NCBI RefSeq assembly: GCF_000518265.1
Contig: NZ_JADG01000003.1
Coordinates: forward strand, 930,001 to 994,000
DNA: 64,000 nucleotides
Reading direction: 5' to 3'
Source: Actinomadura oligospora ATCC 43269
GTDB taxonomy: Bacteria > Actinomycetota > Actinomycetes > Streptosporangiales > Streptosporangiaceae
Part shown: in pieces, positions 1 to 64,000 of the stretch
Layout of the letters: every line of letters starts with the position of its first letter
Position numbering within the stretch: the first letter of the stretch is position 1
Position numbers and translations under genes: made by a program
The notes under the pieces: generated by a model
Told to the model about the DNA's origin: nothing
Database searches by the model: none
The model's input: only the letters and a program-made list of their open reading frames with translations

Positions 1-1466
1 CGGTCGTCGCCGCCACCACGGCGCTGTTCACCGACCTGGACCAGGAACCGCTCCCCACCGGCGCGCGCTACGTGGACGCCCGCGCGATGGACGGCACCGA
101 CGTCCGCAACCTCACCCTGGACGAGACGTGGGGCCGGGTCCTGTTCAACGGGCACGGCACCGAGGACAGCATCAACCTCGGCCCGTTCACCGTGTGCGGA
201 CGCCACCCCGGCGTCCGGGACGAGCGTCCCGGTCCGCAGTGCGCCCACGGGTGCGGGTGTTTCCGGCCCGAGGAGAAACTGATCCCCGCGCATCTGGTCC
301 GCGCCGCCGAGGTCGTGCTGAGCGGCTGCGACAGCGGGGCGCTGTCCGACCTGGCCACCTACGGGCCGGGCTATCGGCTGATGCTGAACGCCATCGACGG
401 CGTGGCCCAGACCGTCGTCGCGGGCGTCGGGATGCACCAGTCGGCTCGCGTGGAGAACCGGGCCTGGCTCGCCGGGCGGGGCGGCAGTACCGCGCGCCTG
501 CTGAACACCAGCCTGCGCGACCTGCACCCGTACCCGTCGTTCGTCCAGGTAGGACTCCCCGCGTCCACCTACCCCCCGCCCCCGCCCCCGGACTGCGGCG
601 TGGACCGAGCCCCGGACGCGGGCCGGGATGTGGACGCGGGCCGGGATGTGGACGCGGGCCGGGACGCGCATCCGGTCGCGTCCACTGCCGACACGGTGTT
701 TCGGGAACTCCTGCGCGAGGTGAGCTCCCGGAGCCGCGGCCTTCTCGCACCAGGATTCCTCACCGGGCGGCATCCTCTGCGGGAGCCGCTGACACGTCTG
801 GAGACCATGGTGGACGACAAGGCCGTCCGGACTGTCCTAGGAACGGCCGAATCGCAGCGGCGGTTCCGGCAACAGCTCCAGAGCGGGCTGCACGATCTAG
901 ACCGGGCCATCGCGTCGCGCATAGCGGGCGACCCCGAGGACGATCTCGCCGGCTTCCCCCGGTTCTTCGGCGACCGCAGCGACGTAGCGGACGCCGACGT
1001 CACGCGCACCGCCTGCCCGTGCGGACGCCTCGCCTGGCACTACCTGCGCCGTGGTCTCACCTCCCGCGTTCCTGACACCCTGGCGCGGGTCTGCCTGAGC
1101 TGCGGACCGATCGGCTACGCCTTCGCCGGAGCCGCGCGGTTCACCGGGACGGTCACCGAGCCCGCGACGGTCCCGGCAGGCGGGACCTTCCGGGTCGAGG
1201 CGGAGTTCATGGCCGACGCGGCGGGACCGATCCACGTCGGGCTGTTCGTCCCCGCGCCGCTGCGCGCCCGGATCGCCCCGGCCGTCCGGCGGGTGCGGCC
1301 TCGAAACGACGGGCACGGGACCGCGGTGTTCGAGATCGTCGTGCATCCCGCCGCGCCCCCGCAGGAGCACCACTACACCGTGTTCGCGGTCCAGAACCTG
1401 GGGATCTCGCTGCTGCGCTGGCCGTTCGCCGTGCAACCGCGGCCCGGTGAGGAGACGCCGAAATGA
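1..1466 (+). CDS. CHAT-like caspase-fold peptidase with zinc ribbon and Ig-like tail (5' partial)
   Basis: The reading frame is open from the left edge (first full codon at base 3), so the N-terminus is missing. It carries a CHAT/caspase-like pattern: a strand ending in NGHG (His codon 153-155), a strand ending in LSGCDSG (Cys codon 327-329), then a GVAQTVVAGVG strand and a helical segment. This would be the His-Cys dyad of a clan CD peptidase. A proline-rich linker with a short tandem repeat follows, then CPCG and CLSCG pairs that look like a zinc ribbon, and a C-terminal beta-rich domain of about 100 residues. The stop overlaps the start of the adenylation gene by 4 nt, so the two are translationally coupled. 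Peptidase assignment is inference from motif spacing; the substrate is unknown. Confidence 0.65.
   Translation, partial: VVAATTALFTDLDQEPLPTGARYVDARAMDGTDVRNLTLDETWGRVLFNGHGTEDSINLGPFTVCGRHPGVRDERPGPQCAHGCGCFRPEEKLIPAHLVRAAEVVLSGCDSGALSDLATYGPGYRLMLNAIDGVAQTVVAGVGMHQSARVENRAWLAGRGGSTARLLNTSLRDLHPYPSFVQVGLPASTYPPPPPPDCGVDRAPDAGRDVDAGRDVDAGRDAHPVASTADTVFRELLREVSSRSRGLLAPGFLTGRHPLREPLTRLETMVDDKAVRTVLGTAESQRRFRQQLQSGLHDLDRAIASRIAGDPEDDLAGFPRFFGDRSDVADADVTRTACPCGRLAWHYLRRGLTSRVPDTLARVCLSCGPIGYAFAGAARFTGTVTEPATVPAGGTFRVEAEFMADAAGPIHVGLFVPAPLRARIAPAVRRVRPRNDGHGTAVFEIVVHPAAPPQEHHYTVFAVQNLGISLLRWPFAVQPRPGEETPK
615..664 (+). repeat. 18-bp in-frame tandem repeat
   Basis: Two perfect 18-bp units (615-632, 633-650) and a partial third (651-664). 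They encode a repeated DAGRDV hexapeptide directly after a polyproline stretch, in the linker between the CHAT-like domain and the zinc-ribbon region. Copy number could vary between strains without breaking the frame. Confidence 0.85.
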
Positions 1467-2950
1467 CCGATCTCATCCACCAGGCGGTCGCCGCGCGCGC
1501 CGCCGCCGACCCCGGCCGTACCGCGCTCGTCCACGCGGACGAGACCGTCGACTACGCGACGCTGGACGCCGCCGCCGACCGTTTCGCGGCCGCCTTCGCC
1601 GCCGCCGGGATCGGCTCCGGCAGCCTGGTCCCGGTCGTCCTGCCCAGGACGCCGCGGCTGGTGGCTGTCCAGCTGGCGCTGCTGAAATGCGGCGCGGCCT
1701 ATTCGGTCCTCGATCCGCTCTGGCCCCGTGACCGGCTGGCCGGGCTGGTCGCCCGGCTGTCCGCGCCGTTCGCGGTCGCCGACTCAACGAGGTATCCCTT
1801 CGCGGTCCGCCTCGTCGCGGAGACGACCCTGAAGGAGGCCGCCCGGGACGCTCCGGCCTTCCGCGCTCCCGAGGTCACCGGTGCGTCCCCGGCGATGGTG
1901 TTCTTCACCTCCGGGACAACGGGCCGTCCCAAGGGCGTGGTGTCTCCGCACCGGGCGACGATGCGGCTGTTCCAGGGGCCGGCGCGGCCGGACCTGGTGA
2001 TGCCGCAGGTCGCGCCCGCGTCGTGGGACATGTACGCGCTGGAGGTCTGGGGGACGCTGACGGCGGGCGGGATGTGCGTGATTCCTGATGACCGCCACTT
2101 CCCGCCCGAGACGCTGCGCGAGTTCGTCGCCCGGCACGGGGTGAACGCGGCGCATCTGGCCTGCTCGCTGTTCAACCTGTTCGTGGACGTTGATCTCGAT
2201 GCGTTCACCGGCCTGCGCGAGGTGATGATCAGCGGCGAGCGCGTCTCGGCCGCCCACGCCCGCCGGTTCGTCACCCGCTATCCCGACGTTCCGCTGGTCA
2301 ACTGCTATGGACCGGTGGAGAGCTGCATGTTCGTGACGTCCCACCGCATCGCTGCGGCCGACACCGACCGTCCGGACGGCGTCCCGCTCGGCACTGCGGT
2401 GCCGCGGACCGGCGTGCTCGTGCTGTCCGGAGAGCGCGAGTGCGCGCCCGGCGAGGAGGGGGAGATCTGCCTCGCGGGGGACGGCCTGGCCGTCGAGTAC
2501 CTCGGCGACCCCGAACTGACGGCCGACCGCTTCCGCACCGTGCGGGTCGGGGGCGAGCCGGTCCGCGTCTACCGGACGGGCGATCTGGGCTATCTCGACC
2601 GCGATGGGCTGCTGCGTTTCCGGGGCCGCCGGGACACACAGGTCAAGATCCGCGGATACCGCGTCGAACTGGGCGAGGTGGAGGGCGCGGCGCGGGCACT
2701 GCCCGGCGTCCTCGACTGCGCGGCCGTCCCGGTTCGCGAACCCGGCGGCGGCTACGAGAGCCTCGTCCTCCTCTACACCGCGCAGGGCGGACGCTCCGGC
2801 GGTGATCCGCTGGAGGTGCGCGCCGCCCTGGCCCGGCGGCTGCCGGACTACCTCGTCCCCGCCCGCGCGCGCCTCGTCGGCGGCCTGCCGCTCACCGAGA
2901 ACGGCAAGCTGGACCGCCTCGCGCTTGCGGATGCCCACGCCCTCCGGTGA
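1463..2950 (+). CDS. Stand-alone adenylation (AMP-binding) enzyme, NRPS-type
   Basis: A 495-residue adenylate-forming enzyme that activates a carboxylic acid, probably an amino acid, with ATP. Core motifs are all present: A3 TSGTTGRPKGV (149-159), the A4 Asp (189), A5 NCYGPVE (280-286), A7 YRTGD (370-374), A8 around 386-402 and the A10 catalytic Lys482 in NGK. No carrier-protein or condensation domain is attached and none is encoded nearby, so the adenylate may be passed to a free acceptor or the ATP-grasp partner. A rough alignment to GrsA gives pocket residues D-M-L-H-M-S-C-M-F-K, which I cannot match to a known substrate. The start overlaps the CHAT-like gene (ATGA) and the end overlaps the LuxR gene, implying one operon. 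Confidence 0.9.
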   Translation: MTDLIHQAVAARAAADPGRTALVHADETVDYATLDAAADRFAAAFAAAGIGSGSLVPVVLPRTPRLVAVQLALLKCGAAYSVLDPLWPRDRLAGLVARLSAPFAVADSTRYPFAVRLVAETTLKEAARDAPAFRAPEVTGASPAMVFFTSGTTGRPKGVVSPHRATMRLFQGPARPDLVMPQVAPASWDMYALEVWGTLTAGGMCVIPDDRHFPPETLREFVARHGVNAAHLACSLFNLFVDVDLDAFTGLREVMISGERVSAAHARRFVTRYPDVPLVNCYGPVESCMFVTSHRIAAADTDRPDGVPLGTAVPRTGVLVLSGERECAPGEEGEICLAGDGLAVEYLGDPELTADRFRTVRVGGEPVRVYRTGDLGYLDRDGLLRFRGRRDTQVKIRGYRVELGEVEGAARALPGVLDCAAVPVREPGGGYESLVLLYTAQGGRSGGDPLEVRAALARRLPDYLVPARARLVGGLPLTENGKLDRLALADAHALR

Positions 2951-3660
2951 CCGGGTTGCGCGTGACGGTCGTCAGCGACGACCTGCTGTTGGGCCGGGGC
3001 ATGACGGCCGTGCTGGACGGGTTGCCCATCGTGGCGGCGGTCCGGCTCGTCGGCACGGCGGAGGCCGCAGAGGCACGCGGGGACGACGCGGTCGTGGTCA
3101 TCCCCGCCGCCGGCTCGGGGCGGGCCGCCGTCCCGCACGCGGCGCGGATGCTCATCCTGCTGGACGACCCGTCCGCCGCCACCGCCGAACCAGCACGCCC
3201 CTCCGCCCCCGACGAAACCCCACGGCCCTCCGCCGCCGACGGGCCACCACCGCGGCCCGACACCGCCGACGGGAGGCACGATATCGACGACGGGGCACCG
3301 CGGCCCGACGCCGTCCTGCCGGTGCGCGGCCTGCGAGCGGACGTGCTGGAGGCCACGCTGCGCAGACTGTGCCCGCGGCCGGCCCCGTCCGAAACGCTCC
3401 TGTCGGAGCGTGAGCGGGAGACCCTCGGCCACCTCGCGGACGGCCTGACCAACCGGCAGATCGCCCGTCGCATGGGCATCTCCGAGCATGGCGTCAAGCG
3501 GCACATCGCCATGATCATGGCCCGGCTCGGCTGCGCGAACCGGACCTCGGCGGTCACCACCGCCATCCGCTACGGGATCATTGACGCGCGGCGCACGCCG
3601 GGCCGCCGGGCCGCCAGCAGCGCGCCGCCGTGCGCGGCGACCAGCACGGCCGTCCCGTAG
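2947..3660 (+). CDS. LuxR/NarL-type regulator with degenerate receiver domain
   Basis: 237 residues. The C-terminus (about 152-212) is a clear LuxR-type helix-turn-helix with LSERERETL, the recognition-helix region around ISEHGVKRHI, and the usual ending. The N-terminus starts like a response-regulator receiver (VVSDD at 8-12), but the strand that should end in the phosphoacceptor Asp reads DDAVVVIP, so the acceptor seems lost. A Pro/Ala/Asp-rich insert lies at about 76-120. It is therefore likely a phosphorylation-independent, cluster-situated regulator. GTG start, overlapping the adenylation gene by 4 nt. Its last 91 bp overlap the convergent transporter gene, so the tail after the HTH is weakly constrained. 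Confidence 0.8.
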   Translation: MTGLRVTVVSDDLLLGRGMTAVLDGLPIVAAVRLVGTAEAAEARGDDAVVVIPAAGSGRAAVPHAARMLILLDDPSAATAEPARPSAPDETPRPSAADGPPPRPDTADGRHDIDDGAPRPDAVLPVRGLRADVLEATLRRLCPRPAPSETLLSERERETLGHLADGLTNRQIARRMGISEHGVKRHIAMIMARLGCANRTSAVTTAIRYGIIDARRTPGRRAASSAPPCAATSTAVP

Positions 3661-4799
3661 AGCAGCCATCCCCACACGCCCAGCGCGACCACCCCGGCCA
3701 TCGCCGGAGGACCGGCGATGGCCGCTCCCGCCCGGTTCAGCTCGAACGCCGACAGGTACTCGTTCGTGCGGTCGCGCGGCGCGAGCTCGTAGGAGAGCGT
3801 CCAGAACGACGGCGACTCCAGCAGTTCGCCGACCGTCAGCACCACCGCCGCCAGCGCCAGGACCGCCACCACGACGAGCCGTGGCGCGCCCGTCGCGGTG
3901 CAGGCGATCAGCGCCGCCGCTCCCGTGAGGGCCAGGGCGCTCTGCCGCAGGCCGGCGATCGCCCGGGCCGAGGTTTGCACCCGCCGGGAGAACCCGTACT
4001 GGAAGAGGATCACCAGGACAGTGTTGACCGTCAACGCCAGCGGGGCCGTCCAGCCGGGCAGGTCCGGATGCGCCAGCACCCACAGCGGCAGCCCCACCGT
4101 GAGGACCAGCGTCGCGCTGCTGACCGTCGCCGCGCTACAGATCAACCCGAGGTACCGCAGGTCGGCCAGCACCGACCAATCGGTCCGGGCGGCGCGCGCC
4201 CCCGCCCGGGGGAGGCGCGCCGTCCAGACTGCTCCGACCAGGAAGGAGGCGGCGTTGGCCAGCAGGCCGACGCGAAGCGCGACGCCCGAGTCCGCGGCGA
4301 CGGCCAACGCGCTCACCGCGCCGCCGAGCAGGTAGCCGATGTTGCGGAGCGCCCGGATCGCGCCGAGCGCCCCCGCCCGCTCGTCCTCGCCCAGGGTGGC
4401 GACCGTGAGCGACTGGTTGAGCCCGCCCGCCCCCGCCCGCGCCAGTCCCGCGAGCGCGCCGCCCGCCAGCAGCGCCGGGAATCCGGTAGCGAACGCGAGC
4501 GCGGCGAAGGCCGCCGTCTGGACCAGATGGGTGGCCACCACGAACCGGCGGACGCCGAACCGGCTCGCGAGCACGCCGTTGGGCACCGCCGCAACCAGTT
4601 CGCACACCCCCGCCACCGACAGCGCGAACGCCAGCCGTCCCGCCGACAGCCCCAACGTCTTGACCGCCAGGAACGGCAGCGTGATCCACGCCATCCCGGT
4701 TCCCCACGCGTCCACCAGGGACGTGGCCGCCAGGATCCGCACCGGCCCCTTGCCGGTCAGCGCATGCCACCATCCGACCGACGCGATCAGCGATCTCAT
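3570..4799 (-). CDS. MFS transporter, likely exporter of the cluster product
   Basis: 409 residues, strongly hydrophobic, with about 12 predicted membrane segments and the MFS fold. The first transmembrane pair is followed by a short basic loop (ASRFGVRRF). It is antisense to the rest of the cluster, converges on the LuxR gene and diverges from the ATP-grasp gene, sharing a 148-bp intergenic region with a 13-bp palindrome five bases before its start codon. The position in a small biosynthetic cluster suggests export or self-resistance for the product; that is inference. The family is certain, the substrate unknown. Confidence 0.88.
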   Translation of the reverse strand: MRSLIASVGWWHALTGKGPVRILAATSLVDAWGTGMAWITLPFLAVKTLGLSAGRLAFALSVAGVCELVAAVPNGVLASRFGVRRFVVATHLVQTAAFAALAFATGFPALLAGGALAGLARAGAGGLNQSLTVATLGEDERAGALGAIRALRNIGYLLGGAVSALAVAADSGVALRVGLLANAASFLVGAVWTARLPRAGARAARTDWSVLADLRYLGLICSAATVSSATLVLTVGLPLWVLAHPDLPGWTAPLALTVNTVLVILFQYGFSRRVQTSARAIAGLRQSALALTGAAALIACTATGAPRLVVVAVLALAAVVLTVGELLESPSFWTLSYELAPRDRTNEYLSAFELNRAGAAIAGPPAMAGVVALGVWGWLLYGTAVLVAAHGGALLAARRPGVRRASMIP

Positions 4800-4803
4800 G
4801 TCC

Positions 4804-4816
4804 TCGTACGGTACGA
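4804..4816. promoter_or_regulatory. 13-bp palindrome upstream of the MFS gene
   Basis: TCGTAC-G-GTACGA, a perfect inverted repeat in the divergent region between the MFS gene and the ATP-grasp gene. It is a candidate operator for the cluster regulator. Confidence 0.5.
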
Positions 4817-4947
4817 ACCGTCCCCGGCTTTCGGAAGCGCGCTGCGCGCGACTTTCGGGGCGCCCGAACGGCTACTTGCCGGTCGTCCGGGAATCCCGGT
4901 TGGCTGGACGGTCGAAGTGCTGATCGAGACGAACGGGCGGCCCGCGC

Positions 4948-6186
4948 ATGCCGAATATCGTGTCCGTCGAATGGATGATGGTCGGGATCTCCCAGATGGC
5001 CCGCGCCGCCGCAGAACGGGGCGCGCTCCTGCACCTGCTGGCCAAGAACCCCGCCCGCTACGCCCACGACATCGCCCACGGCGGGGCGGGCCCCGCCCTG
5101 GTCGTCCACGAGGTGGACACCGACGACCCGCAGGCGATCGACCGCGCGCTGAAAGCCGTCGGCCGGATCGACGGGCTCGTGACCGTGGACCTGTACGACA
5201 TGCGCGTCCTCGACCACTTGGCGTCCCTTGGCCTCCCCGGCCAGGACCCCGAATCCGTCCGGCTGGTGCGCGACAAGGCCCGCCTGCGCGACCACCTACA
5301 CCGGGCGGGCCTGTCGACCACCACCGGCATCCCGCTCACAGCAAGCTCCGGCTGGCGGGACGTCGCAGAACGACTCGGCGCGCCATTCCTGGTCAAACCC
5401 AACTCAGGGGCGGGGAGCGCGCACGTCCGCCTCATCCGCGACGCCAAGGACTTCGCCGCATTCCGGCGCGAGGCGCCACCGGCGGAGGAGTTCGTCGCCG
5501 AGATCTACCTCGTCGGGCCGCTGTTCAGCGTCGAGACCTTCACCTGGGATGGCCAGACCAGAACCCTCGGCATCGGCAGCCGGATCCTGTCGCCCGAACC
5601 CGCCTTCCGCGAAGAGGTGTACGCCTTCCCCACGGCACTCCCCGAACAAGACCGCGCCGAGATCGACACCTGGATCGGACAAATACTCGCTTCGGTCGGC
5701 TACACACGGGGATTCGCGCACACCGAGTTCATCGCGACCGGGCACGGCCCCGAGCTCGTGGAGATCAACCCACGCCTGCCCGGCGTGTCGATCGGCCGCG
5801 CGATCTCCGAAACCCTCGGCATCGACGTCTACGCCGCCACCGTGGACATGGCGCTCGACCACCGTCCCGCGATCATGGACGCCGAGCTCCGCCCGCGCGG
5901 CGGCGCCTCCGTCGTCTTCCTCTACCCGCCGACCCCCGGCGTCCTGCGGGACGTCACCGGCCTGGACGCCCTCGCCCGCCATCCCGGCTCCCCGTCCTAC
6001 CACCCCCAGCTCGCGCCCGGCGACGTGATCCGGAGCATCGACGACCAGTACGGCATGGCCGGCTTCCTCACCACCTACGGCGCGACCGCCGAACTCGCCC
6101 TCCTCAACGGCATCTCGGCCGCAGGCCGACTCCAAGTCCTAGTGGAGCCCCTGCTGACGTTCGGGTTGGATGTCGCCGAGCGATAA
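4948..6186 (+). CDS. ATP-grasp carboxylate-amine ligase
   Basis: 412 residues with the ATP-grasp fold. The nucleotide-binding element with Lys150 is GAPFLVKPNSGAGS (144-157), followed by the acidic strand around 181-187. The metal-binding end is ELVEINPRLPG (269-279, Glu272 and Asn274). The family joins a carboxylate, activated as acyl-phosphate, to an amine, as in dipeptide ligases, carnosine synthase and the peptide-like antibiotic ligases. With a stand-alone adenylation enzyme and an exporter alongside, it probably builds an amide or dipeptide product. The start is ATG; no strong ribosome site is visible. It is divergent from the MFS gene. Substrates cannot be read from sequence. Confidence 0.9.
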   Translation: MPNIVSVEWMMVGISQMARAAAERGALLHLLAKNPARYAHDIAHGGAGPALVVHEVDTDDPQAIDRALKAVGRIDGLVTVDLYDMRVLDHLASLGLPGQDPESVRLVRDKARLRDHLHRAGLSTTTGIPLTASSGWRDVAERLGAPFLVKPNSGAGSAHVRLIRDAKDFAAFRREAPPAEEFVAEIYLVGPLFSVETFTWDGQTRTLGIGSRILSPEPAFREEVYAFPTALPEQDRAEIDTWIGQILASVGYTRGFAHTEFIATGHGPELVEINPRLPGVSIGRAISETLGIDVYAATVDMALDHRPAIMDAELRPRGGASVVFLYPPTPGVLRDVTGLDALARHPGSPSYHPQLAPGDVIRSIDDQYGMAGFLTTYGATAELALLNGISAAGRLQVLVEPLLTFGLDVAER

Positions 6187-6325
6187 GCGAGCAACCACGC
6201 CGGCTGCGACGTCACTGGACGACGAACCAGACGACCACTACGAGCCCGCATTCAGCGCCCGACCACGCGTGGCTCCAGGATCACTCGCCGATCAGCTGGA
6301 CTGAACGGCCTCGCACTGCGGACAG

Positions 6326-6358
6326 TTGAACCGCTCCATCAGACCCGGAGCGGTTCAA
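6326..6358. terminator. Bidirectional hairpin terminator
   Basis: Perfect 12-bp stem (6326-6337 with 6347-6358) and a 9-nt loop, lying between the convergent ATP-grasp and fibronectin-type genes. There is no U-tract, which is common in high-GC actinomycetes. Confidence 0.7.
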
Positions 6359-6399
6359 AATGAGGGGATTTTCGAGAAAGGGAGCGACACGCCGGCCAA

Positions 6400-7158
6400 T
6401 CAGCCCGTGGTGGCCACCACCGGGCTACTCGTGGCCGAATGATTGATGAGGGTGTAGTCCGAGGCCATGACGGTGACCTTGGCGCCCGGGTTGAAGCCGG
6501 TCGGGTCGACGGGATCGGAGTCACTGACCGGCAGGGTAACGGACGTGACGTCCCGCACCCCGTTGATCTTGTACGGCTTGCCATCGACGAAGAACCAGTA
6601 CCAGAGCTCACCGGACACCTCGTCGGTGTGTGACGCCGTCCAGGTCAAAGTGACCTGGTCACCCCTGATGACCGCACTGACCATTTGGGGCGTCGGCGTC
6701 AGCGTCTTCGGAGGCGACGCCGTCATGCTGTTACTCAGCGGCGACAGGTTGCCCGTGCCGTCCTCGGCGGCGATGGCGTACGTCTCGGTGTCGGTCAGCC
6801 CATCGGCGGCGACGTTGAAGACCCATCGGTCCTCGGGATCCGTCTCCTCGGTGGTGACCCGTTTGGCGAGCCGCTTGTCGGCGAAGAGGACATAGTCCTT
6901 GACGCCGTCCGACGGCGAGGCCTTCCAGATCACGGACAAGTTGTCACCTTCTCTGGTGACGCTGGTCAGCGTGGGCGCGGCCAGCGTGGAGGCCGCAGTC
7001 TTCGGCGCGGTGCCGACCACCGTGGCCGTCTGACCCGGTTTGGACGCCGTCTGGGCTGATGCGTCGGCGCCCACACCCGGTGCCATGGCGACGAGGGCAG
7101 CTGCGGCAAGCGCGGTGCCCAGCCAGGCCGTACGACGCGCTCTCTGATGATGTGTCAC
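6400..7158 (-). CDS. Secreted protein with two fibronectin type III-like domains
   Basis: 252 residues. The N-terminus is a classical signal peptide: basic HHQRARR, a hydrophobic Ala/Leu-rich stretch, and Ala-X-Ala sites near residues 30-35. The rest is two beta-sandwich repeats of FnIII type: TLTSVTREGDNLSVIW ... YAIAAEDGTGNLSPLS, and MVSAVIRGDQVTLTWTAS ... YTLINHSATSSP. Each shows the conserved Trp on the second strand and the Tyr before the last strand. No catalytic domain is attached, so it is likely an adhesive or binding protein of the cell surface. The GTG start is chosen because GGAGGAA lies just upstream. It converges on the ATP-grasp gene across a hairpin. Confidence 0.8.
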   Translation of the reverse strand: MTHHQRARRTAWLGTALAAAALVAMAPGVGADASAQTASKPGQTATVVGTAPKTAASTLAAPTLTSVTREGDNLSVIWKASPSDGVKDYVLFADKRLAKRVTTEETDPEDRWVFNVAADGLTDTETYAIAAEDGTGNLSPLSNSMTASPPKTLTPTPQMVSAVIRGDQVTLTWTASHTDEVSGELWYWFFVDGKPYKINGVRDVTSVTLPVSDSDPVDPTGFNPGAKVTVMASDYTLINHSATSSPVVATTG

Positions 7159-7528
7159 GATTCCTCCGGAGTTGAACTTCTACGGAGTTACACTTCTGAC
7201 AGCAGGGGTCGTAAATCGAATTCGCCGTCACCCTTGCCCCTGCACTGGCAGACCAAGGGGCTAGGCGTTAATGCGACTTCACCCTGGCATTCCGAATACT
7301 TGTCAATGAACGGCTAATAGTCAACTTTTCAAGGAAAAGTGGCCAGATGTTGTCTTCATTGAACCGTGCGGCCGAATTTTTCGTGATTCAGAATGCCCTC
7401 AGCGATCGCCCGGGGCCTGGGCGACGAGTATCGCCTGCTCGTCCATCCGTTCGTCGCCGGTGGGCCCGCGATGCTGGTGAGCTCGCATGTTCGGCTGTCG
7501 CGTATTCGCGAGGTCAACTCGGCATTGG
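7159..7528. other. Intergenic region, AT-richer, with one palindrome
   Basis: About 370 bp without a supported gene, upstream of the secreted FnIII protein. It is clearly AT-richer than the flanks around 7190-7390 and contains an inverted repeat at 7324-7340. It probably holds the promoter of the secreted protein. Confidence 0.5.
7324..7340. promoter_or_regulatory. Inverted repeat, possible operator
   Basis: ACTTTTC-AAG-GAAAAGT, a perfect 7-bp dyad in an AT-rich patch upstream of the FnIII gene. No regulator can be assigned. Confidence 0.35.
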
Positions 7529-8002
7529 TTACTGAGGGTTGTCGGTCGCGGTCGTCCAGCGAGGGTCGATGAGGCCCAGCCATGCGTCTTGATCGTCTGC
7601 CAGCGGCTGTTTGAGAGGTAGTGGCAGGAAGCGGCAGGCGAACGTCAGGCCGGCGTCGTCTCCATCCCCGCGGACGGTGTGGTGCCATGCGTTCGGCGTG
7701 GTCGCGGGCGCGTGAAGTTGGAAGTAGGTGGTTCGGCGCGGCTGGTGGGTGTCTGGATGGGGCTTGTCCTCCGAGGCGATGTGTCGGACCACCGAGGCGG
7801 TGAGCAGGCCGGTCTCTTCGGCGACCTCTCGCAAGACCGCTTGTTCCAGCTGCTCACCTGGCTGGATGCCGCCGGCGGGGATCTGGGTTCCGGCCTGGGG
7901 CATGCCGACGTGGTCGAAGACCAGGAGTTCGGGGACCGCGCGATGCCTGATCACGTAGGCGGCGACGCGGACTCTTGGTCGGGTCACCCCGGCATTGTCC
8001 AT
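7529..8002 (-). CDS. NUDIX hydrolase
   Basis: 157 residues from the chosen ATG. The NUDIX box spans 44-66 (GGIQPGEQLEQ ... REVAEETGL) with the catalytic REVAEE acidic cluster intact. The family hydrolyses nucleoside diphosphates linked to another moiety, using magnesium. The core sequence begins RVRVAAYVIRH at residue 10, which supports this start over longer in-frame options whose residues look non-coding. An in-frame GTG 30 nt upstream is an alternative. Substrate not predictable. Confidence 0.82.
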   Translation of the reverse strand: MDNAGVTRPRVRVAAYVIRHRAVPELLVFDHVGMPQAGTQIPAGGIQPGEQLEQAVLREVAEETGLLTASVVRHIASEDKPHPDTHQPRRTTYFQLHAPATTPNAWHHTVRGDGDDAGLTFACRFLPLPLKQPLADDQDAWLGLIDPRWTTATDNPQ

Positions 8003-8271
8003 GTTGCTGTTGCGGAAGGCGCTGGAGGTCACGTGGTGTGGTCGCCGGGGGCGTAGCGGTTCCAGGTTCCTCCAGCTTCGGCGGCGATGCGGGTGGTGCA
8101 CAACATGACCGGCGATCTCTCCCGGCAGAGCGCCGGCTGCGGCGGCGACGCAACGATTTTCGTCTCTGCCGACCTCGAATCCGTCGCCACCAGCTGAGAC
8201 TGGCTTCGAAGAAATCCTGGCCGTCCTCCGAAGGAGAAGCCCGGCCATGACAGGAGATGGGAGAACTGCAC

Positions 8272-8433
8272 GTGACCGCAAAACGACGACTGGCAACGCT
8301 CACCATGACCATCGGAGCCGCCGCCGCTGCGCTGGCGCTCCTCAGCGGCCCCCAGGCAACGGCCGCCTCCCCCGGCACCGCGGCCCCCGCCCCAGCCCAT
8401 GCGGCCCACCCGAGCGGCATCGGCTGCTGCTAG
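8272..8433 (+). CDS. Small secreted peptide ending in Cys-Cys
   Basis: A 53-residue frame starting GTG at 8272 with GGGAGAA seven bases upstream. The product has a basic start (TAKRRLA), a hydrophobic core rich in Ala and Leu, an Ala-X-Ala-like cleavage region near residues 29-32, a Pro/Ala/His-rich mature part and the C-terminus GIGCC. This is the shape of an exported small peptide of about 20 residues after cleavage, with two terminal cysteines for disulfide or lipid attachment. No homologue is recognised. It stands between the divergent NUDIX gene and a transposase fossil. Confidence is limited by length. Confidence 0.5.
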   Translation: MTAKRRLATLTMTIGAAAAALALLSGPQATAASPGTAAPAPAHAAHPSGIGCC

Positions 8434-8448
8434 TGCGGTCGGCGGTGG

Positions 8449-9211
8449 TCAGCGCTGTTCAATACCGTTCAGTAGGAGCCGGCCCGCGGTTCCAGGTGGA
8501 CGGCGGTCGTGCAGGTTGGCGACCGGCACGGTGAACCGCAGCCCGTCGGCCGAGGCGATCTTCCCGCCGCGCCAGGTGTTGACGATGTCGATGTCGGCCT
8601 GTTCGGCGATCAGGCGCGTGTTGGCCGCCGAGATCGTCTCGGCGCGCAGGTGCCCCTGGTCGACCTGCTGGAGGCGGGCGCGGGTGAGGGCGGGGACGTT
8701 CGGCTTCTCGATCGGGACCAGGCCGACGTTGCACGCCTCGGCCACCAGCAGCCCGCACAGGCTGACCGCGAAATCCTCCATGCCTGTGTCGGCGCCGGAG
8801 ATGTGGGTGAACTCGGCCGCCGGCTTGGTCGGGTCGAACACCTCCAGCAGCAGCTCGGGGAAGTCCACCCGCGGCAGCATCCCGTCGATCAGCGCGCGGA
8901 ACTCGCCCATCAGCGGCGGCTCGGCCAGCGGCCCGAGCTTGTCCACCCGGAGCCGTCCGCCGACGAACTGCACTGCGGTGTTGGACCCGAGCCCGTCCAG
9001 GACTCGGGTGTAGGCGCCCTCCAGCGCGCTGGCGAGCTCAGCCAAGTGCCCGGCCGGTTCGACCTCCAACTCCAGCGCCTCCAGCAGCCGGGCGCGTGGG
9101 TTGCTCCACCGGTCGGCGCCGGCGGCGAACTCCACCGCGCCGGGCGGCACCGCCGGGGGGGTCCTCGGTCAGGAACACCCTCAACACGTCGCGGCCTGGG
9201 AGTCGGCCCGC
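8449..9211 (-). pseudogene. Tn3-family transposase fossil
   Basis: The reverse strand encodes an internal part of a Tn3-type TnpA: FPELLLEVFDPTKP, HISGADTGMEDF, LCGLLVAEACNVGLVPIEKP, and ADGLRFTVPV are typical of the catalytic half. Normal TnpA is close to 1000 residues; here only about 250 remain. The upstream piece ending VFLTEDPP is in another frame, joined across a run of seven G at 9155-9161. The C-terminal catalytic part after FTVPV is gone and replaced by unrelated sequence. No terminal inverted repeats were identified. It marks a past Tn3 insertion. Confidence 0.8.
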
Positions 9212-9363
9212 TCAGGGCGTCGGCTGCCCGGAGACGAGGGCTGCGGGGCCTCGCGGCCCCTTTCTGCCATATGTCTGGGTAAGCCGCACAGGGCCACTTC
9301 GCTGCTCATCGTTCGGTCCCGAGTCTCGGGATCCCGTAGAGCACATCTCACGATGCGCGCTGT

Positions 9364-10830
9364 TCAGCGGCAGGCGACATGAGCCTCGCCTGGTGCGACC
9401 TCCTGAGGCGCCGCCGGGGCGGAGGCCGTGGGGCGGTTCCGCAGGCTGACCGTGACCAGGAGACCGGCGAGCATTCCGGCGGCGGTCAGCAGCACGACGA
9501 GGAACTCGCCGTCGGCGGTGGCGGCGCGCAGGGCGTCGCCGGTCCTGCCCTCGGTGCCGAGGTCGGCGATCACCGTGAAGACCGCCAGGCCGATCGCGTT
9601 GCCGATGTTGAGGGTCGTGGACGCGATGCCGTTGGCGACGCCCTGCTCATGCGCGGGAGTGCCGGTGGCGGACGTGATCCACATCGCCGTCCAGACGATG
9701 CCCTGCCCGACTCCGGAGACGATGAGGCCCGGCACGAGCAGCCCGTACCCGGCGTCCGCGTCGAAGCCGAACGCCAGCCCTGCCGTGCCGACCACGCCGA
9801 TGACGAAGCCGATCAGGAGCGTCCCGCGGTTGCCGATGCGAGTGGCGAGTCGCTCTCCCGCCTGCGTGCCGGTGGCGATGGCGACGGACGGGATCAGGAA
9901 CGCGAGCCCGGTCTGGAGCGCGCCGTAGCCGTGCACGGTCTGCATCAGCACGGTGAGGAAGTACGGCAGGACCCCGAACGTCGCCATGTAGACGAAGGTG
10001 ACGCTCACGCCCACGGTGAGGCTGCGGTTGCGGAACAGCCGGAACGGCATCAGCGGGTCGGCACTTCGAGCCTCCACCACGGCGAACACCGTGAGCAGCA
10101 CGACGGCCAACGCGAAGCCTCCGACCACGATCGGGTCGCCCCATCCGAGCTCCGGCCCTTCGACCAGGGCGAACACGAGCAGTGTGGAACCTCCGGTGAC
10201 CGTGAGCGCGCCGGGCACGTCGAACCTGCGGCGCTCGCCCCGGGCGGCGTCACGCGGGATGACGAGGAGCGCGGCGACGGCCACAAGCCCGGCCAGCGGG
10301 ACGTTGACGTAGAAGACGGCGGGCCAGCCGAAGTTCTCGGTCAGCACCCCGCCGAGCAGCGCGCCGATGGTGAGACCGCTGGCCCCGGCGCCGCCCCAGA
10401 CGGCGAGCGCCCGGTTCCGCCTTGGCCCCTCCTCGAACAGGGTGTTGATCAGCGACAGGGTGGCGGGCAGGAGCAGCGCGCCACCGATGCCCTGCACGGC
10501 CCGCGCGGTGATGATCATCTCCGCGCTCGTGGCGAGCCCGCCCGCCAGCGAGGACGCGGCGTAGAGGGTCAGCGCCAGCACGAACATCCGACGCCGTCCG
10601 AGCAGGTCGGCAGCACGGCCTCCGAACAGCAGGAACCCTCCCGCGAAGACGACGTACGCGCTGACCACCAGCTGCTGGGTCTGGCCGGGGAAGCCGAGGT
10701 CGGAGCCGATCTCGGGGAGCGCCACGAACACGATGTTGAGGTCGAGCGCGTAGACCAGCTGGGCCAGTGCCAACAAGGCCAGGGGCAGTCCCAGCCTGAG
10801 CGCCGGGGAGCCCGGGGACGAGTGCGACAT
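9364..10830 (-). CDS. DHA2/EmrB-type MFS drug transporter
   Basis: 488 residues, about 14 membrane segments. Characteristic DHA2 features are visible: LDLNIVFVALPEI in helix 1, GRAADLLGRRRMF in the A-motif loop, and RAVQGIGGALLLPATLSLI as the C-motif region in helix 5. Such proteins export drugs by proton antiport. The start MSHSSPG at 10830 is preferred because AAGGGC lies seven bases before it; an ATG 15 nt upstream is possible. It diverges from an ArsR-like gene across 87 bp with two dyads, so that regulator probably represses it. Confidence 0.9.
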   Translation of the reverse strand: MSHSSPGSPALRLGLPLALLALAQLVYALDLNIVFVALPEIGSDLGFPGQTQQLVVSAYVVFAGGFLLFGGRAADLLGRRRMFVLALTLYAASSLAGGLATSAEMIITARAVQGIGGALLLPATLSLINTLFEEGPRRNRALAVWGGAGASGLTIGALLGGVLTENFGWPAVFYVNVPLAGLVAVAALLVIPRDAARGERRRFDVPGALTVTGGSTLLVFALVEGPELGWGDPIVVGGFALAVVLLTVFAVVEARSADPLMPFRLFRNRSLTVGVSVTFVYMATFGVLPYFLTVLMQTVHGYGALQTGLAFLIPSVAIATGTQAGERLATRIGNRGTLLIGFVIGVVGTAGLAFGFDADAGYGLLVPGLIVSGVGQGIVWTAMWITSATGTPAHEQGVANGIASTTLNIGNAIGLAVFTVIADLGTEGRTGDALRAATADGEFLVVLLTAAGMLAGLLVTVSLRNRPTASAPAAPQEVAPGEAHVACR

Positions 10831-10858
10831 GTGAGAGCCCTTCATGGGTCCGGTGATA

Positions 10859-10887
10859 GTACGTATGTTTACGTACAGTCGGACTGT
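10859..10887. promoter_or_regulatory. Two adjacent operator-like dyads
   Basis: GTACGTA-TGTT-TACGTAC (10859-10876) and, overlapping it, ACAGT-CGG-ACTGT (10875-10887). Both are perfect inverted repeats in the shared promoter region of the DHA2 exporter and the ArsR-like regulator. Confidence 0.6.
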
Positions 10888-10917
10888 CGGGCAAGAGCAA
10901 TCCCTCAGATTGTTCGA

Positions 10918-11283
10918 ATGTCGCAGTACGATCGGACAATGACCTACCGCCACCCCGAACGCGCGCAGATCCGGGTCGTCGACGTCCTGTCGGCCCTGGG
11001 CAACCCTGTCCGGCTCGCCGCCGTCCGAGTGCTCGACGCGGGCGGCGAGCACAATTGCAGCAGCGTGCTGGAGGTCATCGGCGTGACGGCGAAGTCGACC
11101 ATGACCCACCACTGGCGGGTGCTGCGGGAGAGCGGCGTCATCTGGCAGCAGCCGTCCGGCCGGGAGAACCTGGTCACCCTGCGCCGCGACGACCTCGACG
11201 CCCGCTACCCCGGACTACTCGACGCCGTCCTGACCGGCGCCCGCGAAGACGAGGCCCTCGAAACCGCGCCCACCCACCCCTGA
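10918..11283 (+). CDS. ArsR-like winged-helix regulator
   Basis: 121 residues. The core LSALGNPVRLAAVRVLDAGG followed by SSVLEVIGVTAKSTMTHHWRVLRESGVI is an ArsR-type winged helix, with the recognition helix near TAKSTMTHHWRVL and a wing ending QPSGRENLVTLRRDDL. No metal-binding cysteine cluster is evident; the single Cys is in NCSS. Either the ATG at 10918 or the in-frame ATG at 10939 could be used. It faces the DHA2 exporter across operator-like dyads and is probably its repressor. Confidence 0.85.
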   Translation: MSQYDRTMTYRHPERAQIRVVDVLSALGNPVRLAAVRVLDAGGEHNCSSVLEVIGVTAKSTMTHHWRVLRESGVIWQQPSGRENLVTLRRDDLDARYPGLLDAVLTGAREDEALETAPTHP

Positions 11284-11422
11284 CCCGAGGCCCGCCCGCA
11301 CAGCGCGAGGACACCAAGCTTCACAACCACCGGTTCACCACGGCAGCCACCCAACCCGGGACGCCCTCACCACCGGTGCACCCTTAGCGGCAGCCTGCGA
11401 AGCTCCCCCAGACTGGAGGGTC

Positions 11423-11560
11423 ATGAAGGACGCCACGTGGCCCTGCGACGGCGCTCCCCGCCACCTGCGCGTCACCAACGCCGGGCACACGAAGTACGGC
11501 GCGACCTTCACCCTCTCGCACCGGCAGACCGTCGAGTACTGGGCGCAGTCCTACGGCTGA
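11423..11560 (+). other. Possible 45-residue gene remnant
   Basis: A short frame with GGAGGG only two bases before the ATG. The product contains HLRVTNAGHTKYGATFTLSH and ends RQTVEYWAQSYG. The composition looks like real protein, and it may be the end of a lost gene, but I cannot name the family and spacing of the ribosome site is poor. Confidence 0.3.
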
Positions 11561-11974
11561 GCCGGCCACTGATCCGCCACGCGTCCGGCATCAGCGCCCG
11601 GCCGCGTGGCGGGTGCCCCCATATGCCCCGCATGCATGCTCCGGCAAGCGGTTCCGCATACGCCATGGCAGGACGAACCAGGATTGATCGGGCACGCTGC
11701 GGCCGAATAGTCCCAGCGCTCACGGTCCGTCTAGGGGGCCGGTAAGAACCGTGTCATGAGCCCCCAACAGCGTTGTTGGCGGATGGCGGGAGGTCCCGTC
11801 CGGCCGCGATAGTGCCGTTGGTCCTCGCGGCTGCCTGAGCAGGTGCTGTTGGTCGTCCCTCCTCGCGTCGGATCGTGGTCTACGACGCGAGGAGGAGCCA
11901 GCCCGATCAATTCGGGGACAACCCAGGGATACCCCTGATGTCGATCGCGGGGCGCCCTGCGACGCTCTGGGGAC
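11561..11974. other. Gene-free stretch with a long hairpin
   Basis: About 410 bp in which I see no supportable gene on either strand. Its notable element is the hairpin at 11858-11895. The sequence just before the serine hydrolase has no clear promoter. Confidence 0.5.
11858..11895. repeat. 13-bp perfect hairpin
   Basis: Arms 11858-11870 and 11883-11895 (CCTCCTCGCGTCG and its complement) with a 12-nt loop. No U-tract follows. It could be a terminator for upstream transcription or part of the leader of the serine hydrolase mRNA. Confidence 0.7.
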
Positions 11975-13084
11975 ATGAGACTCAAAAGCATCGGACTCGC
12001 CGCCGCCGTCATCGCGTTCACCGCCATCACCACCACCGCCACGGCGGACGCCGCGGCCCGTGACGACGCCCTGCAGACGGCGCTCGACAACCTGGTCGCG
12101 ACCGGCCAAGCCGGCGCGATCGCCGAGGTCAGACGGGACGGCACGACCTGGCGCGGCACCAGTGGCCGCGCCCGGCTGGATCGCCCGGCCCCGCCCCCGC
12201 TGAACGGCCGGTTCCGCGCGGGCAGCGTGACCAAACCGTTCACCGCGACCGTAGTGCTCCAACTCGTCGCCGAGGGCCGGGTCGGCCTGGACGACTCCGT
12301 CGAACACTGGCTGCCCGGCCTGATCGAGGGCGGCGCCGGCGACATCACCGTCCGGGAACTGCTGAACCACACCAGCGGCCTGCCCGACCCCGTCGGGGCA
12401 CTGGTCGACGACGACGGACTGCCGCGCGACCGCTGGCGAACGTGGACGCTCACGGAACTGGCGCGGCTGTCGAACGCGCTGCCACGTGACCCGAACCCAC
12501 CGGGCACGCACTACAGCTACTCCAACAACGACTACATCCTGCTCGGCATGATCATCGAGAAGGCCACCGGCCGGTCCTTCCGGACCGAGATCACCCGCCG
12601 CATCGTCGTCCCGCTCGGGCTGCGCGGCACCTTCCTGCCGGGCGCGAATCCGTGGCTGCCCGCCCCGCACGCCGACGGTTACGTGACAGTCCCGCGCGAC
12701 GGCCGCGACGTCACGTACGACATGACCGTCCTCAACCCCACCATGGCAGGTTCCGCCGGGGAGATCGTCTCGACCACCGACGACCTGAACCGCTTCTTCG
12801 CCGCACTCCTCGGCGGCCGCCTGGTGCATCCGGACCTGCTCCACCAGATGACGGCCGGCGACAACGGCTTCGGCATCGAATCGACCACGCTGAGCTGCGG
12901 TGTCCGGATCCACGGCCACGGAGGCGGCATCCCCGGCTATCTCACGATCGCCTTCACTTCCACCGACGCCCGCCATCAGGTCGCGCTCTCGATCAACCGT
13001 TATCGCGCAACCGATCCGTCCCCCGCCGCCATGGCGTTTCTCAACGCGGCCTTTTGCCCCGGTGTTCACCGCCACTCAAGATGA
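11975..13084 (+). CDS. Secreted serine hydrolase, beta-lactamase/D,D-peptidase class C type
   Basis: 369 residues with a signal peptide (MRLKSIGLAAAVIAF, cleavage near ADAAA at 24-28). The three penicillin-recognising motifs are present: SVTK at 84-87 (nucleophile Ser84, Lys87), YSN at 182-184, and HGHGGG near 310 in place of the KTG box. The LLNHTSGLP segment is also typical. Such enzymes are D,D-carboxypeptidases, esterases or beta-lactamases acting on peptidoglycan-like substrates outside the membrane. The Streptomyces R61-type architecture fits. It is monocistronic. Which activity it has cannot be told from sequence. Confidence 0.9.
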   Translation: MRLKSIGLAAAVIAFTAITTTATADAAARDDALQTALDNLVATGQAGAIAEVRRDGTTWRGTSGRARLDRPAPPPLNGRFRAGSVTKPFTATVVLQLVAEGRVGLDDSVEHWLPGLIEGGAGDITVRELLNHTSGLPDPVGALVDDDGLPRDRWRTWTLTELARLSNALPRDPNPPGTHYSYSNNDYILLGMIIEKATGRSFRTEITRRIVVPLGLRGTFLPGANPWLPAPHADGYVTVPRDGRDVTYDMTVLNPTMAGSAGEIVSTTDDLNRFFAALLGGRLVHPDLLHQMTAGDNGFGIESTTLSCGVRIHGHGGGIPGYLTIAFTSTDARHQVALSINRYRATDPSPAAMAFLNAAFCPGVHRHSR

Positions 13085-13275
13085 CGACGTAGCTGAGGTC
13101 GCCGGGCAATGAGGATGAGGACGGACGGGTAGGCCACCGAAGAGCGGTGTCCGCTTTCGTGTGCGACGACATCGTGCTTGACCGAGGTTTCGCCGTGCAT
13201 CTGGGGCTTTCGGCGTATTCCCCGCCGCGACCTCAACTCATTCCCCTACACGTCGCGGCCGGACCAGCGGCCCGG

Positions 13276-13473
13276 CTACGGCCAGCACTCCATAGTGATG
13301 GGAGGCTTGTCGGGGCTGCGTATGACAAGGGTGCACCCCGAATCGGCGTCCTTCTGATTGAAGAGATCGCTGAGGCTGGGCGGGTTCGGATCGGCCTGGG
13401 CTGGGGCAGCAGCGAACAGGCCGGCGGCGATCAGTGCCGCCACGCCAGCGGCGAGCGAGGTCGCCTTGCGCAT
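13276..13473 (-). CDS. Small secreted protein with two cysteines
   Basis: A 65-residue product: MRKATSLAAGVAALIAAGLF is a signal peptide, with cleavage expected after APAQA (residue 30). The mature part has two cysteines (SGCTLVI and MECWP) that could form one disulfide. No domain is recognised. It diverges from the DUF4190-like gene. No strong ribosome site is visible. Actinomycetes make many such small exported proteins. Confidence 0.6.
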   Translation of the reverse strand: MRKATSLAAGVAALIAAGLFAAAPAQADPNPPSLSDLFNQKDADSGCTLVIRSPDKPPITMECWP

Positions 13474-13584
13474 GATGATCCGAACCGGCGGCCTCGCCTC
13501 GCGTGAGAGGGCCGTGATCCCCGGCCATCTGAGAACCGGGAGGCCACTCCCGGTCACGATCCACGAGATCGAAAACTCCTGGCC

Positions 13585-13590
13585 TAGGCT
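13585..13590 (+). promoter_or_regulatory. -10 hexamer of a likely leaderless promoter
   Basis: TAGGCT, 8 nt before the GTG at 13599, with no Shine-Dalgarno in between. This spacing places the transcript start at or next to the start codon. Confidence 0.5.
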
Positions 13591-13598
13591 CCAGCCTC

Positions 13599-13925
13599 GT
13601 GGAGCCCTCAGCGCCCTACCCGCCCGTACCGCCGCCCTTTCCCCCGTCGAAGGCGTCCAACGGACCGGCCACAGCCGCCCTGGTGCTCGGCATCCTGACC
13701 CTGGTGACCTGCGGCGCGACCGCGATCCCCGCACTGGTCTGTGGCCATCTCGGCACCGCTCGGGCCGCCCGGTCCGGGGTGGGGCGCGGACCCGCGCTGA
13801 CCGGCATCGTCCTCGGCTGGCTGTGCACCGCACTCTGGCTGATCTTCTGGGGCTGGGCCCTGCTTCTCGGAGGCGGTGACACCCTAGCCAGCTTCATCAA
13901 TGAGGGGTTCGGTCTCGGCGGCTGA
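13599..13925 (+). CDS. DUF4190-like small membrane protein
   Basis: 108 residues. The proline-rich N-terminus (PYPPVPPPFPPS) is followed by two membrane segments, about 22-48 and 65-90, separated by GHLGTARAARSGVGRGPAL. This is the pattern of the DUF4190 family of actinobacterial membrane proteins of unknown function. The GTG start lies 8 nt after a TAGGCT hexamer, suggesting leaderless translation. The neighbours give no clue to the role. Confidence 0.75.
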   Translation: MEPSAPYPPVPPPFPPSKASNGPATAALVLGILTLVTCGATAIPALVCGHLGTARAARSGVGRGPALTGIVLGWLCTALWLIFWGWALLLGGGDTLASFINEGFGLGG

Positions 13926-14093
13926 CCGACCGTGTCCTGGGCGGCAGGTGGCCTCTATCGCTCTGGCGTCCCTGCTGGTCACCTGCTCGCACCCAACCGA
14001 GCAAGAGGCGGGACACGGGGCGCCCTGTAGTCCCGCGATCACTGATCGCACGCTCGATCGACTGACCCGCCGCGAGGTCAACTAGTCGCGCTG

Positions 14094-14402
14094 TCAGTAG
14101 AGGTTGCGCTCCCAGGGCTCAAGGTCTGCTTCGCCGGGCGGAAGGTTTCCTGTGCAGTAGCGGTAGAGGTATGTGGCCGCACGTCGCTCTGCGTACTTTT
14201 CGTTGATTGGTTCACCGTGCTCGTCGAGTTCGAGGACGTTGGCGAAGATGGCGAAGCAGATCTCCATCTGGGACGGCGAGTCCCTCAACTCGTCCCAGTA
14301 GTTGATTCCGTCCAGCATGGGATGCCCGACCGAGCCGCGAGCGACCCATCCGGCGAAGCGGCGCAAGGCCCCTGATGCGCCATGACTGAGGCGAGACGAC
14401 AT
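14094..14402 (-). CDS. Conserved small actinobacterial protein, DUF7677-like
   Basis: 102 residues, no signal peptide or membrane segment. Conserved-looking blocks are GALRRFAGWVARG, the FAIFANVLELDEHG stretch and KYAERRAATYLYRYC, ending near WERNLY. From memory this matches the family catalogued as DUF7677, whose function is unknown. A TACGTT hexamer lies 7 nt before the ATG and no Shine-Dalgarno is present. It diverges from the RDD gene. Confidence 0.65.
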   Translation of the reverse strand: MSSRLSHGASGALRRFAGWVARGSVGHPMLDGINYWDELRDSPSQMEICFAIFANVLELDEHGEPINEKYAERRAATYLYRYCTGNLPPGEADLEPWERNLY

Positions 14403-14409
14403 GGATGAG

Positions 14410-14415
14410 AACGTA
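14410..14415 (-). promoter_or_regulatory. -10 hexamer of a likely leaderless promoter
   Basis: TACGTT on the minus strand, 7 nt before the ATG of the DUF7677-like gene. Confidence 0.45.
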
Positions 14416-14567
14416 TCGCTTGTGGGCTGTGGGTCCCGGCCTGCCCTGCAGGGGCCGCCGCGAGCGGGCGTCGCGGCGGGACCGGATCGAAGAGGCCGCA
14501 TGCCCGGCGTGAAGAGCCGGGCGCGGCGGCCCCGACGGCCCGCTTGCGGGGCACCCTTGACCCTGTA

Positions 14568-15200
14568 ATGAAACTGGCGGGCGGCGGACGGCGTGTGATC
14601 GCGTACGTCATCGACGTCCTCGTACTCTCGCTGCTCAACGGGGTCGTGGTGAGCGTCTTCTTCACCGAGCGGGCAGAAGGCGGTTACGACAGGACCGACA
14701 TGGGCGTCTTGGCGGTCGTCCTCTACGTGGGTTACTGCTCGCTGTTCCTCGGGCTGTGGGGCCAGACACTCGGGAAGATGGCCATGGGCATCACCGTGAT
14801 CGGCACGGACTTCGAGGACATCGGGATGGGGAGGGCCGCTTGGCGGGCCTTCTCCGGAATGATCCTGTCGATCGTCACCTTCGGAGTCGGCGGGCTGATC
14901 GATGCGACCTGGCTCCTGTGGGACCGCGACTACCAGACCCTTCACGACAAGCTGGCCGACAGGTGGGTCGTCCGCGTCAGCTACGGAGCACAGCGTCAGG
15001 ACGAATCGGTCGACCCGTACGGTTCCGCCAATCCGAATGTGGAGGCCTGTAACCAGGTGCATCGGTGTTGGTGGGGACGGTGGCGAGCCCAGGACGATGA
15101 TCACGTGAGCGTCCCGGTCGGAGGCTTCGTGGTTGGGGTGGGTTCGTGGGGCGTTACTGTCGCCAGGCATGACCGACATGCCGTCCTTCGCGTTGCTTGA
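14568..15200 (+). CDS. RDD-family membrane protein
   Basis: 210 residues. The N-terminus GGGRRVIAYVIDVLVLSLLNG carries the Arg and Asp of the RDD signature in the first membrane helix. Two further hydrophobic segments follow, including LYVGYCSLFLGLWGQTLGK, and the family ending DYQTLHDKLADRWVVRV. RDD proteins are poorly characterised; some are proposed transporters. The C-terminal 40 residues after this are low in conservation and overlap the next gene by 32 bp, so the true end may matter little. Confidence 0.82.
   Translation: MKLAGGGRRVIAYVIDVLVLSLLNGVVVSVFFTERAEGGYDRTDMGVLAVVLYVGYCSLFLGLWGQTLGKMAMGITVIGTDFEDIGMGRAAWRAFSGMILSIVTFGVGGLIDATWLLWDRDYQTLHDKLADRWVVRVSYGAQRQDESVDPYGSANPNVEACNQVHRCWWGRWRAQDDDHVSVPVGGFVVGVGSWGVTVARHDRHAVLRVA
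15155..15160 (+). promoter_or_regulatory. -10 hexamer of a likely leaderless promoter
   Basis: TACTGT, 8 nt before the ATG at 15169, inside the 3' end of the RDD gene. Confidence 0.4.
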
Positions 15201-16251
15201 GGATCTGCTCGGCTGCCGTACCGATGACCCTCGGCTGGCCGAGCTGCATCGGACGTACGGTCTCGGCACGCCCCCGACGTTCTCCGACAGGGACGGCATC
15301 GACGCCGAGGGCGTGGACGAATACGGGTGGTCGCTCGTCTACAAGGCGTCCGCGCGGATTCCCGGCAGTTACCCCTCGTTTCGGGTACGCGGCCGGGGCG
15401 ACGTGCTCGGCTACCTCACACAGATCGACATCGTGGACGGCTACACGCTGCCACTGCGCGAAGGGGTCACCACCGCGCTGCCTGAGGCTGAGGCTCGCGC
15501 GCGTGCGTTGGAGAGCAGGGTTGCTGAGTACGGCAACGTCGTCCACGTCTTGGAACGCGACGAGCGGACCACGCTCGAAGCGCGCTACTACGCCGACGGG
15601 CGCTTCATCTGGTTCAGCCTCATGCTCAACGAGCTGGACGAGGACGATCCCGAACTGCTGCGTTCGGCGGAACGGGTTCGCGCCGCGCTCCCCGTCCGGA
15701 CCATTCCGGACTGGCCGGAGCCGGATCCGGACGAGCCGCTCCCCCAGGCTCTGCAGGAGCTGTACGCCTACCAGGACGCGCCCGAATTCCCCGACATCGA
15801 CATCGAGATGCTCGAACGCTTCGACTCGGGGTCGGCGACGGCGTGGACGAAGAATGCCGACGCCGAGCGCGAGTTCCGTGTGTTCGCCATCAACGGCAGC
15901 GGCTCACTGATCGCCTCCTGGCTCGTCCATGCGGATCGTCCGGTCGAGCAGCAGCCAGTCGTCCTGCTGGGCGACGAAGGCGACGTCGGCGCGGTGGCCA
16001 CGGACCTCTGTGACCTGCTCTATCTGCTCGCCGCCGGGATCGGTCCCTTCGAAGCCGTCATGTTCGGCCTGGACGAGGACGCCGAGCCCCAGCTGGGCAT
16101 CGCCCGCATGGCCGAGGCCCATTTCGGCCGCCGCGAAGGACGCACCGCTGAGGCCGTCCTCACCGATGCGGCGGCGGAGTACTCCGACGTCCAGGATCGT
16201 CTCGACACGCTCTGGAGCTCCCGCCCCAGCCTCAGGGTCGGAGGGAGTTGA
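15169..16251 (+). CDS. Two-part protein with SUKH-like C-terminal domain
   Basis: 360 residues. The C-terminal part (about 205-330) shows the SUKH/SMI1-KNR4 pattern: FRVFAINGSGSLIASWLV, then QPVVLLGDEGDVGAVATDL, then CDLLYLLAAGIGP. SUKH domains are common immunity proteins against polymorphic toxins and also occur in other conflict settings. The N-terminal half (about 1-190) is not recognised; it contains PSFRVRGRGDVLGYLTQ and many acidic residues. No toxin gene is adjacent. The 3' end overlaps the convergent propeller gene by 20 bp. A leaderless start is likely. Confidence 0.65.
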   Translation: MTDMPSFALLEDLLGCRTDDPRLAELHRTYGLGTPPTFSDRDGIDAEGVDEYGWSLVYKASARIPGSYPSFRVRGRGDVLGYLTQIDIVDGYTLPLREGVTTALPEAEARARALESRVAEYGNVVHVLERDERTTLEARYYADGRFIWFSLMLNELDEDDPELLRSAERVRAALPVRTIPDWPEPDPDEPLPQALQELYAYQDAPEFPDIDIEMLERFDSGSATAWTKNADAEREFRVFAINGSGSLIASWLVHADRPVEQQPVVLLGDEGDVGAVATDLCDLLYLLAAGIGPFEAVMFGLDEDAEPQLGIARMAEAHFGRREGRTAEAVLTDAAAEYSDVQDRLDTLWSSRPSLRVGGS

Positions 16252-17416
16252 GGAACCAGGCGTCGACGACACCGTCCTCGAGCCCGGACGCGACGAACAC
16301 GCGACCGTCCGGCGTGAAGGAGCCCGCGACCAGACCGGCCTTCGAGGTCCAGCGGACCCGACCGTTCGCGCACTCCAACAGGACGGCGACCTCGTCGTCC
16401 GCGGCGAACACATGCGCGCCATGGAACGTCCAGCTCGCGCGGGCCGCGTAGGTGGCGACGGGAGTCGTCGCGTCCAGCCTGAGATCGGGATTGGTCGAAC
16501 GGACGTGCGCGGCGCCCATCAACCTGTCGTGTTCCATTTCCATCAGGCAGGCCGTCGGGTGGTCATCCCCGACGGCGAGCAGGCCGGAGGTGTCGGGAGC
16601 GAACGCCAGCGCGTTGAGCGTGGTGAGCCTCGTTTCGAGGGTCGACAGCAGCTCGCCGGACACGGCCTCTCGCAGCGCGATCAGTCCGGAGCCGCAGCCG
16701 TGGGCGAGCAGTCGGCCGGTGCGGTCCAGCGCGACCGGCCCGAAGGCGTCATCGACATGCGACAGCACCGTGCCGGTGGCCGCGTCAGCGACGATCGCCG
16801 CTCCCGTCTCCGTGTTGCTGGCGGCGATGAGCTTGCCGTCACCGCTCTGAGCGACCCGTCCGGCGGCGAAGTCACCGCCGGAGGACTCACCTGTGACGAG
16901 CATGTGCCGACGTCGGCCGTCCACGCCGTAGACGGCCGGCCCCACCCCGATTCCCAGGTCCGCGAAACCCACCGTGACCCGCGAACCGTCAGGGCTGAAC
17001 ACGGCCTCGACGGCCGTGTCGTCCTCTTCGAGGGTCGCGATCAGCAGTTCGTCTTCGTGGGCACCGCCCGGGTCGGGCCTGAACAGCTGAACACGGCCGA
17101 GGTCGTTGTTGCCCGTGGCGCCCGAGGCGATCAGCAGGACGCTGAGGTCGTTGGGGCAGGCCACCGCGCTGATGACGAAGTCGCGGGCCCGGCTCAGCGG
17201 ACGGTGGGTCGCGAGCACATGCCACGGCCGATGGTCACCGCGTTGCCGTTCGGCCCACCATCGGTCGGGCATAGGACGCATCCGCGCAGGCCACGCCCGC
17301 AACTTCGCCGCGACCGCGGCGACGGCGGGCTTGGCCAGCCCTTCGACGTGACGGCACACCTCGCTCCACGCCTCGTCGCTCGGCCAGGCTTCGAGGGCGG
17401 CGTCCAGGGAATTCAT
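16232..17416 (-). CDS. Beta-propeller (WD40/YVTN-like) protein
   Basis: 394 residues. After a helical N-terminus (about 1-75) come several degenerate propeller blades, seen as hydrophobic-SPDGSRVTVGFADLG, SGDGKLIAASNTETG, LDRTGRLLAHGCGSGL, FAPDTSGLLAVGDD and FTPDGRVFVASG units, roughly 45 residues apart. Such proteins act as interaction scaffolds or ligand sensors in the cytoplasm. There is no signal peptide and no fused enzyme domain. It converges on the SUKH-like gene with overlapping ends. The fold is fairly sure; the role is unknown. Confidence 0.72.
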   Translation of the reverse strand: MNSLDAALEAWPSDEAWSEVCRHVEGLAKPAVAAVAAKLRAWPARMRPMPDRWWAERQRGDHRPWHVLATHRPLSRARDFVISAVACPNDLSVLLIASGATGNNDLGRVQLFRPDPGGAHEDELLIATLEEDDTAVEAVFSPDGSRVTVGFADLGIGVGPAVYGVDGRRRHMLVTGESSGGDFAAGRVAQSGDGKLIAASNTETGAAIVADAATGTVLSHVDDAFGPVALDRTGRLLAHGCGSGLIALREAVSGELLSTLETRLTTLNALAFAPDTSGLLAVGDDHPTACLMEMEHDRLMGAAHVRSTNPDLRLDATTPVATYAARASWTFHGAHVFAADDEVAVLLECANGRVRWTSKAGLVAGSFTPDGRVFVASGLEDGVVDAWFLNSLRP

Positions 17417-17627
17417 GGACGATCATGCTGCCACCCGAGCGTGACCCGGTCCGGGCCTTCGCGAAGATCCCGTGGGCGACTCGTCCCTGTCAGCGGCCAG
17501 GCGACCTGCACGCCAACCCGTGACCACCGGATCCTCTGGACGACGCTCGCACGCTGAACATGGCCGTGCCCCGGCCGAAGCCACCAGCCGCACCTGTCCA
17601 CCGCGCTCGCGCCGGGACGGTCTTCAT

Positions 17628-17653
17628 CCCCTGGGCGCTCCACGGGGTTTTTT
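17628..17653 (+). terminator. Weak intrinsic terminator with U-tract
   Basis: A bulged GC stem (CCCC-TGG with CCA-C-GGGG) followed by six T (17648-17653). It sits just before the promoter of the ArsR-SRPBCC gene and would insulate it from upstream transcription. Confidence 0.4.
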
Positions 17654-17654
17654 G

Positions 17655-17674
17655 TTAACCAAAAGGTGTACTGT
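17655..17674 (+). promoter_or_regulatory. Operator dyad and -10 of the ArsR-SRPBCC operon
   Basis: ACCAAAAGGT (17658-17667) is a short dyad directly before the -10 hexamer TACTGT (17669-17674), which stands 7 nt before the ATG at 17682. A repressor bound here would block the promoter, consistent with autoregulation by the encoded ArsR domain. Confidence 0.55.
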
Positions 17675-17681
17675 AAGCCTT

Positions 17682-18443
17682 ATGGTGAACGATCCGTTCC
17701 GGGCCGTGGCCCATCCGATCCGCCGCGCCATGATCGAACGTCTTGGCGACGGTCCCGCGTCGGTCGGCGAGGTGACCTCGGACCTGGGCGTCTCCAAACC
17801 GGCGATCACCAAGCATCTGAAGATCCTCGAGGACGCCGGCGTCGTCGAGCGGCGGGTCGTCGGCCGCACACACCGGCTGGCGCTGAACCCGGCCGCGCTC
17901 ATCGACGCGATCACCTGGGTCGACCGACAGCGCGCCCTCTGGGAGCGCATGTTCGACACCGTCGAGGAATACCTGGCCGACAAGGAGCAGACCACTGTGA
18001 CCGATACCGTCGCACCGTCCGTCGTCCGCATCGAACGCACCTACCGGGCTTCCGCGGACGTCGTGTTCGACGCCTGGACCAACCCCGAAGTGATCAGGAA
18101 GTGGTGGCATCCCGGCCCCGACTGGGAGACCTCCGAAGCGCAGGTCGACCTGCGGGTCGGCGGACGGCTGCGGGTCGTCATGCTCGACACCGACGGCGTC
18201 GAGCACGCCGGCAGCGCCACCTACACCGCCGTCGAACGTCCGTCGCACCTGGCCTGGACGTGGCACGGCGAGGAGGACCAGGCTGGCACCGGATCCCGGT
18301 GCGACCTGGTCATCACCGAGCACGACGGCGTCACCCACGCCGTCCTCACCCACAGCGGCCTGCCCGACGAGCACGCGGCGGCCAGCCTCCGCCAGGGCTG
18401 GATCCTGTGCCTGGACAACCTCGACAAGGTGATCGCCCGATGA
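17682..18443 (+). CDS. ArsR winged-helix fused to SRPBCC/AHSA1 domain
   Basis: 253 residues. Residues 1-100 are an ArsR-type regulator (FRAVAHPIRRAMIERLGDGP, DLGVSKPAITKHLKILEDAG). Residues about 110-250 are an AHSA1/SRPBCC hydrophobic-pocket domain (IERTYRASADVVFDAWTNPE, then RKWWHPG, ending WILCLDNLDKV). In many actinomycetes these two are separate, adjacent genes; here they are one chain. The pocket may sense the ligand that controls DNA binding. The gene overlaps the PPOX-fold gene by 4 nt (ATGA). The start has no Shine-Dalgarno and a -10 hexamer 7 nt upstream. Confidence 0.88.
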   Translation: MVNDPFRAVAHPIRRAMIERLGDGPASVGEVTSDLGVSKPAITKHLKILEDAGVVERRVVGRTHRLALNPAALIDAITWVDRQRALWERMFDTVEEYLADKEQTTVTDTVAPSVVRIERTYRASADVVFDAWTNPEVIRKWWHPGPDWETSEAQVDLRVGGRLRVVMLDTDGVEHAGSATYTAVERPSHLAWTWHGEEDQAGTGSRCDLVITEHDGVTHAVLTHSGLPDEHAAASLRQGWILCLDNLDKVIAR

Positions 18444-18940
18444 CCGACCTGCTGACCCTGCCCCAAGGCGACGTCCGCCTGCTCCAGACCGACGTGGCCC
18501 AACGGTTGCTCCACTCCACCGAACTGGCCCGAGTCGCCTACGTCGCCAAGGACGGGACCCCTCGCAACTTCCCGATGCTGTTCCACTGGAACGGCACCGA
18601 GATCGTGTTCTCCACCTTCGGCGGCCTCAAGGTCAACGCCCTCAAGGAACGCCCCGACGTCGCCATCTCCATCGACGCCGCCTCCACTCCGCCTTCGGTC
18701 CTCCTCGTCCGGGGCAAGGCCGAGGTCACCCACGTCGACGGAATCGCCGAAGAGTACAAGGCCGCCCAGCGACGCTACGCGGGAGAAGAGCAGGGCGCCG
18801 CCAACGTCGCCGCGGTTGACCACCCCGGCGTCACGATGGTCCGCATCGCCGTCCGTCCGACCTGGGTGGGCGTCCTCGACTTCACCACCCGCTTCCCCGG
18901 CGGAACGACCCCCGACGAGTTCGCCCGCCGAGGCCAATGA
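18440..18940 (+). CDS. Pyridoxamine 5'-phosphate oxidase-fold flavoprotein
   Basis: 166 residues with the split-barrel pattern of the PPOX/F420-dependent family: RVAYVAKDGTPRNFPMLFHW, VFSTFGGLKVNALKERPDVA, and VLLVRGKAEVTHVDGI. Such enzymes bind FMN or F420 and reduce small molecules or biliverdin-like compounds. Start codon overlaps the stop of the ArsR-SRPBCC gene, so both are co-translated. A strong terminator hairpin follows 10 nt after the stop. The substrate is likely tied to what the SRPBCC domain senses; that is inference. Confidence 0.85.
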   Translation: MTDLLTLPQGDVRLLQTDVAQRLLHSTELARVAYVAKDGTPRNFPMLFHWNGTEIVFSTFGGLKVNALKERPDVAISIDAASTPPSVLLVRGKAEVTHVDGIAEEYKAAQRRYAGEEQGAANVAAVDHPGVTMVRIAVRPTWVGVLDFTTRFPGGTTPDEFARRGQ

Positions 18941-18949
18941 CCGACCCCT

Positions 18950-18988
18950 CGGAGCCCTCGGCCGGAACCCATCCGGCCGAGGGCTCCG
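18950..18988 (+). terminator. Strong hairpin terminator
   Basis: Perfect 17-bp stem (18950-18966 with 18972-18988) and a 5-nt loop, 10 nt after the PPOX stop codon. No U-tract. Confidence 0.8.
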
Positions 18989-19097
18989 GCCCGGGCACTC
19001 CCGCGACCGACCTGCTGGCCTGGACGACCCCGGCGCCCGGTGCCCGGACGCCTCTGGCCGCAGTTGCAGAAGCGTCCAGCAGCGGGCGGCTACGCGC

Positions 19098-19583
19098 TCA
19101 ATCTCGCCCTTCCAAGTCCGCGCGGACGGCCACTTCGAACCAGACTCGCCACCTGCGCAGTTCGCCCTCGCGCACCAGCACTGAGCCGGAGCGGTCGGTC
19201 ATCATGGCCACCAGGCCCAGCCCGCGCCCGGACTCGGCGCACAGGTCGGCGTCCTCGAACGCGTCCTCCTTGCAGGGCAGCATCGGGAAGCCCACGGCCC
19301 CGCCATCGTCGGTGATCTCCACGCGGACGGCGAGCGCCGCCGTGAACTCCGCCTCGTGGACCGTGTGCACCGCGACGTCCACCCCGCCGCCCTCCCTTCC
19401 GGACGCGGTATGCCGTGCGGCGTTCGTCACGAGTTCCGCCACCGCCAGATCCACCACGTCCAGATCCACCAGCAGAGCGCGAGCCGCCACCCACTCCTGC
19501 ACTCGCGCCCGTACGGCCCGGACGTCCAGCCGCCCGTCATACTGCGGAGCCAAACGCCGCGACACCACCAGCCCCCAGGCCAT
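19098..19583 (-). CDS. RsbW-like histidine-kinase-fold ATPase
   Basis: 161 residues of the HATPase_c_2 type. The N box is VDLAVAELVTNAARHT (Glu and Asn in the usual places), the G1 region is VRVEITDDGGAVG, and the G2 box is ESGRGLGLVAMMTDR. Such small ATPases are anti-sigma or anti-anti-sigma partners, and in Streptomyces-type genomes they often sit beside XRE/DUF397 pairs. Start and stop overlap by 1 nt with the upstream small gene, so both form an operon. The real start is the ATG at 19583; longer in-frame sequence is low in coding character. Confidence 0.85.
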   Translation of the reverse strand: MAWGLVVSRRLAPQYDGRLDVRAVRARVQEWVAARALLVDLDVVDLAVAELVTNAARHTASGREGGGVDVAVHTVHEAEFTAALAVRVEITDDGGAVGFPMLPCKEDAFEDADLCAESGRGLGLVAMMTDRSGSVLVREGELRRWRVWFEVAVRADLEGRD

Positions 19584-19909
19584 CACCGCACAATCCCGGC
19601 GATCCGCGCCGCAGCCACCGCCGACTCGTCCGCCGCCGTCCAGCGCCCGAGCCAGGCGAACACCCACCTGTCCTGCGCGTCCCGCGTCACGGTCACCGGA
19701 AACCAGCGCCCCGACATCGGCGCTTCCACCATCAGCACCGGCTCCCCCGACGACGGCGACACCAGACGCGCCGACACCTTGAAATGCCGCAGGTCAGCCA
19801 GCAAACCCGCCAGCAACCCAATCCGCTCCAGCGTCATCGCGGGAACCGTCGTGGCTCCCCGAAACGTCTCCGCCGATGCCCGGGGCACCACGTCCGATAG
19901 GTTGTGCAT
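19583..19909 (-). CDS. Small protein co-transcribed with the RsbW-like ATPase
   Basis: 108 residues, not recognised. It has a helical first half (MTLERIGLLAGLLADLRHF) and a beta-rich second half with ARLVSPSSGEPVLMVEAP and VTVTRDAQDRWVFAWL, ending in a short helix. Similar short genes precede HATPase genes in other actinomycete XRE/DUF397 loci, so it may be a partner of the ATPase. Its stop overlaps the ATPase start by 1 nt. It diverges from the XRE regulator across a 296-bp region with a 13-bp palindrome. Confidence 0.65.
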   Translation of the reverse strand: MHNLSDVVPRASAETFRGATTVPAMTLERIGLLAGLLADLRHFKVSARLVSPSSGEPVLMVEAPMSGRWFPVTVTRDAQDRWVFAWLGRWTAADESAVAAARIAGIVR

Positions 19910-20130
19910 TGGTCCGACTCCTTCCAGTCGGTCAAGGCCCCGGCACTGGTGTAGCCGCACCGTTGTGCCGGGGCCGTCTGCGTTCGCGCCGCTCCCGACG
20001 CGATGCCGCCGCGTTCTCAGACCGCAGGTCAGCGGCAGCGCACTCTCGCGTGCTTTCACCAGATCGGCTCAACACACGCCAGCTGTTTGCCTGTGTACAT
20101 GACTGCGCTCTGTGAGGAGTGCCATCCTCT

Positions 20131-20143
20131 GTGTTGTCAACAC
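20131..20143. promoter_or_regulatory. 13-bp palindrome, probable XRE operator
   Basis: GTGTTG-T-CAACAC, a perfect dyad about 60 nt upstream of the XRE regulator start and within the divergent promoter region. A half-site CAACA follows at once. Likely autoregulatory. Confidence 0.6.
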
Positions 20144-20205
20144 TGCAACAGGGGATACCTATTCAGCAAGTCCCAACCGGCAATTTCCCAAAACGGGAGG
20201 CTCTT

Positions 20206-21066
20206 GTGTCGATTCGTCCCACTCCGACGGTGCGCGCCCGACGCCTGCGCTATGAGTTGAGGCGTCTCCGGGAAGCGCGGGCGCTCACCATCGAGCAGGT
20301 CGCGCAGAGAGCCGAAGGCGACTTCAGCACGTCAACGATCAGCCGATGGGAGACCGGGGACAGACGGATCAAACCGACCGACCTTCGCCGGTTGCTGGAG
20401 ATCTACGAGGCAGAAGAGCAGAAGCGAGACGTCCTGGTGGCGCTCGCGCGGGAGGCTCGACAACGTGGCTGGTGGCAGAAGTACGGCACCGCCGTGCCGT
20501 CCTGGTTCCAGTTCTTCGTCGGCCTGGAGAGTGAATGCTCCCTGGTCAAGACTTATGAGTCGGAGTTGATCCCCGGCCTGCTCCAGACACAGGACTACCA
20601 CCGTGCATTCCTGCGGACGGCTCCGGTCGCTGACGACGACGCCGAGATCGAACGCAAGATCAAGGTCCGGATGGAGCGACAAGAGCGGCTCACGGCGGAC
20701 ACCCCGCTCCACCTTTGGGCCGTGATCAACGAAGCGGTGATCCGTCGGGTCGTCGGAGGCCCCGAAGTGACGCGCGAACAGCTCCGGCACGTTGCCGCTA
20801 TGGCCGAACTGCCGCACATCAACGTCCAAGTGCTGGCGTTCAGGAGCGGAGCACACCCGGCCATGGACGGAGGGTTCACGATGCTGTGCTTTCCGGAAGC
20901 ATCGGATCCCGACGTCGCGTACGTCGAGAACCAGGCAGGTGGCCTCTATCTTGAAGAAGAGGCAGAGGTGGGGCGTTATAGCCTCATGCATGGGCATCTC
21001 GTTGCGAAAGCTCTCGACCCCGACGAGTCTCGCGTGATGATCGCCCGTGCGGCCGAAGAGATCTGA
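20206..21066 (+). CDS. XRE-family regulator with DUF5753 sensor domain
   Basis: 286 residues. An XRE helix-turn-helix at about 8-60 (LREARALTIEQVAQRAEG ... STISRWETGDRRI) is followed by the DUF5753 region: ESECSLVKTYESELIPGLLQ and VLAFRSGAHPAMDGGFTML are signature stretches. In this family the regulator is encoded next to a DUF397 protein (WhiJ-type pairs that influence development). The GTG start is fixed by GGGAGG five bases upstream. It is followed 31 nt later by the DUF397 gene and then a terminator. Confidence 0.93.
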   Translation: MSIRPTPTVRARRLRYELRRLREARALTIEQVAQRAEGDFSTSTISRWETGDRRIKPTDLRRLLEIYEAEEQKRDVLVALAREARQRGWWQKYGTAVPSWFQFFVGLESECSLVKTYESELIPGLLQTQDYHRAFLRTAPVADDDAEIERKIKVRMERQERLTADTPLHLWAVINEAVIRRVVGGPEVTREQLRHVAAMAELPHINVQVLAFRSGAHPAMDGGFTMLCFPEASDPDVAYVENQAGGLYLEEEAEVGRYSLMHGHLVAKALDPDESRVMIARAAEEI

Positions 21067-21097
21067 TGGTCCCCGATCGAGAAGGGGGTGCGGGTCT

Positions 21098-21307
21098 ATG
21101 GACATGCGCCAGCCTGGAACGTCCCGCATCGTGTGGCGGAAGAGTAAGAGGAGCAACAACGGCGGCAACTGCGTCGAGGTAGCCGACTTCCAGTCCGACA
21201 TCGGCATCCGGGACAGCAAGGCACCGGGGGCTGGACGGCTGACTCTTAGCCGCGACGGGTGGGCGGCGCTCACCGTGCGCGCGAAGAGCGGAGACCTTGA
21301 CCTCTGA
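21098..21307 (+). CDS. DUF397 small protein, partner of the XRE regulator
   Basis: 69 residues with the DUF397 pattern: WRKSKRSNNGGNCVEVAD, VGIRDSK-like IGIRDSKAPG, and a final WAALTVRAKSG strand. DUF397 proteins are cognate partners of the upstream XRE/DUF5753 regulators, in a relation resembling antitoxin-toxin or regulator-modulator pairs. Immediate downstream is a perfect 16-bp hairpin terminator. Confidence 0.92.
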   Translation: MDMRQPGTSRIVWRKSKRSNNGGNCVEVADFQSDIGIRDSKAPGAGRLTLSRDGWAALTVRAKSGDLDL

Positions 21308-21311
21308 AGTA

Positions 21312-21350
21312 TGTGTGTGAGTCCCCGGATTATTCGGGGACTCACACACA
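21312..21350 (+). terminator. Strong hairpin terminator
   Basis: Perfect 16-bp stem (21312-21327 with 21335-21350), 7-nt loop GATTATT, right after the DUF397 stop. The stem is symmetrical, so it would act on both strands. The following 230 bp to 21578 hold no supportable gene. Confidence 0.85.
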
Positions 21351-21578
21351 GGTGCCCGTGTTGAGTTGGGCGCTCGTCAGCGGCCGAGGTCGCGGTGGGC
21401 GAGGCGCCAGGTTCCGAGGACGAGCAGGGCGGTCGTCGCTTGGACGGGCCGGACCACCGGATGCGGTGCGACGTATCCCCGGCCTACCAGTGCCCCGAGG
21501 GCACGCCCCACGACGGCGGTTAGGTGACCCCGACGGTGTCTTCCGACGTGTTCTGGTCGTCCCTGAGGTGCGCTTGTG

Positions 21579-22037
21579 TCAGGGGGATCGCCAGCCGTGG
21601 AGGCTGATGCTGCCGGGGCTGGTCAAGCTGGCGTGGATGCCTTGGCGGATGTAGCCGACGGTGTTGCCGGGCAGGTCGTCGGGTTTCACCCATTGGAGGT
21701 CGCTGCAGCGGTCGGGCTCGGCGTTGACGATGTCGCCGTTCCAGCGGCTGGCGGTGAAGAAGACGCCGATGCGATGTTGGCCGTCGGGGTCGGCGTGGTG
21801 GCAGATGTGGCTGAAGGCCAGGTCGTCGGGGTCGATGTGGATGCCGACCTCTTCGAGTGCTTCGCGGGCGGCCGCTTGCGGGAGGGGTTCACCGTTGTCG
21901 AGTCGGCCGCCGGGGACGGACCAGTCTCCGTCGGCGAAGCCGGTGTTGGCCCGCTGCAGGAGCAGGACCTGGTCGTCGGGGTCGGTGAGGACGAGGTGGA
22001 CACCGACTCCTGGCCGGTAGTCCTCGGTGTGAGCCAT
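21579..22037 (-). CDS. NUDIX hydrolase of a nucleotide-enzyme operon
   Basis: 152 residues. The NUDIX box at 43-65 is intact (GGRLDNGEPLPQ ... REALEEVG). The start VGVHLVLTDPDDQVLLLQR is like MutT-type and GDP-mannose-type NUDIX enzymes. It is the last of three genes reading leftwards: radical SAM enzyme, nucleotide kinase, NUDIX. The 104-bp gap from the kinase is larger than the overlap between the other two, so it may have its own promoter. A pyrophosphatase acting on the product of the other two enzymes, or on damaged nucleotides, is a reasonable inference. Confidence 0.87.
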   Translation of the reverse strand: MAHTEDYRPGVGVHLVLTDPDDQVLLLQRANTGFADGDWSVPGGRLDNGEPLPQAAAREALEEVGIHIDPDDLAFSHICHHADPDGQHRIGVFFTASRWNGDIVNAEPDRCSDLQWVKPDDLPGNTVGYIRQGIHASLTSPGSISLHGWRSP

Positions 22038-22141
22038 TGTCGCTCCCGGCGGTCGGTGGTGGCCTCGATGGCCACGTTACCCAGACCGCCGGGTCTGCCT
22101 GTGGTTCCGCGGGAAGGACGCGATGCGTTCGGGGGTGCTGG

Positions 22142-22798
22142 TCAGGTGTTTGTGGTGATGACGGAGACCAGGGCGGTGATGTGGTCGGCGAGTTCGGCCG
22201 GGGTGCGGTGGCCGGTATCAAGGTGGTAGGCGGTGGGGTCGGTGGCGGCGATCTGGGCGTAGTGGTCCTGGAGTCGTTCCAGCAAGTGGCGGTCGGCGAG
22301 CAGGTCGGTGTCGCTGCGGGTCAGGTCGGGCTTGGAGGCCATCCGGGCGGTGAGGATGTCCAGGTCGGTGTGCAGGTAGATGGTCAGGTCGGGTGCGGCC
22401 AGGTAGGGGGTGAACGGGGCGATGGTTGCGGTCACCGTGGTGTTGTCGAGGCCGTGGACCGCGGCGTGGTTGGCGATGACGGAGTTGATGTAGCGGTCGG
22501 CGACCGCGTGCCCGGTCGTGAGCGCGGAGCGGGCGAGGTCGGAGGCGTGCAGCGCTCCGGCGAGATAGAAGGAGAGCTGGGGGAACGCTTCGGCTTGAGA
22601 GTTGATGTAGGGCTGCAGGTCGCTGACCGGGGCGGGGACGGTGTGGAAGTAGGTGCAGCCGAGCTGCTGCGCCAGCAGGAGGGAGACGGTCGACTTGCCC
22701 GATCCCGAGATGCCTTCCAGCACGATGAACAGGCCTGCCCGGTCGGCTTGGAGTGGCTGGTAGCGGGTCGGCCAGGCCGCGAGATCTGCGGTGCTCAT
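22142..22798 (-). CDS. Thymidylate-kinase-like nucleoside monophosphate kinase
   Basis: 218 residues. The P-loop GISGSGKST (29-37) follows a hydrophobic strand, and VADRYINSVIANHAAVHGLD is the DRY-type motif of the thymidylate kinase family. PDLTIYLHTDLDILTARM precedes the lid region with arginines. Such enzymes phosphorylate dTMP or related NMPs. Start ATG overlaps the stop of the radical SAM gene by 4 nt, a strong sign of joint function. Vertebrate viperin is paired with a kinase of this broad family (CMPK2), which makes the pairing here notable. Confidence 0.85.
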   Translation of the reverse strand: MSTADLAAWPTRYQPLQADRAGLFIVLEGISGSGKSTVSLLLAQQLGCTYFHTVPAPVSDLQPYINSQAEAFPQLSFYLAGALHASDLARSALTTGHAVADRYINSVIANHAAVHGLDNTTVTATIAPFTPYLAAPDLTIYLHTDLDILTARMASKPDLTRSDTDLLADRHLLERLQDHYAQIAATDPTAYHLDTGHRTPAELADHITALVSVITTNT

Positions 22799-23832
22799 GC
22801 CAGCGTCCCGTCGGTGAAGGCGTCCAGGTGAGCGTTGACCTCTCGCAGCAGGGCGGCCGGAGCACGGGTGTGGCCGGTGACGTCCAGGCGCAGGTCGGGG
22901 CGGAGCAGGCAGGGCGCCAGCGTCCCGGCGGTGTCCAGCCGCACAGCCCAGAACCCTTCGACGCAGTTCGGACGGGAGGGGCAGGTGGCGCACTGGCCGA
23001 CGTGGTGGCGGCCGAGGGAGGCGTCGATGACCTCGATGGTCATCGTGCCCTTGACCCCGGAGACGGTGAAGACCCGCCGTCCTTGGCCGGTGCCGGAGGT
23101 GACGACTTCCTCCGAGGTCGCGATCGCCCGCAGCTTCGCACTGATGCCGGATGACGGGATCTTGCCTCCGCCCAGGCCGGCGTTGTGGTCGGTGTCGACG
23201 AGTTCGATGATCTGCAACCCGGTGCCGAGGCTGCGGGCGTAGTCGATGATGGCGTCGACCTCGTGGGCATTCTGCTGCTGGAGCAGCAGGTTCAATTCAA
23301 CGACCGGGATGTGCTCGGTGGCGGCTTCGATGCCGGCCTTGATCTTGGCGATGTCGCCGGGCTTGCCCTCAGCGATCGCCGCGATGCTGGCGTCGGAGAA
23401 GTAGTGCAGCGAGACTTTGATCCGGTCCAGGGCGGTGCCCGCGAGCCAGTCCAGATCCTTGGCGAGGCTCAACCCGTTGGTGATGAGCGTGGTCGTGTAC
23501 TCGCTCGTCCTGTGCGCCGGCATGCCCTCCAGGACCGGGCGGGCCAGCGGTGAGAGCAGCGGTTCTCCGCCGGTGAAGAACACCCGCTGGATCCCGGCTG
23601 CGGTCATCGCGTTGATCGCGGTCAGCAGATCGGTCGCGGACAGGACGCGGCGGCGGGGCTGGATGGCGCGGTCGTGGTGGGTGATGCGGGGCGGGATCTC
23701 CCCCTCGTTGTGGCAGAACCAGCACCCGAGTTGGCACCTTGGCCCGAAGGAGACACGCAGTTGCCCGCCGCGGCGGGCGAAGGCGGCAGCGCCGCCGGTG
23801 AAGTCTGGCAGCGGCAGGTCGGTGATCGTCAC
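22795..23832 (-). CDS. MoaA-like radical SAM enzyme with auxiliary cysteine cluster
   Basis: 345 residues. The radical SAM cluster motif is C33-x3-C37-x2-C40 in PRCQLGCWFC. FFTGGEP (85-91) binds SAM, and TTLITNG and DRIKVSLHY mark the barrel strands. A C-terminal set of cysteines, C281, C284, C290 and C308 (CATCPSRPNC and APCLL), looks like the site of a second iron-sulfur cluster, as in MoaA. MoaA acts on GTP; a nucleotide substrate fits the adjacent kinase and NUDIX. It is not a canonical MoaA, because the C-terminal GG dipeptide is absent. The GTG start at 23832 is chosen for GAGGTG five bases upstream. Confidence 0.88.
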   Translation of the reverse strand: MTITDLPLPDFTGGAAAFARRGGQLRVSFGPRCQLGCWFCHNEGEIPPRITHHDRAIQPRRRVLSATDLLTAINAMTAAGIQRVFFTGGEPLLSPLARPVLEGMPAHRTSEYTTTLITNGLSLAKDLDWLAGTALDRIKVSLHYFSDASIAAIAEGKPGDIAKIKAGIEAATEHIPVVELNLLLQQQNAHEVDAIIDYARSLGTGLQIIELVDTDHNAGLGGGKIPSSGISAKLRAIATSEEVVTSGTGQGRRVFTVSGVKGTMTIEVIDASLGRHHVGQCATCPSRPNCVEGFWAVRLDTAGTLAPCLLRPDLRLDVTGHTRAPAALLREVNAHLDAFTDGTLA

Positions 23833-23928
23833 ACTGTCACCTCGCAGGTGGGTTCGGACTCCTCCCGAGAGTCGGTCCGCGCGACTGAGCGCCTCAATGC
23901 CGCCGTCCGGGCGGGTCATCGCCGCTGT

Positions 23929-23948
23929 CATTGCCGATCGCGGCAATG
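23929..23948. promoter_or_regulatory. 20-bp palindrome between radical SAM and XRE-TPR genes
   Basis: CATTGCCG-ATCG-CGGCAATG, perfect 8-bp arms, in the 174-bp divergent region. It is the likely operator for the XRE regulator, controlling both itself and the radical SAM operon. Confidence 0.6.
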
Positions 23949-24006
23949 TTCCGTCCGCGACCGGAGGATTACCGTGGTGTCGAGCCCGCCGTGAGGTGGT
24001 GGAGCG

Positions 24007-25471
24007 ATGCCCAGGAATCCGGTCAGGATCAGCCGGGCCCGACGTGCGGAGCTGCAGCGCACGGCGCAGGACATCCGCCGGTCAGGTCAGCGTGCCCGCT
24101 GGGACGTGGAACGTATCGCCGCCGCCATCCTCACCGAGCTGCCCGACCTGCTGCCGTTGGAGGCGTGGCGGCTGGCGTTCGGCTGGTCCCGCCGCCAGGT
24201 CGTCGAAGCCGTCCAAGACCTCTATCGCGCTGACGGGCTCGCTCCGCCGCCGGTCAACACCTCCATGCTGTGCCGGTGGGAGCACGGCGAGGTCGCCCAG
24301 CCGTCCCTGGACTACTGCCGAAACCTCGCGCGCCTGTACCGCACCGACCTGGTCAGCCTGGGCCTGCTGCCCTCCTCGGTGTTGCTTCCCCCGGCGGCCC
24401 GAGGCCCGCGCTACCGTCACTGGCAAGCGACGGCGACCTGGGACGGGCAGGCAATGACAAGCTCCGACGACACCACCCCGCTGGCGGCGCTGCGCGAATC
24501 CATCCAGCTCGCCCTCGAAGCCGAAGGAGCCGCCGGCGGACCCCTGGTCCGCGACCAACTGCAGTCCGCCGTCACCTACTACTCGCTCAACTTCTCCTCC
24601 TATGCCCCCCAGCCAGCTCGCCCTCGAAGTGCACCAGACCCGGGCGCTGACCGCCGCGATGCTGCACCAGCGCCAGACCGAGGCCGACCGGGCCGAGCTG
24701 CGGCGCCTGGCGGGCTGGCTGTCGGCGCTGGTCGGCAACCTGGCGTATGTGCTCGCCGACAATCCCGCCGCGCAGATCCATCTGGCCACCGCCGCCCGCC
24801 TGGGCACCGCAGTCGGCGAGAACCACCTGATCTGCTGGTCCCTGGGAGCACAAGCGATGGTCGCCAACACCCAGCAGCACTTCGCCGAGGGCCTAGAACT
24901 GTCGCTTCAAGCCCTCGAATACGCCGACACGCCCCTGCGACGCGCCCAGATCCTCGCCTGGTGCCAGTTGCGGTCCCTGGCCGGCCTCGGTGACCAGCAC
25001 GCCTCCGAAGCCGCCCAGATCATGGCCCGTGCCCAAGACGAGATGGCCGTCGACCCGGACGGGGACCAGCCAGGACGGTTCGGGTTCGACCAGCCCGAAC
25101 TCAGGCTCCACCTCGCCGAAGTCAGCCTCCAACTCGGCGACCACGCCAGCGCCCGCACCCACGCGCAGACGTCCCAGAGCATGAAGACCGTCGGCGGACC
25201 AGGGTGGGCAGCGGCGACCTTGACGCTCGCCCGCGGCGAGGCCGCCCGGCACCGGTTCGGCGACGCCGCCGCGCTCGCCGACGAAGTCCTGGACGCCTGC
25301 CCACCAAGCTCGATCCGAGAGACCAGCCGCGCCCGGCTCCGCGACCTCGACCACGACCTGTTCACCACCCCCACCCCCGCCCGCGAAGCCCGCGAGCTCC
25401 GCGAGCGGATCCGAGCACTGCCAGCCCTAGTGGCGGTCGGGCAGCTCAGCGACGAACCCAACGGCATGTAA
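24007..25471 (+). pseudogene. XRE regulator with TPR-like domain, split by a frameshift
   Basis: The first frame (from 24007) gives a helix-turn-helix protein with NTSMLCRWEHGEVAQPSLDYCR and reads to DQLQSAVTYYSLNFSSYAP. The helical, TPR-like rest (SQLALEVHQTRALTAAML ... YADTPLRRAQILAW) is in another frame, from 24602 to 25471. The two join smoothly if one base is removed from the six C at 24605-24610. Related regulators are single chains of about 480 residues. Either the gene is broken, the C-tract is a sequencing error or phase switch, or the TPR part is made separately from the ATG at 24602, which lacks a ribosome site. It diverges from the radical SAM operon and is its likely regulator. 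Confidence 0.75.
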
Positions 25472-25500
25472 CCCGGCCCCGGCCGAGGAGACCCAGATAT

Positions 25501-25528
25501 CCGGGCGGCCAGCAAGGTGGTCGCCCGG
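25501..25528. terminator. Bidirectional hairpin terminator
   Basis: Stem 25501-25510 with 25519-25528 (9 of 10 pairs), 8-nt loop, between the convergent XRE-TPR and sigma-factor genes. Confidence 0.6.
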
Positions 25529-25568
25529 TGGGTTCAGTCTCGCCGGACGGCGCGCGGCGGATTGGTGG

Positions 25569-26600
25569 TCAGCGGGGTGGGAGGGAGCGTGGGAGGCCGA
25601 ACGCTGGGAGGGTGGTGTTCTCGAAGCGGGTGAAGGCGCGGATGCGGTCGCCCGCGAGGCCGAGGACGAAGGTGCCCGTTCCGTGCCGGACGCCGGATGC
25701 GGTGCGCAGGTAGGCGCCGAAGGCGGGCTGGCCGTTCGCGCGGGCCGGGACGAGGTCGAACCGGCGTCCCGAGCTGAAGATGTTCGCGCAGAAGCGGGCC
25801 ACGACGTCCACGCCCTCGTACTCCAGGGGCAGCGGCGGCATGGAGATGAAGACGTCGTCGGTCAGGATGCCGACCAGCGCGTCCACGTCGGCGGATTCGA
25901 AGGCGCTGACGAACTTCGCCACGACCGCGTCCTCGGCGGGCGAGCCGGGTGGCGGGGGCGGCTCGTGGTCGGCGGTGGACCGGTGCTCCCGCAGACCGGC
26001 GCGCGCCCGCTTCAGGGCGCTCTTGACCGAGTCGACACTGGTGTCGAGCATGCCCGCGACCTCGGCGGCCGGGAACCCCAGGACGTCCCGCAGGATGAGG
26101 ACGGCGATCTGGCGGGGCGGCAGCAGCTGGAGGGCGGTCACGAAGGCCAGCGACACGGCCTCGGTCTGCTCGAACCGCGCCTCCGGGCCGGGCGGACGGT
26201 CGAAGGCCCCTTCGAGCAGCGTGTCCGGGTAGGGCTGGAGCCAGACGACCTCGCCGTGCCGCGTCGGCTCCGGCAGGTCGAACGTGGGGAGTTCCGTCTG
26301 CCCGGCGGGACGGCGGCTGGCCGAGCGCAGCGCGCTGAGGCAGGTGTTGGTGGCGATCCGGTAGAGCCAGGTGCGGAGCGAGGCGCGTCCGTCGAATCCC
26401 GCGAGGCCGCGCCAGGCGGACAGCAGGGTGTCCTGGAGCGCGTCCTCGGCGTCCTGGAGTGAACCGAGCATCCGGTAGCAGTGCACCAGCAGTTCCCGGT
26501 GGTGCGGCTCCGTCAGCGTCCGGAACGCATCGCCGTCCCCGCCCCGCGCCCTGCCGATCAGCTCGGCTCCCGTCACGTCCACGTACGCCGCCCTTCCCAT
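25569..26600 (-). CDS. ECF sigma factor with SnoaL-like C-terminal domain (SigG-like)
   Basis: 343 residues. Region 2 is seen as YRMLGSLQDAEDALQDTLL and RTWLYRIATNTCL; region 4 as LPPRQIAVLILRDVLGFPAAEV ... TSVDSVKSALKRARAGL. The C-terminal 110 residues form a SnoaL-like NTF2 fold (FVSAFESADVDALVGILTDD). This is the long ECF type related to mycobacterial SigG, which lacks an anti-sigma gene and is probably controlled by its own C-terminal domain. Start ATG at 26600 agrees with the family start. It diverges from the RibD-like reductase across a near-perfect 24-bp inverted repeat. Confidence 0.9.
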   Translation of the reverse strand: MGRAAYVDVTGAELIGRARGGDGDAFRTLTEPHHRELLVHCYRMLGSLQDAEDALQDTLLSAWRGLAGFDGRASLRTWLYRIATNTCLSALRSASRRPAGQTELPTFDLPEPTRHGEVVWLQPYPDTLLEGAFDRPPGPEARFEQTEAVSLAFVTALQLLPPRQIAVLILRDVLGFPAAEVAGMLDTSVDSVKSALKRARAGLREHRSTADHEPPPPPGSPAEDAVVAKFVSAFESADVDALVGILTDDVFISMPPLPLEYEGVDVVARFCANIFSSGRRFDLVPARANGQPAFGAYLRTASGVRHGTGTFVLGLAGDRIRAFTRFENTTLPAFGLPRSLPPR

Positions 26601-26626
26601 GCCTGCTCTGTCGTCCACCTTGTATG

Positions 26627-26689
26627 GACGCCGCGTGCCCGTGAAAGGGGGCGCCGACAGACCGACCCCTTTCACGGGCACGTGGCGTC
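26627..26689. repeat. 24-bp inverted repeat between divergent genes
   Basis: Arms 26627-26650 and 26666-26689 match at 23 of 24 positions, with a 15-nt loop. It lies between the sigma-factor and RibD-like genes, so any binding protein could control both, and the RNA from either strand would fold. It might also be a leftover of a small mobile element, but no target duplication was seen. Confidence 0.85.
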
Positions 26690-26728
26690 TGCACCGGTGA
26701 CAGTCACGACATCGGTGAGGAGAACGCC

Positions 26729-27307
26729 ATGGGGAAGATCGTCGTCAGTACGAACGTCTCGCTCGACGGGGTCGTCGAGGACCCGGTCGGCGAGGACGGC
26801 CTGAAGGGGCGCGCCTGGTTCCGGCCGGACGAGTCCGCGGACGGCCCGGCGTGGTTCCAGGACGGGCTCGAGGAGTCCAGGACCATCGGGGCGCTGCTGT
26901 TGGGCCGCCTGACCTACCAGTGGTTCGCCGAGCGCTGGCCGTCCCAGACGGGCGAGTGGGCCGACCGGCTCAACGCCGCGCCCAAGTACGTGGTGTCCTC
27001 GACCATCACCGACCTCCCCTGGGCCAACTCGACGGTCCTGAAGGGCGATCTCGCCGACGGGGTCGCGACGCTGCGGCGCGAGGTGGACGGGGACGTCGTC
27101 GTCCACGGCAGCGGGCTGCTCGTCCGCTCGCTGGTGGAACAGGACCTGGTGGACGAGCTGCGGCTGAAGATCCACCCGGTCGTCGTCGGCACGGGCGAGC
27201 GGTTGTTCGGCGCGTCCGGGACCAACAGGAGCCTGCGTCGCGCGGGCACGCGGACGATCGGCGAGGGCATCGTCCTGCTCACCTACCGGACCGCTCGCGA
27301 CGCCTGA
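26729..27307 (+). CDS. RibD C-terminal/dihydrofolate reductase-like protein
   Basis: 192 residues with the YyaP/RibD_C fold: KIVVSTNVSLDGVVEDP at the start, IGALLLGRLTYQWFAERW, KYVVSSTITDLPWANSTVL and DVVVHGSGLLVRSLVEQDLVDE, ending in IHPVVVGTGERLF. These are NADPH-dependent reductases of unknown substrate, common next to ECF sigma factors in actinomycetes. A GAGGAG site precedes the ATG. An 8-bp hairpin follows before the MFS gene. The neighbouring sigma factor probably governs it. Confidence 0.88.
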   Translation: MGKIVVSTNVSLDGVVEDPVGEDGLKGRAWFRPDESADGPAWFQDGLEESRTIGALLLGRLTYQWFAERWPSQTGEWADRLNAAPKYVVSSTITDLPWANSTVLKGDLADGVATLRREVDGDVVVHGSGLLVRSLVEQDLVDELRLKIHPVVVGTGERLFGASGTNRSLRRAGTRTIGEGIVLLTYRTARDA

Positions 27308-27324
27308 ACTCCGTGTCGAAGTGC

Positions 27325-27354
27325 GCCTCCGCTCTGCTCGCGCAGGGCGGAGGC
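27325..27354 (+). terminator. Hairpin between reductase and MFS genes
   Basis: Stem GCCTCCGC (27325-27332) with GCGGAGGC (27347-27354); the loop itself can form a further short stem. No U-tract; partial termination is possible. Confidence 0.5.
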
Positions 27355-27390
27355 CTTCGCCGGTCGACCGTTACGGAGAGGGCTTCACCT

Positions 27391-28824
27391 ATGAACACGA
27401 ACATGTCGGCGAGGGAGCGGTGGCTGCTCGCGCTGACCGCGCTGGCCTCGCTGATGATCGCGCTGGACGCGCTGGTCGTCACCACCGCCCTCCACTCGAT
27501 CGCCCTGGACCTGCACGCCTCCATCGCCGATCTCGAATGGACGGTCAACGCCTACACGCTCCCGTTCGCGGTGCTGCTCATGGCCGGTGCGGCGCTGGGG
27601 GAACGCCATGGACGCCGCCGGGTCCTGGTCGGAGGGCTCGTCCTGTTCGGGGCCGCGTCGGCGGGGTGCGCGCTGGCGCCGAGCCTGGGCTGGCTGATCG
27701 CGACCCGCGCGGTCCAGGGCGCCGCTGCCGCCGCGGTCACGCCGACGGCCCTGTCGGTGCTGTCGGCGGCCGTCGGGCCTGAGCGGCGTCCGCGCATGCT
27801 GGGCCTGTTCGCCTCGATCACCGGACTGGCCACGGCTGGAGGACCGCTCGTCGGGGGCGCGGTCGTCCAGGACCTGGCCTGGCAGTGGATCTTCTGGATC
27901 AACGTCCCCATCGCCGCGGTGCTGGTGCCGGCCGTCCTGGCGCGCATCGACCGGGACGCCGGATCCCCGCGCGCCCTGGACTACCCCGGGATCGGGCTGA
28001 TCAGCGCCGCCGCGTTCGGCCTCGTCTGGGCCTTGGTCAGGGCGAACGACGCCGGATGGGGCAGTGTCGAGATCGTCGCGTCGATGATCGGCGGTGTTGT
28101 CGCGCTCGTGGCGTTCGTCGCCTGGGAGCTGCGCGGCGCGGGCGTCCCGCTCATCCCCATGCGCTTCTTCGCGGCGCGCGGGTTCTCGGCCGGGAACGCG
28201 GCCGGATTCCTGCTGTTCGCGGGCACGTTCAGCGGCGCGTTCTTCTTCGCCCAGTTCCTGCAGATCGTCCTGGGGCACGGCCCGCTGGCCGCCGGACTGC
28301 TGCTGCTCCCCTGGACGGTGACGCTCTTCGTGGTCGCGCCGATCGCGGGCGCGCAGATCAACCGGATCGGCGCCCGGACGCTGGTGTCGGCGGGCATGCT
28401 CCTGCAAGCGGCCGGGTTCGGATGCATAGCGCTCATCGCCGGGCCCGGGATGTCGTATGCGCTGCTCGTCCTGCCCTTCGCGGTCTCCGGAGCGGGGTTG
28501 TCGATGGCGATTCCGGCGGCGCAGAGCGCGGTCATCGGGGCCGTCCCACAGGCGGCGATCGGCGCGGCCTCGGGAACGTTCAATACCGCTCGCCAACTCG
28601 GCGGGGCCTTCGGAATCGCGATCACCACGGCGGTCTTCACGGGGTGGGGCGGGATCGGCTCCGTCTCGTCCTTCGAGGACGGCTTCGGCCCCGCCGTCGC
28701 CGTGGCGGCGGCCCTGGCCCTCGCGGGAGCCGCGATCGGCCTTCTCCTCCCACGCCGGACGGCCCCGGTCGGCGTCCGTCCTCCCGGGCCGGTGAAAGCG
28801 ACGACGGGCGGCCCGCAGATGTGA
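27391..28824 (+). CDS. DHA2/EmrB-type MFS drug transporter
   Basis: 477 residues, about 14 membrane segments. IALDALVVTTALHSIALDL in helix 1, GERHGRRRVLVGG in the motif-A loop, and RAVQGAAAAAVTPTALSVL in helix 5 identify the family. It exports hydrophobic compounds with proton exchange. GGAGAGG lies about 9 nt before the ATG. It follows the RibD-like reductase in the same direction, separated by a hairpin. No dedicated regulator is adjacent except the ECF sigma factor two genes upstream. Confidence 0.9.
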   Translation: MNTNMSARERWLLALTALASLMIALDALVVTTALHSIALDLHASIADLEWTVNAYTLPFAVLLMAGAALGERHGRRRVLVGGLVLFGAASAGCALAPSLGWLIATRAVQGAAAAAVTPTALSVLSAAVGPERRPRMLGLFASITGLATAGGPLVGGAVVQDLAWQWIFWINVPIAAVLVPAVLARIDRDAGSPRALDYPGIGLISAAAFGLVWALVRANDAGWGSVEIVASMIGGVVALVAFVAWELRGAGVPLIPMRFFAARGFSAGNAAGFLLFAGTFSGAFFFAQFLQIVLGHGPLAAGLLLLPWTVTLFVVAPIAGAQINRIGARTLVSAGMLLQAAGFGCIALIAGPGMSYALLVLPFAVSGAGLSMAIPAAQSAVIGAVPQAAIGAASGTFNTARQLGGAFGIAITTAVFTGWGGIGSVSSFEDGFGPAVAVAAALALAGAAIGLLLPRRTAPVGVRPPGPVKATTGGPQM

Positions 28825-28859
28825 TCACGATGGGCCCCCCGACCGCTGGAGATGCCTCG

Positions 28860-29092
28860 ATGATCGCCGACGACTTCGGAATCCGCGTGCTCGACCTCGA
28901 CCGCGCCGAGCGCGGCGTCCGGGGCACCTCCGTCCAGAGGACGTCCCGCACCTGCCGGACCTCCGCTCCCCCGGCCTGGGTGCCGGAGCCCTCGCGTGGT
29001 CACCCGACGGCCGCTGGCTGGCAGCGAACGTGGACGGCGAGTTCCACCCCATGGATCCGACCGAGGTCTACGTCTTCCGCGTCCCCGAATGA
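28860..29092 (+). pseudogene. Fragment of a beta-propeller protein
   Basis: Two frames contain pieces of one propeller. The first reads MIADDFGIRVLDLDRAERGV from 28860. The second, shifted, ends ALAWSPDGRWLAANVDGE ... PTEVYVFRVPE before a stop at 29092. The SPDGRWLA unit is a classic WD40-like strand pair. Everything else of the gene is gone. It lies directly after the MFS gene and next to the DUF4132 gene. Confidence 0.5.
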
Positions 29093-29119
29093 CCGCGCCC
29101 ACGAGGACGGCCCGGCGAA

Positions 29120-31651
29120 TCACGGGGTCTTCGTGAGGGCGTCGAGTTGACTCAGGATCGACGGGTCCTTGATTTCGTCGTCCCCGGCGAGAAGGAGCAC
29201 CTTGCTCAGGATGACGCTCGTCATTCGGTCGTCGTCGGCGAAAGGGAGGAAGAGGCGGCGGTGCGCGGTCTTGCCGAACGAGGCGGGCACGACGCACAGG
29301 TAGCCGCCCGGCTCGACGTGGATGCTGCCGCTGTTCAGGTGCACGCGGTAGGTCGCCCGGGTGCCCTTCACGACGGCTGAGTGCCCGTCGACGGTGACCT
29401 GGGACAGGCCCAGGTCGGTGATGAGCGCTCCGAGAACCTGCGCGCGACTGGCCGCCTGCGCCGGGGAGAGGTACGCCTCCGGCTCGGTTCCGGCGACCGA
29501 CACCATCAGGTCCAGGTCCCGCATGACCTCGGAGAACACCACCGGCGGCACGTCGGCGAGCGGCACGGGCGCGCCGCCGACGCTGCCCGACCCGGTCGGG
29601 TCTCCGTAGCGGGCCGGGGCGCGGCGTCCGCCGGTCAGGAAGCGGATCTCGCCGACGTGGACGTCGCCCATTCCGAAGTAGCCGTGGAAGTCGCAGCGCA
29701 CGGCGGCGATGAGGCCGTCCCCGGCGGCGCGGGTCGCCTGGTGGGCGTCGAACTCGCCGTGCGTGAACCAGCCGCGGCCGGACAGCAACTGGCCCGCCAC
29801 CTGGCCGTTGACGGTCTGACCGGCGAACCGCCGTGACACGTCGCCCGCTTCACGCTCCGCCGGAGTGAGGACGTACAGCTCGCGGAACACCTGCTTGACG
29901 GGCTGCGTGAGACGACGCCGCACGATCTCCGCCTGCCACTCGCCGAGCAGCCGCCGTTCGTGCAGGTCGACGGGGTGGACGGCGGTGACCGGGCCGGTCG
30001 TGTCGACCCGGTCGAGCAGGTCGATCGTGCCCGCTTCGTCCCGCCAGAGCAGGGTGGGCAGCATCGCCGCACCCGCGGGCAGCGACATGAGGCGGGACAG
30101 CTCGTCCGGTGTGAGGGTGGTGGAGGTGGAGACGAGCCGTTCCACCAGGCCGGTCCGCATGCGGCGCGCCTGGTCCCGCAGAAGCTCCTGGTGTTCGCGT
30201 AGTTCCTGGTAGGCGGGGTCGGAGCGGACGGCGGACGGCACCGACTTCAGCGTCTTGCCCGCCCGGCTGACCGCCAGCTTCGGGTCGGCGCCCTCGAACC
30301 GCAACGCGATCCGGTAGTCGCCGACCTGCGCCTCGGTGGGGGTTTCGGTGGCGATGCGGGCCTCGCAGTCCCATTCGAGGCGGCTCGCGTCGGGGAACCC
30401 GGTCACCTGCGCCAGGTGGTCGAGCGCGACCGAGATCGCGGCGGCGTGGCTGTGCCGCCGGTTGGGACCGAGCTTGGGGCCCTTCTTCGCGATCTCGCGC
30501 AGCGCCAGATAGCGATCCAGGACGGTCTCGTCCGGGGCCAGGGGCAGCATCCCGAACGCGGCGATGCCCTGGAGCGCGTTGCGCTTGACGCGTTTCTGGA
30601 CCTGGGCGCGGTTCCAGCCCATGACCGCCGACGTCAGCTCGCTCGGGACGAGCTTCAGCAGGCGCTGGGCGGCTTCCTCGCCCGCTTCCCCGATCGCGGC
30701 CAGGAGGGCGGCACGGTCCTGGCGGGTGACCTCGTCGGCGGGCATCGCCCGGATCAGGCGCATCAGCGACGCGGCGCGCCCCAGGCCGAACAGTGGCAGC
30801 AACGCGTCGGCGTCACCTGCGCGCAGCCGCCAGTCGAACGCCCGGCGCTGCTCCTCCACGGGCCGATCCCGCAGGAGGTCGAGCAGGGCGTCGCGTTCGG
30901 TGCCGGTCAGTTCCGCGATACCGAGGTGGTCGGCCACGTGCTGGTCGCCGGGCCAGGTCAGCGCCTCTTGGACGAACCGCACGCCGCGCGGGACCGGCGC
31001 TTTGGGAAAGTCGTCCCACTCGGCCGGGGGCGAGGACGAGACCAGGCGCCAGGTCAGCTCGTCCACATGGTCTCTGACGGCGTTTGCGCAGGCCAGATGC
31101 ATGATGTCTCTGCCGAGGTAGCGGTCGTCCGCGTAGGCCCGTTCGACCACGGTGGCGTCCAGGGCCCCGGCGCCGTGCAGCGCGTCGAGGATCCGTGTCA
31201 CGGTCTCGCGGCGCAGGACGCCCAGCGGGGTGAAGATCAGCAGCCGCAGCAGGTGGGTGTCGGCGGCGTTGACGGCGCGGTCGGCCACCTCGTCCAGTTG
31301 CAGCCGGTGACGGACGTCGACCTCGAGGTACGCGGCGAGCAGGGCCTTCCGGCGAGCGGACGGCCAGGGCGTGGTGAGCAGGTCGGCGATGTCGTCCGGC
31401 CGGACGACCGGGAAGGCGGCGTCGTAGAGTTCGTCGATCTCGGCGAGGATGTCGTCGATGTGCGGCGCGAAGTTGCCGTACACCAGGTCGTCGGCCCGCT
31501 CGATCCGGTGCCGGATCTCCTCCGCGACGTCCCGCATGGCCGTCAGGGCGGCGGCCTTCGACGCCTCCTGCGCCCTTTCCACCAGCCGCCACAGCGCCTG
31601 GCGTTGTTCGGCGACGACGTCGATGTACTTCTCCGGGACGGATCGCTCCAT
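29120..31651 (-). CDS. DUF4132-family giant protein
   Basis: 843 residues. The first 550 residues are mostly alpha-helical, HEAT-like, and the last third is the DUF4132 domain with KQVFRELYVLTPAEREAGD, SRRFAGQTVNGQVAGQLL, VAAVRCDFHGYFG-like IAAVRCDFHGYFG, and the end DDEIKDPSILSQLD. DUF4132 proteins (for example YehI and relatives of MolR) have unknown function and are often found with ATPases or other accessory genes in conflict-like loci. The ribosome site GGGAGG is inside the final Gly-Gly-stop codons of the upstream small gene, 5 nt from this start, so translation is coupled. No enzyme active site is recognised. Confidence 0.82.
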   Translation of the reverse strand: MERSVPEKYIDVVAEQRQALWRLVERAQEASKAAALTAMRDVAEEIRHRIERADDLVYGNFAPHIDDILAEIDELYDAAFPVVRPDDIADLLTTPWPSARRKALLAAYLEVDVRHRLQLDEVADRAVNAADTHLLRLLIFTPLGVLRRETVTRILDALHGAGALDATVVERAYADDRYLGRDIMHLACANAVRDHVDELTWRLVSSSPPAEWDDFPKAPVPRGVRFVQEALTWPGDQHVADHLGIAELTGTERDALLDLLRDRPVEEQRRAFDWRLRAGDADALLPLFGLGRAASLMRLIRAMPADEVTRQDRAALLAAIGEAGEEAAQRLLKLVPSELTSAVMGWNRAQVQKRVKRNALQGIAAFGMLPLAPDETVLDRYLALREIAKKGPKLGPNRRHSHAAAISVALDHLAQVTGFPDASRLEWDCEARIATETPTEAQVGDYRIALRFEGADPKLAVSRAGKTLKSVPSAVRSDPAYQELREHQELLRDQARRMRTGLVERLVSTSTTLTPDELSRLMSLPAGAAMLPTLLWRDEAGTIDLLDRVDTTGPVTAVHPVDLHERRLLGEWQAEIVRRRLTQPVKQVFRELYVLTPAEREAGDVSRRFAGQTVNGQVAGQLLSGRGWFTHGEFDAHQATRAAGDGLIAAVRCDFHGYFGMGDVHVGEIRFLTGGRRAPARYGDPTGSGSVGGAPVPLADVPPVVFSEVMRDLDLMVSVAGTEPEAYLSPAQAASRAQVLGALITDLGLSQVTVDGHSAVVKGTRATYRVHLNSGSIHVEPGGYLCVVPASFGKTAHRRLFLPFADDDRMTSVILSKVLLLAGDDEIKDPSILSQLDALTKTP

Positions 31652-31656
31652 GGTGA

Positions 31657-32079
31657 TCAGCCTCCCGCCAGCGCGACCAGCCGCAGGAACACGACCGGTT
31701 CGCCGAGCCGCAGCGTGACCTGCTCGTCCAGCTCGGTGACCTGCCGTCCGCCGACGAAGACGGCGAACGTGCCCCGGGAGAAGGCCCGGTGCGCCCGGGT
31801 CACTTCCGTGGTGACGTCCGGGGCCGTCGGCTCCCCCGGTGGCAACTTGATCGCACCGGCGGCGGCCTGCGCCCGGATCTCGTCGTCGGACAGGTACTGC
31901 CGGTCGAGGGTCCGGCGACAGCGCGCCGCGTCCACGCCCAGCTCCCGGACCTGCTCCTCGACCGTGCGCCGGATCAGCTCCCGGACCGTCGTGCGCTCCC
32001 CGGCCAGCCGCACCAGCACCGCCGGGACGTCCTCGCCGGACGCGCCGGGCCTCCGGCTGCGCACCTCGATGTCGACCAT
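31657..32079 (-). CDS. Ubiquitin/ThiS-like beta-grasp protein ending in Gly-Gly
   Basis: 140 residues. The layout is that of a beta-grasp fold: strand VDIEVRSR, strand AVLVRLAGE, helix TVRELIRRTVEEQVREL, a helical insert of about 50 residues, then FAVFVGGRQVTELDEQVTL and a last strand VVFLRLVALAGG that runs to the C-terminus. ThiS and MoaD share the TVxELL helix, the GD-type turn before the last strand (here LGEP) and the terminal GG. So the protein may be adenylated, thiocarboxylated or conjugated; no E1-like gene is in the window. Caution: the GG codons also form the ribosome site of the DUF4132 gene. The ATG at 32079 is preferred over one 30 nt upstream; TAGGGT stands 7 nt before it. Confidence 0.7.
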   Translation of the reverse strand: MVDIEVRSRRPGASGEDVPAVLVRLAGERTTVRELIRRTVEEQVRELGVDAARCRRTLDRQYLSDDEIRAQAAAGAIKLPPGEPTAPDVTTEVTRAHRAFSRGTFAVFVGGRQVTELDEQVTLRLGEPVVFLRLVALAGG

Positions 32080-32086
32080 GGCGGCC

Positions 32087-32092
32087 ACCCTA
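32087..32092 (-). promoter_or_regulatory. -10 hexamer of a likely leaderless promoter
   Basis: TAGGGT on the minus strand, 7 nt before the ATG of the beta-grasp gene; it would drive the beta-grasp/DUF4132 operon. Confidence 0.45.
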
Positions 32093-32173
32093 GAGGCGCG
32101 CACGGACAATCAGCGCGAACCACAGCGACGCCGGGCCGCCGCCCGCCCCTCCCGCCACCGCTGGAGCGATGAC

Positions 32174-32722
32174 CTAATGTGAGTAGTAACAAATGACCGG
32201 GGCAAGGTCACCCGGAGTGCCAACTACTCGGCATCCGCTCAATATCTGGGCGGTTCCGTCGCCACCTATCTCATATTCGGGACAGTCCGTACACGCCAAT
32301 CGCGTCACGTCTCCGCCGGAGCCCTTGCCCTCCCCGAGTCGCCCCCCGTGAACGCATATCGATGTGAGGCCGTGAGTGACCTGCCTGGCCCGGGCCACTG
32401 TCCGCTGCTTCACAGCGGCATTCAACAACGCAGCGAACGCACTGCCTTCTGACGTTTCTGGCGTCTTGAAGGTCAGCGTCACCAGCGGATGCGTATGGTC
32501 GCCGCATTGCACTACTTCCACCATCTCGACGCTCTCGATCACGTCGAGCGGCAGAGTTGTCCAGTTGGCACAACGACTTCCGATGGCGAACATGAGATGT
32601 GTGGAGGAATCTTCGGGAAGTTTAGCCAATCCCGTCAGTCTCACTGAAGTGTCAACTTCACCATGGCGCAGTTTTTCGCTGAATTCCTGCGCCGTGAACA
32701 GGCTCGTCTTCTGCGCCATCAT
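32174..32722 (-). CDS. Unknown 182-residue protein
   Basis: Not recognised. The N-terminal two thirds looks globular with alternating strands: SVRLTGLAKLPEDSSTHLMF, PLDVIESVEMVEVVQCGD, PLVTLTFKTPE. The C-terminal part is cysteine-bearing (VTRLACTDCPEYEIGGDG ... SGCRVVG), with a CxxC that might bind zinc. Codon use is noticeably AT-richer than the neighbours (AAA, CTT, GTT, TTC in runs), a sign of recent transfer. Two adjacent ATG codons start the frame. It is separated from the beta-grasp gene by 94 bp and reads the same way. No function is suggested. Confidence 0.65.
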   Translation of the reverse strand: MMAQKTSLFTAQEFSEKLRHGEVDTSVRLTGLAKLPEDSSTHLMFAIGSRCANWTTLPLDVIESVEMVEVVQCGDHTHPLVTLTFKTPETSEGSAFAALLNAAVKQRTVARARQVTHGLTSICVHGGRLGEGKGSGGDVTRLACTDCPEYEIGGDGTAQILSGCRVVGTPGDLAPVICYYSH

Positions 32723-32933
32723 GCCCTCCTGGTCGAGTCCGCGACGGCGCGGGCCACCCGGGCCGCCATCGCTCTGTGCGCTGACGTCCAGCTACCCCCT
32801 TCCCCAGAGGAAACAACAGCTGATGACGCATTCTTGATAGGCCCCGAGGGCAACTTGACCCAAGCTCAGACTGCAAAGGAGGGTCACGCGCGACAGGCCG
32901 GATAACCCTTTGCGCGCCGAATCGGCGCCTGCC

Positions 32934-32939
32934 TAGGCT
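32934..32939 (+). promoter_or_regulatory. -10 hexamer of a likely leaderless promoter
   Basis: TAGGCT, 7 nt before the GTG at 32947; TTGCGC stands 18 bp upstream as a possible -35. Confidence 0.5.
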
Positions 32940-32946
32940 CGCCCGG

Positions 32947-33951
32947 GTGCGGCGGACCATCATCATCGGCGACATTCACGGCTGCTTCGACGAGCTTCTC
33001 GAACTCCTGGAGAAGGTCGACCTGCGGCCGGACGACCTGCTGGTCAGCGTCGGCGACCTCGTCGACCGAGGCCCCGCGCCCGGCGAGGTCGTCCGGTTTT
33101 TCCGCGAGCGTCCGAACTCGGTCGTGGTCATGGGCAACCACGAGCGCAAACACGTGCGCGGGATCTTCTCCTACGCGCAGGAGATCACCCGCATGCAGCT
33201 CGGCGACGACTACGCCGAGGCGGTCGACTGGATGCGGACGCTTCCGTACCACTTCGAGAACGACGACGTCCGCGTGGTCCATGCCGCGCTGCTGCCCGGG
33301 ATTCCTCTGGCCGAGCAGAAGGAGGAGATCCTCTGCGGCTCGACCAGCGGCGAACGTGAGCTCACCGCGCTGTTCCCGGACGGCCACTGGCATGACCATT
33401 ACAGCGACGCCAAGCCGGTCGTGTTCGGCCATCACGTCACCGGACGTGAACCGCTGCTCCGCGACGGCCGGATCTTCGGCCTGGACACCGGCGCCTGCCA
33501 CGGCTGGAACCTCACCGCGCTCTGCGTCCCGGGATTCACGGTGCACTCGGTGGCGGCGCACGCCGACCACTGGACGATCACCAAGCGCGAATGGCAGCTG
33601 CCCGTCCTCAAGGCCCGGCAGTGGCTCGACCTCACCTGGCAGGAGCTGGCCGAGGCCGTCACACGCTTCTCCTCGACGTCCGCCCCAGCCGCACGCGCAT
33701 GGCTGGAGTCGGTCGAAATCTGGGCGGCGGAGCTGCGGTCCTGCTTTCCCGCCCTGGTGACCGCGGCTCACCGCGCCGCCGACGGGCTCACCACGGACGA
33801 GCTGCGGCAGCATGCCGCCGCGCGATTCCTGTTCCAGGCCCGGGCCGGACGGCTCGACGACCCGAGCCTGGCCAGGCAGTGCTCGACGCCTCGCAAGGCG
33901 ATCGACCTGGCGACCGCGCTCGGGTCGCCTCCGCGCGACTTCCCGGGCTGA
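32947..33951 (+). CDS. PPP-type metallophosphatase with helical C-terminal domain
   Basis: 334 residues. The calcineurin-like motifs are complete: GDIHG (8-12), GDLVDRG (36-42), GNHE (63-66), a conserved His112 in RVVHAAL, and GHH (161-163). This is the diadenosine-tetraphosphatase/Pnkp/serine-threonine phosphatase type with two metals. About 110 extra residues after 225 are helical and unknown. The next gene, a propeller-repeat protein, starts 64 nt later, and the same pair occurs again as a fossil at 53.4-55.4 kb, so the two proteins probably work together. Substrate could be a phosphoprotein, nucleotide or RNA end. Confidence 0.88.
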   Translation: MRRTIIIGDIHGCFDELLELLEKVDLRPDDLLVSVGDLVDRGPAPGEVVRFFRERPNSVVVMGNHERKHVRGIFSYAQEITRMQLGDDYAEAVDWMRTLPYHFENDDVRVVHAALLPGIPLAEQKEEILCGSTSGERELTALFPDGHWHDHYSDAKPVVFGHHVTGREPLLRDGRIFGLDTGACHGWNLTALCVPGFTVHSVAAHADHWTITKREWQLPVLKARQWLDLTWQELAEAVTRFSSTSAPAARAWLESVEIWAAELRSCFPALVTAAHRAADGLTTDELRQHAAARFLFQARAGRLDDPSLARQCSTPRKAIDLATALGSPPRDFPG

Positions 33952-34001
33952 ACGACAGGAACTCTTTCGCGAAGTGGCGGAGGAGCGTCGGTGGCGTCCC
34001 C

Positions 34002-34007
34002 TAGCAT
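34002..34007 (+). promoter_or_regulatory. -10 hexamer of a likely leaderless promoter
   Basis: TAGCAT, 8 nt before the ATG at 34016. No Shine-Dalgarno at usual spacing. Confidence 0.4.
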
Positions 34008-34015
34008 CGCCGCCC

Positions 34016-36679
34016 ATGAAGATCACCGACACGACGAGGCGTGCCGTCCTGGACGCGCTGACGACACAGGACTGGGCCGCGTTCGAGCCGGAACGCGACC
34101 TGCTCCCCCTCCGGACGGCGCTGAGGGAACTGGAACGCGCCGAGGGTGTCGGCGAGGCGCACCGGCTCGCGACCGAGCGGATCCGCGAACGCGGGGCCCT
34201 GCTCCGGCATCCGGACGCGCATCGCGTCGAGATCAGCACGGCGGCGCTCAGCCCGTCCGGACGGTACCTCGCGGTGGGCGACTTCGGCGGCGACGTCTAC
34301 GAGGACGGGGCCACCCTGGCGATCTGGGAGGTCGCCACCGGCCGCTGCGTGAACGTCATCGACGGGTTCGTCGGCGGGATCGGCTGGCCCGGATACGGCC
34401 GGACGCTCCAGTGGTCGGCCAACGAGACCCGGCTGGCCGTGATGTACCGGTCGAACAACATCGGCATCGTGGACCCCTTCGGCGATGAAAGCGGTGAGCC
34501 GGACGTGACCGCCCGGCTCACCTACAACGGCCGACCCGACCCGTTCGCGTTCGCGCCCGACGGGCAGCGCGCCTACGCCCTGGACGAGGGCTCCGACACC
34601 GGCGGCTCGATCGTGACGTTCCCCGGCCTCGAGACCACGACGGTGCCGGTGCTCGACCACGAGGAAGAGGCGGAAGAAGAGGAGGACGAGGACGACACGG
34701 GCTTCATGCTGCAGTGGCCGGCCTGGTCCCAGGACGGGAAGCGGCTGTACGGGGGCCTGTGGGACGGGAGGCTCTGCTCGATCGACGTCGCCTCGGGAGA
34801 GGTCATCTGGATCGTCCAGGGCGAGGAGGACCACTGGCACCCGTCCGCCGCGTGGAACCGGGACGAGACGCTCTTCGCCTACCGCCGCGACGGCGAACTC
34901 GTGATCGCGGACGCGGCGACCGGCCGGGACGTCGCCCTCGTCCCCGGTTTCTCCGATGTGCCGCTCGCGACCGTCCACCTGTCCTGGGGGAACCGGCTGG
35001 CCGTCGTCGTCCCCGCCGGGCACCGCGGCGACCGCGCGTACGTCGCGATCGTCGACCCGGCCGGCCGGCGCTGCTACGACCTCGACGTGGACGCCCGGGA
35101 CGGACACGACATGATCACCCCGTGGGCCTGGGCGCCGGACGGTGACCGCGCGGCCTTCCTCACCGCCGACGGCCGGATCGAGGTCTGGTCTATGGGCGAC
35201 GAGCGTGCCGAGCGAGTGGGCGCCTTCGTCGCTCCGAAGCAGGCCACCGGGCTGGTCTGGGGCGCGGACGAGGTGCTGGTGGCGCTGGGCGAGACCGTCC
35301 TGCACTTCGTGCGAGCCGACACCGGAGAGGTCGTCGGCGACACCACGCTGCTGCGGCAGCCCGCCGCTGAGCGTCCGCTGCTCCTTGACGATGACGACAT
35401 GGGCGAGGAGGTGTGGCCAGGTCCCAATCCCACGTTCGCGCTCGACGAGCGGACCTGGGCGGTCGCCTTCCGGGAGGGCATCGTGATCGCCCCTCCCGGA
35501 AGGGAGCAGGACCTGGCCGAGACACTCGCCTGGGTGGTGGACCGCCGCTGCGCGTGGCCGGTTCACTGGGGGCGGCTGGACGTCTTCCCCGACGCGCGCG
35601 CCGCCGCCGCTGAGTGCGAGGTGGGCGAGCCGCTGGATGAGTTGCTGGAGCCGTTCCTCGACGCCACCGAGCCGGTCCCGGTCCCGGCCCCCGGAGCGTG
35701 GCCGCCTCCCGGCCCGGACACGGTGGACGACCTGTTCGCCGGCTTCCTCGAAGCCGTCGTGGCGTACGGCGTGGACGAGCTTCCGTGGACTGGCGAGGCT
35801 CTCCACGAAGCGGCTCTCATCCGCGCCCGGCGCGGCGAGCCGGACGGCGTGCGCGCGCTGGTCGAGGCGTCCCCGGAACGCCGGCGCCCGTTCGTGGCGG
35901 CCGAGGCGGCGATGTTCCTGGTTTCAGCAGGCAGGCAGGACGATGCCCGCTCGCTCCTCGCCGAATACGAAGCGGCCTGCGAGAGTCAGTGGGCCGATCC
36001 GGACTGGTACCCGATGCATCAGGGCAGCCAGGCCCGCGCCGCGGCGGCCGTCGGCGGAGCGTACGCGGCGCTGGGCGACACCGAGCGCGCGGACCGGTGG
36101 TTCCGGACGGCCCGAGAAGCGCTGCGCGGGCTGCACGACAGCTGGGACCACCGCCTCCCGGTCGTCTGGGCCCTTCTGGAATGCGGACGGGAGGTCGAAG
36201 CGCAAGCCCTCCTCGAGGAAGCCACCGGCGATCCCGGCGACACCGCCGGTGTTCCGTTCATCGCCTACGCGCTGCGCAAGGGCCAGGTCGACCTCGTCGA
36301 ACGCATCCTGCGCGACGCAGAGAACTGGTTCCACGACTGGACGGTGGTGGCCCTTCTCCGGCAGCACGGCCAGGACGGCCTGCTGCGCGAATGGGCCGAG
36401 CGCAACAACCTCGCGGCCGACGAACCGGCCGACCAAGCCGACGAGGACCTCGCCCGCAGGTACGCCGAGATCACCCAGATCCCGCCCGCGAAGCGGCAGG
36501 TCCCGACCGCCGACCTGCTCATCCGGGCGGCCCGGCAGCACCGGCTCGACGCGGTGCTCGCCCTCCTCCCGAAGCTGCCGATGCCGACCCACGGCGGCAT
36601 GTCCTCACACGACCGTCCGTTCGCGGCGTTCAACGCGCTGCGCATCGTCACCACCGGAATCGACCACGAGACCTGGTGA
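34016..36679 (+). CDS. Beta-propeller plus helical-repeat protein, partner of the phosphatase
   Basis: 887 residues. Residues about 60-490 are propeller blades with WD40-like units (AALSPSGRYLAVGDFGG, FAFAPDGQRAYALDEG, AWAPDGDRAAFLTADGRIEVW). An acidic insert rich in Glu and Asp is near 225. From about 560 the chain is helical with TPR-like pairs (GAYAALGDTERADRWFRTAR) and a conserved end, LPKLPMPTHGGMSSHDRPFAAFNAL and GIDHETW. No catalytic motif is seen; it is probably a scaffold. The ATG is chosen because the frame upstream overlaps the phosphatase and is not conserved in the fossil copy. Confidence 0.75.
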   Translation: MKITDTTRRAVLDALTTQDWAAFEPERDLLPLRTALRELERAEGVGEAHRLATERIRERGALLRHPDAHRVEISTAALSPSGRYLAVGDFGGDVYEDGATLAIWEVATGRCVNVIDGFVGGIGWPGYGRTLQWSANETRLAVMYRSNNIGIVDPFGDESGEPDVTARLTYNGRPDPFAFAPDGQRAYALDEGSDTGGSIVTFPGLETTTVPVLDHEEEAEEEEDEDDTGFMLQWPAWSQDGKRLYGGLWDGRLCSIDVASGEVIWIVQGEEDHWHPSAAWNRDETLFAYRRDGELVIADAATGRDVALVPGFSDVPLATVHLSWGNRLAVVVPAGHRGDRAYVAIVDPAGRRCYDLDVDARDGHDMITPWAWAPDGDRAAFLTADGRIEVWSMGDERAERVGAFVAPKQATGLVWGADEVLVALGETVLHFVRADTGEVVGDTTLLRQPAAERPLLLDDDDMGEEVWPGPNPTFALDERTWAVAFREGIVIAPPGREQDLAETLAWVVDRRCAWPVHWGRLDVFPDARAAAAECEVGEPLDELLEPFLDATEPVPVPAPGAWPPPGPDTVDDLFAGFLEAVVAYGVDELPWTGEALHEAALIRARRGEPDGVRALVEASPERRRPFVAAEAAMFLVSAGRQDDARSLLAEYEAACESQWADPDWYPMHQGSQARAAAAVGGAYAALGDTERADRWFRTAREALRGLHDSWDHRLPVVWALLECGREVEAQALLEEATGDPGDTAGVPFIAYALRKGQVDLVERILRDAENWFHDWTVVALLRQHGQDGLLREWAERNNLAADEPADQADEDLARRYAEITQIPPAKRQVPTADLLIRAARQHRLDAVLALLPKLPMPTHGGMSSHDRPFAAFNALRIVTTGIDHETW

Positions 36680-36694
36680 CGCGCGCCGGTCGCG

Positions 36695-39600
36695 TCATTC
36701 CTCCCGGCTCAGGACGGCGATGTCGCCGCCGAAGCAGACGACGAGCCGTCCTCGGGAGGTCGCGGCGAGCGCGGTGACCGGGTGCGGGAAGACCAGTTCG
36801 TCCGCGGCCGAGCGGCCCTCGGCGAGGTCCCAGACGCGCACGGTGCGGTCCGCGCTCCCGGAGAACGCGACGGGACGTCCGTCGAGGACGGTCGTCGCCA
36901 GGGCGGTGATGGTGCCGGTGTGGCCCGCCAACGCGGGCCACACCGGCGAGCCGTCGGACACATCCCAGGCTCGGACGACCTGGTCCCTACCTGCGGTGAC
37001 GGCGATCGCGCGGCCGTCGATCCTGGTCACCGCGACCGCGCACAGGTCGTCGGTGTCGCCAAGCCGCGGCTTGTGGACCTCCCGGCCGTTCCGCACCTGC
37101 CACACCACGGTCTCGGCGGACGCGTCGCCGCCCGCGGTGACGGCCACGGCGCGGCCCTCGGCGTCAGCGGTGACGGTGGCGGCGCGCACCGGGTCGTAGT
37201 GCAGGGACCGCAAGCGCCGTCCGACGCGCTTGCCCGTCCGCAGTTCGTGGACGGAGACGGCGTTGTCGTAGGTCCCGGTCACGACGACCTCCCGGTCGCC
37301 CTCCTTGCCGAGAGCGACGGCGATGACCTCGACGCGGTGGTCGGTGGCGAAGCGCACCTGCTCGCTGCCGTCGGTCAGGTCCCACAGCACGATCTCCTCG
37401 TTCGGAGCCGCGACCGCGACCGGACGACCGTCCAGCTCGGTCACCGCGAACGCCGAGACGGGGCCGGTGCGGATCGGCTCGGCGACCGGCGTGCCGCCCG
37501 CCAAGTCCCAGGTCCGCAGGTGGCCGCCACCAGCCGAGACCACCACCTCGCGGCCGTCGACCTCCGCGACGGCCACCTCGACGGCCCCGGCGCCGGGGCG
37601 GGGGCGAAGGGTGTCCGGATCGTCCTCGGCCGGTGGACGCAGCTCCCAGACGAAGATCGAGTCGTCGTCGCCGGACACCAGCGTGGGACGGCCGTGCAGT
37701 TCGGCGAACGCGAACGCGGCGGGGCCGGTGGTGTGGCCCTTCCACGGTTCGCCCACGGCTTCGCCGGTGGCCAGGTCCCACATCTGCGTCTCGGTGTGCG
37801 TCCGCCTCGTCCCGCCGATGACCGCGACGGGCCGTCCGCCGACCTCACCGATCGCCAGCGGGTGGGACCCGCGTCCGGCGATGGGCAGCTGCCGCGCCTC
37901 GGTCCGCGTGGCCAGGTCCCAGACCCTCGCGGTGTAGTCACGAGCGGTGGTGACGACCACCTGACGGCCGTCGACCGTGGCGGCGGCCACCTGCACGATC
38001 TCCCGCCTGTGCCCGACCAGCGGATCGCCGAGGCGCCGACGCGTGGTCAGGTCCCAGACGTCCACCGTGCAGTCGTTCGGGTACATCCCGCTCGCCACGA
38101 GGGCGACCGGACGGCCGTCCAGCTCGGTGACCGTGATGGCGTGCACCTCGGCCGCGGGGCCGACAAGGGGCTCCCCCGACGCGTGGCCCTCGGCCAGGTC
38201 CCAGACGCGGACCTCGTTCTCCGCGCCGCCGCCGCGTCCGCCGGACAGGGCCACGAGACGGCCGTCGACCTTCGCGACGGCGAGGGCCCGAACCTGAGTG
38301 TCAGGTGTGGTCAGGGGTGCTCCGATCTCCTTGCCGAGCGCCAGATCCCAGATCCTGACGGTGCCGTCGTCGCCGCCGCTCACCGCGACGTCACGGCCGT
38401 CGAGGGTGGTGAGCGCGACGACGTTCACCGCTCCCCGGTGGCCCTTCAGGTCGCTGCCGATCTGGTCGCCGGTGGTCGGGTCGAGGACGCGTAGCTTCTG
38501 GGTCCACCCTGCGGAGACGACGACGGCGCGCCCCTCAACCGTTCCCGTCGCGAGCGTCCGGCAAGTGCTCCCGGGAAGCGACAGCGCGGCGCGGTCGGTC
38601 AGGTCGGTTCCTGTCGCCCAGTCCACGCGCCATGTGGAGCGGGCGCGGCTCCTGCCCGCTGGACGGTCCGGGCCTGCGAGCGAGATGTCCCACAGCAGCA
38701 TCGCGCTGTCCCGTCCGGCGGTCACGGCGACCGGGCGTCCCTCCAGCTCGCCGACCGTGAGGGCGGTCGACGACTGGGCGTGGGCCTCCATCGGATCCCC
38801 GATCGGACGGTCCTCGGCGAGGTCCCACATGCGGAGAGTGCGGTCGAGACACTCGACGATCACGACCGGCCGTCCGTCCACCATCGTGGTGGCGATCTTG
38901 CCGGGGGCGCTCAGGTCGTGGTCCCGGAACGGTTCGCCGACCACCGTGCGGGTGGCCAGGTCCCGGGCCTGCAGGGGCTTGTCCGGCCCGCCGCTGGTCA
39001 CGGCCACGGGACGTCCGTTCAGGATCGTGATGGCCAGGCTGCTGCCGTAACACTCCAGCGGCTCGCCCAAGCCGTGCCCGTCGGACGGATCCCAGAACCG
39101 CAGCGTGTGATCCAGGCCCAAGGTCACCAGCACCGTCCGGCCGTCGACCTCCACGACGTCCGCGTCGCACACGAGCCCGTCGTGGCCCTCGAACCGTCCG
39201 CTGATCCGCGTGCCTCGCTGGAGGTCCCAGATCTGGACCGGGTCGGGGTCGTAGCCGCAGCAGATCGCGACGGGCCGTCCGTCCAGGACGGCCGTCGTGA
39301 TCCTGAGGACGGTGTTCCTGCCGGAGCGCAGCATGCCCCCGATCTTCGTTCCGGTCGTCAGGTCCCAGCGCTGCATGCCCATGTCGTAACCGGCGACGAG
39401 GATCGGACGACCGCGGACGGTCGTGGTGGCCACCGCCGTGGCCCGCTGGTCGAGAACGCCCGTCTCGTCACCGGTCGCCATGTCCCACAGGCGCACGGTG
39501 TCGTTGATGTACTTCGCGCCGACCGCGACGGCCCTGCCGTCGACCGTCGCGGTCGCCAGCGCCTCGATGCGCTCGGTCCGTCCGGCGAAGCGGCGGACCA

Positions 39601-39931
39601 GCCGGTTGTTCGGCATGCGTCCGGTGTTCCAGACCGTGGCGGCGGCGGGATCGTCGCCGGACGGCGTCGCGACGTCCGCGATCCGGCGGGCGAGGTCGTC
39701 GGCTCCCCAGCGGGACGCGTCCAGGCTCAGCGCCTGCCGACGCCGGACGGCGTCCACGTGCCGATGCCGTTCGAACGACGTCCGGTAGACCGTCGCCGCC
39801 AGCCGTGCCTCGGCGCTGGTGGCGCGCTGAAGCAGGGCCAGCACCTCGCCCGGATCCGCATGGACCAGGTGCTTCGGATCGCACAGCAGGTCATCGGCGG
39901 ACGGCGGCTCGGCGGGAGCGGAGTTGATCAT
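36695..39931 (-). CDS. Stand-alone WD40 protein with about twenty repeats
   Basis: 1078 residues. After about 110 residues, the chain is a series of about twenty WD40 units of roughly 45-50 residues, each with a LDGRPVAVTAG-type strand and a VRVWDLATG-type strand, enough for three seven-bladed propellers. The N-terminal stretch (LCDPKHLVHADPGEVLALL, ARLAATVYRTSFERHRH) resembles the linker that precedes WD40 repeats in large actinobacterial STAND/AAA NTPase proteins, but the NTPase and effector domains are absent here. So it may be a detached sensor module. It converges on the phosphatase-propeller pair with a 15-bp gap. Confidence 0.88.
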   Translation of the reverse strand: MINSAPAEPPSADDLLCDPKHLVHADPGEVLALLQRATSAEARLAATVYRTSFERHRHVDAVRRRQALSLDASRWGADDLARRIADVATPSGDDPAAATVWNTGRMPNNRLVRRFAGRTERIEALATATVDGRAVAVGAKYINDTVRLWDMATGDETGVLDQRATAVATTTVRGRPILVAGYDMGMQRWDLTTGTKIGGMLRSGRNTVLRITTAVLDGRPVAICCGYDPDPVQIWDLQRGTRISGRFEGHDGLVCDADVVEVDGRTVLVTLGLDHTLRFWDPSDGHGLGEPLECYGSSLAITILNGRPVAVTSGGPDKPLQARDLATRTVVGEPFRDHDLSAPGKIATTMVDGRPVVIVECLDRTLRMWDLAEDRPIGDPMEAHAQSSTALTVGELEGRPVAVTAGRDSAMLLWDISLAGPDRPAGRSRARSTWRVDWATGTDLTDRAALSLPGSTCRTLATGTVEGRAVVVSAGWTQKLRVLDPTTGDQIGSDLKGHRGAVNVVALTTLDGRDVAVSGGDDGTVRIWDLALGKEIGAPLTTPDTQVRALAVAKVDGRLVALSGGRGGGAENEVRVWDLAEGHASGEPLVGPAAEVHAITVTELDGRPVALVASGMYPNDCTVDVWDLTTRRRLGDPLVGHRREIVQVAAATVDGRQVVVTTARDYTARVWDLATRTEARQLPIAGRGSHPLAIGEVGGRPVAVIGGTRRTHTETQMWDLATGEAVGEPWKGHTTGPAAFAFAELHGRPTLVSGDDDSIFVWELRPPAEDDPDTLRPRPGAGAVEVAVAEVDGREVVVSAGGGHLRTWDLAGGTPVAEPIRTGPVSAFAVTELDGRPVAVAAPNEEIVLWDLTDGSEQVRFATDHRVEVIAVALGKEGDREVVVTGTYDNAVSVHELRTGKRVGRRLRSLHYDPVRAATVTADAEGRAVAVTAGGDASAETVVWQVRNGREVHKPRLGDTDDLCAVAVTRIDGRAIAVTAGRDQVVRAWDVSDGSPVWPALAGHTGTITALATTVLDGRPVAFSGSADRTVRVWDLAEGRSAADELVFPHPVTALAATSRGRLVVCFGGDIAVLSREE

Positions 39932-39937
39932 GCCCGG

Positions 39938-39943
39938 ACCCTA
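39938..39943 (-). promoter_or_regulatory. -10 hexamer of a likely leaderless promoter
   Basis: TAGGGT on the minus strand, 6 nt before the ATG of the WD40 gene. Confidence 0.45.
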
Positions 39944-40014
39944 CTGAGCACACCGACGCGAAACCCGCCAAATGCCTGAAACCGCAGGCCGACCGCCGTC
40001 CTTGAACAGGAAGG

Positions 40015-42279
40015 CTAGTGCGATGTGGCGGTTGCGAGGGCGGCGGTGTGGAGGAGTTCGGACACGCTGCCGGTGAAGGACGGGAGCATGCGCAGAGCGA
40101 GGACCCACGAGTCGCGGGACGGGTCGAGATGTTCGCGGACCAGCGGGGTGAGAGCAGCCAGGGCGTCCGGGCCGGTCATGGCCGCCAGTGCCTGTTCGGC
40201 CGGATGCGCGAGTGCTGCGGCCTGCTCCCAGGTCACCGCGCCCTCGCTGACGGCGCGATGCAGCCAGGGACCGGCGGTGTTGTCCCGGAGGATCTCCTCC
40301 GGGGTCTCGCCGACGATGACGTCGTTGGTCTCCTTGAACCAGCGCCATTGCTGCCGTTCGGCCTCGTCGCGGAGTTCCCGGGGGCATTCGGGGAGCTCGG
40401 CCAGGCCCAGCAGGACGATCGTGCCGAGCGGTTCGCGGCGGTGCTCGTCGATGAGTTCGTCCCACCGCCACAGGTGCGCCTCGCGGAACACCTCCGAGGC
40501 CGACGGGTGGGTGCCCCGCTCACGCAGCACGGCGGCCTGGGCCTGCGCGGTCTCACCGGCGGTGACGGTGGCGCGCATCCTCTCCAGCGCCGCGCCCGCG
40601 TCCGGCTCGGCCACCAGCAGCCTCGCGAACCGGCGCACCTCGGGACGAATGACCTTGCGGGAGAACTTCCGTGCCTCCGGCTCGTTCTCCAGGAGGTCGC
40701 GGACCGCGTCCGGGCCGCCGCGTTCCCACAGGTTGAGCATCAGGCGCTGCTGCGGGACGATCCCGCGCACCCGGACCAGGGCCAGGATGTGCCGTTGCAG
40801 GCGCACGTTGGAGCAGCTGACCGCGTCGCGGGCGCGGAAGCCGCCGTCGCGTTCCATCAGGCGCTCGACCAGGTCCTTGCTCAATCGTCCCGACAGCAGA
40901 CGTTCCCGTTGGGGCCCGGTCGCGCCGGTCCGCAGGAACAGCCGGGCGTTGAGCGCCGGGTCGTTCCGGCTCATCAGGACCTCGATCGCCTCGGGGGCGA
41001 GCGACGGCCGCTGCGCCAGCGCGAGCCGGTACCGCTTCTGCTTGGCGTTCATGGCGAACTCGAGCCAGGCGTCCTGCCAGGCGCCCTGACCGAACAGATC
41101 GGCGACCGTGCGGTCGTCCAGATGCCTGAGCAGCTTCAGCTGCGTCTCGACCGACGCCGCGTCCAGGAGGGCCAGGAACTTCGCGCGGGCTCCCGAGACG
41201 GAGACGGCGCCGTCCCAGGCGGGCAGGTCTCCCCCGCCCGGCCAGCCGGTCGCCTTGGCGCGTCCCTTGGACGGCGCGGCCTCCCCGACCTCCGTCAGCA
41301 GGTCGGCGAGGTCCCCACGGAACCGGGACAACCGGGCGCGGACGGCCCGCCACGCCTCCACGTCGTCACCGAGGTGCTTGGCGACGAAGACGGCCAGGTC
41401 GGGGCCGTCCTCGTCCTGCGCAAGCGGCACGGGCACAGGCGCGGGAGGTGCGGACGGACGCAGCTCCGCAGGACAGTCGGGACGCGTCGCGAACGCCTCC
41501 AGCGCGTGATCGCCGAACGGGCGGCCGGCATGCGCGCGACGGAGGGCCTCCCAGTCGACGCGAACACGCAATCCCAGCATGTCCAGGGCGAACTCGGGCG
41601 TGCCGTTCCGCGCTCCCTCTCCGTAGAGCTCCTCGATCAGGCCTTCGGTGCCCTCGGCGACGGCCACCGCCTCACGCAACGCGCCGACGTCACCGGCGGC
41701 CAGGACGGTCCGCAGGACTTCGGCGACCTCCGGACGGAACCTGTCCTGGTTGAAATGGGCCAGCTGTCCCAGGCCGCCGTCGTGGTCGTGGACGGTCAGC
41801 AGCCCACGCAGCTGCTCGGCACGCGTGAGGTCGGAGGAGATGTCGATGAGCGTCGAACGCGCCGCCCGTCCGAGCGGGCACACCACCAGGGCGCGCCGTG
41901 AGCCCGAACGGTCCACCTCCAGCATCCACACGGCGCCGCCCCGGTTCGTCCAGTCCGCGTGGGGACGCGCGGTGGCCAGGACGTCGCGGCAGCCGCGCAA
42001 CGGCCACCAGCCTCCGGTGTGATACCTGGTCCGGCTGAAGACGATGGCGGCGGCGATCGTCGGGTGACCGGTCGCGGTGACGCGCGCCTGCAGTTCCAGA
42101 TCGTCGCCGAAGACGTCCTTGTTCGCGACCAGGTGGCGGAGGAACTCGATGTTCCCCTCGTCCAGGACGGTCTCGACGAGCCGCGCGGGCAGCGGCCCCC
42201 TCGACAGCGCCTCAGCGAAGCAGTCGGCCGCCGACGTCAGCAACGGACGCCAGTCCGCCTGGTCGGAGGTGGCGAACAA
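40015..42279 (-). CDS. Large helical-repeat protein, LRV/HEAT-like, unknown role
   Basis: About 754 residues from a TTG; no ATG or GTG is in frame between this and the next upstream stop, so the start is uncertain. The chain is largely alpha-helical. The segment LAQRPSLAPEAIEVLMSRND with the following ALNARLFLRTGATGPQRERLL resembles leucine-rich-repeat-variant units. Other parts (WRWDELIDEHRREPLGTIVL) have no match I recognise. There is no membrane segment, signal peptide or enzyme motif. It reads the same way as the WD40 gene, 83 bp upstream of it, so both may form an operon. Confidence 0.7.
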   Translation of the reverse strand: MFATSDQADWRPLLTSAADCFAEALSRGPLPARLVETVLDEGNIEFLRHLVANKDVFGDDLELQARVTATGHPTIAAAIVFSRTRYHTGGWWPLRGCRDVLATARPHADWTNRGGAVWMLEVDRSGSRRALVVCPLGRAARSTLIDISSDLTRAEQLRGLLTVHDHDGGLGQLAHFNQDRFRPEVAEVLRTVLAAGDVGALREAVAVAEGTEGLIEELYGEGARNGTPEFALDMLGLRVRVDWEALRRAHAGRPFGDHALEAFATRPDCPAELRPSAPPAPVPVPLAQDEDGPDLAVFVAKHLGDDVEAWRAVRARLSRFRGDLADLLTEVGEAAPSKGRAKATGWPGGGDLPAWDGAVSVSGARAKFLALLDAASVETQLKLLRHLDDRTVADLFGQGAWQDAWLEFAMNAKQKRYRLALAQRPSLAPEAIEVLMSRNDPALNARLFLRTGATGPQRERLLSGRLSKDLVERLMERDGGFRARDAVSCSNVRLQRHILALVRVRGIVPQQRLMLNLWERGGPDAVRDLLENEPEARKFSRKVIRPEVRRFARLLVAEPDAGAALERMRATVTAGETAQAQAAVLRERGTHPSASEVFREAHLWRWDELIDEHRREPLGTIVLLGLAELPECPRELRDEAERQQWRWFKETNDVIVGETPEEILRDNTAGPWLHRAVSEGAVTWEQAAALAHPAEQALAAMTGPDALAALTPLVREHLDPSRDSWVLALRMLPSFTGSVSELLHTAALATATSH

Positions 42280-42379
42280 GGTGGAGAACGCACGCTGGAC
42301 GGTGTTGATGAGTGACTCCCGCTGGACCCGATTCGGCCCGGAAGCCTAGCCGCTGGAAGATCACCCTCGCCACCCGTGG

Positions 42380-43114
42380 TCAGCGGGGGGTGAGGAGGCA
42401 GAACTCGTTGCCCTCGGGGTCGACGAGGACCCTCCAGTGGAGATCGGACTGGTCGATGCCGGGGGCGGTGGCGCCCAGGCCGCGCAGGCGCTCCTCCTCC
42501 GCCGCCATGTCGTCGCCGGGGTAGGGGCAGACGTCGAGGTGGACGCGGTTCCACACGGTCTTGCGGTCGGGGGTGCGGACGAACTCCAGGTAGGGCCCGA
42601 CGGCCTTGGAGGAGCGCATGCTGGCGTGGTCGTCGGCGACCTCGTGGACGGTCCAGTCCATCGCCTCGCCCCAGAAGCGGGCCATGGCGCGCGGGTCGGC
42701 GCAGTCGACGACCACCGCGGCGATCGGGCCGGTGTCACCGTAGACCGCCCGGGGTTCCAGGACGCAGAACTCGTTGCCCTCGGGGTCGGCCATGACCGTC
42801 CAGGGGACGTCGCCCTGGCCCACGTCGGCGTGGGTCGCGCCGAGCCCCTCGAGGCGCGCGACCAGTTCCTCCTGGTGGGCGGCCGAGGTGGTGGCGAGGT
42901 CGACGTGCACCCGGTTCTTGACCGTCTTGGGTTCCGGACGGTTGATGAGGTCGATGCAGACGGCGCTGGGGTCTGGGTAGGCGAAGTCGGCCGGTGTGAT
43001 GCCGCTGCCGTAGTCCTCGTGCTCGACGTCCCAGCCGAGCGCCTCCGCCCAGAACCGGCCGAGCGCGGCGGCGTCGTGCGCCTTCATGTTGATCTGCACC
43101 AGTCTCGTTGCCAT
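42380..43114 (-). CDS. Two-domain glyoxalase/VOC protein
   Basis: 244 residues containing two tandem glyoxalase-like domains (about 1-120 and 130-244). Each ends with the family strand DPEGNEFC(V/L)L, and each has an RVH(V/L)D strand in the middle, preceded by KTV(K/W)NR. VOC proteins include isomerases, dioxygenases and binding proteins for antibiotics. No metal triad can be fixed without alignment. It diverges from the ECF41 sigma factor; the two start regions are only 78 bp apart. Confidence 0.85.
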   Translation of the reverse strand: MATRLVQINMKAHDAAALGRFWAEALGWDVEHEDYGSGITPADFAYPDPSAVCIDLINRPEPKTVKNRVHVDLATTSAAHQEELVARLEGLGATHADVGQGDVPWTVMADPEGNEFCVLEPRAVYGDTGPIAAVVVDCADPRAMARFWGEAMDWTVHEVADDHASMRSSKAVGPYLEFVRTPDRKTVWNRVHLDVCPYPGDDMAAEEERLRGLGATAPGIDQSDLHWRVLVDPEGNEFCLLTPR

Positions 43115-43192
43115 GGAAAGATCGTAAATGCCGCCGTGACCTGGTTCGTCATGGCCGGGCGCAGGATCGATTCAAGGGGCTGGGGGCCGCGG

Positions 43193-44065
43193 ATGGAGCC
43201 GACCGGCACGTTGGCGGAGGCCGACTGGGACGCGCATCGTCCCGCCGTCTTCGGGGCGGCCTACCGGATCCTCGGCAGTGTCGCCGAGGCCGAGGACGTC
43301 ACGCAGGACGTCTGGTTGCGCGCCGCCGGCGCCGACCTGTCCGAGGTGCGGGACCTGCGGGCGTGGCTGGTGACCCTGGCCGCCCGGGCGTCCTACAACG
43401 TGCTGAAGTCGGCGCGCGTCCGGCGCGAGTCGTACGTCGGGCCCTGGCTTCCCGAACCGCTGCTGACCGGGCCCGACGCCGCCGCGCAGGTGCTCATGGA
43501 CGACATGGTCGGCACCGCGATGCTGGTGGTGATGGAGACGCTCAACCCGGCCGAACGCGTCGCGCTGGTGCTGCATGACGTCTTCGGCTTCTCGTTCGCG
43601 CAGATCGCCGAGGTGCTCGGCGGCACGCATGCCGCGAGCCGCAAGCTCGCCTCCCGCGCGCGGGCGCGGGTCGCCGCCGCCGAGAAGCAACCCCGGGCGT
43701 CCAGGGCCGAGACCGAACGCGTCCTCAGGGCGTTCAAGGCCGCCGCCGATGCGGGCGACATGGCCGAGCTGGTCAGGCTGCTGAACCCCGAGGCCGTCTA
43801 CGTCGCCGACGGCGGCGGCAAGGTGACCGCCGCGCGCAGGCCGGTCCTGGGCGCCCGGACGATCGCCCTGCTGGTGGTCAGGCAGATCGAGATCAGGCGT
43901 CCCGAGACGTTCCGGATCATTGAGGTGAACGGACGTCCGGCCCTGGCGACCTACCAGGGCGGCGAGCTGGTCTGGCTCGACACCGTGGAGGTCGCCGACG
44001 GCCGGATCACGACCCTGCGGAGACTGGTCAATCCAGAGAAGTTCGCTCACCTCGGTCACATCTGA
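43193..44065 (+). CDS. ECF41-type sigma factor with SnoaL-like regulatory tail
   Basis: 290 residues. Sigma region 2 (YRILGSVAEAEDVTQDVWLR) and region 4 (LNPAERVALVLHDVFGFSFA) are followed by a SnoaL-like domain. Three hallmarks of the ECF41 group are present: WLPEP (85-89), DGGGK (206-210) and NPEKF (280-284). ECF41 factors have no anti-sigma factor; the C-terminal domain controls activity, and the target is usually the adjacent oxidoreductase or carboxymuconolactone decarboxylase gene. Here an FAD oxidoreductase follows directly. Start ATG at 43193 is favoured; an ATG at 43151 is possible. Confidence 0.9.
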   Translation: MEPTGTLAEADWDAHRPAVFGAAYRILGSVAEAEDVTQDVWLRAAGADLSEVRDLRAWLVTLAARASYNVLKSARVRRESYVGPWLPEPLLTGPDAAAQVLMDDMVGTAMLVVMETLNPAERVALVLHDVFGFSFAQIAEVLGGTHAASRKLASRARARVAAAEKQPRASRAETERVLRAFKAAADAGDMAELVRLLNPEAVYVADGGGKVTAARRPVLGARTIALLVVRQIEIRRPETFRIIEVNGRPALATYQGGELVWLDTVEVADGRITTLRRLVNPEKFAHLGHI

Positions 44066-44082
44066 ACCCGCCGCCTTGTCTC

Positions 44083-44113
44083 CCTGCCGCCCCCGATCCG
44101 CGGGGGCGGCAGG
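44083..44113 (+). terminator. Hairpin between the sigma factor and its oxidoreductase
   Basis: Perfect 13-bp GC stem (44083-44095 with 44101-44113), 5-nt loop, ending 19 nt before the oxidoreductase start and just before its ribosome site. It may end sigma-gene transcription, or act as an attenuator. Confidence 0.7.
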
Positions 44114-44132
44114 CTGAGAAGGGGACACGACG

Positions 44133-45299
44133 ATGGCGCACGTTGTGATCATCGGAGGCGGGTTCGCGGGCGTGTGGGCCGCGGCCGGAGCGGACCTGGC
44201 ACGGGAGCGGGCGGGCGGGGCCCGGGATCTGCGGATCACGCTCATCGCGCCGAACGACCACCTGGTGCTGCGGCCGCGCCTCTACGAACCGGAGCCGGAC
44301 CTGGCCAAGGTGGAGCTGCGCAGGATCCTCGAGCCGATCGGCGTCCGGCACCTGCGGGCGACGGTGAGCACGATCGACACCGCCCGCCGCGTGGTGGTGG
44401 CGGACGGTCAGGAGGTCGCCTACGACCGCCTGGTCCTGGCGTCCGGCAGCCGGCTCGTCCGGCCGCAGGGCCTGCCCGGCGCCGAGCGGCTCTTCGACAT
44501 CGACACCCTCGACGCGGCCCGGCGGCTCACCGACCACCTGCGCGGCCGGGAGGACTTCACCGCCGTGGTCGTCGGCGCCGGGTTCACCGGCCTGGAGGCC
44601 GCGACCGCGCTGGCCTCCAACGGCCGCGTGCTGCTGGTCGACCGGTCGCGGGTCGTCGCGCACGCCCTCGGCCCGGGCCCGCGCGGCGAGATCGAGAGGG
44701 CGCTGGACGAACTGGGCATCGAACGCCGCCTGGTGACGACGGTGACCGAGGTCGGCGACGGCTACGCCCTCCTGTCCGACGGCACCAAGGTCGACGCGGA
44801 CGTGGTGGTCTGGACGGTCGGCATGCGGGCCAGCGAGCTCACCCGGCAGATCGGCGACAGGCTCGACCACCTCGGCCGGGTCCCGGTGGACCGGCGGCTC
44901 CGCGCCCTGCCCCACGTGTTCGTCGCCGGGGACACCGCCGCGGCGCCGTTCGACGAAGAGCACACGGTCATGCAGGCGTGCCAGCACGCCACCCCGCTCG
45001 GCAAGGTCGCGGGCCACAACGCGGCGGCCGACCTCCTCCACGTGCCGCTGCGCGACTTCACCCCGGGCCCGTACGTCACCTGCCTGGACCTGGGTGAGGC
45101 GGGCGGCGTCTTCACCCGGGGCTGGGACCGGAAGGTGATGGCCCGGGGCGCCGAGGGCAAGGAGATCAAGGTGCGGATCAACCAGGCGATCCACCCGCCG
45201 GTCGACGACGCGGAGAAGATCACCGCCGCCGCCGACCGCGTCCACATCGAGCTGCCCTTCTTCCCCCGCGCGGAGGAGACACCCGCTCCCGACGCCTGA
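44133..45299 (+). CDS. NADH dehydrogenase-like FAD oxidoreductase
   Basis: 388 residues with two Rossmann motifs: IIGGGFAGVWAA at the N-terminus for FAD and VVGAGFTGLEAATAL near 155 for NAD(P)H. HVFVAGDTAA is the second FAD contact. This is the pyridine-nucleotide disulfide reductase fold without a redox CxxC, as in type II NADH dehydrogenases and their relatives. It is the usual partner of an ECF41 sigma factor and probably its main target. A GAGAAGGGG ribosome site precedes the ATG. A strong hairpin follows the stop. Confidence 0.9.
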   Translation: MAHVVIIGGGFAGVWAAAGADLARERAGGARDLRITLIAPNDHLVLRPRLYEPEPDLAKVELRRILEPIGVRHLRATVSTIDTARRVVVADGQEVAYDRLVLASGSRLVRPQGLPGAERLFDIDTLDAARRLTDHLRGREDFTAVVVGAGFTGLEAATALASNGRVLLVDRSRVVAHALGPGPRGEIERALDELGIERRLVTTVTEVGDGYALLSDGTKVDADVVVWTVGMRASELTRQIGDRLDHLGRVPVDRRLRALPHVFVAGDTAAAPFDEEHTVMQACQHATPLGKVAGHNAAADLLHVPLRDFTPGPYVTCLDLGEAGGVFTRGWDRKVMARGAEGKEIKVRINQAIHPPVDDAEKITAAADRVHIELPFFPRAEETPAPDA

Positions 45300-45307
45300 C
45301 CCGGCCA

Positions 45308-45339
45308 GCACGCGGCGGCCCGAAGTGGCCGCCGCGTGC
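45308..45339 (+). terminator. Strong hairpin terminator
   Basis: Perfect 13-bp stem (45308-45320 with 45327-45339), 6-nt loop, 8 nt after the oxidoreductase stop. Confidence 0.8.
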
Positions 45340-45457
45340 GCAGGTCAATCCCTCACCGCAGTCGCCGGGCTGAGACCTTCTTGCTGGAACGGCAAGATTT
45401 CGTGCCGGATCGCGGCGTGCTGGCGAAACTGGGCTCTTCCCGACAGAGGAGCCCACG

Positions 45458-46084
45458 ATGAGCACCACCGATCCGGTGACCTTCTGGGACGGCGTCTACG
45501 CGGGCCGTCCGATATCCGACGGCCCGCCTCCGAACGTCCGCCTCACCGAGACCGTCACGAACCTGCCGCCCGGTGACGCACTTGACCTCGGATGCGGCAC
45601 CGGCGGCGACGCGCTGTTCCTCGCCCGCCAGGGCTGGCAGGTCACCGCCGCCGACATCTCGGCCGTCGCGGTCGACCGGCTCACCGCCCTCGCACGCTCA
45701 CACGGCCTCGGCGACCGGGTCACCGCCGAGCGGCACGACCTGCGCGCGTCCTTCCCGCAGGGCGAGTTCGACCTGATCTGCGCCCACTACCTGCACACCC
45801 CCTTCGACCTGGACAGGTCGGCCGTCCTGCGCACCGCCGCGCACGCGCTGCGCCCGGACGGACGGCTCCTGGTCGTCGACCACGGCTCGGCCGCGCCCTG
45901 GTCGTGGAACCAGGACCCCGACATCCGGTACCCGCGCCCCTACGAGGTCGCCGCGGCCATCGGCCTGGACCCGGCGTCCTGGACGGTCGAACGAGCCGAC
46001 ACACCCCGCCGGATCGCGACCGGACCGGCCGGACGCACGGCCGAGGTCACCGACCACGTCCTGCTCATCCGCCGCACCGCCTGA
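45458..46084 (+). CDS. SAM-dependent class I methyltransferase
   Basis: 208 residues. DALDLGCGTGGDALFLARQG is the SAM-binding motif I, AADISAVAVDRL is the acidic strand, FDLICAHYLHTPFD motif II, and LRPDGRLLVVDHG motif III. The N-terminal FWDGVYAGRP resembles thiopurine or tellurite-resistance type methyltransferases. GAGGAG precedes the ATG. It is followed 17 nt later by a DinB gene, so the two are probably co-transcribed. Confidence 0.9.
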   Translation: MSTTDPVTFWDGVYAGRPISDGPPPNVRLTETVTNLPPGDALDLGCGTGGDALFLARQGWQVTAADISAVAVDRLTALARSHGLGDRVTAERHDLRASFPQGEFDLICAHYLHTPFDLDRSAVLRTAAHALRPDGRLLVVDHGSAAPWSWNQDPDIRYPRPYEVAAAIGLDPASWTVERADTPRRIATGPAGRTAEVTDHVLLIRRTA

Positions 46085-46101
46085 CCAGGAGGGAGACCAC
46101 C

Positions 46102-46593
46102 ATGCCCAGCACGCCGCGCCGCGCCGACACCCCGCCGCCCCGGACCGGAGGCACCGAGGCCGAGACCCTGCGCGGCTTCCTCGACTACCTCCGAACGTCG
46201 ATCGCCGCGAAGGTCGAGGACGCCCCCGAACCCCAGGCGCGAACAGCCGTGGTCCCGTCCGGGACGAACCTGCTCGGCCTGCTCAACCACCTGACGTTCG
46301 TCGAACGCTCGATCTTCCTCGGCGACGCCGTCACCGACTGGCAGGGCACCTTCCAGGCCGCGCCCACAGACAGCGCGACCGACGTCGTGACCCGCTACCG
46401 AGAAGCCGTCCGGCACGCGAACGAGGTTCTCGACGGCTGCGCCGACCTCAGCGCGCCGCTCCCGCGACCACGCCCGGGCCGTCCCGCCCCCAGCGTCCGC
46501 TGGGCGCTGACCCACATGATCGAGGAGACCGGCCGTCACGCGGGCCACGCCGACATCCTCCGCGAACTCATGGACGGCACAACCGGCCGCTGA
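46102..46593 (+). CDS. DinB-family protein (DUF664-like)
   Basis: 163 residues. The four-helix DinB fold is shown by TLRGFLDYLRTSI, LLGLLNHLTFVERSIFL and VRWALTHMIEETGRHAGHADIL; the three His at these positions bind a metal in this family. Members are mycothiol- or bacillithiol-dependent transferases. It follows the methyltransferase gene with a GGGAG ribosome site. A detoxification role is inference. Confidence 0.85.
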   Translation: MPSTPRRADTPPPRTGGTEAETLRGFLDYLRTSIAAKVEDAPEPQARTAVVPSGTNLLGLLNHLTFVERSIFLGDAVTDWQGTFQAAPTDSATDVVTRYREAVRHANEVLDGCADLSAPLPRPRPGRPAPSVRWALTHMIEETGRHAGHADILRELMDGTTGR

Positions 46594-46611
46594 CCAGCGA
46601 CCGAGTAGGGC

Positions 46612-47940
46612 TCAAGCCGTCCCTGGCGTGGGAGCCGCGACCGCGCGGCCTGCGGCGAGCAGGACGGCACCGAGCTGCACCGCCACCAACCTGCGGATGT
46701 CGATCGCCGAATCCGGGCCTTCGGCTTCAGCCTCGGCGATCCAGCGGTCGAAGCGCTCGGCGAGCAGTCGGCGTTGGCCGCGGATGGCCGGGGTCGGGTT
46801 GCCCGCGGCGATCTCGGCGTCGAGCATGCGCAGGAAGGTCCCGAGCAGGCGAAGCCGGAACAGGTGCACCGCCTGCCGCTGGTCGAACTGCTCGGCGACC
46901 GTGGCGGGCCGGTCAGGGCCGGGAAGCGATTCGGCCCGCTCGGTGAGGGTGCGGAGGGTCCGCAGCGTGGCCTCGGTGGAGCGCCGGAACGGCGAGGCCA
47001 CGGTCAGGTCGTCCGTGACGGCCGCCAGTCCGGCCCCCAGGAGATCGATCAGTTCCCGCCGGTCGGCCGCCGCGGCCGCGACGACCCGCTGGTATCCGGC
47101 GCCGGTGTCGGTCTCGTCGGACACCCGCGCGTCCGCCCACATCGGCACCTCGGTCACCAGGTGCAGCGCGCCGAACCGCGCGGCGTAGTCGGCGCTGCTC
47201 GCGCCCGCACCGAACGCCGCGCCGATCTGTGCTCCGCCGAGCGTCGCGTAGACGGCCGGGGCGATCGTCCGGGAACCGGGCAGTTCCGGCTCGCCGTGAT
47301 GCAGCGGCAGGCCCTCGAGTCCAGGAAGGTCGGCCAGCTGCCGGGCGAGCGTCGCGTCGTCGCGGTTGAGGTAGAAGAACGCGCCCTGGTGCTCGCCGTT
47401 GTGCAGGGAGCAGACCAGGGACGGCTCGACCTCGTCCATGAGCCGCATCAGCGCCGCCGTCTCCGGCAGCGGGCGATCGAAGTGGTAGTCGCCGACGGAC
47501 AGCGGGAACGTCCACTCGACCTGGTCTGCCAGGTCCGGACGGTAGAAGTGCCCGGCGTAGGCGCGACGGTCGCCGGGCCTGCCGAACCAGCCCTCGTTGA
47601 GCCGCGCGCCGTCCGGGTCCACGCAGGCGATGAAGTGCCAGCGGTATCCCAGTTCCGCGCGCAGCCCGGCGTCCTGGCACAACAGGTCGAGCAGCGCGAC
47701 GACGGTGAGGAAGCCGACCGGTTCGTTGGGATGCGGTCCGCCGATGACCACCGCGTCCGCCGGGCCGTCGCCGACGGTCAGCGCGCGCAGCGGCTCGCCC
47801 AGCCGTGACGTCCCGATCCGCCTCACCTGGACGAGGTCGGGATGGGCGGCAACCAGCGCGTCCAGCTCGGCGTTCAGGTCGTCCACGGACGGGAAGGCCG
47901 TCCGGCTGGGCACCCGGCCCATGTACTGCTCTAGTTTCAT
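46612..47940 (-). CDS. M14-family zinc carboxypeptidase-like protein
   Basis: 442 residues. The zinc site HxxE is seen as GGPHPNEPVGF, and SLHNGE carries the third ligand. FIACVDPDGARLNEGWF is the typical central strand. The C-terminal 130 residues are helical and outside the peptidase core. There is no signal peptide, so it acts in the cytoplasm, perhaps on peptides, amino-acid conjugates or modified muropeptides. It diverges from a TetR gene with only 26 bp between the starts, so that regulator almost certainly controls it. Confidence 0.85.
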   Translation of the reverse strand: MKLEQYMGRVPSRTAFPSVDDLNAELDALVAAHPDLVQVRRIGTSRLGEPLRALTVGDGPADAVVIGGPHPNEPVGFLTVVALLDLLCQDAGLRAELGYRWHFIACVDPDGARLNEGWFGRPGDRRAYAGHFYRPDLADQVEWTFPLSVGDYHFDRPLPETAALMRLMDEVEPSLVCSLHNGEHQGAFFYLNRDDATLARQLADLPGLEGLPLHHGEPELPGSRTIAPAVYATLGGAQIGAAFGAGASSADYAARFGALHLVTEVPMWADARVSDETDTGAGYQRVVAAAAADRRELIDLLGAGLAAVTDDLTVASPFRRSTEATLRTLRTLTERAESLPGPDRPATVAEQFDQRQAVHLFRLRLLGTFLRMLDAEIAAGNPTPAIRGQRRLLAERFDRWIAEAEAEGPDSAIDIRRLVAVQLGAVLLAAGRAVAAPTPGTA

Positions 47941-47969
47941 AATCCGGTTACTGTAATAATGAGATTATG
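47938..47969. promoter_or_regulatory. Operator dyads overlapping both start codons
   Basis: CATAATC (47938-47944) and GATTATG (47963-47969) form a perfect 7-bp dyad that contains both start codons, and TTAC-T-GTAA (47948-47956) lies between them. This is the likely TetR binding site; a repressor here would shut both genes. Confidence 0.65.
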
Positions 47970-48581
47970 AGAATGACAAGGGCGGAGACCAAGGAACGCA
48001 ACCGCCGCGCCCTGCTGGACGCGGCCCGCGGGATCGTCGCCAGGGACGGCCACCGCGCCAGGCTCGAGGACATCGCCGAGCAGGCCGACCTGACCACCGG
48101 CGCCGTCTACTCGCTGTTCGGCAGCAAGAACGGCCTGCTCATCGCCCTGGTCACCGATCACCTCGGCCCGCACTACGACGGGATCGAGCAGGCCGTCCCG
48201 GCCGACCTGGACCTGCGGGCGGCCGTCAACGCCTTCGCCCGCTACTACCGGCGCATCTGCGACGACCCCGACGCGCTGCGGCACCTGTCGTTCGAGACCA
48301 GCCTCCAGGACGCGGCGCTGCGGGATCCCGACCTCCGGGCCAAGCTCGCCGCGTCCATCCAGGCGCACGAGCAGCGCCTGACCGAACTGTTCGCCGGACG
48401 ATCACATCAGGGGGACGCCGTGTCGCCGCGGCAGGCGCAACGGCTGGCCACCGCGTTGCGCGCGCTCATGGCAGGACTGAGCCAGGGCGTCATCCTCGGC
48501 CTGTCGGAACAGGGATCCGAGGAGTACTTCGCCGACACCGCCCGCGCACTGACCGCCCCCCAGGTTCTCGGCCCGCCCTGA
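47967..48581 (+). CDS. TetR-family regulator
   Basis: 204 residues. The N-terminal helix-turn-helix NRRALLDAARGIVARDGHR ... LEDIAEQADLTTGAVYSLFGSKNGLL is a standard TetR DNA-binding domain. The remainder is the helical ligand-binding domain. It diverges from the M14-like gene over a 26-bp region with nested dyads and should repress it and itself. The ligand is unknown; a peptide or amino-acid conjugate would fit the target. Confidence 0.92.
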   Translation: MRMTRAETKERNRRALLDAARGIVARDGHRARLEDIAEQADLTTGAVYSLFGSKNGLLIALVTDHLGPHYDGIEQAVPADLDLRAAVNAFARYYRRICDDPDALRHLSFETSLQDAALRDPDLRAKLAASIQAHEQRLTELFAGRSHQGDAVSPRQAQRLATALRALMAGLSQGVILGLSEQGSEEYFADTARALTAPQVLGPP

Positions 48582-48603
48582 CCTCGGGCGGCGCCCGCCC
48601 GGG

Positions 48604-49521
48604 CTAAGGATGAAGCACGATCTTGCCGTGGGTGTGCCGTCGCTCCAGCTCACGGAACGCCTCACGCACCTGCTCCAGCGGGTAGGCGCGGGCGATCGGC
48701 ACCTCGACCTCTCCCCGCGCGGCGAGCCGGGCCAACTCGCCGACCACCACCGCGCACGCCGCCGAGCCCTCTCCGAAGGTCCGCGCGCCGACCCTGGCCG
48801 CGGCATCCCAGTCGCGGATCGTGTTGATCCGCTCGGGACGGACGCCCAACTTCACCGCCAGGTCCACATAGCCGTCACCGAAGGTGTCGATGAACGCGTG
48901 GATCTTCCCGTCACAGGCTTCGCGGATCCGTTCGGCGACACCGTCCCCGTACTGGACGGGGACGACGCCGCGAGCCTCCAGCCAGGCGTGGTTCGCCTTA
49001 CCGGCCAGCCCGATGACCGTGGCGCCGCGCCGCCGCGCGAGCTGCACCGCGAGGGACCCGACACCGCCCGCCGCGCCGGACACCACGACGGTGTCGTCCG
49101 GCCCGGGATCGACCGCGAACACCGAGGCGTACGCGGTCGTGCCCGCCACGTACAGCGACCCGGCCACGTCCCACGACAGCACTTCCGGCCGCGGCGTCAG
49201 GTTCACATCGTCCGCCACGACGTACTCCGCATGGCTCGCCCGGCCATGGGTGAAGCCGAGGACCTCATCGCCCTCCGCGAAGCCGCGCACCTGCGGACCG
49301 GTCTCCACCACGACGCCCGCCAGGTCGCTGCCCTGCCCGGACGGGAACGACGCCGGCCAGCGCCCGTGCCGCGCGCCCTCGCGGATCATCACCTCACCGG
49401 GCTGGATCCCGGCCGCGCGCACCTCGACCAGCACCTGCCCGGGCCCGGGCGCCGGACGCTCCACCTCGTCCACCCGCAGGACGTCGATGCCGCCGTACTC
49501 GTGGAACCGCACCGCCTTCAT
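48604..49521 (-). CDS. Zinc-independent quinone oxidoreductase (MDR family)
   Basis: 305 residues. MKAVRFHEYGG at the start, PSGQGSDLAGVVVETG, then the nucleotide-binding loop SGAAGGVGSLAVQLARRRGA, and YPLEQVREAFRELERRHTHG at the end are typical of NADPH:quinone reductase-like enzymes. No zinc-binding Cys/His set is present. It diverges from an Rrf2-type regulator, with a 25-bp dyad in between. A role in reducing electrophilic quinones fits. The start at 49521 matches the family; in-frame ATG upstream is less likely. Confidence 0.9.
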   Translation of the reverse strand: MKAVRFHEYGGIDVLRVDEVERPAPGPGQVLVEVRAAGIQPGEVMIREGARHGRWPASFPSGQGSDLAGVVVETGPQVRGFAEGDEVLGFTHGRASHAEYVVADDVNLTPRPEVLSWDVAGSLYVAGTTAYASVFAVDPGPDDTVVVSGAAGGVGSLAVQLARRRGATVIGLAGKANHAWLEARGVVPVQYGDGVAERIREACDGKIHAFIDTFGDGYVDLAVKLGVRPERINTIRDWDAAARVGARTFGEGSAACAVVVGELARLAARGEVEVPIARAYPLEQVREAFRELERRHTHGKIVLHP

Positions 49522-49702
49522 CGCGCGTTCACCGCTCTCCTCGTCAGGGATGGGCCCGGATGCCCACATCGCGATCATGCTCCTGACCACGACACCCCGG
49601 AAGCGGAGCGCTCACCCTAGGACCGCCACTCCGACGATGCGCCAGACACAAGCCGCCTGACGAACCGAACGGTGCGTCCCGTCCCGTCCCGCTCGCGGGC
49701 TG

Positions 49703-49741
49703 GACACGGACGTACGTGTCGTAACAGAATCAGTTGCGACA
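49703..49741. promoter_or_regulatory. Two dyads in the quinone reductase/Rrf2 promoter region
   Basis: GACACG-GACGTA-CGTGTC (49703-49720) and TGTCGTAAC-AGAATCA-GTTGCGACA (49717-49741, 8 of 9 pairs). The second is the better candidate for Rrf2 binding because of its size and its place 37 nt upstream of the regulator start. Confidence 0.6.
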
Positions 49742-49778
49742 GGGCGGCGTCCGTCCGTTTCGGGTGATGGGAGGTTCC

Positions 49779-50207
49779 ATGAGTGCGAACAGTCGCATGA
49801 CCGTGGCCACGCACACGCTGACATGGATGGCACTGGTCTGCCCCAGGCGGCCCGAGGGCATCGTGACGTCCGACCAGATCGCCGCCAGCGTCAACACCAA
49901 CCCCGTCGTCATCCGCCGCATCCTCGGCGGCCTGCGTGACGCGGGCCTGGTCGTCTCGCGTCGCGGCCAGGGTGCGGGCTGGACGCTGGCCCGCGCGCCG
50001 GAGGCGATCACACTGAAGGACGTCTACCTGGCCGTCGAACCCGACCCGCTCATCGCGCCGCACCCCGCGACGCCCAACCAGGAATGCCCGGTCGGCCGCG
50101 GCATCCCGCCCGTCCTGCGGAAGGCGTACGACCGCGCGGAGGAGTCGATGAAGGACGAACTGGCCACGGTCACCGTCGCCGACGTCCTCAGGGAGACGGT
50201 CACCTGA
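49779..50207 (+). CDS. Rrf2-family regulator
   Basis: 142 residues. The winged-helix part SDQIAASVNTNPVVIRRILGGLRDAGLVVSRRG and the LKDVYLAVEPD stretch are those of the Rrf2/YwnA type. Only two cysteines occur (VCPR and ECPVG), so an iron-sulfur cluster like that of NsrR or IscR is unlikely. YwnA-like members answer to redox or electrophile stress. GGGAGG lies four bases upstream of the ATG. It diverges from the quinone reductase gene. Confidence 0.88.
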   Translation: MSANSRMTVATHTLTWMALVCPRRPEGIVTSDQIAASVNTNPVVIRRILGGLRDAGLVVSRRGQGAGWTLARAPEAITLKDVYLAVEPDPLIAPHPATPNQECPVGRGIPPVLRKAYDRAEESMKDELATVTVADVLRETVT

Positions 50208-50211
50208 GGCC

Positions 50212-51105
50212 CACCCTCCGCCGCCGTCGCCGCGGCCACCGCGCTCGCGCCACCGGAACGTCGCGGCCGGGCCATCGCGACCGTCATGACCGGCCTCAGC
50301 GCCGCGACCGCGCTCGGCGCGCCCATCGGAACGGCGATCGGCAGCCTCACCGGCGACTGGCGCGCCACCATGCTGTTCGTCTCCGCGCTCGGCGTGCTCG
50401 CCGCCGCGGGCATCGCGCTGTTCCTGCCCGCGATCCCCGTCCCCCCGGCGGTCCCGCTGAGCGCGCGTCGCGCCGCCGGCCGACCGGCGCATCGTCCTGA
50501 CCCTGCTCACCACGCTCCTCGCCTACACCGGCCTGTACACCGTCTACTCCTTCATCGGCGAAAGCCTCGACCGTGCCACCGGCGGCAGCGGCACCACCCT
50601 CGCCGCCCTCCTGTTCGTGTGGGGCCTGGCCGCCACCGCCGGGACCCTCGCATCAGGCGGCCTGACCGACCGCTTCGGCGGCCGTCGCGTCATCAACACC
50701 GCGATCGTCCTGGCCGCGACCGACTTCGCGCTGCTTCCCTGGACGAGCGCGCACCTGCCCTCCACCGTCGTGGCACTCCTCGTCTGGGGCGTCTGCGGAT
50801 GGGGCCTCCTGGCTCCCCAGACCCATCGCCTCATCGCCGCCCTGCCGACGGCCGCACCCCTGCTCACCGGTCTCGCCTCGGCCACGGTCTACGTCGGCGT
50901 CTCCGCCGCTCCCCTGGTCGGACAGGCTGGGATGGCATATTTCGGCGCCCACTGGCTCGGCGCCGTCGGCGCGGCGTTCATCGCGCTCGCCCTCGTGACA
51001 GCGGAAGCCGCCCACGCAGTCATCCACCGAACCCCGCCCGCCAAGGCCGTCCCCAGCGCAACAGCAGCGCGCAGCGCCCGCCGCCCCGTACCCAGCAAGG
51101 ACTGA
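50212..51105 (+). pseudogene. MFS transporter fossil
   Basis: The reading begins inside an AraJ-like MFS protein (PPERRGRAIATVMTGLSAATALG, then GDWRATMLFVSALGVLAA) with the first 100 or so residues missing. Around 50480 the frame shifts, and the second half continues (LTLLTTLLAYTGLYTVYSFI, WGLAATAGTLASGGLTDRFG) to a stop at 51105. No start codon with a ribosome site is present. It follows the Rrf2 gene with no gap, so a deletion probably fused this region. Confidence 0.85.
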
Positions 51106-51308
51106 ACGGCAGTCCTGGGACATCTCGCCGATCGCGCTCTCTTCGGGGAACCGGCAACGGTACGTGACCGCCCGGCGGCGTCCAGGGATGGTGGCGCGCA
51201 AGCGGAGTTCACCTATCCACCCCGACCGCCTTCAGCGCGCCCCAGACCAGCAGGGGAACGAAAAGTCACGCCACCGTCGGACCGAGCCACCGCCCGAAAC
51301 CCATCCCG

Positions 51309-51815
51309 TCAACAGCTCAGAATGCGTTGGATATCCCAGGCATGGTGCACAGCGTCGTGCGCGTTGTTGCGAGCGACGTCCTCGGCGCGCTGGGGACCGC
51401 GCCCGGCGTGTTCGAGAACGGTCCCGTCCTCCAAGGCCAGGGACACCGACTCCGCCCAAGCCTCCGCCGCCCCGCGCAGCGACCACAACGCCCCTGCCAG
51501 CGAGATCTCGTTGTAGCCACGGGCGCGCGCGAGAAGATCCGGGTCGTACCCGGGCACGGCACGCACATCGGTCAGGCGCGCACCGACGAGGCGTTCGGCC
51601 CAGTTGCGCAGGTTGTCGGTGACGTGGCTGACATAGGCGGCCACGTTCCAGGCGAGGTCCGGATGCCGCTCGTCGCCCCGCCGCCCTTCCACGAGCCGTC
51701 CATACCGCGCGGGCACGTCCCGCACCAGCGCCACCGCGTCGCCGGGGCTCAACGACCAGTCGAACCCACATTCCCGACACGGGTCCCCGTAAAAGCGCGC
51801 CCCCCACAGCTCCAT
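51309..51815 (-). CDS. DinB/maleylpyruvate isomerase-like protein
   Basis: 168 residues. The first 20 residues carry CRECGFDW, a possible metal site. HPDLAWNVAAYVSHVTDNLRNWAERL and ARNNAHDAVHHAWDIQRIL contain the His residues spaced as in DinB-like thiol-dependent transferases. This type is common in actinomycetes. TAGGGT stands 6 nt before the ATG at 51815 and there is no Shine-Dalgarno, so the start may be leaderless; a GTG two codons upstream is also possible. Confidence 0.78.
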   Translation of the reverse strand: MELWGARFYGDPCRECGFDWSLSPGDAVALVRDVPARYGRLVEGRRGDERHPDLAWNVAAYVSHVTDNLRNWAERLVGARLTDVRAVPGYDPDLLARARGYNEISLAGALWSLRGAAEAWAESVSLALEDGTVLEHAGRGPQRAEDVARNNAHDAVHHAWDIQRILSC

Positions 51816-51821
51816 CCCCAC

Positions 51822-51827
51822 ACCCTA
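51822..51827 (-). promoter_or_regulatory. -10 hexamer of a likely leaderless promoter
   Basis: TAGGGT on the minus strand, 6 nt before the ATG of the DinB-like gene. Confidence 0.45.
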
Positions 51828-51956
51828 GGACCACCACGCGAACGATGTTGAAGTGCGCGAGCGTGCCGGACCCGCCCGGGGTCATCGCGGATGGCCGTCC
51901 GAGGCGTGACGGTGCTCCCCGACGACCTCGGCGCCGGACCCGCGCCCCTCACCGGC

Positions 51957-52181
51957 GTGCTCGTCGGGTATGTACTGGTTTCGACCAAGGGCCCAGTGGC
52001 TCGTCCGGCAGGCCACCGAGCTCAGCGCCGTGAAGCCGGGGGCCGGATGCTTCCCGGCCAGAAGCGCATTGGCCGGCCTCGCGTGCTCGGTCCGGCCGAG
52101 TTGACCGCGCTGCGGCGCTTGGTGGGCGAGGGGGTGTCGGTGACCGAGGCCGCGCGAACGCTCAAGATCGGACGATCCACC
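51957..52181 (+). pseudogene. Serine resolvase/invertase fossil with internal deletion
   Basis: The frame starts VLVGYVLVSTKGP, the usual N-terminus of a small serine recombinase (catalytic Ser in VST), and after about 25 unrelated residues continues as GRPRVLGPAELTALRRLVGEG and VSVTEAARTLKIGRST, the resolvase C-terminal helix-turn-helix. The catalytic core between is deleted. With the Tn3 transposase fossil at 8.4-9.2 kb, it suggests at least one lost Tn3-type element. Confidence 0.75.
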
Positions 52182-52496
52182 GGTGACCTGAGTGCCGCCA
52201 GTCCCGCGGGTTCGGGCCGGAGAATGGCGGACGGGCTCCCCAGTGCGTTCCCAGCACCTGCTCACCGCCGCCCACCCGGGCCACACCAGCGGCGTCATCG
52301 GCGGACGACCTCCCCACGACGACGCGAGCGAGGGAGGGAGCGCTGTCACTCGGCCTGAACGTCTTCCAAAAATCAAATATGCGCTGATTCGCGAATTGGG
52401 CAATAAAAGATGGGCCGGACGCGGCGGCGTTTGAGTGAATCGGGTGCCGGTATAACCCCTTCAGAAGGCATTCGGGAACCTTGTGGAGGCTGAATC
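52182..52496. other. Gene-free stretch with a short AT-rich island
   Basis: No supportable gene in 315 bp. The stretch from about 52365 to 52415 is strikingly AT-rich for this genome and could hold the promoter of the VOC gene at 52497 or mark an insertion boundary. Confidence 0.45.
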
Positions 52497-53303
52497 ATGC
52501 CCGAATTCAACGGTCCGTACCCGTCCGGCACTCCGTGCTGGGTCGATCTGATGGTCCCCGACCAGCAGGCGGCCCTTGACTTCTACTGCAGCCTGTTTGG
52601 CTGGGAGGGCGAGGTCGGGCCGTCCGAGACCGGGGGCTACGCGGTCTGCACCCTGCGAGGCAAACCGGTCGCGGGGATCATGGCCGCGATGAACCCGGAC
52701 GGCAGCAAGCCCGACCCGATGCCACCGGTGGCGTGGACCACCTACCTCGCGACCGCCGACGTCGACGCCACCCAGCGGGCGGTCACCGACAACGGCGGGC
52801 AGGTGATGGTGCCCGCCACGGACGTGATGACGCTCGGCCGGATGGCCGTCGTGAGCGGCCCGACCGGCGCGCTCTTCGGCCTCTGGCAGGCGAAGGACTT
52901 CCACGGTGCGGGCATCGTCAACGAGCCGGGCGCGGTCATCTGGAGCGAGCTCAACACCAGCGACACGACCGCCGCCAAGGCATTCTGCGCCGCCGCGCTC
53001 GGCATCGACGTCGAGCCCATGAAGGAGGCGGAGGGCTACTTCGCGCTCAACGTGGCGGGCCGGACGGTCGGGGGAATGCAGTCCCTTGACAGCCTCATCG
53101 GCCTGCCACCCGGGGTGCCCTCGCACTGGCTGACGTACTTCGCGGCCGAGGACACCGACGCCACGGTCAGTGCCCTGTCTCGCGCGGGCGGCATGGTCCT
53201 CAAGCCGCCACACGACATGGTGGCGGGCCGGATGGCCGTCGTTCAGGACCCGCAGGGCGGCACCTTCGCGGTCATCAAGCCCGCCCCGATGGAGTCCTCC
53301 TGA
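52497..53303 (+). CDS. Two-domain VOC protein, SgaA/CFP-30-like
   Basis: 268 residues. Two glyoxalase-like domains: the first begins GTPCWVDLMVPDQQAALDFY and ends FGLWQAKDF; the second begins VIWSELNTSDTTAAKAFCAAAL and ends VVQDPQGGTFAVIKP. This arrangement is common in actinomycete hydroxylase-like and antibiotic-binding VOC proteins. A GTGGAGG site lies just upstream of the ATG. No regulator is adjacent. Biochemical activity cannot be inferred. Confidence 0.87.
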   Translation: MPEFNGPYPSGTPCWVDLMVPDQQAALDFYCSLFGWEGEVGPSETGGYAVCTLRGKPVAGIMAAMNPDGSKPDPMPPVAWTTYLATADVDATQRAVTDNGGQVMVPATDVMTLGRMAVVSGPTGALFGLWQAKDFHGAGIVNEPGAVIWSELNTSDTTAAKAFCAAALGIDVEPMKEAEGYFALNVAGRTVGGMQSLDSLIGLPPGVPSHWLTYFAAEDTDATVSALSRAGGMVLKPPHDMVAGRMAVVQDPQGGTFAVIKPAPMESS

Positions 53304-53363
53304 CCGCGAAGCCGCACCGACCGCGAAGCCGCACCGACCTGACCGTTCCGCGTGGTCCGGACG

Positions 53364-55440
53364 TCACCAGGTCTCGTGGTCGATTCCCGTCGTGATGATG
53401 CGCAGCGCCCTGAACGCCGCGTACGGACGGTCGTCTGAGGACATGCCGCCCGCCAGCGGCATCGGCAGCTTCGGAAGGAGAACCGACACCACGTCGAGCC
53501 GCTGCTGCTCGGCCGCGAGGACGAGCAGGCCGGAGGTCGGGACCTTCCGCTTGGCGGGAGCGATCTGAGCGGTCTCCGCGTACCTGCGCGCGAGGTCCTC
53601 GTCCGTGAGGGCCTCTGGTTCGTCGGTCGACAGGTTGTTGCGGTCGGCGAACTCCCGCAGTCCAGAAGGGTCCGGACGATCGGCAGCCGGTGATCCCACG
53701 AGCCTTGCTGTTCCGCCAGTGCCTCGCGCGCACGCTCGAACCACTGGTCGGCGCGTTCCTGGTCGCCGAGCGCCGCGTGTGCTGCGCCGCTTCGAGAAAG
53801 GACCGGAACAGGTCGTCCAGGGTGACCGAGCCGGGAGGCGGCCACTCCTCGGACGCCCCGGACACCGTGGGACGGCCGTGGAACGGGTCGAGGAGCTCGC
53901 CCACCTCGTCGTCCTGGACCTGCGCCTCCGCCGTGGGCGCGTCGGGGAAGACGTCCAAAGGGCCCCAGTGGGTGGGCCAGGCGTGGCGGCGGTCGACTGA
54001 CCAGGCGAGTGCCGCGCTCAGGTCGTCCTCCCGTCCCGGAGGGGCGATCACGACGCCCTGGGGGAAGGCGACCGCCCACGTCTGGGCGTCGAGCGCGAAT
54101 GTGGGGTTGGGCTCGTCCCACATGTCCCCGCCGAGGTCCTTGCCGTCCAGGAGCAGAGGGCGGGGCGCGGTGGGCTGCCACAGCAGTGTGAAGTCGCCGG
54201 TGATCTCACCGGTCTCCGCGTGCGGAAAGCGCAGCACGGTTCCGCCCAGCACGACCAGCATGTCGTCGGCGCCCCAGTGCAGGCCGGTCGCCTTCTGCGG
54301 GGCGTCGAACGTGCGCAGCCGCTCGGCGCGTTCGTCGCCGACCGCCCAGACCTCGATCCGCCCGTCGGCGGTGAGGCAGGCCGCGCGGTCGCCGTCCGGC
54401 GCCCAGGCCCAGGTCTGGAGCACCAGCTCGTGATTCGGCTGCCGGACGGCCACGTTGATGTCGTGGAGGTGACGTCCGCTCCGGTCCACGATCCCGACGC
54501 GCGGATGGTCGACGTCGTGCCCGGGGTAGCCGATGACGGCGAGGTGCGTGCCCCACGACAGGTGGACGTTCTGGAAGGGGCGTCGCCGAACTTCGGAAGG
54601 GTGGCGATGTCCTGGCCGGTCGCCGCGTCCGCGATGACCAGCTCCTCCGCGCGGTGGAAGGCCAGGACGGACTCGTCCCCGCTCCAGACGGCGGACGGCG
54701 ACGACGAATCCTCGTCGCCCTCGACGTCCCACGCGAGTTCTCCCGAGGCGACGTCGATCGTGCAGATCCGGCCGTCGCTCGTGGTGCCGTAGACGCGCTT
54801 CCCGTCCCGCGACCAGGAGGGCCATTCGAGGACGAAGTTCTCGTACTCCTCCTCCTCTTCGTCGTACCGCGCCTCCCTGGCCTCGTCGTCGACCACCGGG
54901 ACGGTTCTGGTCTGCTCGGTCGCGAGCGTCACGATCGAGCCGCCGGTGTCGGAGTCCTCGTCCCAGGGCGTAGGCGCGCTGCCCGTCGGGCGCGAACGCG
55001 AACGGGTCCGGTCGGCCGTTGTAGGTGAGGCGGACGGTCTCGTCCGGCTCGCCCTCCTCGCCGCCGAAGTCGCCCACCGCGAGGTACCGTCCGGACGGGC
55101 TGAGCGCCGCCGTGCTGATCTCGACGCGATGCGCGTCGGGATGCCGCCGGAACTCGTCCGGGGTGAGCTCGGCGACGACAGGGGTTCCCCGCGTCCTCCA
55201 ACGCGGGGGACAACGCCTGGAGATCGGGCGCCCAGCCCTCGACCGCCCGTAGCCAGCCGCGCGTGGCCTGGTCGGACGTCGAGGAGGAGTAACGCGTGAC
55301 CGCCTCGGTCAGCTCCTGCCAGGTGAGGTCGTGCCATGGCTTGGTCTTGAGGACGGGCAACTGCCACTCGCGTTTGACGGCGGCCCAGTGGTCGGCGCGC
55401 GCCGCCACCGACCGACCACGTGATGGCCGAACACGGGGGT
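53364..55440 (-). pseudogene. Collapsed second copy of the phosphatase-propeller gene pair
   Basis: The minus strand carries pieces homologous to both genes at 32947-36679. It starts with PVFGHHVVG and ADHWAAVKREWQLPVLK of the phosphatase (its metal motifs before GHH are lost). It then runs without a stop codon from TPDEFRRHPDAHRVEISTAA into the propeller protein, so a deletion fused both genes at a short shared stretch. Inside the propeller about 80 residues are missing after GDFGG, several frameshifts follow, a TPR segment is deleted after LPIVRTLLDCG, and the end LLPKLPMPLAGGMSSDDRP and GIDHETW is intact, stopping at 53364. About 2.1 kb remain of an original 3.7 kb. Confidence 0.88.
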
Positions 55441-55663
55441 TGAGGAACAACTCTGAGATCGTGCGCTAAGCCGTCTGCCGGTTCGATAGTGGATTGACCT
55501 GGGATTCCAGTGTGCTGGAGCCTTCGTGGATCGTTTGTCGATCTCCAGGGGTTGCCGGTCGAGTTCCTGACCGACGAAGATCGATCTCACATGTCGGGCA
55601 AAGGGGTTCAGCGGCCCGTGAGAAGTCCTGCTCCGCCTTGACCACACACTCCAGGAGACGACG

Positions 55664-56212
55664 ATTAACGAGCCCCACGAGCGTGAGTATTCGGCGACGG
55701 AGTCGGCTGACGACGAATACCTGGTCCGTAGTTACTACCTCCTCGAATTCCTCTACGAGGAGACGCCGAACTGCTTCGACGTGGGCTACCTGGCGTCCGA
55801 CCCGGCAGAGCTCCGCGCCGCGCTGGCGGACCAGTACGAGAACCATCGAAACGGGGGATTCGGCGAGCAGGTGTGTCTCTGGGTGGCTCAGCATGGAACG
55901 CTCACACACGCCTACGACCTGAACCCGCTGATCCGCACCCCCTGCCTCGACGGAGTCGTCCGGTCGCTGACCGAAATCCGAAAGATCGCGGCAGCCGAAC
56001 TGTTCGAATACGACAAGCACCACACGTCAGGGACGTTCACCTTCGACCTGGACGCCGTCCTCGCAGCGCTGCCACCCCTTCTGGCCCCGCTGGCCCAACC
56101 TGGAGAAGAAGATCTCATCCTGTCCGTTCCGGAAGAAACCGACCTTTACGCACTGCCCATATTCATCCGTGACCAAGAATGGCTTAGTTATGGTTGGACA
56201 GACTTTTCCTGA
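55664..56212 (+). CDS. Unknown protein with possible AUU start
   Basis: About 182 residues. The first recognisable canonical start is a GTG at 55781, but coding-like sequence continues upstream in frame (EYLVRSYYLLEFLYEETPN and before), back to an AGGAG site whose properly spaced codon is ATT at 55664. So the gene may start with AUU or have lost its ATG. The protein has helical N-terminal and mixed C-terminal parts, with YDLNPLIRTPCLDGVVRSL and a Leu/Pro-rich AVLAALPPLLAPLAQPGEED. It ends EWLSYGWTDFS. Not recognised; it could be an immunity-like protein, which is only a guess. Confidence 0.55.
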   Translation: MNEPHEREYSATESADDEYLVRSYYLLEFLYEETPNCFDVGYLASDPAELRAALADQYENHRNGGFGEQVCLWVAQHGTLTHAYDLNPLIRTPCLDGVVRSLTEIRKIAAAELFEYDKHHTSGTFTFDLDAVLAALPPLLAPLAQPGEEDLILSVPEETDLYALPIFIRDQEWLSYGWTDFS

Positions 56213-56459
56213 CCAGTCCCCACCAGGACGAGCTGGTGGTTCGGAGAGGCATTGACACCCAGACACGGCGCGGCGGCAGCTGCCGGTGTTCGCGGTGGTG
56301 AGGACGGTGGCGCAGCTGGTGCTGTTCGTGCTGCTCCGGCTGGTGATGGGACCGCTGATGGCGAACGCGCTGTCGCCGCCGTGCCGGACGTCGTCGCCAC
56401 GACCATCGCGCAGGCGGCGCGGCCAGGTGGGCTCAGCAGCGCGCGCTCGTTCGTGTCGA

Positions 56460-57508
56460 TCAGGATCGTTCGCGGGGGCCCGCGTCCAGGCCCCGGTGAT
56501 GGGGCGCGAGCGCGTTCGTGCGGAACTCCTGGGGGGACAGGCCGTACCGCGCGCGGAACAGCTTGGTGAGGTGGCTGGCGTCGCCGATGTGCCAGCGCGC
56601 CGCGATGGCGTAGGCGGGCAGGTCGGCCAGCGCGGGGTCGGCCGGCTCGCGCCGGATGTGCTCCAGCCGCCGCCTGCGGACATGCTCCCCGACCGTGAGG
56701 CCCTGCCGCTGGAACAGCACGTACAGGTAGCGGACGGAGATGTGGTGCGCGGCGGCGATCGACGCCGGGGTGAGCGCGTCGGCGAGCCGGGCGTCGATGT
56801 GCTCGATGACCCGGTCCAGCAGCGCGGTACCGGTCGGTTCCGGCGTCGTCCGCGCGTCCCGTAGCAGCGTGTCGACCATGTCGTTGATGTGCCCGCCCAT
56901 CGATTGGCGGGACAGCGGGCCGAGGGCGGACGCGTGGTCCGCCAGCTCGCCGAGCGCCGCGGCCAGCACCCGTCCGGCCGCCGAGTCGCCCAGCCGCGCG
57001 TCGGCGGTGGCGGCCCGGGGTGGCCGGACGACCAGGTTGACCACGAAGTACCAGTACGGGCCGCTGAGCTCCAGCAGGAAGGGCCGCGCGTTGGTGTAGA
57101 GCACCAGGCCTCCCGGGCCGAGCCGCGCGGACCGCCCGTCCTGTTCCAGCGTGCCGCCGCCGTCCAGCAGCAGGCCGAGCATGCCGCCGGCGTCACGGCC
57201 CGGCCGCGGCTGCACCCGGACGCCCGGTGCGCGCCGCGGAAGTCGCAGGCGTTGCTGGGCCCCAGCCGGTAGGGCCGGATCTCCGCCTCGTAGGGGTCGC
57301 TGGCGTGCACCCGCACGGTGTCGAAGGCCCGTGCCCGCTCCGAGCCGGTGTCGAGATAGCCGAACACCAGCGCGCCGTCGTCCCGAATCTCGACCGGCGT
57401 CAGAAGCTCCCTCGTCGTGCGCCCCGGTACCACCGGTGTGCGCTGTTGTACCAGCTCACCGGCGGCCCGTACCAGAGGCTCCTTCCATCGACGTGTGAAG
57501 GAGGTCAC
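56460..57508 (-). pseudogene. AraC-family regulator, frameshifted
   Basis: The N-terminal part (VEIRDDGALVFGYLDTGSER ... GPSNACDFRGAHR) is in one frame and the rest (VQPRPGRDAGGMLGLLLDGG ... and the AraC domain) in another; they connect near 57220 with a shift of one base. The C-terminal double helix-turn-helix is complete: LTPASIAAAHHISVRYLYVLF and IGDASHLTKLFRARYGLSPQ. The start is uncertain; the frame is open from a GTG at 57508, which would abut the start of the ABC fossil on the other strand. Either recently broken or an indel error. Confidence 0.8.
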
Positions 57509-57509
57509 C

Positions 57510-57694
57510 GTGGACGTGCTGCTGGCGGTCGTCGCCCAGTTCGGCCTCTACGGGCTGCTCACGCTGGGACTCGCGGTGATCTTCGCGGCGAGCCGGGTGG
57601 TGAACCTGGCGCAGGCCGACCTGGCGATGGTCGGCGCCTACGTCGCCGCCAGGCCGCGGCCGCCGAGGTGCTGGCGGACCTGGGCATCTCCTGA
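57510..57694 (+). pseudogene. Branched-chain amino-acid ABC permease fossil
   Basis: GAAGGAGG precedes a GTG at 57510, and the frame reads VDVLLAVVAQFGLYGLLTLG and AVIFAASRVVNLAQADLAMV, the N-terminus of a LivH-type permease. After GAYVAA the sequence jumps to a different frame ending AAAAEVLADLGIS before a stop at 57694, probably the tail of another transport gene. So an internal deletion removed nearly the whole operon. It is divergent from the AraC gene, its likely former regulator. Confidence 0.7.
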
Positions 57695-57762
57695 CCCGCT
57701 CCAGTACCGGGGCTCAGCGGCCCGCTCCGGTGCCGGCCGCACCGGTCTGCCCCCCGGGCTTG

Positions 57763-57783
57763 ACCTTGACACTGTGACAAGGT
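57763..57783 (+). promoter_or_regulatory. MerR-type operator/promoter dyad
   Basis: ACCTTGACACTGTGACAAGGT, 9 of 10 pairs around a central T. It contains a TTGACA-like -35 and lies 30 nt upstream of the HEAT gene start, the usual arrangement for a MerR activator binding between -35 and -10. Confidence 0.65.
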
Positions 57784-57812
57784 CTTCACTGGTGTTCGAG
57801 GAGGTGGTCCCG

Positions 57813-58484
57813 ATGGCCATGCCGCTGGAGGACACGCACGTGACACGGGCGCTTCAGGCGTTGGAGAACAGCAGTTCGTCGGTGCGGTTGCGGGCCGCGA
57901 TGGCGGTCGGGACGGCGCCTGACCCGCAGTTCGTCGACAAGCTCATCGCGCGGTGCGCGGTCGAGCCCGAGTTCTTCGTGCGGGACATGCTGACGTGGGC
58001 GCTCACCTGCCACTCACCTGCGGAGACGGTACCCAGGCTCATCGATGAGCTGGGTTCGGAGACCGCCCAGGCGCGGAGCCAGGCGTTGCACACGTTGTCG
58101 AAGATCGGGGACCCGCGGGCCTGGCCCGCGATCACCCGGGCGCTCCTGACCGACGCCGACGACGAGGTGGCGCGGGCCGCGTGGCGGACGGCGGCCGGCC
58201 TGGCGCCCGAAGGGGAACGGGCCGAGCTGGCCGGAGTGCTGGCGACGCAGCTGGGGCGCGGTGAGCGTGACACGCAGCTGAGCCTGAGCCGGGCGCTGAT
58301 CGCGCTCGGTGAGCTGATCCTTCCGATCCTGCGCGCCGCGATGACGCATGCCGACGCTCGGGTGCGTCAGCACGCGATCGTCACCGAGCGGCTGTTCCAC
58401 GACCCGAAGGTCGGGTTCGACTTCGCGATCGAGGAGGCGAAGCGCCTGGTGGCCCTCGGCACGATCGGCCAGGAGGAGGCGTAG
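57813..58484 (+). CDS. HEAT-repeat protein, partner of the MerR regulator
   Basis: 223 residues built of about five HEAT-type helical pairs (VRLRAAMAVGTAPDPQFVDKL, PRLIDELGSETAQARSQAL, RAWPAITRALLTDADDEVARAAW, ILRAAMTHADARVRQHAIV). No enzyme motif. It resembles the HEAT half of the MerR gene that follows 3 nt later. The two may have come from one ancestor by duplication of the HEAT part, and probably bind each other. A GAGGAGG site precedes the ATG, and a MerR-type operator stands upstream. Confidence 0.82.
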   Translation: MAMPLEDTHVTRALQALENSSSSVRLRAAMAVGTAPDPQFVDKLIARCAVEPEFFVRDMLTWALTCHSPAETVPRLIDELGSETAQARSQALHTLSKIGDPRAWPAITRALLTDADDEVARAAWRTAAGLAPEGERAELAGVLATQLGRGERDTQLSLSRALIALGELILPILRAAMTHADARVRQHAIVTERLFHDPKVGFDFAIEEAKRLVALGTIGQEEA

Positions 58485-58487
58485 ACG

Positions 58488-59492
58488 GTGTTGATCGGTG
58501 ACGTGGCGCGACGGTCCGGGGTCAGCGCCCGCATGCTCCGGCATTACGAGTCGCTCGGCCTGGTCCGGCCGACGGGTCGTACCGGGGCGGGCTATCGGGA
58601 GTACTCCGGTGAGGACATCCGGCGGATCTTCCATATCGAGAGCCTGCGGTCGCTGGGGTTGTCGCTGCGTGAGGTCGGGCTCGCACTGGACGATCCCGGT
58701 TTCAGGCCGTCGCTGCTCGTCGACGATCTCATCCGCCAGACGCGGGAACGCCTCGCGCGGGAGACCGAACTGCTCACGCGGCTTCGCCGGATCGACGCCG
58801 CCGAACCCGCCGACTGGCAGGACGTCCTGCAGATGGTCGCGCTCCTCCAGGACCTGGGGTCGCAGAGCGCGGGGAAGCGCCAGCAGGCGGCCCTGTCCTC
58901 GGTCGACGAGGTTCCGGTCCCGGTGGACGCCCTGGCCGAGGCGGCACTGGACGAATCGGACCCGAACGTCGCCGGGGCCCTCCGATGGGCCCTGGCGCAG
59001 TCGGGTGATCGCGGATTGCCACGCCTGGCGGACGGCCTCCACTCACCGGTCGCCGAGGTGCGGAAACGCGCCGTCCAGGCCATCGCCGAAATCCCGGACG
59101 ATGAGGCGACCGCGCTGCTGCACGACGCCCTCACCAGTCACGACACCGTCGTCCGCGGCTACGCGGCCCTGGCACTCGGGACACGCGGGGTCGCCGACGC
59201 GATCCCCACCCTCGTCGAAATGATCATCGAGGGCACGAACGACACCGACGCGGCCGACGCACTGGGCGCGCTCGCGAGCGACCCCGCGCTGGCGGACCGG
59301 ATCGCCACCAGCCTCGTGGACGGCCTCACCCGAGACGCGAGCGAATCGTCCGCACGCCGACGCCTGACACAAGCCCTCGCGGACATCCCGGGAACCACGG
59401 CGTCCCGTGCCCTCACAGACCTGTCGCATGACGAAGACCAGGCCGTCGCCCTGACCGCCGCATACATCCTCAAGCTGCGCGACGCGCGATAG
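58488..59492 (+). CDS. MerR-family regulator fused to HEAT repeats
   Basis: 334 residues. Residues 1-70 are a MerR helix-turn-helix (MLIGDVARRSGVSARMLRHY, GYREYSGEDIRRI), 70-125 the coiled-coil dimer helix, and about 130-330 HEAT repeats (LPRLADGLHSPVAEVRKRAV, LHDALTSHDTVVRGYAALAL). In place of a metal- or drug-binding pocket, the HEAT array could bind a protein. No Cys occurs near the MerR metal site. It is coupled to the HEAT gene (3-nt gap, GTG start) and the dyad at 57763-57783 is the probable binding site. Confidence 0.88.
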   Translation: MLIGDVARRSGVSARMLRHYESLGLVRPTGRTGAGYREYSGEDIRRIFHIESLRSLGLSLREVGLALDDPGFRPSLLVDDLIRQTRERLARETELLTRLRRIDAAEPADWQDVLQMVALLQDLGSQSAGKRQQAALSSVDEVPVPVDALAEAALDESDPNVAGALRWALAQSGDRGLPRLADGLHSPVAEVRKRAVQAIAEIPDDEATALLHDALTSHDTVVRGYAALALGTRGVADAIPTLVEMIIEGTNDTDAADALGALASDPALADRIATSLVDGLTRDASESSARRRLTQALADIPGTTASRALTDLSHDEDQAVALTAAYILKLRDAR

Positions 59493-59604
59493 CGGGCTCC
59501 AAGGCTTCGACGGTGAAGCTGAGTACGGGCTCCAGGGCAGGTGAGTACGGGTACTCAGGCGTGCGCGTGACGGCCCCTCCAGAGTGGCGGAAGAGGTGAT
59601 GAAC

Positions 59605-61386
59605 ATGAGTAATGACCAGCTGATTCCGGGAACGCCCGTCGTCGAACCACCAGTCACGACGGTCGTCGACGGCTTGGAACTCCGCCTGTCGACGGAGGAG
59701 GACCACGAGTGGATCCGCCGCCTTCGCCACGAGGTGTACGCGCGGGAACTCGGCCAGCACTCCCCCAACGCCACCGGGATGCTCACCGATGAGCTCGACG
59801 GGAGCAACGTCTACATCGTGGCCGTCCGCCAGGGCGAACCGGCCGGGTTCATCAGCGTGACGCCGCCCTGGGCGGGCCGCTATTCGATCGACAAGTACGT
59901 GCGGCGGGACGAGCATCCGGCGTTGCGCGAGGACGGGCTGTTCGAGATCCGCATCCTGGCCGTCGCACCGGACCGGCGGGGCGAGATGATCGGCAAGCTG
60001 CTGATGTTCGCGGCGCTTCGCTGGGTGATGGCGCACGGGGGCAGGCGCATCGTGGCGATGGGCCGGGTCGAGTTGCTGTCGATGTACCTTTCGCTGGGGC
60101 TCGCGTCCACGGGCACGGCGGTGCGCTCGGGGGCCGTCGATTTCCAGTTGATGACCGGCGACGTGGCGGGGCTCGTCGGGCAGACTCTGCGACGGTACGG
60201 ACCGCTCCTGCGTGACCTGCGGCGGACGGTGCGCTGGGGACTCGAGGTCCCCTTCCTGCCCGAGGACGAGTCCTGCGCGCACGGCGGCGCCTCCATCGAG
60301 GCGTTGGGACGGTCGTTCGACACCCTGGACGCGCATCGCGACGTGGTGCCCGCCGACGTGCTCGACGCCTGGTTCCCGCCCACTCCCGCCGCGGTGGCGG
60401 CCCTGACCGGCGGGCTGGACTGGATCGCGCGGACCTCTCCCCCGGTGCAGGCCGAGGGCCTCGTGGAGGAGATCGCGCTTCGCCGGGGCGTCCCCGCGAA
60501 CACCCTCGCCGTGGGCGCGGGCTCCTCCGACCTGATCTTCCGCGCGTTCCGGGGCTGGCTGGACGCCTCCAGCCGCGTGCTGCTGATCGACCCCTGTTAC
60601 GGCGAGTACGCGCACGTGGTCGAGCGCGTGGTCGGCTGTCGCGTCGACAGGTTCCCGTTGAGCCGCCGGGAAGGCTGGCGGATCGACCCGGAGCGTCTGG
60701 CCGACGCCCTGCGGAACCGTTACGACCTGGTGGTCATCGTCAATCCCAACAATCCGACCGGAGTGCATCTCGACGCCGCCGAGCTGCGGCGAGTACTGGC
60801 GGGCGCGCCCAGCGAAACCCGGCTCTGGATCGACGAGACCTATGTGGGCTACGTCGGCGCGGACCAGTCGCTGGCGTCGTACGCGGCGGCGGCCGACAAC
60901 GTCGTCATCTGCACCTCGCTGTCGAAGATGTACGCCCTGTCGGGCCTGCGGGCGGCCTACCTCACCGCGCCGCCGCCGCTCGCGGCGGAGGTGCGGCGGT
61001 GGACCCCGCCGTGGCCGGTGAGCCTGCCCGCCCAGATCGCCGCGGTGAACGCGTTGCGCGACCCGGCGTACTACGCCGATCGTTGGGCGCAGACCGCGGT
61101 GCTGCGCGCCGAGCTCGCCTCCATGCTCACCGGGGCCAGCGGGAATTCACAGGTCAGCGAGTCGGTGGCGAACTTCGTCCTGCTCACCCTGCCGCAGGAC
61201 GGCATCGGAGCGGCCCGGCTCGTCGATCAGTGCCGACGGCGAGGCGTGTTCCTGCGGGACCTGTCGCCCATGTCCCCGGCGTTCGAGGGCAGGACGGTGC
61301 GGATCGCCGTCCGTGACGCCGCCGCCAACGCCCGCATCGCGGCCACGGTCGCCGAGGCGCTGAACGTCCCGCGTGGCGGGGCGTGA
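59605..61386 (+). CDS. GNAT acyltransferase fused to PLP aminotransferase
   Basis: 593 residues. Residues 1-185 look like a GNAT/acyl-homoserine-lactone-synthase-type domain (RLRHEVYARELGQHSPN, FEIRILAVAPDRRGEMIGKL). Residues 235-593 are a fold-type I PLP enzyme near HisC and CobD: NPNNPTG (380-386), Asp410 in LWIDETY, and the Schiff-base Lys441 in TSLSKMYALSGLRAAY. The start at 59605 is chosen for GAGGTGA five bases upstream. It overlaps the next gene by 4 nt. CobD-like members make aminopropanol phosphate; a lipid or head-group precursor would fit the CdsA-like partner. That is inference. Confidence 0.85.
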   Translation: MSNDQLIPGTPVVEPPVTTVVDGLELRLSTEEDHEWIRRLRHEVYARELGQHSPNATGMLTDELDGSNVYIVAVRQGEPAGFISVTPPWAGRYSIDKYVRRDEHPALREDGLFEIRILAVAPDRRGEMIGKLLMFAALRWVMAHGGRRIVAMGRVELLSMYLSLGLASTGTAVRSGAVDFQLMTGDVAGLVGQTLRRYGPLLRDLRRTVRWGLEVPFLPEDESCAHGGASIEALGRSFDTLDAHRDVVPADVLDAWFPPTPAAVAALTGGLDWIARTSPPVQAEGLVEEIALRRGVPANTLAVGAGSSDLIFRAFRGWLDASSRVLLIDPCYGEYAHVVERVVGCRVDRFPLSRREGWRIDPERLADALRNRYDLVVIVNPNNPTGVHLDAAELRRVLAGAPSETRLWIDETYVGYVGADQSLASYAAAADNVVICTSLSKMYALSGLRAAYLTAPPPLAAEVRRWTPPWPVSLPAQIAAVNALRDPAYYADRWAQTAVLRAELASMLTGASGNSQVSESVANFVLLTLPQDGIGAARLVDQCRRRGVFLRDLSPMSPAFEGRTVRIAVRDAAANARIAATVAEALNVPRGGA

Positions 61387-62186
61387 CCGGGGTCGGCGGC
61401 CTGGTCCCCTACCTCGCCGGTGCGCTGCTCGCCGGTGGCGTCGCGGTCGGGCTCTCCCGGCGGCGCGAGTACGTGCTGCGGTGGTGCGCCTGGGCGGTGG
61501 GCGTGCCCGTCGTGGTCGGCGCCCTCTACCTGGGCCCCGTGGGTGCGGCCGTCCTCGCCGCTTCGGTAGGGCTGGTGTGCGTCCTTGAGTACGGCGCGCT
61601 CGTCCGTCTCCCTCGGCTGGATCGCGCGGTGCTGGCCGTCGCCGTGCCGGTGGCGCCCACGGCGGCCTGGCTGGCTCCGGCCCAGTTGCCTCGGCTGCTC
61701 GCCGTCGCCGTCCTGGTCGTCGCTCTGGTGCCGGTCCTGGCCGGTGACGCGAGCGGCGGGCTTTCCAGGTTGTGCTTCGGTGTGCTGGGGGTGGTCTGGT
61801 TCGCGCCGCTGGCCGGTGCGGTCCTGCTCGGCCCGGTGGTCCTGGCGTTGTTCGCCGCGGTGTCGGTCGCCGACATCACCGCGTCGTTCGGCGGCCGGCT
61901 GCTGGGCGGGCCGGTCCTGTCCCCGTTGTCACCGGCCAAGCACTGGAGCGGCCTGCTGGCCGGGGCCGTCGCGGGACTGGGGACGCTGGCCGCACTGGGC
62001 GCGCTCACCCTCCCCTGGGCCGTCGCGGTGGCGGTCGGCGCCCCGTTGGGGGACCTGCTGGAGTCGATGGTCAAGCGGGGCGCCGGGACCAAGGACTCGG
62101 CCTCCTGGCTGGCGGGCGCGGGCGGCCTGCTCGACAGGCTCGACTCCTTCCTGCTCACCCTCTCGCTCGCCCTGCTGCTCGCCTGA
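61383..62186 (+). CDS. CdsA-like phosphatidate cytidylyltransferase
   Basis: 267 residues, about eight membrane segments. The family end is clear: SPLSPAKHWSGLLAG, then GAPLGDLLESMVKRGAGTKDS, then GGLLDRLDSFLLTL, with the Asp and Lys residues of the CDP-diacylglycerol synthase site. The overlap GTGA with the aminotransferase-fusion gene shows coupling. A housekeeping CdsA would sit with ribosome-recycling genes, so this is probably a second copy for a special lipid. Intergenic 62187-62302 separates it from the MMPL gene. Confidence 0.85.
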   Translation: MTGVGGLVPYLAGALLAGGVAVGLSRRREYVLRWCAWAVGVPVVVGALYLGPVGAAVLAASVGLVCVLEYGALVRLPRLDRAVLAVAVPVAPTAAWLAPAQLPRLLAVAVLVVALVPVLAGDASGGLSRLCFGVLGVVWFAPLAGAVLLGPVVLALFAAVSVADITASFGGRLLGGPVLSPLSPAKHWSGLLAGAVAGLGTLAALGALTLPWAVAVAVGAPLGDLLESMVKRGAGTKDSASWLAGAGGLLDRLDSFLLTLSLALLLA

Positions 62187-62302
62187 GGAAACCGAGCCCG
62201 CCCTCCGTTCGTCTCGAACGGCCGTGTCCACCGATCGGTGGACGCGAGGTTCCACCGGTCGAGGCTGTCGGGGGCGGGCGCCGCGCGATCAGCATTGTCC
62301 AC

Positions 62303-64000
62303 ATGCTCGATTTTCCTGTACGTGTGGCCCGCTGGAGCGCCTGGCATCCGTGGCGGGCGATCGTCGGATGGTTCCTGTTCGTGGCGCTGTGCCTCGGCAT
62401 CGGCATGGCGGTCGGCGGCAACTCCGCCAAGTCCGAGGACTTCCGCATCGGAGAGGCGGGACGGGCGGAGGCGCTGGCGGCCGAGGGCGGTCTCCAGCAG
62501 CGGGCCGTGGAACGGGTGCTCGTCTCCGCGCGGCCCGGCTCCGGACCGCTGGACGCGGCGGCCGCGACGGCCGCCGCGTCGGACGTCGTCCGGCGGATGA
62601 GGGCGCTGCCCGACGTGTACTCGGTCTCGGCGCCGGTCCGGGCGGCCGACGGGTCGGCGGTTCGGGTGGACGTGGTGTTGCGGGGACCGGAGCTCGAGGC
62701 CGAGAGCCGCCTCGCACCGCTGCGTGCCCAGACCGAACAGGCACAGGCCGCCCATCCAGACCTCCGGATCGAGGAGACCGGCAACCCGTCCATCGGCAAG
62801 GCCGTCGACGGGCTGCGCGACCGCGACCTTTCGAAGACCGAGATGGTCTCGCTGCCGATCACCCTGGTCACCATGCTGGTGGTGTTCGCCTCGCTCGCGA
62901 CGGCGCTGGTGCCGCTGCTGCTGGCGATCTCCTCGATCGTCGCGTCCGTCGGGCTCTCCCTGGTGGCCTCGCACGTCTTCCCCGACAGCGGGGTCAGCGT
63001 CAACATCATCCTGCTGATCGGCATGGCGGTCGGCGTCGACTACACGCTCTTCTACCTGAAGCGCGAGCGTGAGGAGCGGACCCGGTCGGACGGGCGCCTG
63101 AGTCCGCAGGCCGTGGTGGAGCTGGCGGCGGCCACCTCGGGACGGGCCGTCGTGGTCTCCGGGCTCGCGGTCATGGTGTCCAGCGCGACGCTGTACCTGG
63201 CCGACGACGTCATCTTCTCCTCCATCGCCACGGCCGCGGTCCTCGTCACCCTGGTCGCCGTGATCAGCTCGATGACCGTCCTGCCGGCGCTGCTGGCCAA
63301 GCTCGGTGCCCGGGCGGAGCGCCGCAGGGCACGCCGGAGCGGGCGCGCTGCCCGCCGCGGCAGGACGATCTGGACGCGGCGGACGACCTCCGGCGCCGGA
63401 CCGCTCACCTCCGCCCTTCTGCGGGCCACCGGCAGGCGTCCCGCCGTCACGCTGCTCGCCGGGCTGGTCGCCATGCTCGCCCTGGCCGCTCCCGCCCTCA
63501 ACCTCAACCTGACCGACATGGGTCCGGAGACCTATCCCCGGTCCCTCCCCGAGATGCAGACCTTCGACCGGCTCAACACCGCGTTCCCCCAGCTGAAGGC
63601 CATGAACCAGGTCGTCGTCCGCGCCGACGCCGGTCACGAGAAGGAGGCGGTCGCCGCGCTCCGCGACCTCGCGCGGCGGGCGAAGCCCGACCCGGACACG
63701 GCCGGCACGGCGAAACTGCGCACGTCTCCGGACGGCCGGGTCAGCGTGCTGGAGCTGGCCGTGCCGCACTACGTGAGCGACAGGGCGGCCCAGCGGTCCC
63801 TCAGGAAGCTCCGCGAGATCCACGTGCCGGAGACCGTCGGCAGGCTGACCGGTGTCGAGGCCGCGGTGACCGGGGACGTGGCCCGCTTCGCCGACTACCC
63901 CGAGCACCAGAAGCGGCGGCTTCCCCTCATCATCGGGGCCCTCCTGCTGGCGACCTTCGCGATGACGGTCTGGGCGTTCCGCTCGGTGGTCCTCGGCCTG
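62303..64000 (+). CDS. MMPL/RND-family membrane transporter (3' partial)
   Basis: 566 residues are visible; the frame runs off the right edge. A first membrane helix (WRAIVGWFLFVALCLGIG) is followed by an extracytoplasmic domain, then the helix cluster LPITLVTMLVVFASLATALV and ILLIGMAVGVDYTLFYLKRE, with the GVDYxLF signature of MMPL proteins. A second half begins LTLNLTDMGPETYP-like LNLTDMGPETYPRSLPEMQ. MMPL transporters move lipids and hydrophobic compounds. The neighbouring lipid-type enzymes suggest a lipid substrate, which is inference. Confidence 0.92.
   Translation, partial: MLDFPVRVARWSAWHPWRAIVGWFLFVALCLGIGMAVGGNSAKSEDFRIGEAGRAEALAAEGGLQQRAVERVLVSARPGSGPLDAAAATAAASDVVRRMRALPDVYSVSAPVRAADGSAVRVDVVLRGPELEAESRLAPLRAQTEQAQAAHPDLRIEETGNPSIGKAVDGLRDRDLSKTEMVSLPITLVTMLVVFASLATALVPLLLAISSIVASVGLSLVASHVFPDSGVSVNIILLIGMAVGVDYTLFYLKREREERTRSDGRLSPQAVVELAAATSGRAVVVSGLAVMVSSATLYLADDVIFSSIATAAVLVTLVAVISSMTVLPALLAKLGARAERRRARRSGRAARRGRTIWTRRTTSGAGPLTSALLRATGRRPAVTLLAGLVAMLALAAPALNLNLTDMGPETYPRSLPEMQTFDRLNTAFPQLKAMNQVVVRADAGHEKEAVAALRDLARRAKPDPDTAGTAKLRTSPDGRVSVLELAVPHYVSDRAAQRSLRKLREIHVPETVGRLTGVEAAVTGDVARFADYPEHQKRRLPLIIGALLLATFAMTVWAFRSVVLGL

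Follow-up and report, generated by a model that had tools for sequence, protein, structure and literature searches.

In many distantly related bacteria, a gene for a small protein that usually ends in Gly-Gly is paired with a gene for a large protein with the domains DUF4132 and DUF7737. The recurrence points to a little-known two-gene system, possibly one that carries sulfur or modifies proteins in the manner of ubiquitin. The pair is described here from a 64,000-nucleotide stretch of the genome of Actinomadura oligospora ATCC 43269 (hereafter, the window, to which coordinates refer unless stated otherwise), where the small protein (Ubl, 140 aa) is encoded at positions 31657-32079 and the large partner (843 aa) at positions 29120-31651, both on the minus strand. 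The best explanation overall, which we advance tentatively and at somewhat less than an even chance, is that Ubl works through its free C-terminal Gly-Gly and has a dedicated partner in the DUF4132-DUF7737 protein; the predicted fold, the layout-independent Gly-Gly (GG) end and the recurring pairing speak for it.

The Ubl gene begins with ATG, its product terminates in ...VVFLRLVALAGG (FLRLVALAGG followed by the stop codon), and 5 nt separate this stop from the ATG of the 843-aa ORF, so that both ORFs and the gap between them, as described in an earlier note on this DNA, are confirmed. In the AlphaFold2 model of Ubl, the strands (E) and helices (H) follow the order E2-9, E21-25, E29-31, H32-62, H65-73, H89-101, E105-109, E112-114, E120-122 and E129-133, and the last strand is followed by a 7-residue tail. 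The predicted model (mean pLDDT 76, pTM 0.66; residues 51-90 are lower, with ten-residue blocks averaging 49-66) contains the beta-beta-alpha-beta-beta(-beta) topology of the ubiquitin/MoaD-type beta-grasp, and its structural matches, with middling Z scores, include 5mpo and 1fm0. The beta-grasp order of strands and helices that had been read from the sequence agrees with this predicted fold and its matches, and given the ORF, the homologues, the GG end, the model and the fold matches, the 140-mer is predicted to be a stand-alone ubiquitin/MoaD-like beta-grasp protein. The "ThiS-like helix" of the earlier note found no sequence support: an hhalign comparison of Ubl with 29 ThiS/MoaD sequences was not significant, and Pfam ThiS (PF02597) matched neither the window Ubl nor more than one of 54 family members (E 0.16), so that membership of Ubl in ThiS/MoaD by sequence was rejected. 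Pfam and NCBIfam produced no match for the 140-mer, and searches of solved-structure sequences with Ubl alignments reached E 0.29 at best. A known defence system was also considered and rejected; PADLOC gave a weak HEC-01B match for Ubl (E 0.024) and none for the partner.

Judged by sequence, Ubl represents a real family. A search of 5.8 billion proteins, which did not require GG, retrieved 128 relatives, and 119 of the 120 listed among these end in GG; the sole exception (P0101) is truncated, its record lacking the last ten residues. The profile of 54 diverse members (A3) matched 2985 proteins (protein clusters), the best 120 of which all end in GG, although this tally leans to GG because the rows of the profile were cut there. 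Finally, genome contigs were scanned with a pattern in which GG is itself included, and the 79 loci obtained belong, by their record titles, to Actinomycetota, Chloroflexi, Pseudomonas, Methylobacter, Cupriavidus, Bradyrhizobium, Cyanobacteria, Planctomycetes, Deinococcales, Armatimonadota, a Verrucomicrobiia bin and others.

The C-terminal GG is conserved independently of gene layout. In the window, the two glycines are encoded by GGA GGC (31660-31665, minus strand), and GGGAGG, a Shine-Dalgarno (SD)-like site for the next gene, overlaps these codons (31661-31666, minus strand); the earlier note accordingly allowed that the GG might be retained for the ribosome site. The overlap is real, but it is not the sole cause, given that the glycines are kept whatever the gene order, including where the partner is far off, absent or on the other strand, the comparison that the same note had proposed. 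GG ends 102 of the 107 Ubl ORFs at the loci (a count that includes two genes twice, L188 = L085 and L191 = L075), the five others being L028 (GGA), L029 (GGAV) and broken genes at L180 and L034 (two pieces). Among the 21 distant pairs, defined by the longest possible DUF4132 ORF beginning at least 20 nt past the Ubl stop and including 12 from Pseudomonas, 20 retain GG and the exception is the broken L180; the gap at one of them, L204, is doubtful because the DUF4132 ORF there is short (446 aa). The usual order places Ubl first. At seven loci of the same genus as the window (L267-L272 and L274), Ubl comes last, after two DUF4132 genes and with no later DUF4132 gene within the fetched region, and GG is present in all seven, as it is at the one divergent locus, where Ubl lies on the opposite strand. 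An SD-like codon (GGA or GGG) encodes the first of the two glycines in 44 of 74 Ubl genes that are close to the partner or unclassified, but in 4 of 28 that are distant, last or divergent. Because SD-like codons are frequent in close or unclassified genes and GG is kept elsewhere, the ribosome site exploits the Gly codons where possible and does not account for the glycines.

Conservation extends beyond GG to the whole tail, FxRLxxLxGG, across relatives; G139 and G140 are identical in all 54 rows of A3, but in part this was built in, since the rows were trimmed to stop at GG and so lost what L028 and L029 carry beyond it. These two Chloroflexota Ubls add A (L028, end 8432) and AV (L029, end 8453) after GG, with the Ubl stop overlapping the start of the next gene in both, and they would necessarily be trimmed if the GG has to be free. 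A true exception is the relative on a Bacteroides finegoldii plasmid (L288:1950-2369; profile E 1.6e-22), which ends in IRLAMLSGRLW. The earlier expectation that homologues end in GG therefore stands for nearly all of those found and fails for the Bacteroides protein (SGRLW) and, by one or two residues, for those of the two Chloroflexota. The B. finegoldii Ubl gene is flanked by a rhomboid protease gene on one side and a DUF4132-DUF7737 gene on the other, and a GAF-domain gene follows.

The DUF4132-DUF7737 protein is a dedicated large partner of Ubl, and the association spans phyla. Of the 79 Ubl loci, 74 also contain a DUF4132-type ORF; the available stretches of the other five (L061, L069, L070, L082 and L086) lack one. 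A reverse survey that started from whole-genome DUF4132 matches covered 20 DUF7737-type loci, with an intact GG Ubl at 15, a decayed one at 1 and none at 4; seven of these loci (L185, L186, L187, L189, L190, L192 and L193) belong to genomes reached via Ubl, and without them the figures are 10 intact, 1 decayed and 2 none (n = 13). By contrast, none of the 14 DUF4132 loci that score low and show no DUF7737 match has Ubl, and the chance of such a difference (10/13 vs 0/14) is about 3e-5 (hypergeometric). This DUF4132-first tally needed usable upstream sequence; L176 was assigned by eye, and L168, L174, L280, L167 and L194 (edges; L168 repeats the L165 gene) as well as L188 and L191 were left out. 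A second batch of DUF7737-type genes, hand-picked and partly so after short flanks had been noticed, comprised ten loci with Ubl and seven without, L280 being excluded; the two genes in it with DUF4132 but no DUF7737 (L276 and L277) likewise had no Ubl in the fetched regions. Among the GG-ending frames of at least 90 aa scanned at 13 loci without Ubl, none looked Ubl-like by eye. In plasmids, tblastn found seven records, and the three examined all carry Ubl directly upstream, ending in GG in the two from Deinococcus and not in the one from Bacteroides. The link of Ubl with DUF7737 is suggestive but not strict. In Nocardia NBC_01329, a GG Ubl (P0057) occurs alongside a DUF4132 record in which DUF7737 was not matched (P0141), although the end of this record looks frame-shifted. 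Genomes of the same genus as the window contain many DUF4132 matches (16 counted in each of three genomes), often in tandem about 3.3 kb apart, for example at G269:C1:7639740-7721517 and G304:C1:852111-908062; the low-scoring DUF4132 regions examined have no Ubl.

The partner, delineated by its ORF, Pfam, a model and the association with Ubl, bears out the "DUF4132 giant" of the earlier note: Pfam identifies the C-terminal edge of DUF5724 (residues 356-428), DUF4132 (PF13569; residues 465-628, positions 29768-30259; 108.1 bits against a curated cut-off of 27) and DUF7737 (residues 734-836, positions 29144-29452), all on the minus strand. These are domains of unknown function, and Pfam detected no enzyme family in the protein. 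In the model (mean pLDDT 91.6, pTM 0.82), helices extend to about residue 435, with mixed alpha/beta structure beyond; the best structural matches of the N-terminal helical region (residues 1-435, positions 30347-31651, minus strand) are mostly helical-repeat proteins, aligned mainly over residues 7-280. The best match of the C-terminal half to sequences of solved structures has E 0.08. Ten residues are identical in 76 of 76 aligned partners (L534, H559, Q583, P584, Q587, R590, E599, W628, R711 and D714), and C786 of DUF7737 is identical in all 68 sequences (of 76) that have this column. Several of the invariant residues are common to the low-scoring DUF4132 group; K586, E591, Y593, R711 and D714 are less so. 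The conserved residues look like an enzyme core. The partner profile also matched SdeA, a named ubiquitinating/deubiquitinating enzyme (E 0.002, profile positions 164-403), but this match, which covers helical sequence and none of the invariant positions, was treated as chance.

No neighbour family besides DUF4132 recurs comparably at the 79 loci: the largest other cluster is found at 10 (ORFs antisense to the Ubl region) and the next at 9. A phmmer search of these loci, with flanks of up to 8 kb and the ThiF domain of this genome as the one query, found no ThiF-like ORF at E 1e-3. As the earlier note had it, the window contains no E1 gene; the two ThiF matches of the genome are located on contigs C10 and C1 (the window being on C2), and the genome search that was then suggested revealed one clear MoeB/ThiF homologue, outside the window. 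An E1 homologue is present in 20 of 20 genomes, and six separate ThiS/MoaD matches occur in the genome of the window. Upstream of the Ubl gene are a minus-strand ORF of 182 aa with no Pfam match (32177-32722) and a calcineurin-like phosphoesterase gene (32947-33948), near which a WD40-like protein of 887 aa (34016-36676, plus strand) and a WD40 protein of 1078 aa (36698-39931, minus strand) are encoded.

One member of the family has been studied. In Deinococcus radiodurans, two YeeE/YedE genes, trxC and a 134-aa gene are followed, 2 nt on, by a 1626-aa DUF4132 gene (L287:496-8087); against the Ubl profile the 134-aa protein scores E 1.3e-32, its C-terminus reads LTALAGG, and its large neighbour has DUF7737. 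By order, the trio is DR_A0164, DR_A0165 and DR_A0166, an identity that rests on gene order. A DUF99 gene comes after the pair, with molybdate transport and thiS genes farther on. The YeeE/YedE and thioredoxin neighbours in this Deinococcus lean to sulfur or redox, but D. ficus has neither in the stretch around its pair. According to the available text of PMC9650054, DR_A0165 is the peptide SEP068184, which is up after irradiation and H2O2, the deletion of which increases H2O2 resistance, which binds Trx1 by pull-down and with which 157 proteins co-precipitate in four tag settings; its predicted fold is likened to small subunits of molybdopterin synthase and to SAMP1. In the same text, the words ubiquitin, beta-grasp and glycine are absent, DRA0166 is not treated as a partner of SEP068184 and the peptide is described as Deinococcus-only, a status that is contradicted by the 79 loci across phyla and by the 2985-protein profile search. 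As far as the accessible part of PMC8533742 goes, the drA0165-drA0166 operon is strongly up on DdrO depletion, the DRA0166 protein is up after mitomycin C in an IrrE-dependent manner, and a role of DUF4132 in molybdopterin biosynthesis is suggested, though moeA and moeB are unchanged; in these portions, the two papers contradict each other about the presence of an upstream DdrO-type motif. DUF4132 is also mentioned in print, in the parts available, for a WGR-DUF4132 protein of Leptospira and for a DUF4132 region of E. coli that received an insertion. In the literature searched, which excluded most subscription papers and bioRxiv, we found no mention of DUF5724, DUF7737 or the three Pfam numbers, and no publication in which the cross-phylum family, the terminal GG or the pairing is named; MolR, WGR and YehI are absent from PMC1779556, PMC1949818 and PMC7159879. 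The Ubl system is thus not wholly new, its D. radiodurans member having been studied as a MoaD-like stress peptide. Of the earlier proposal of a new small-modifier or sulfur-carrier system with a dedicated partner, the predicted fold, the GG and the phylum-spanning partner hold; the modifier or carrier role is hypothetical (no linked activating gene was found), and complete novelty does not hold.

In the beta-grasp protein MoaD, MoeB adenylates and thiocarboxylates the GG tail, which is then inserted into MoaE. By analogy, our working model combines a MoaD-like GG tail, a large partner in the place of MoaE and a MoeB-like enzyme acting in trans. A shared E1-type enzyme encoded elsewhere would adenylate, and perhaps thiocarboxylate, the Ubl tail; the activated tail would then enter the DUF4132-DUF7737 protein, which might use it for sulfur delivery or for attachment of Ubl to a target picked by the helical region, probably under stress. 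The pair shares the anatomy of the MoaD system: it has a GG tail and a single dedicated partner, no E1 was found in linkage, and the genome encodes an E1 homologue. We favour activation in trans.

A less probable reading, although one that we take seriously, is that Ubl is a non-covalent subunit or regulator. Its GG tail would then stay unactivated, fitting into a groove on the DUF4132-DUF7737 protein or binding other proteins such as thioredoxin. The binding of Trx1 by pull-down (PMC9650054, in its available text) is consistent with this. So are the neighbourhoods, with no cluster but DUF4132 above 10 of 79 loci and no ThiF-like ORF found, the conservation of the entire tail and not of GG alone, and the retention of the Bacteroides pair without GG. 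However, a merely docking tail is not expected to end precisely at GG in 102 of 107 ORFs, and YukD- and TmoB-type proteins are not known to have an invariant GG.

It is rather unlikely that the partner is itself the activating or ligating enzyme, with DUF4132 and/or DUF7737 taking the place of a canonical E1 in activating the GG tail, perhaps via C786, a candidate residue for such activation, and conjugating it to targets. The partner is the only linked gene, DUF4132 has enzyme-like invariant polar residues (76/76) besides C786 in DUF7737 (68/68), and L276, L277 and all 14 low-scoring loci lack both DUF7737 and Ubl; against this, Pfam offers only domains of unknown function, the C-terminal half gives nothing better than E 0.08, and the seemingly frame-shifted Nocardia protein accompanies a GG Ubl without a DUF7737 match. 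More doubtful still is the bolder form, a ubiquitin-like system that spans phyla, needs no E1 and is induced by DNA damage or oxidation, in which the DUF4132-DUF7737 protein alone would activate the tail and attach Ubl to targets chosen by the helical region. That the glycines persist solely because their codons form the downstream ribosome-binding site is highly improbable and, despite the GGGAGG overlap and the preference for GGA/GGG in close or unclassified pairs, is refuted by the distant, Ubl-last (one genus) and divergent loci.

If the tail is functional, a large ubiquitin/MoaD-like family (2985 protein clusters) with a fixed large partner has so far been almost overlooked, its sole studied member having been considered Deinococcus-specific. 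DUF4132 and DUF7737 would then gain a first testable role, the odd stress phenotype of D. radiodurans would be explained, and the pair would provide a compact two-gene case of the recruitment of GG-tail beta-grasp proteins for sulfur transfer or protein modification.

Among known systems, DR_A0165/SEP068184 with DRA0166 is a member of the Ubl-DUF4132-DUF7737 pairs by gene order and profile. The low-scoring DUF4132 proteins, which we take to be MolR-type, share the DUF4132 domain with its common conserved residues but have no DUF7737, and no Ubl at 14 loci. Bil, Bub and CBASS type II systems employ a GG-type beta-grasp modifier. Their operons carry E1-like and further genes (PMC1779556). The Ubl loci differ from these, with no ThiF-like ORF at the 79 sites. 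Compared with MoaD-MoaE, Ubl has no significant sequence similarity to ThiS/MoaD and, in the model, carries a helical insert between alpha1 and beta3; the partner is an 843-aa protein with DUF5724, DUF4132 and DUF7737, its fold comparison being mostly over residues 7-280, and the genome holds the six separate ThiS/MoaD matches. The likeness to MoaD-MoaE consists in the predicted small-subunit fold (5mpo and 1fm0), the GG end, the one large partner and the E1 encoded elsewhere.
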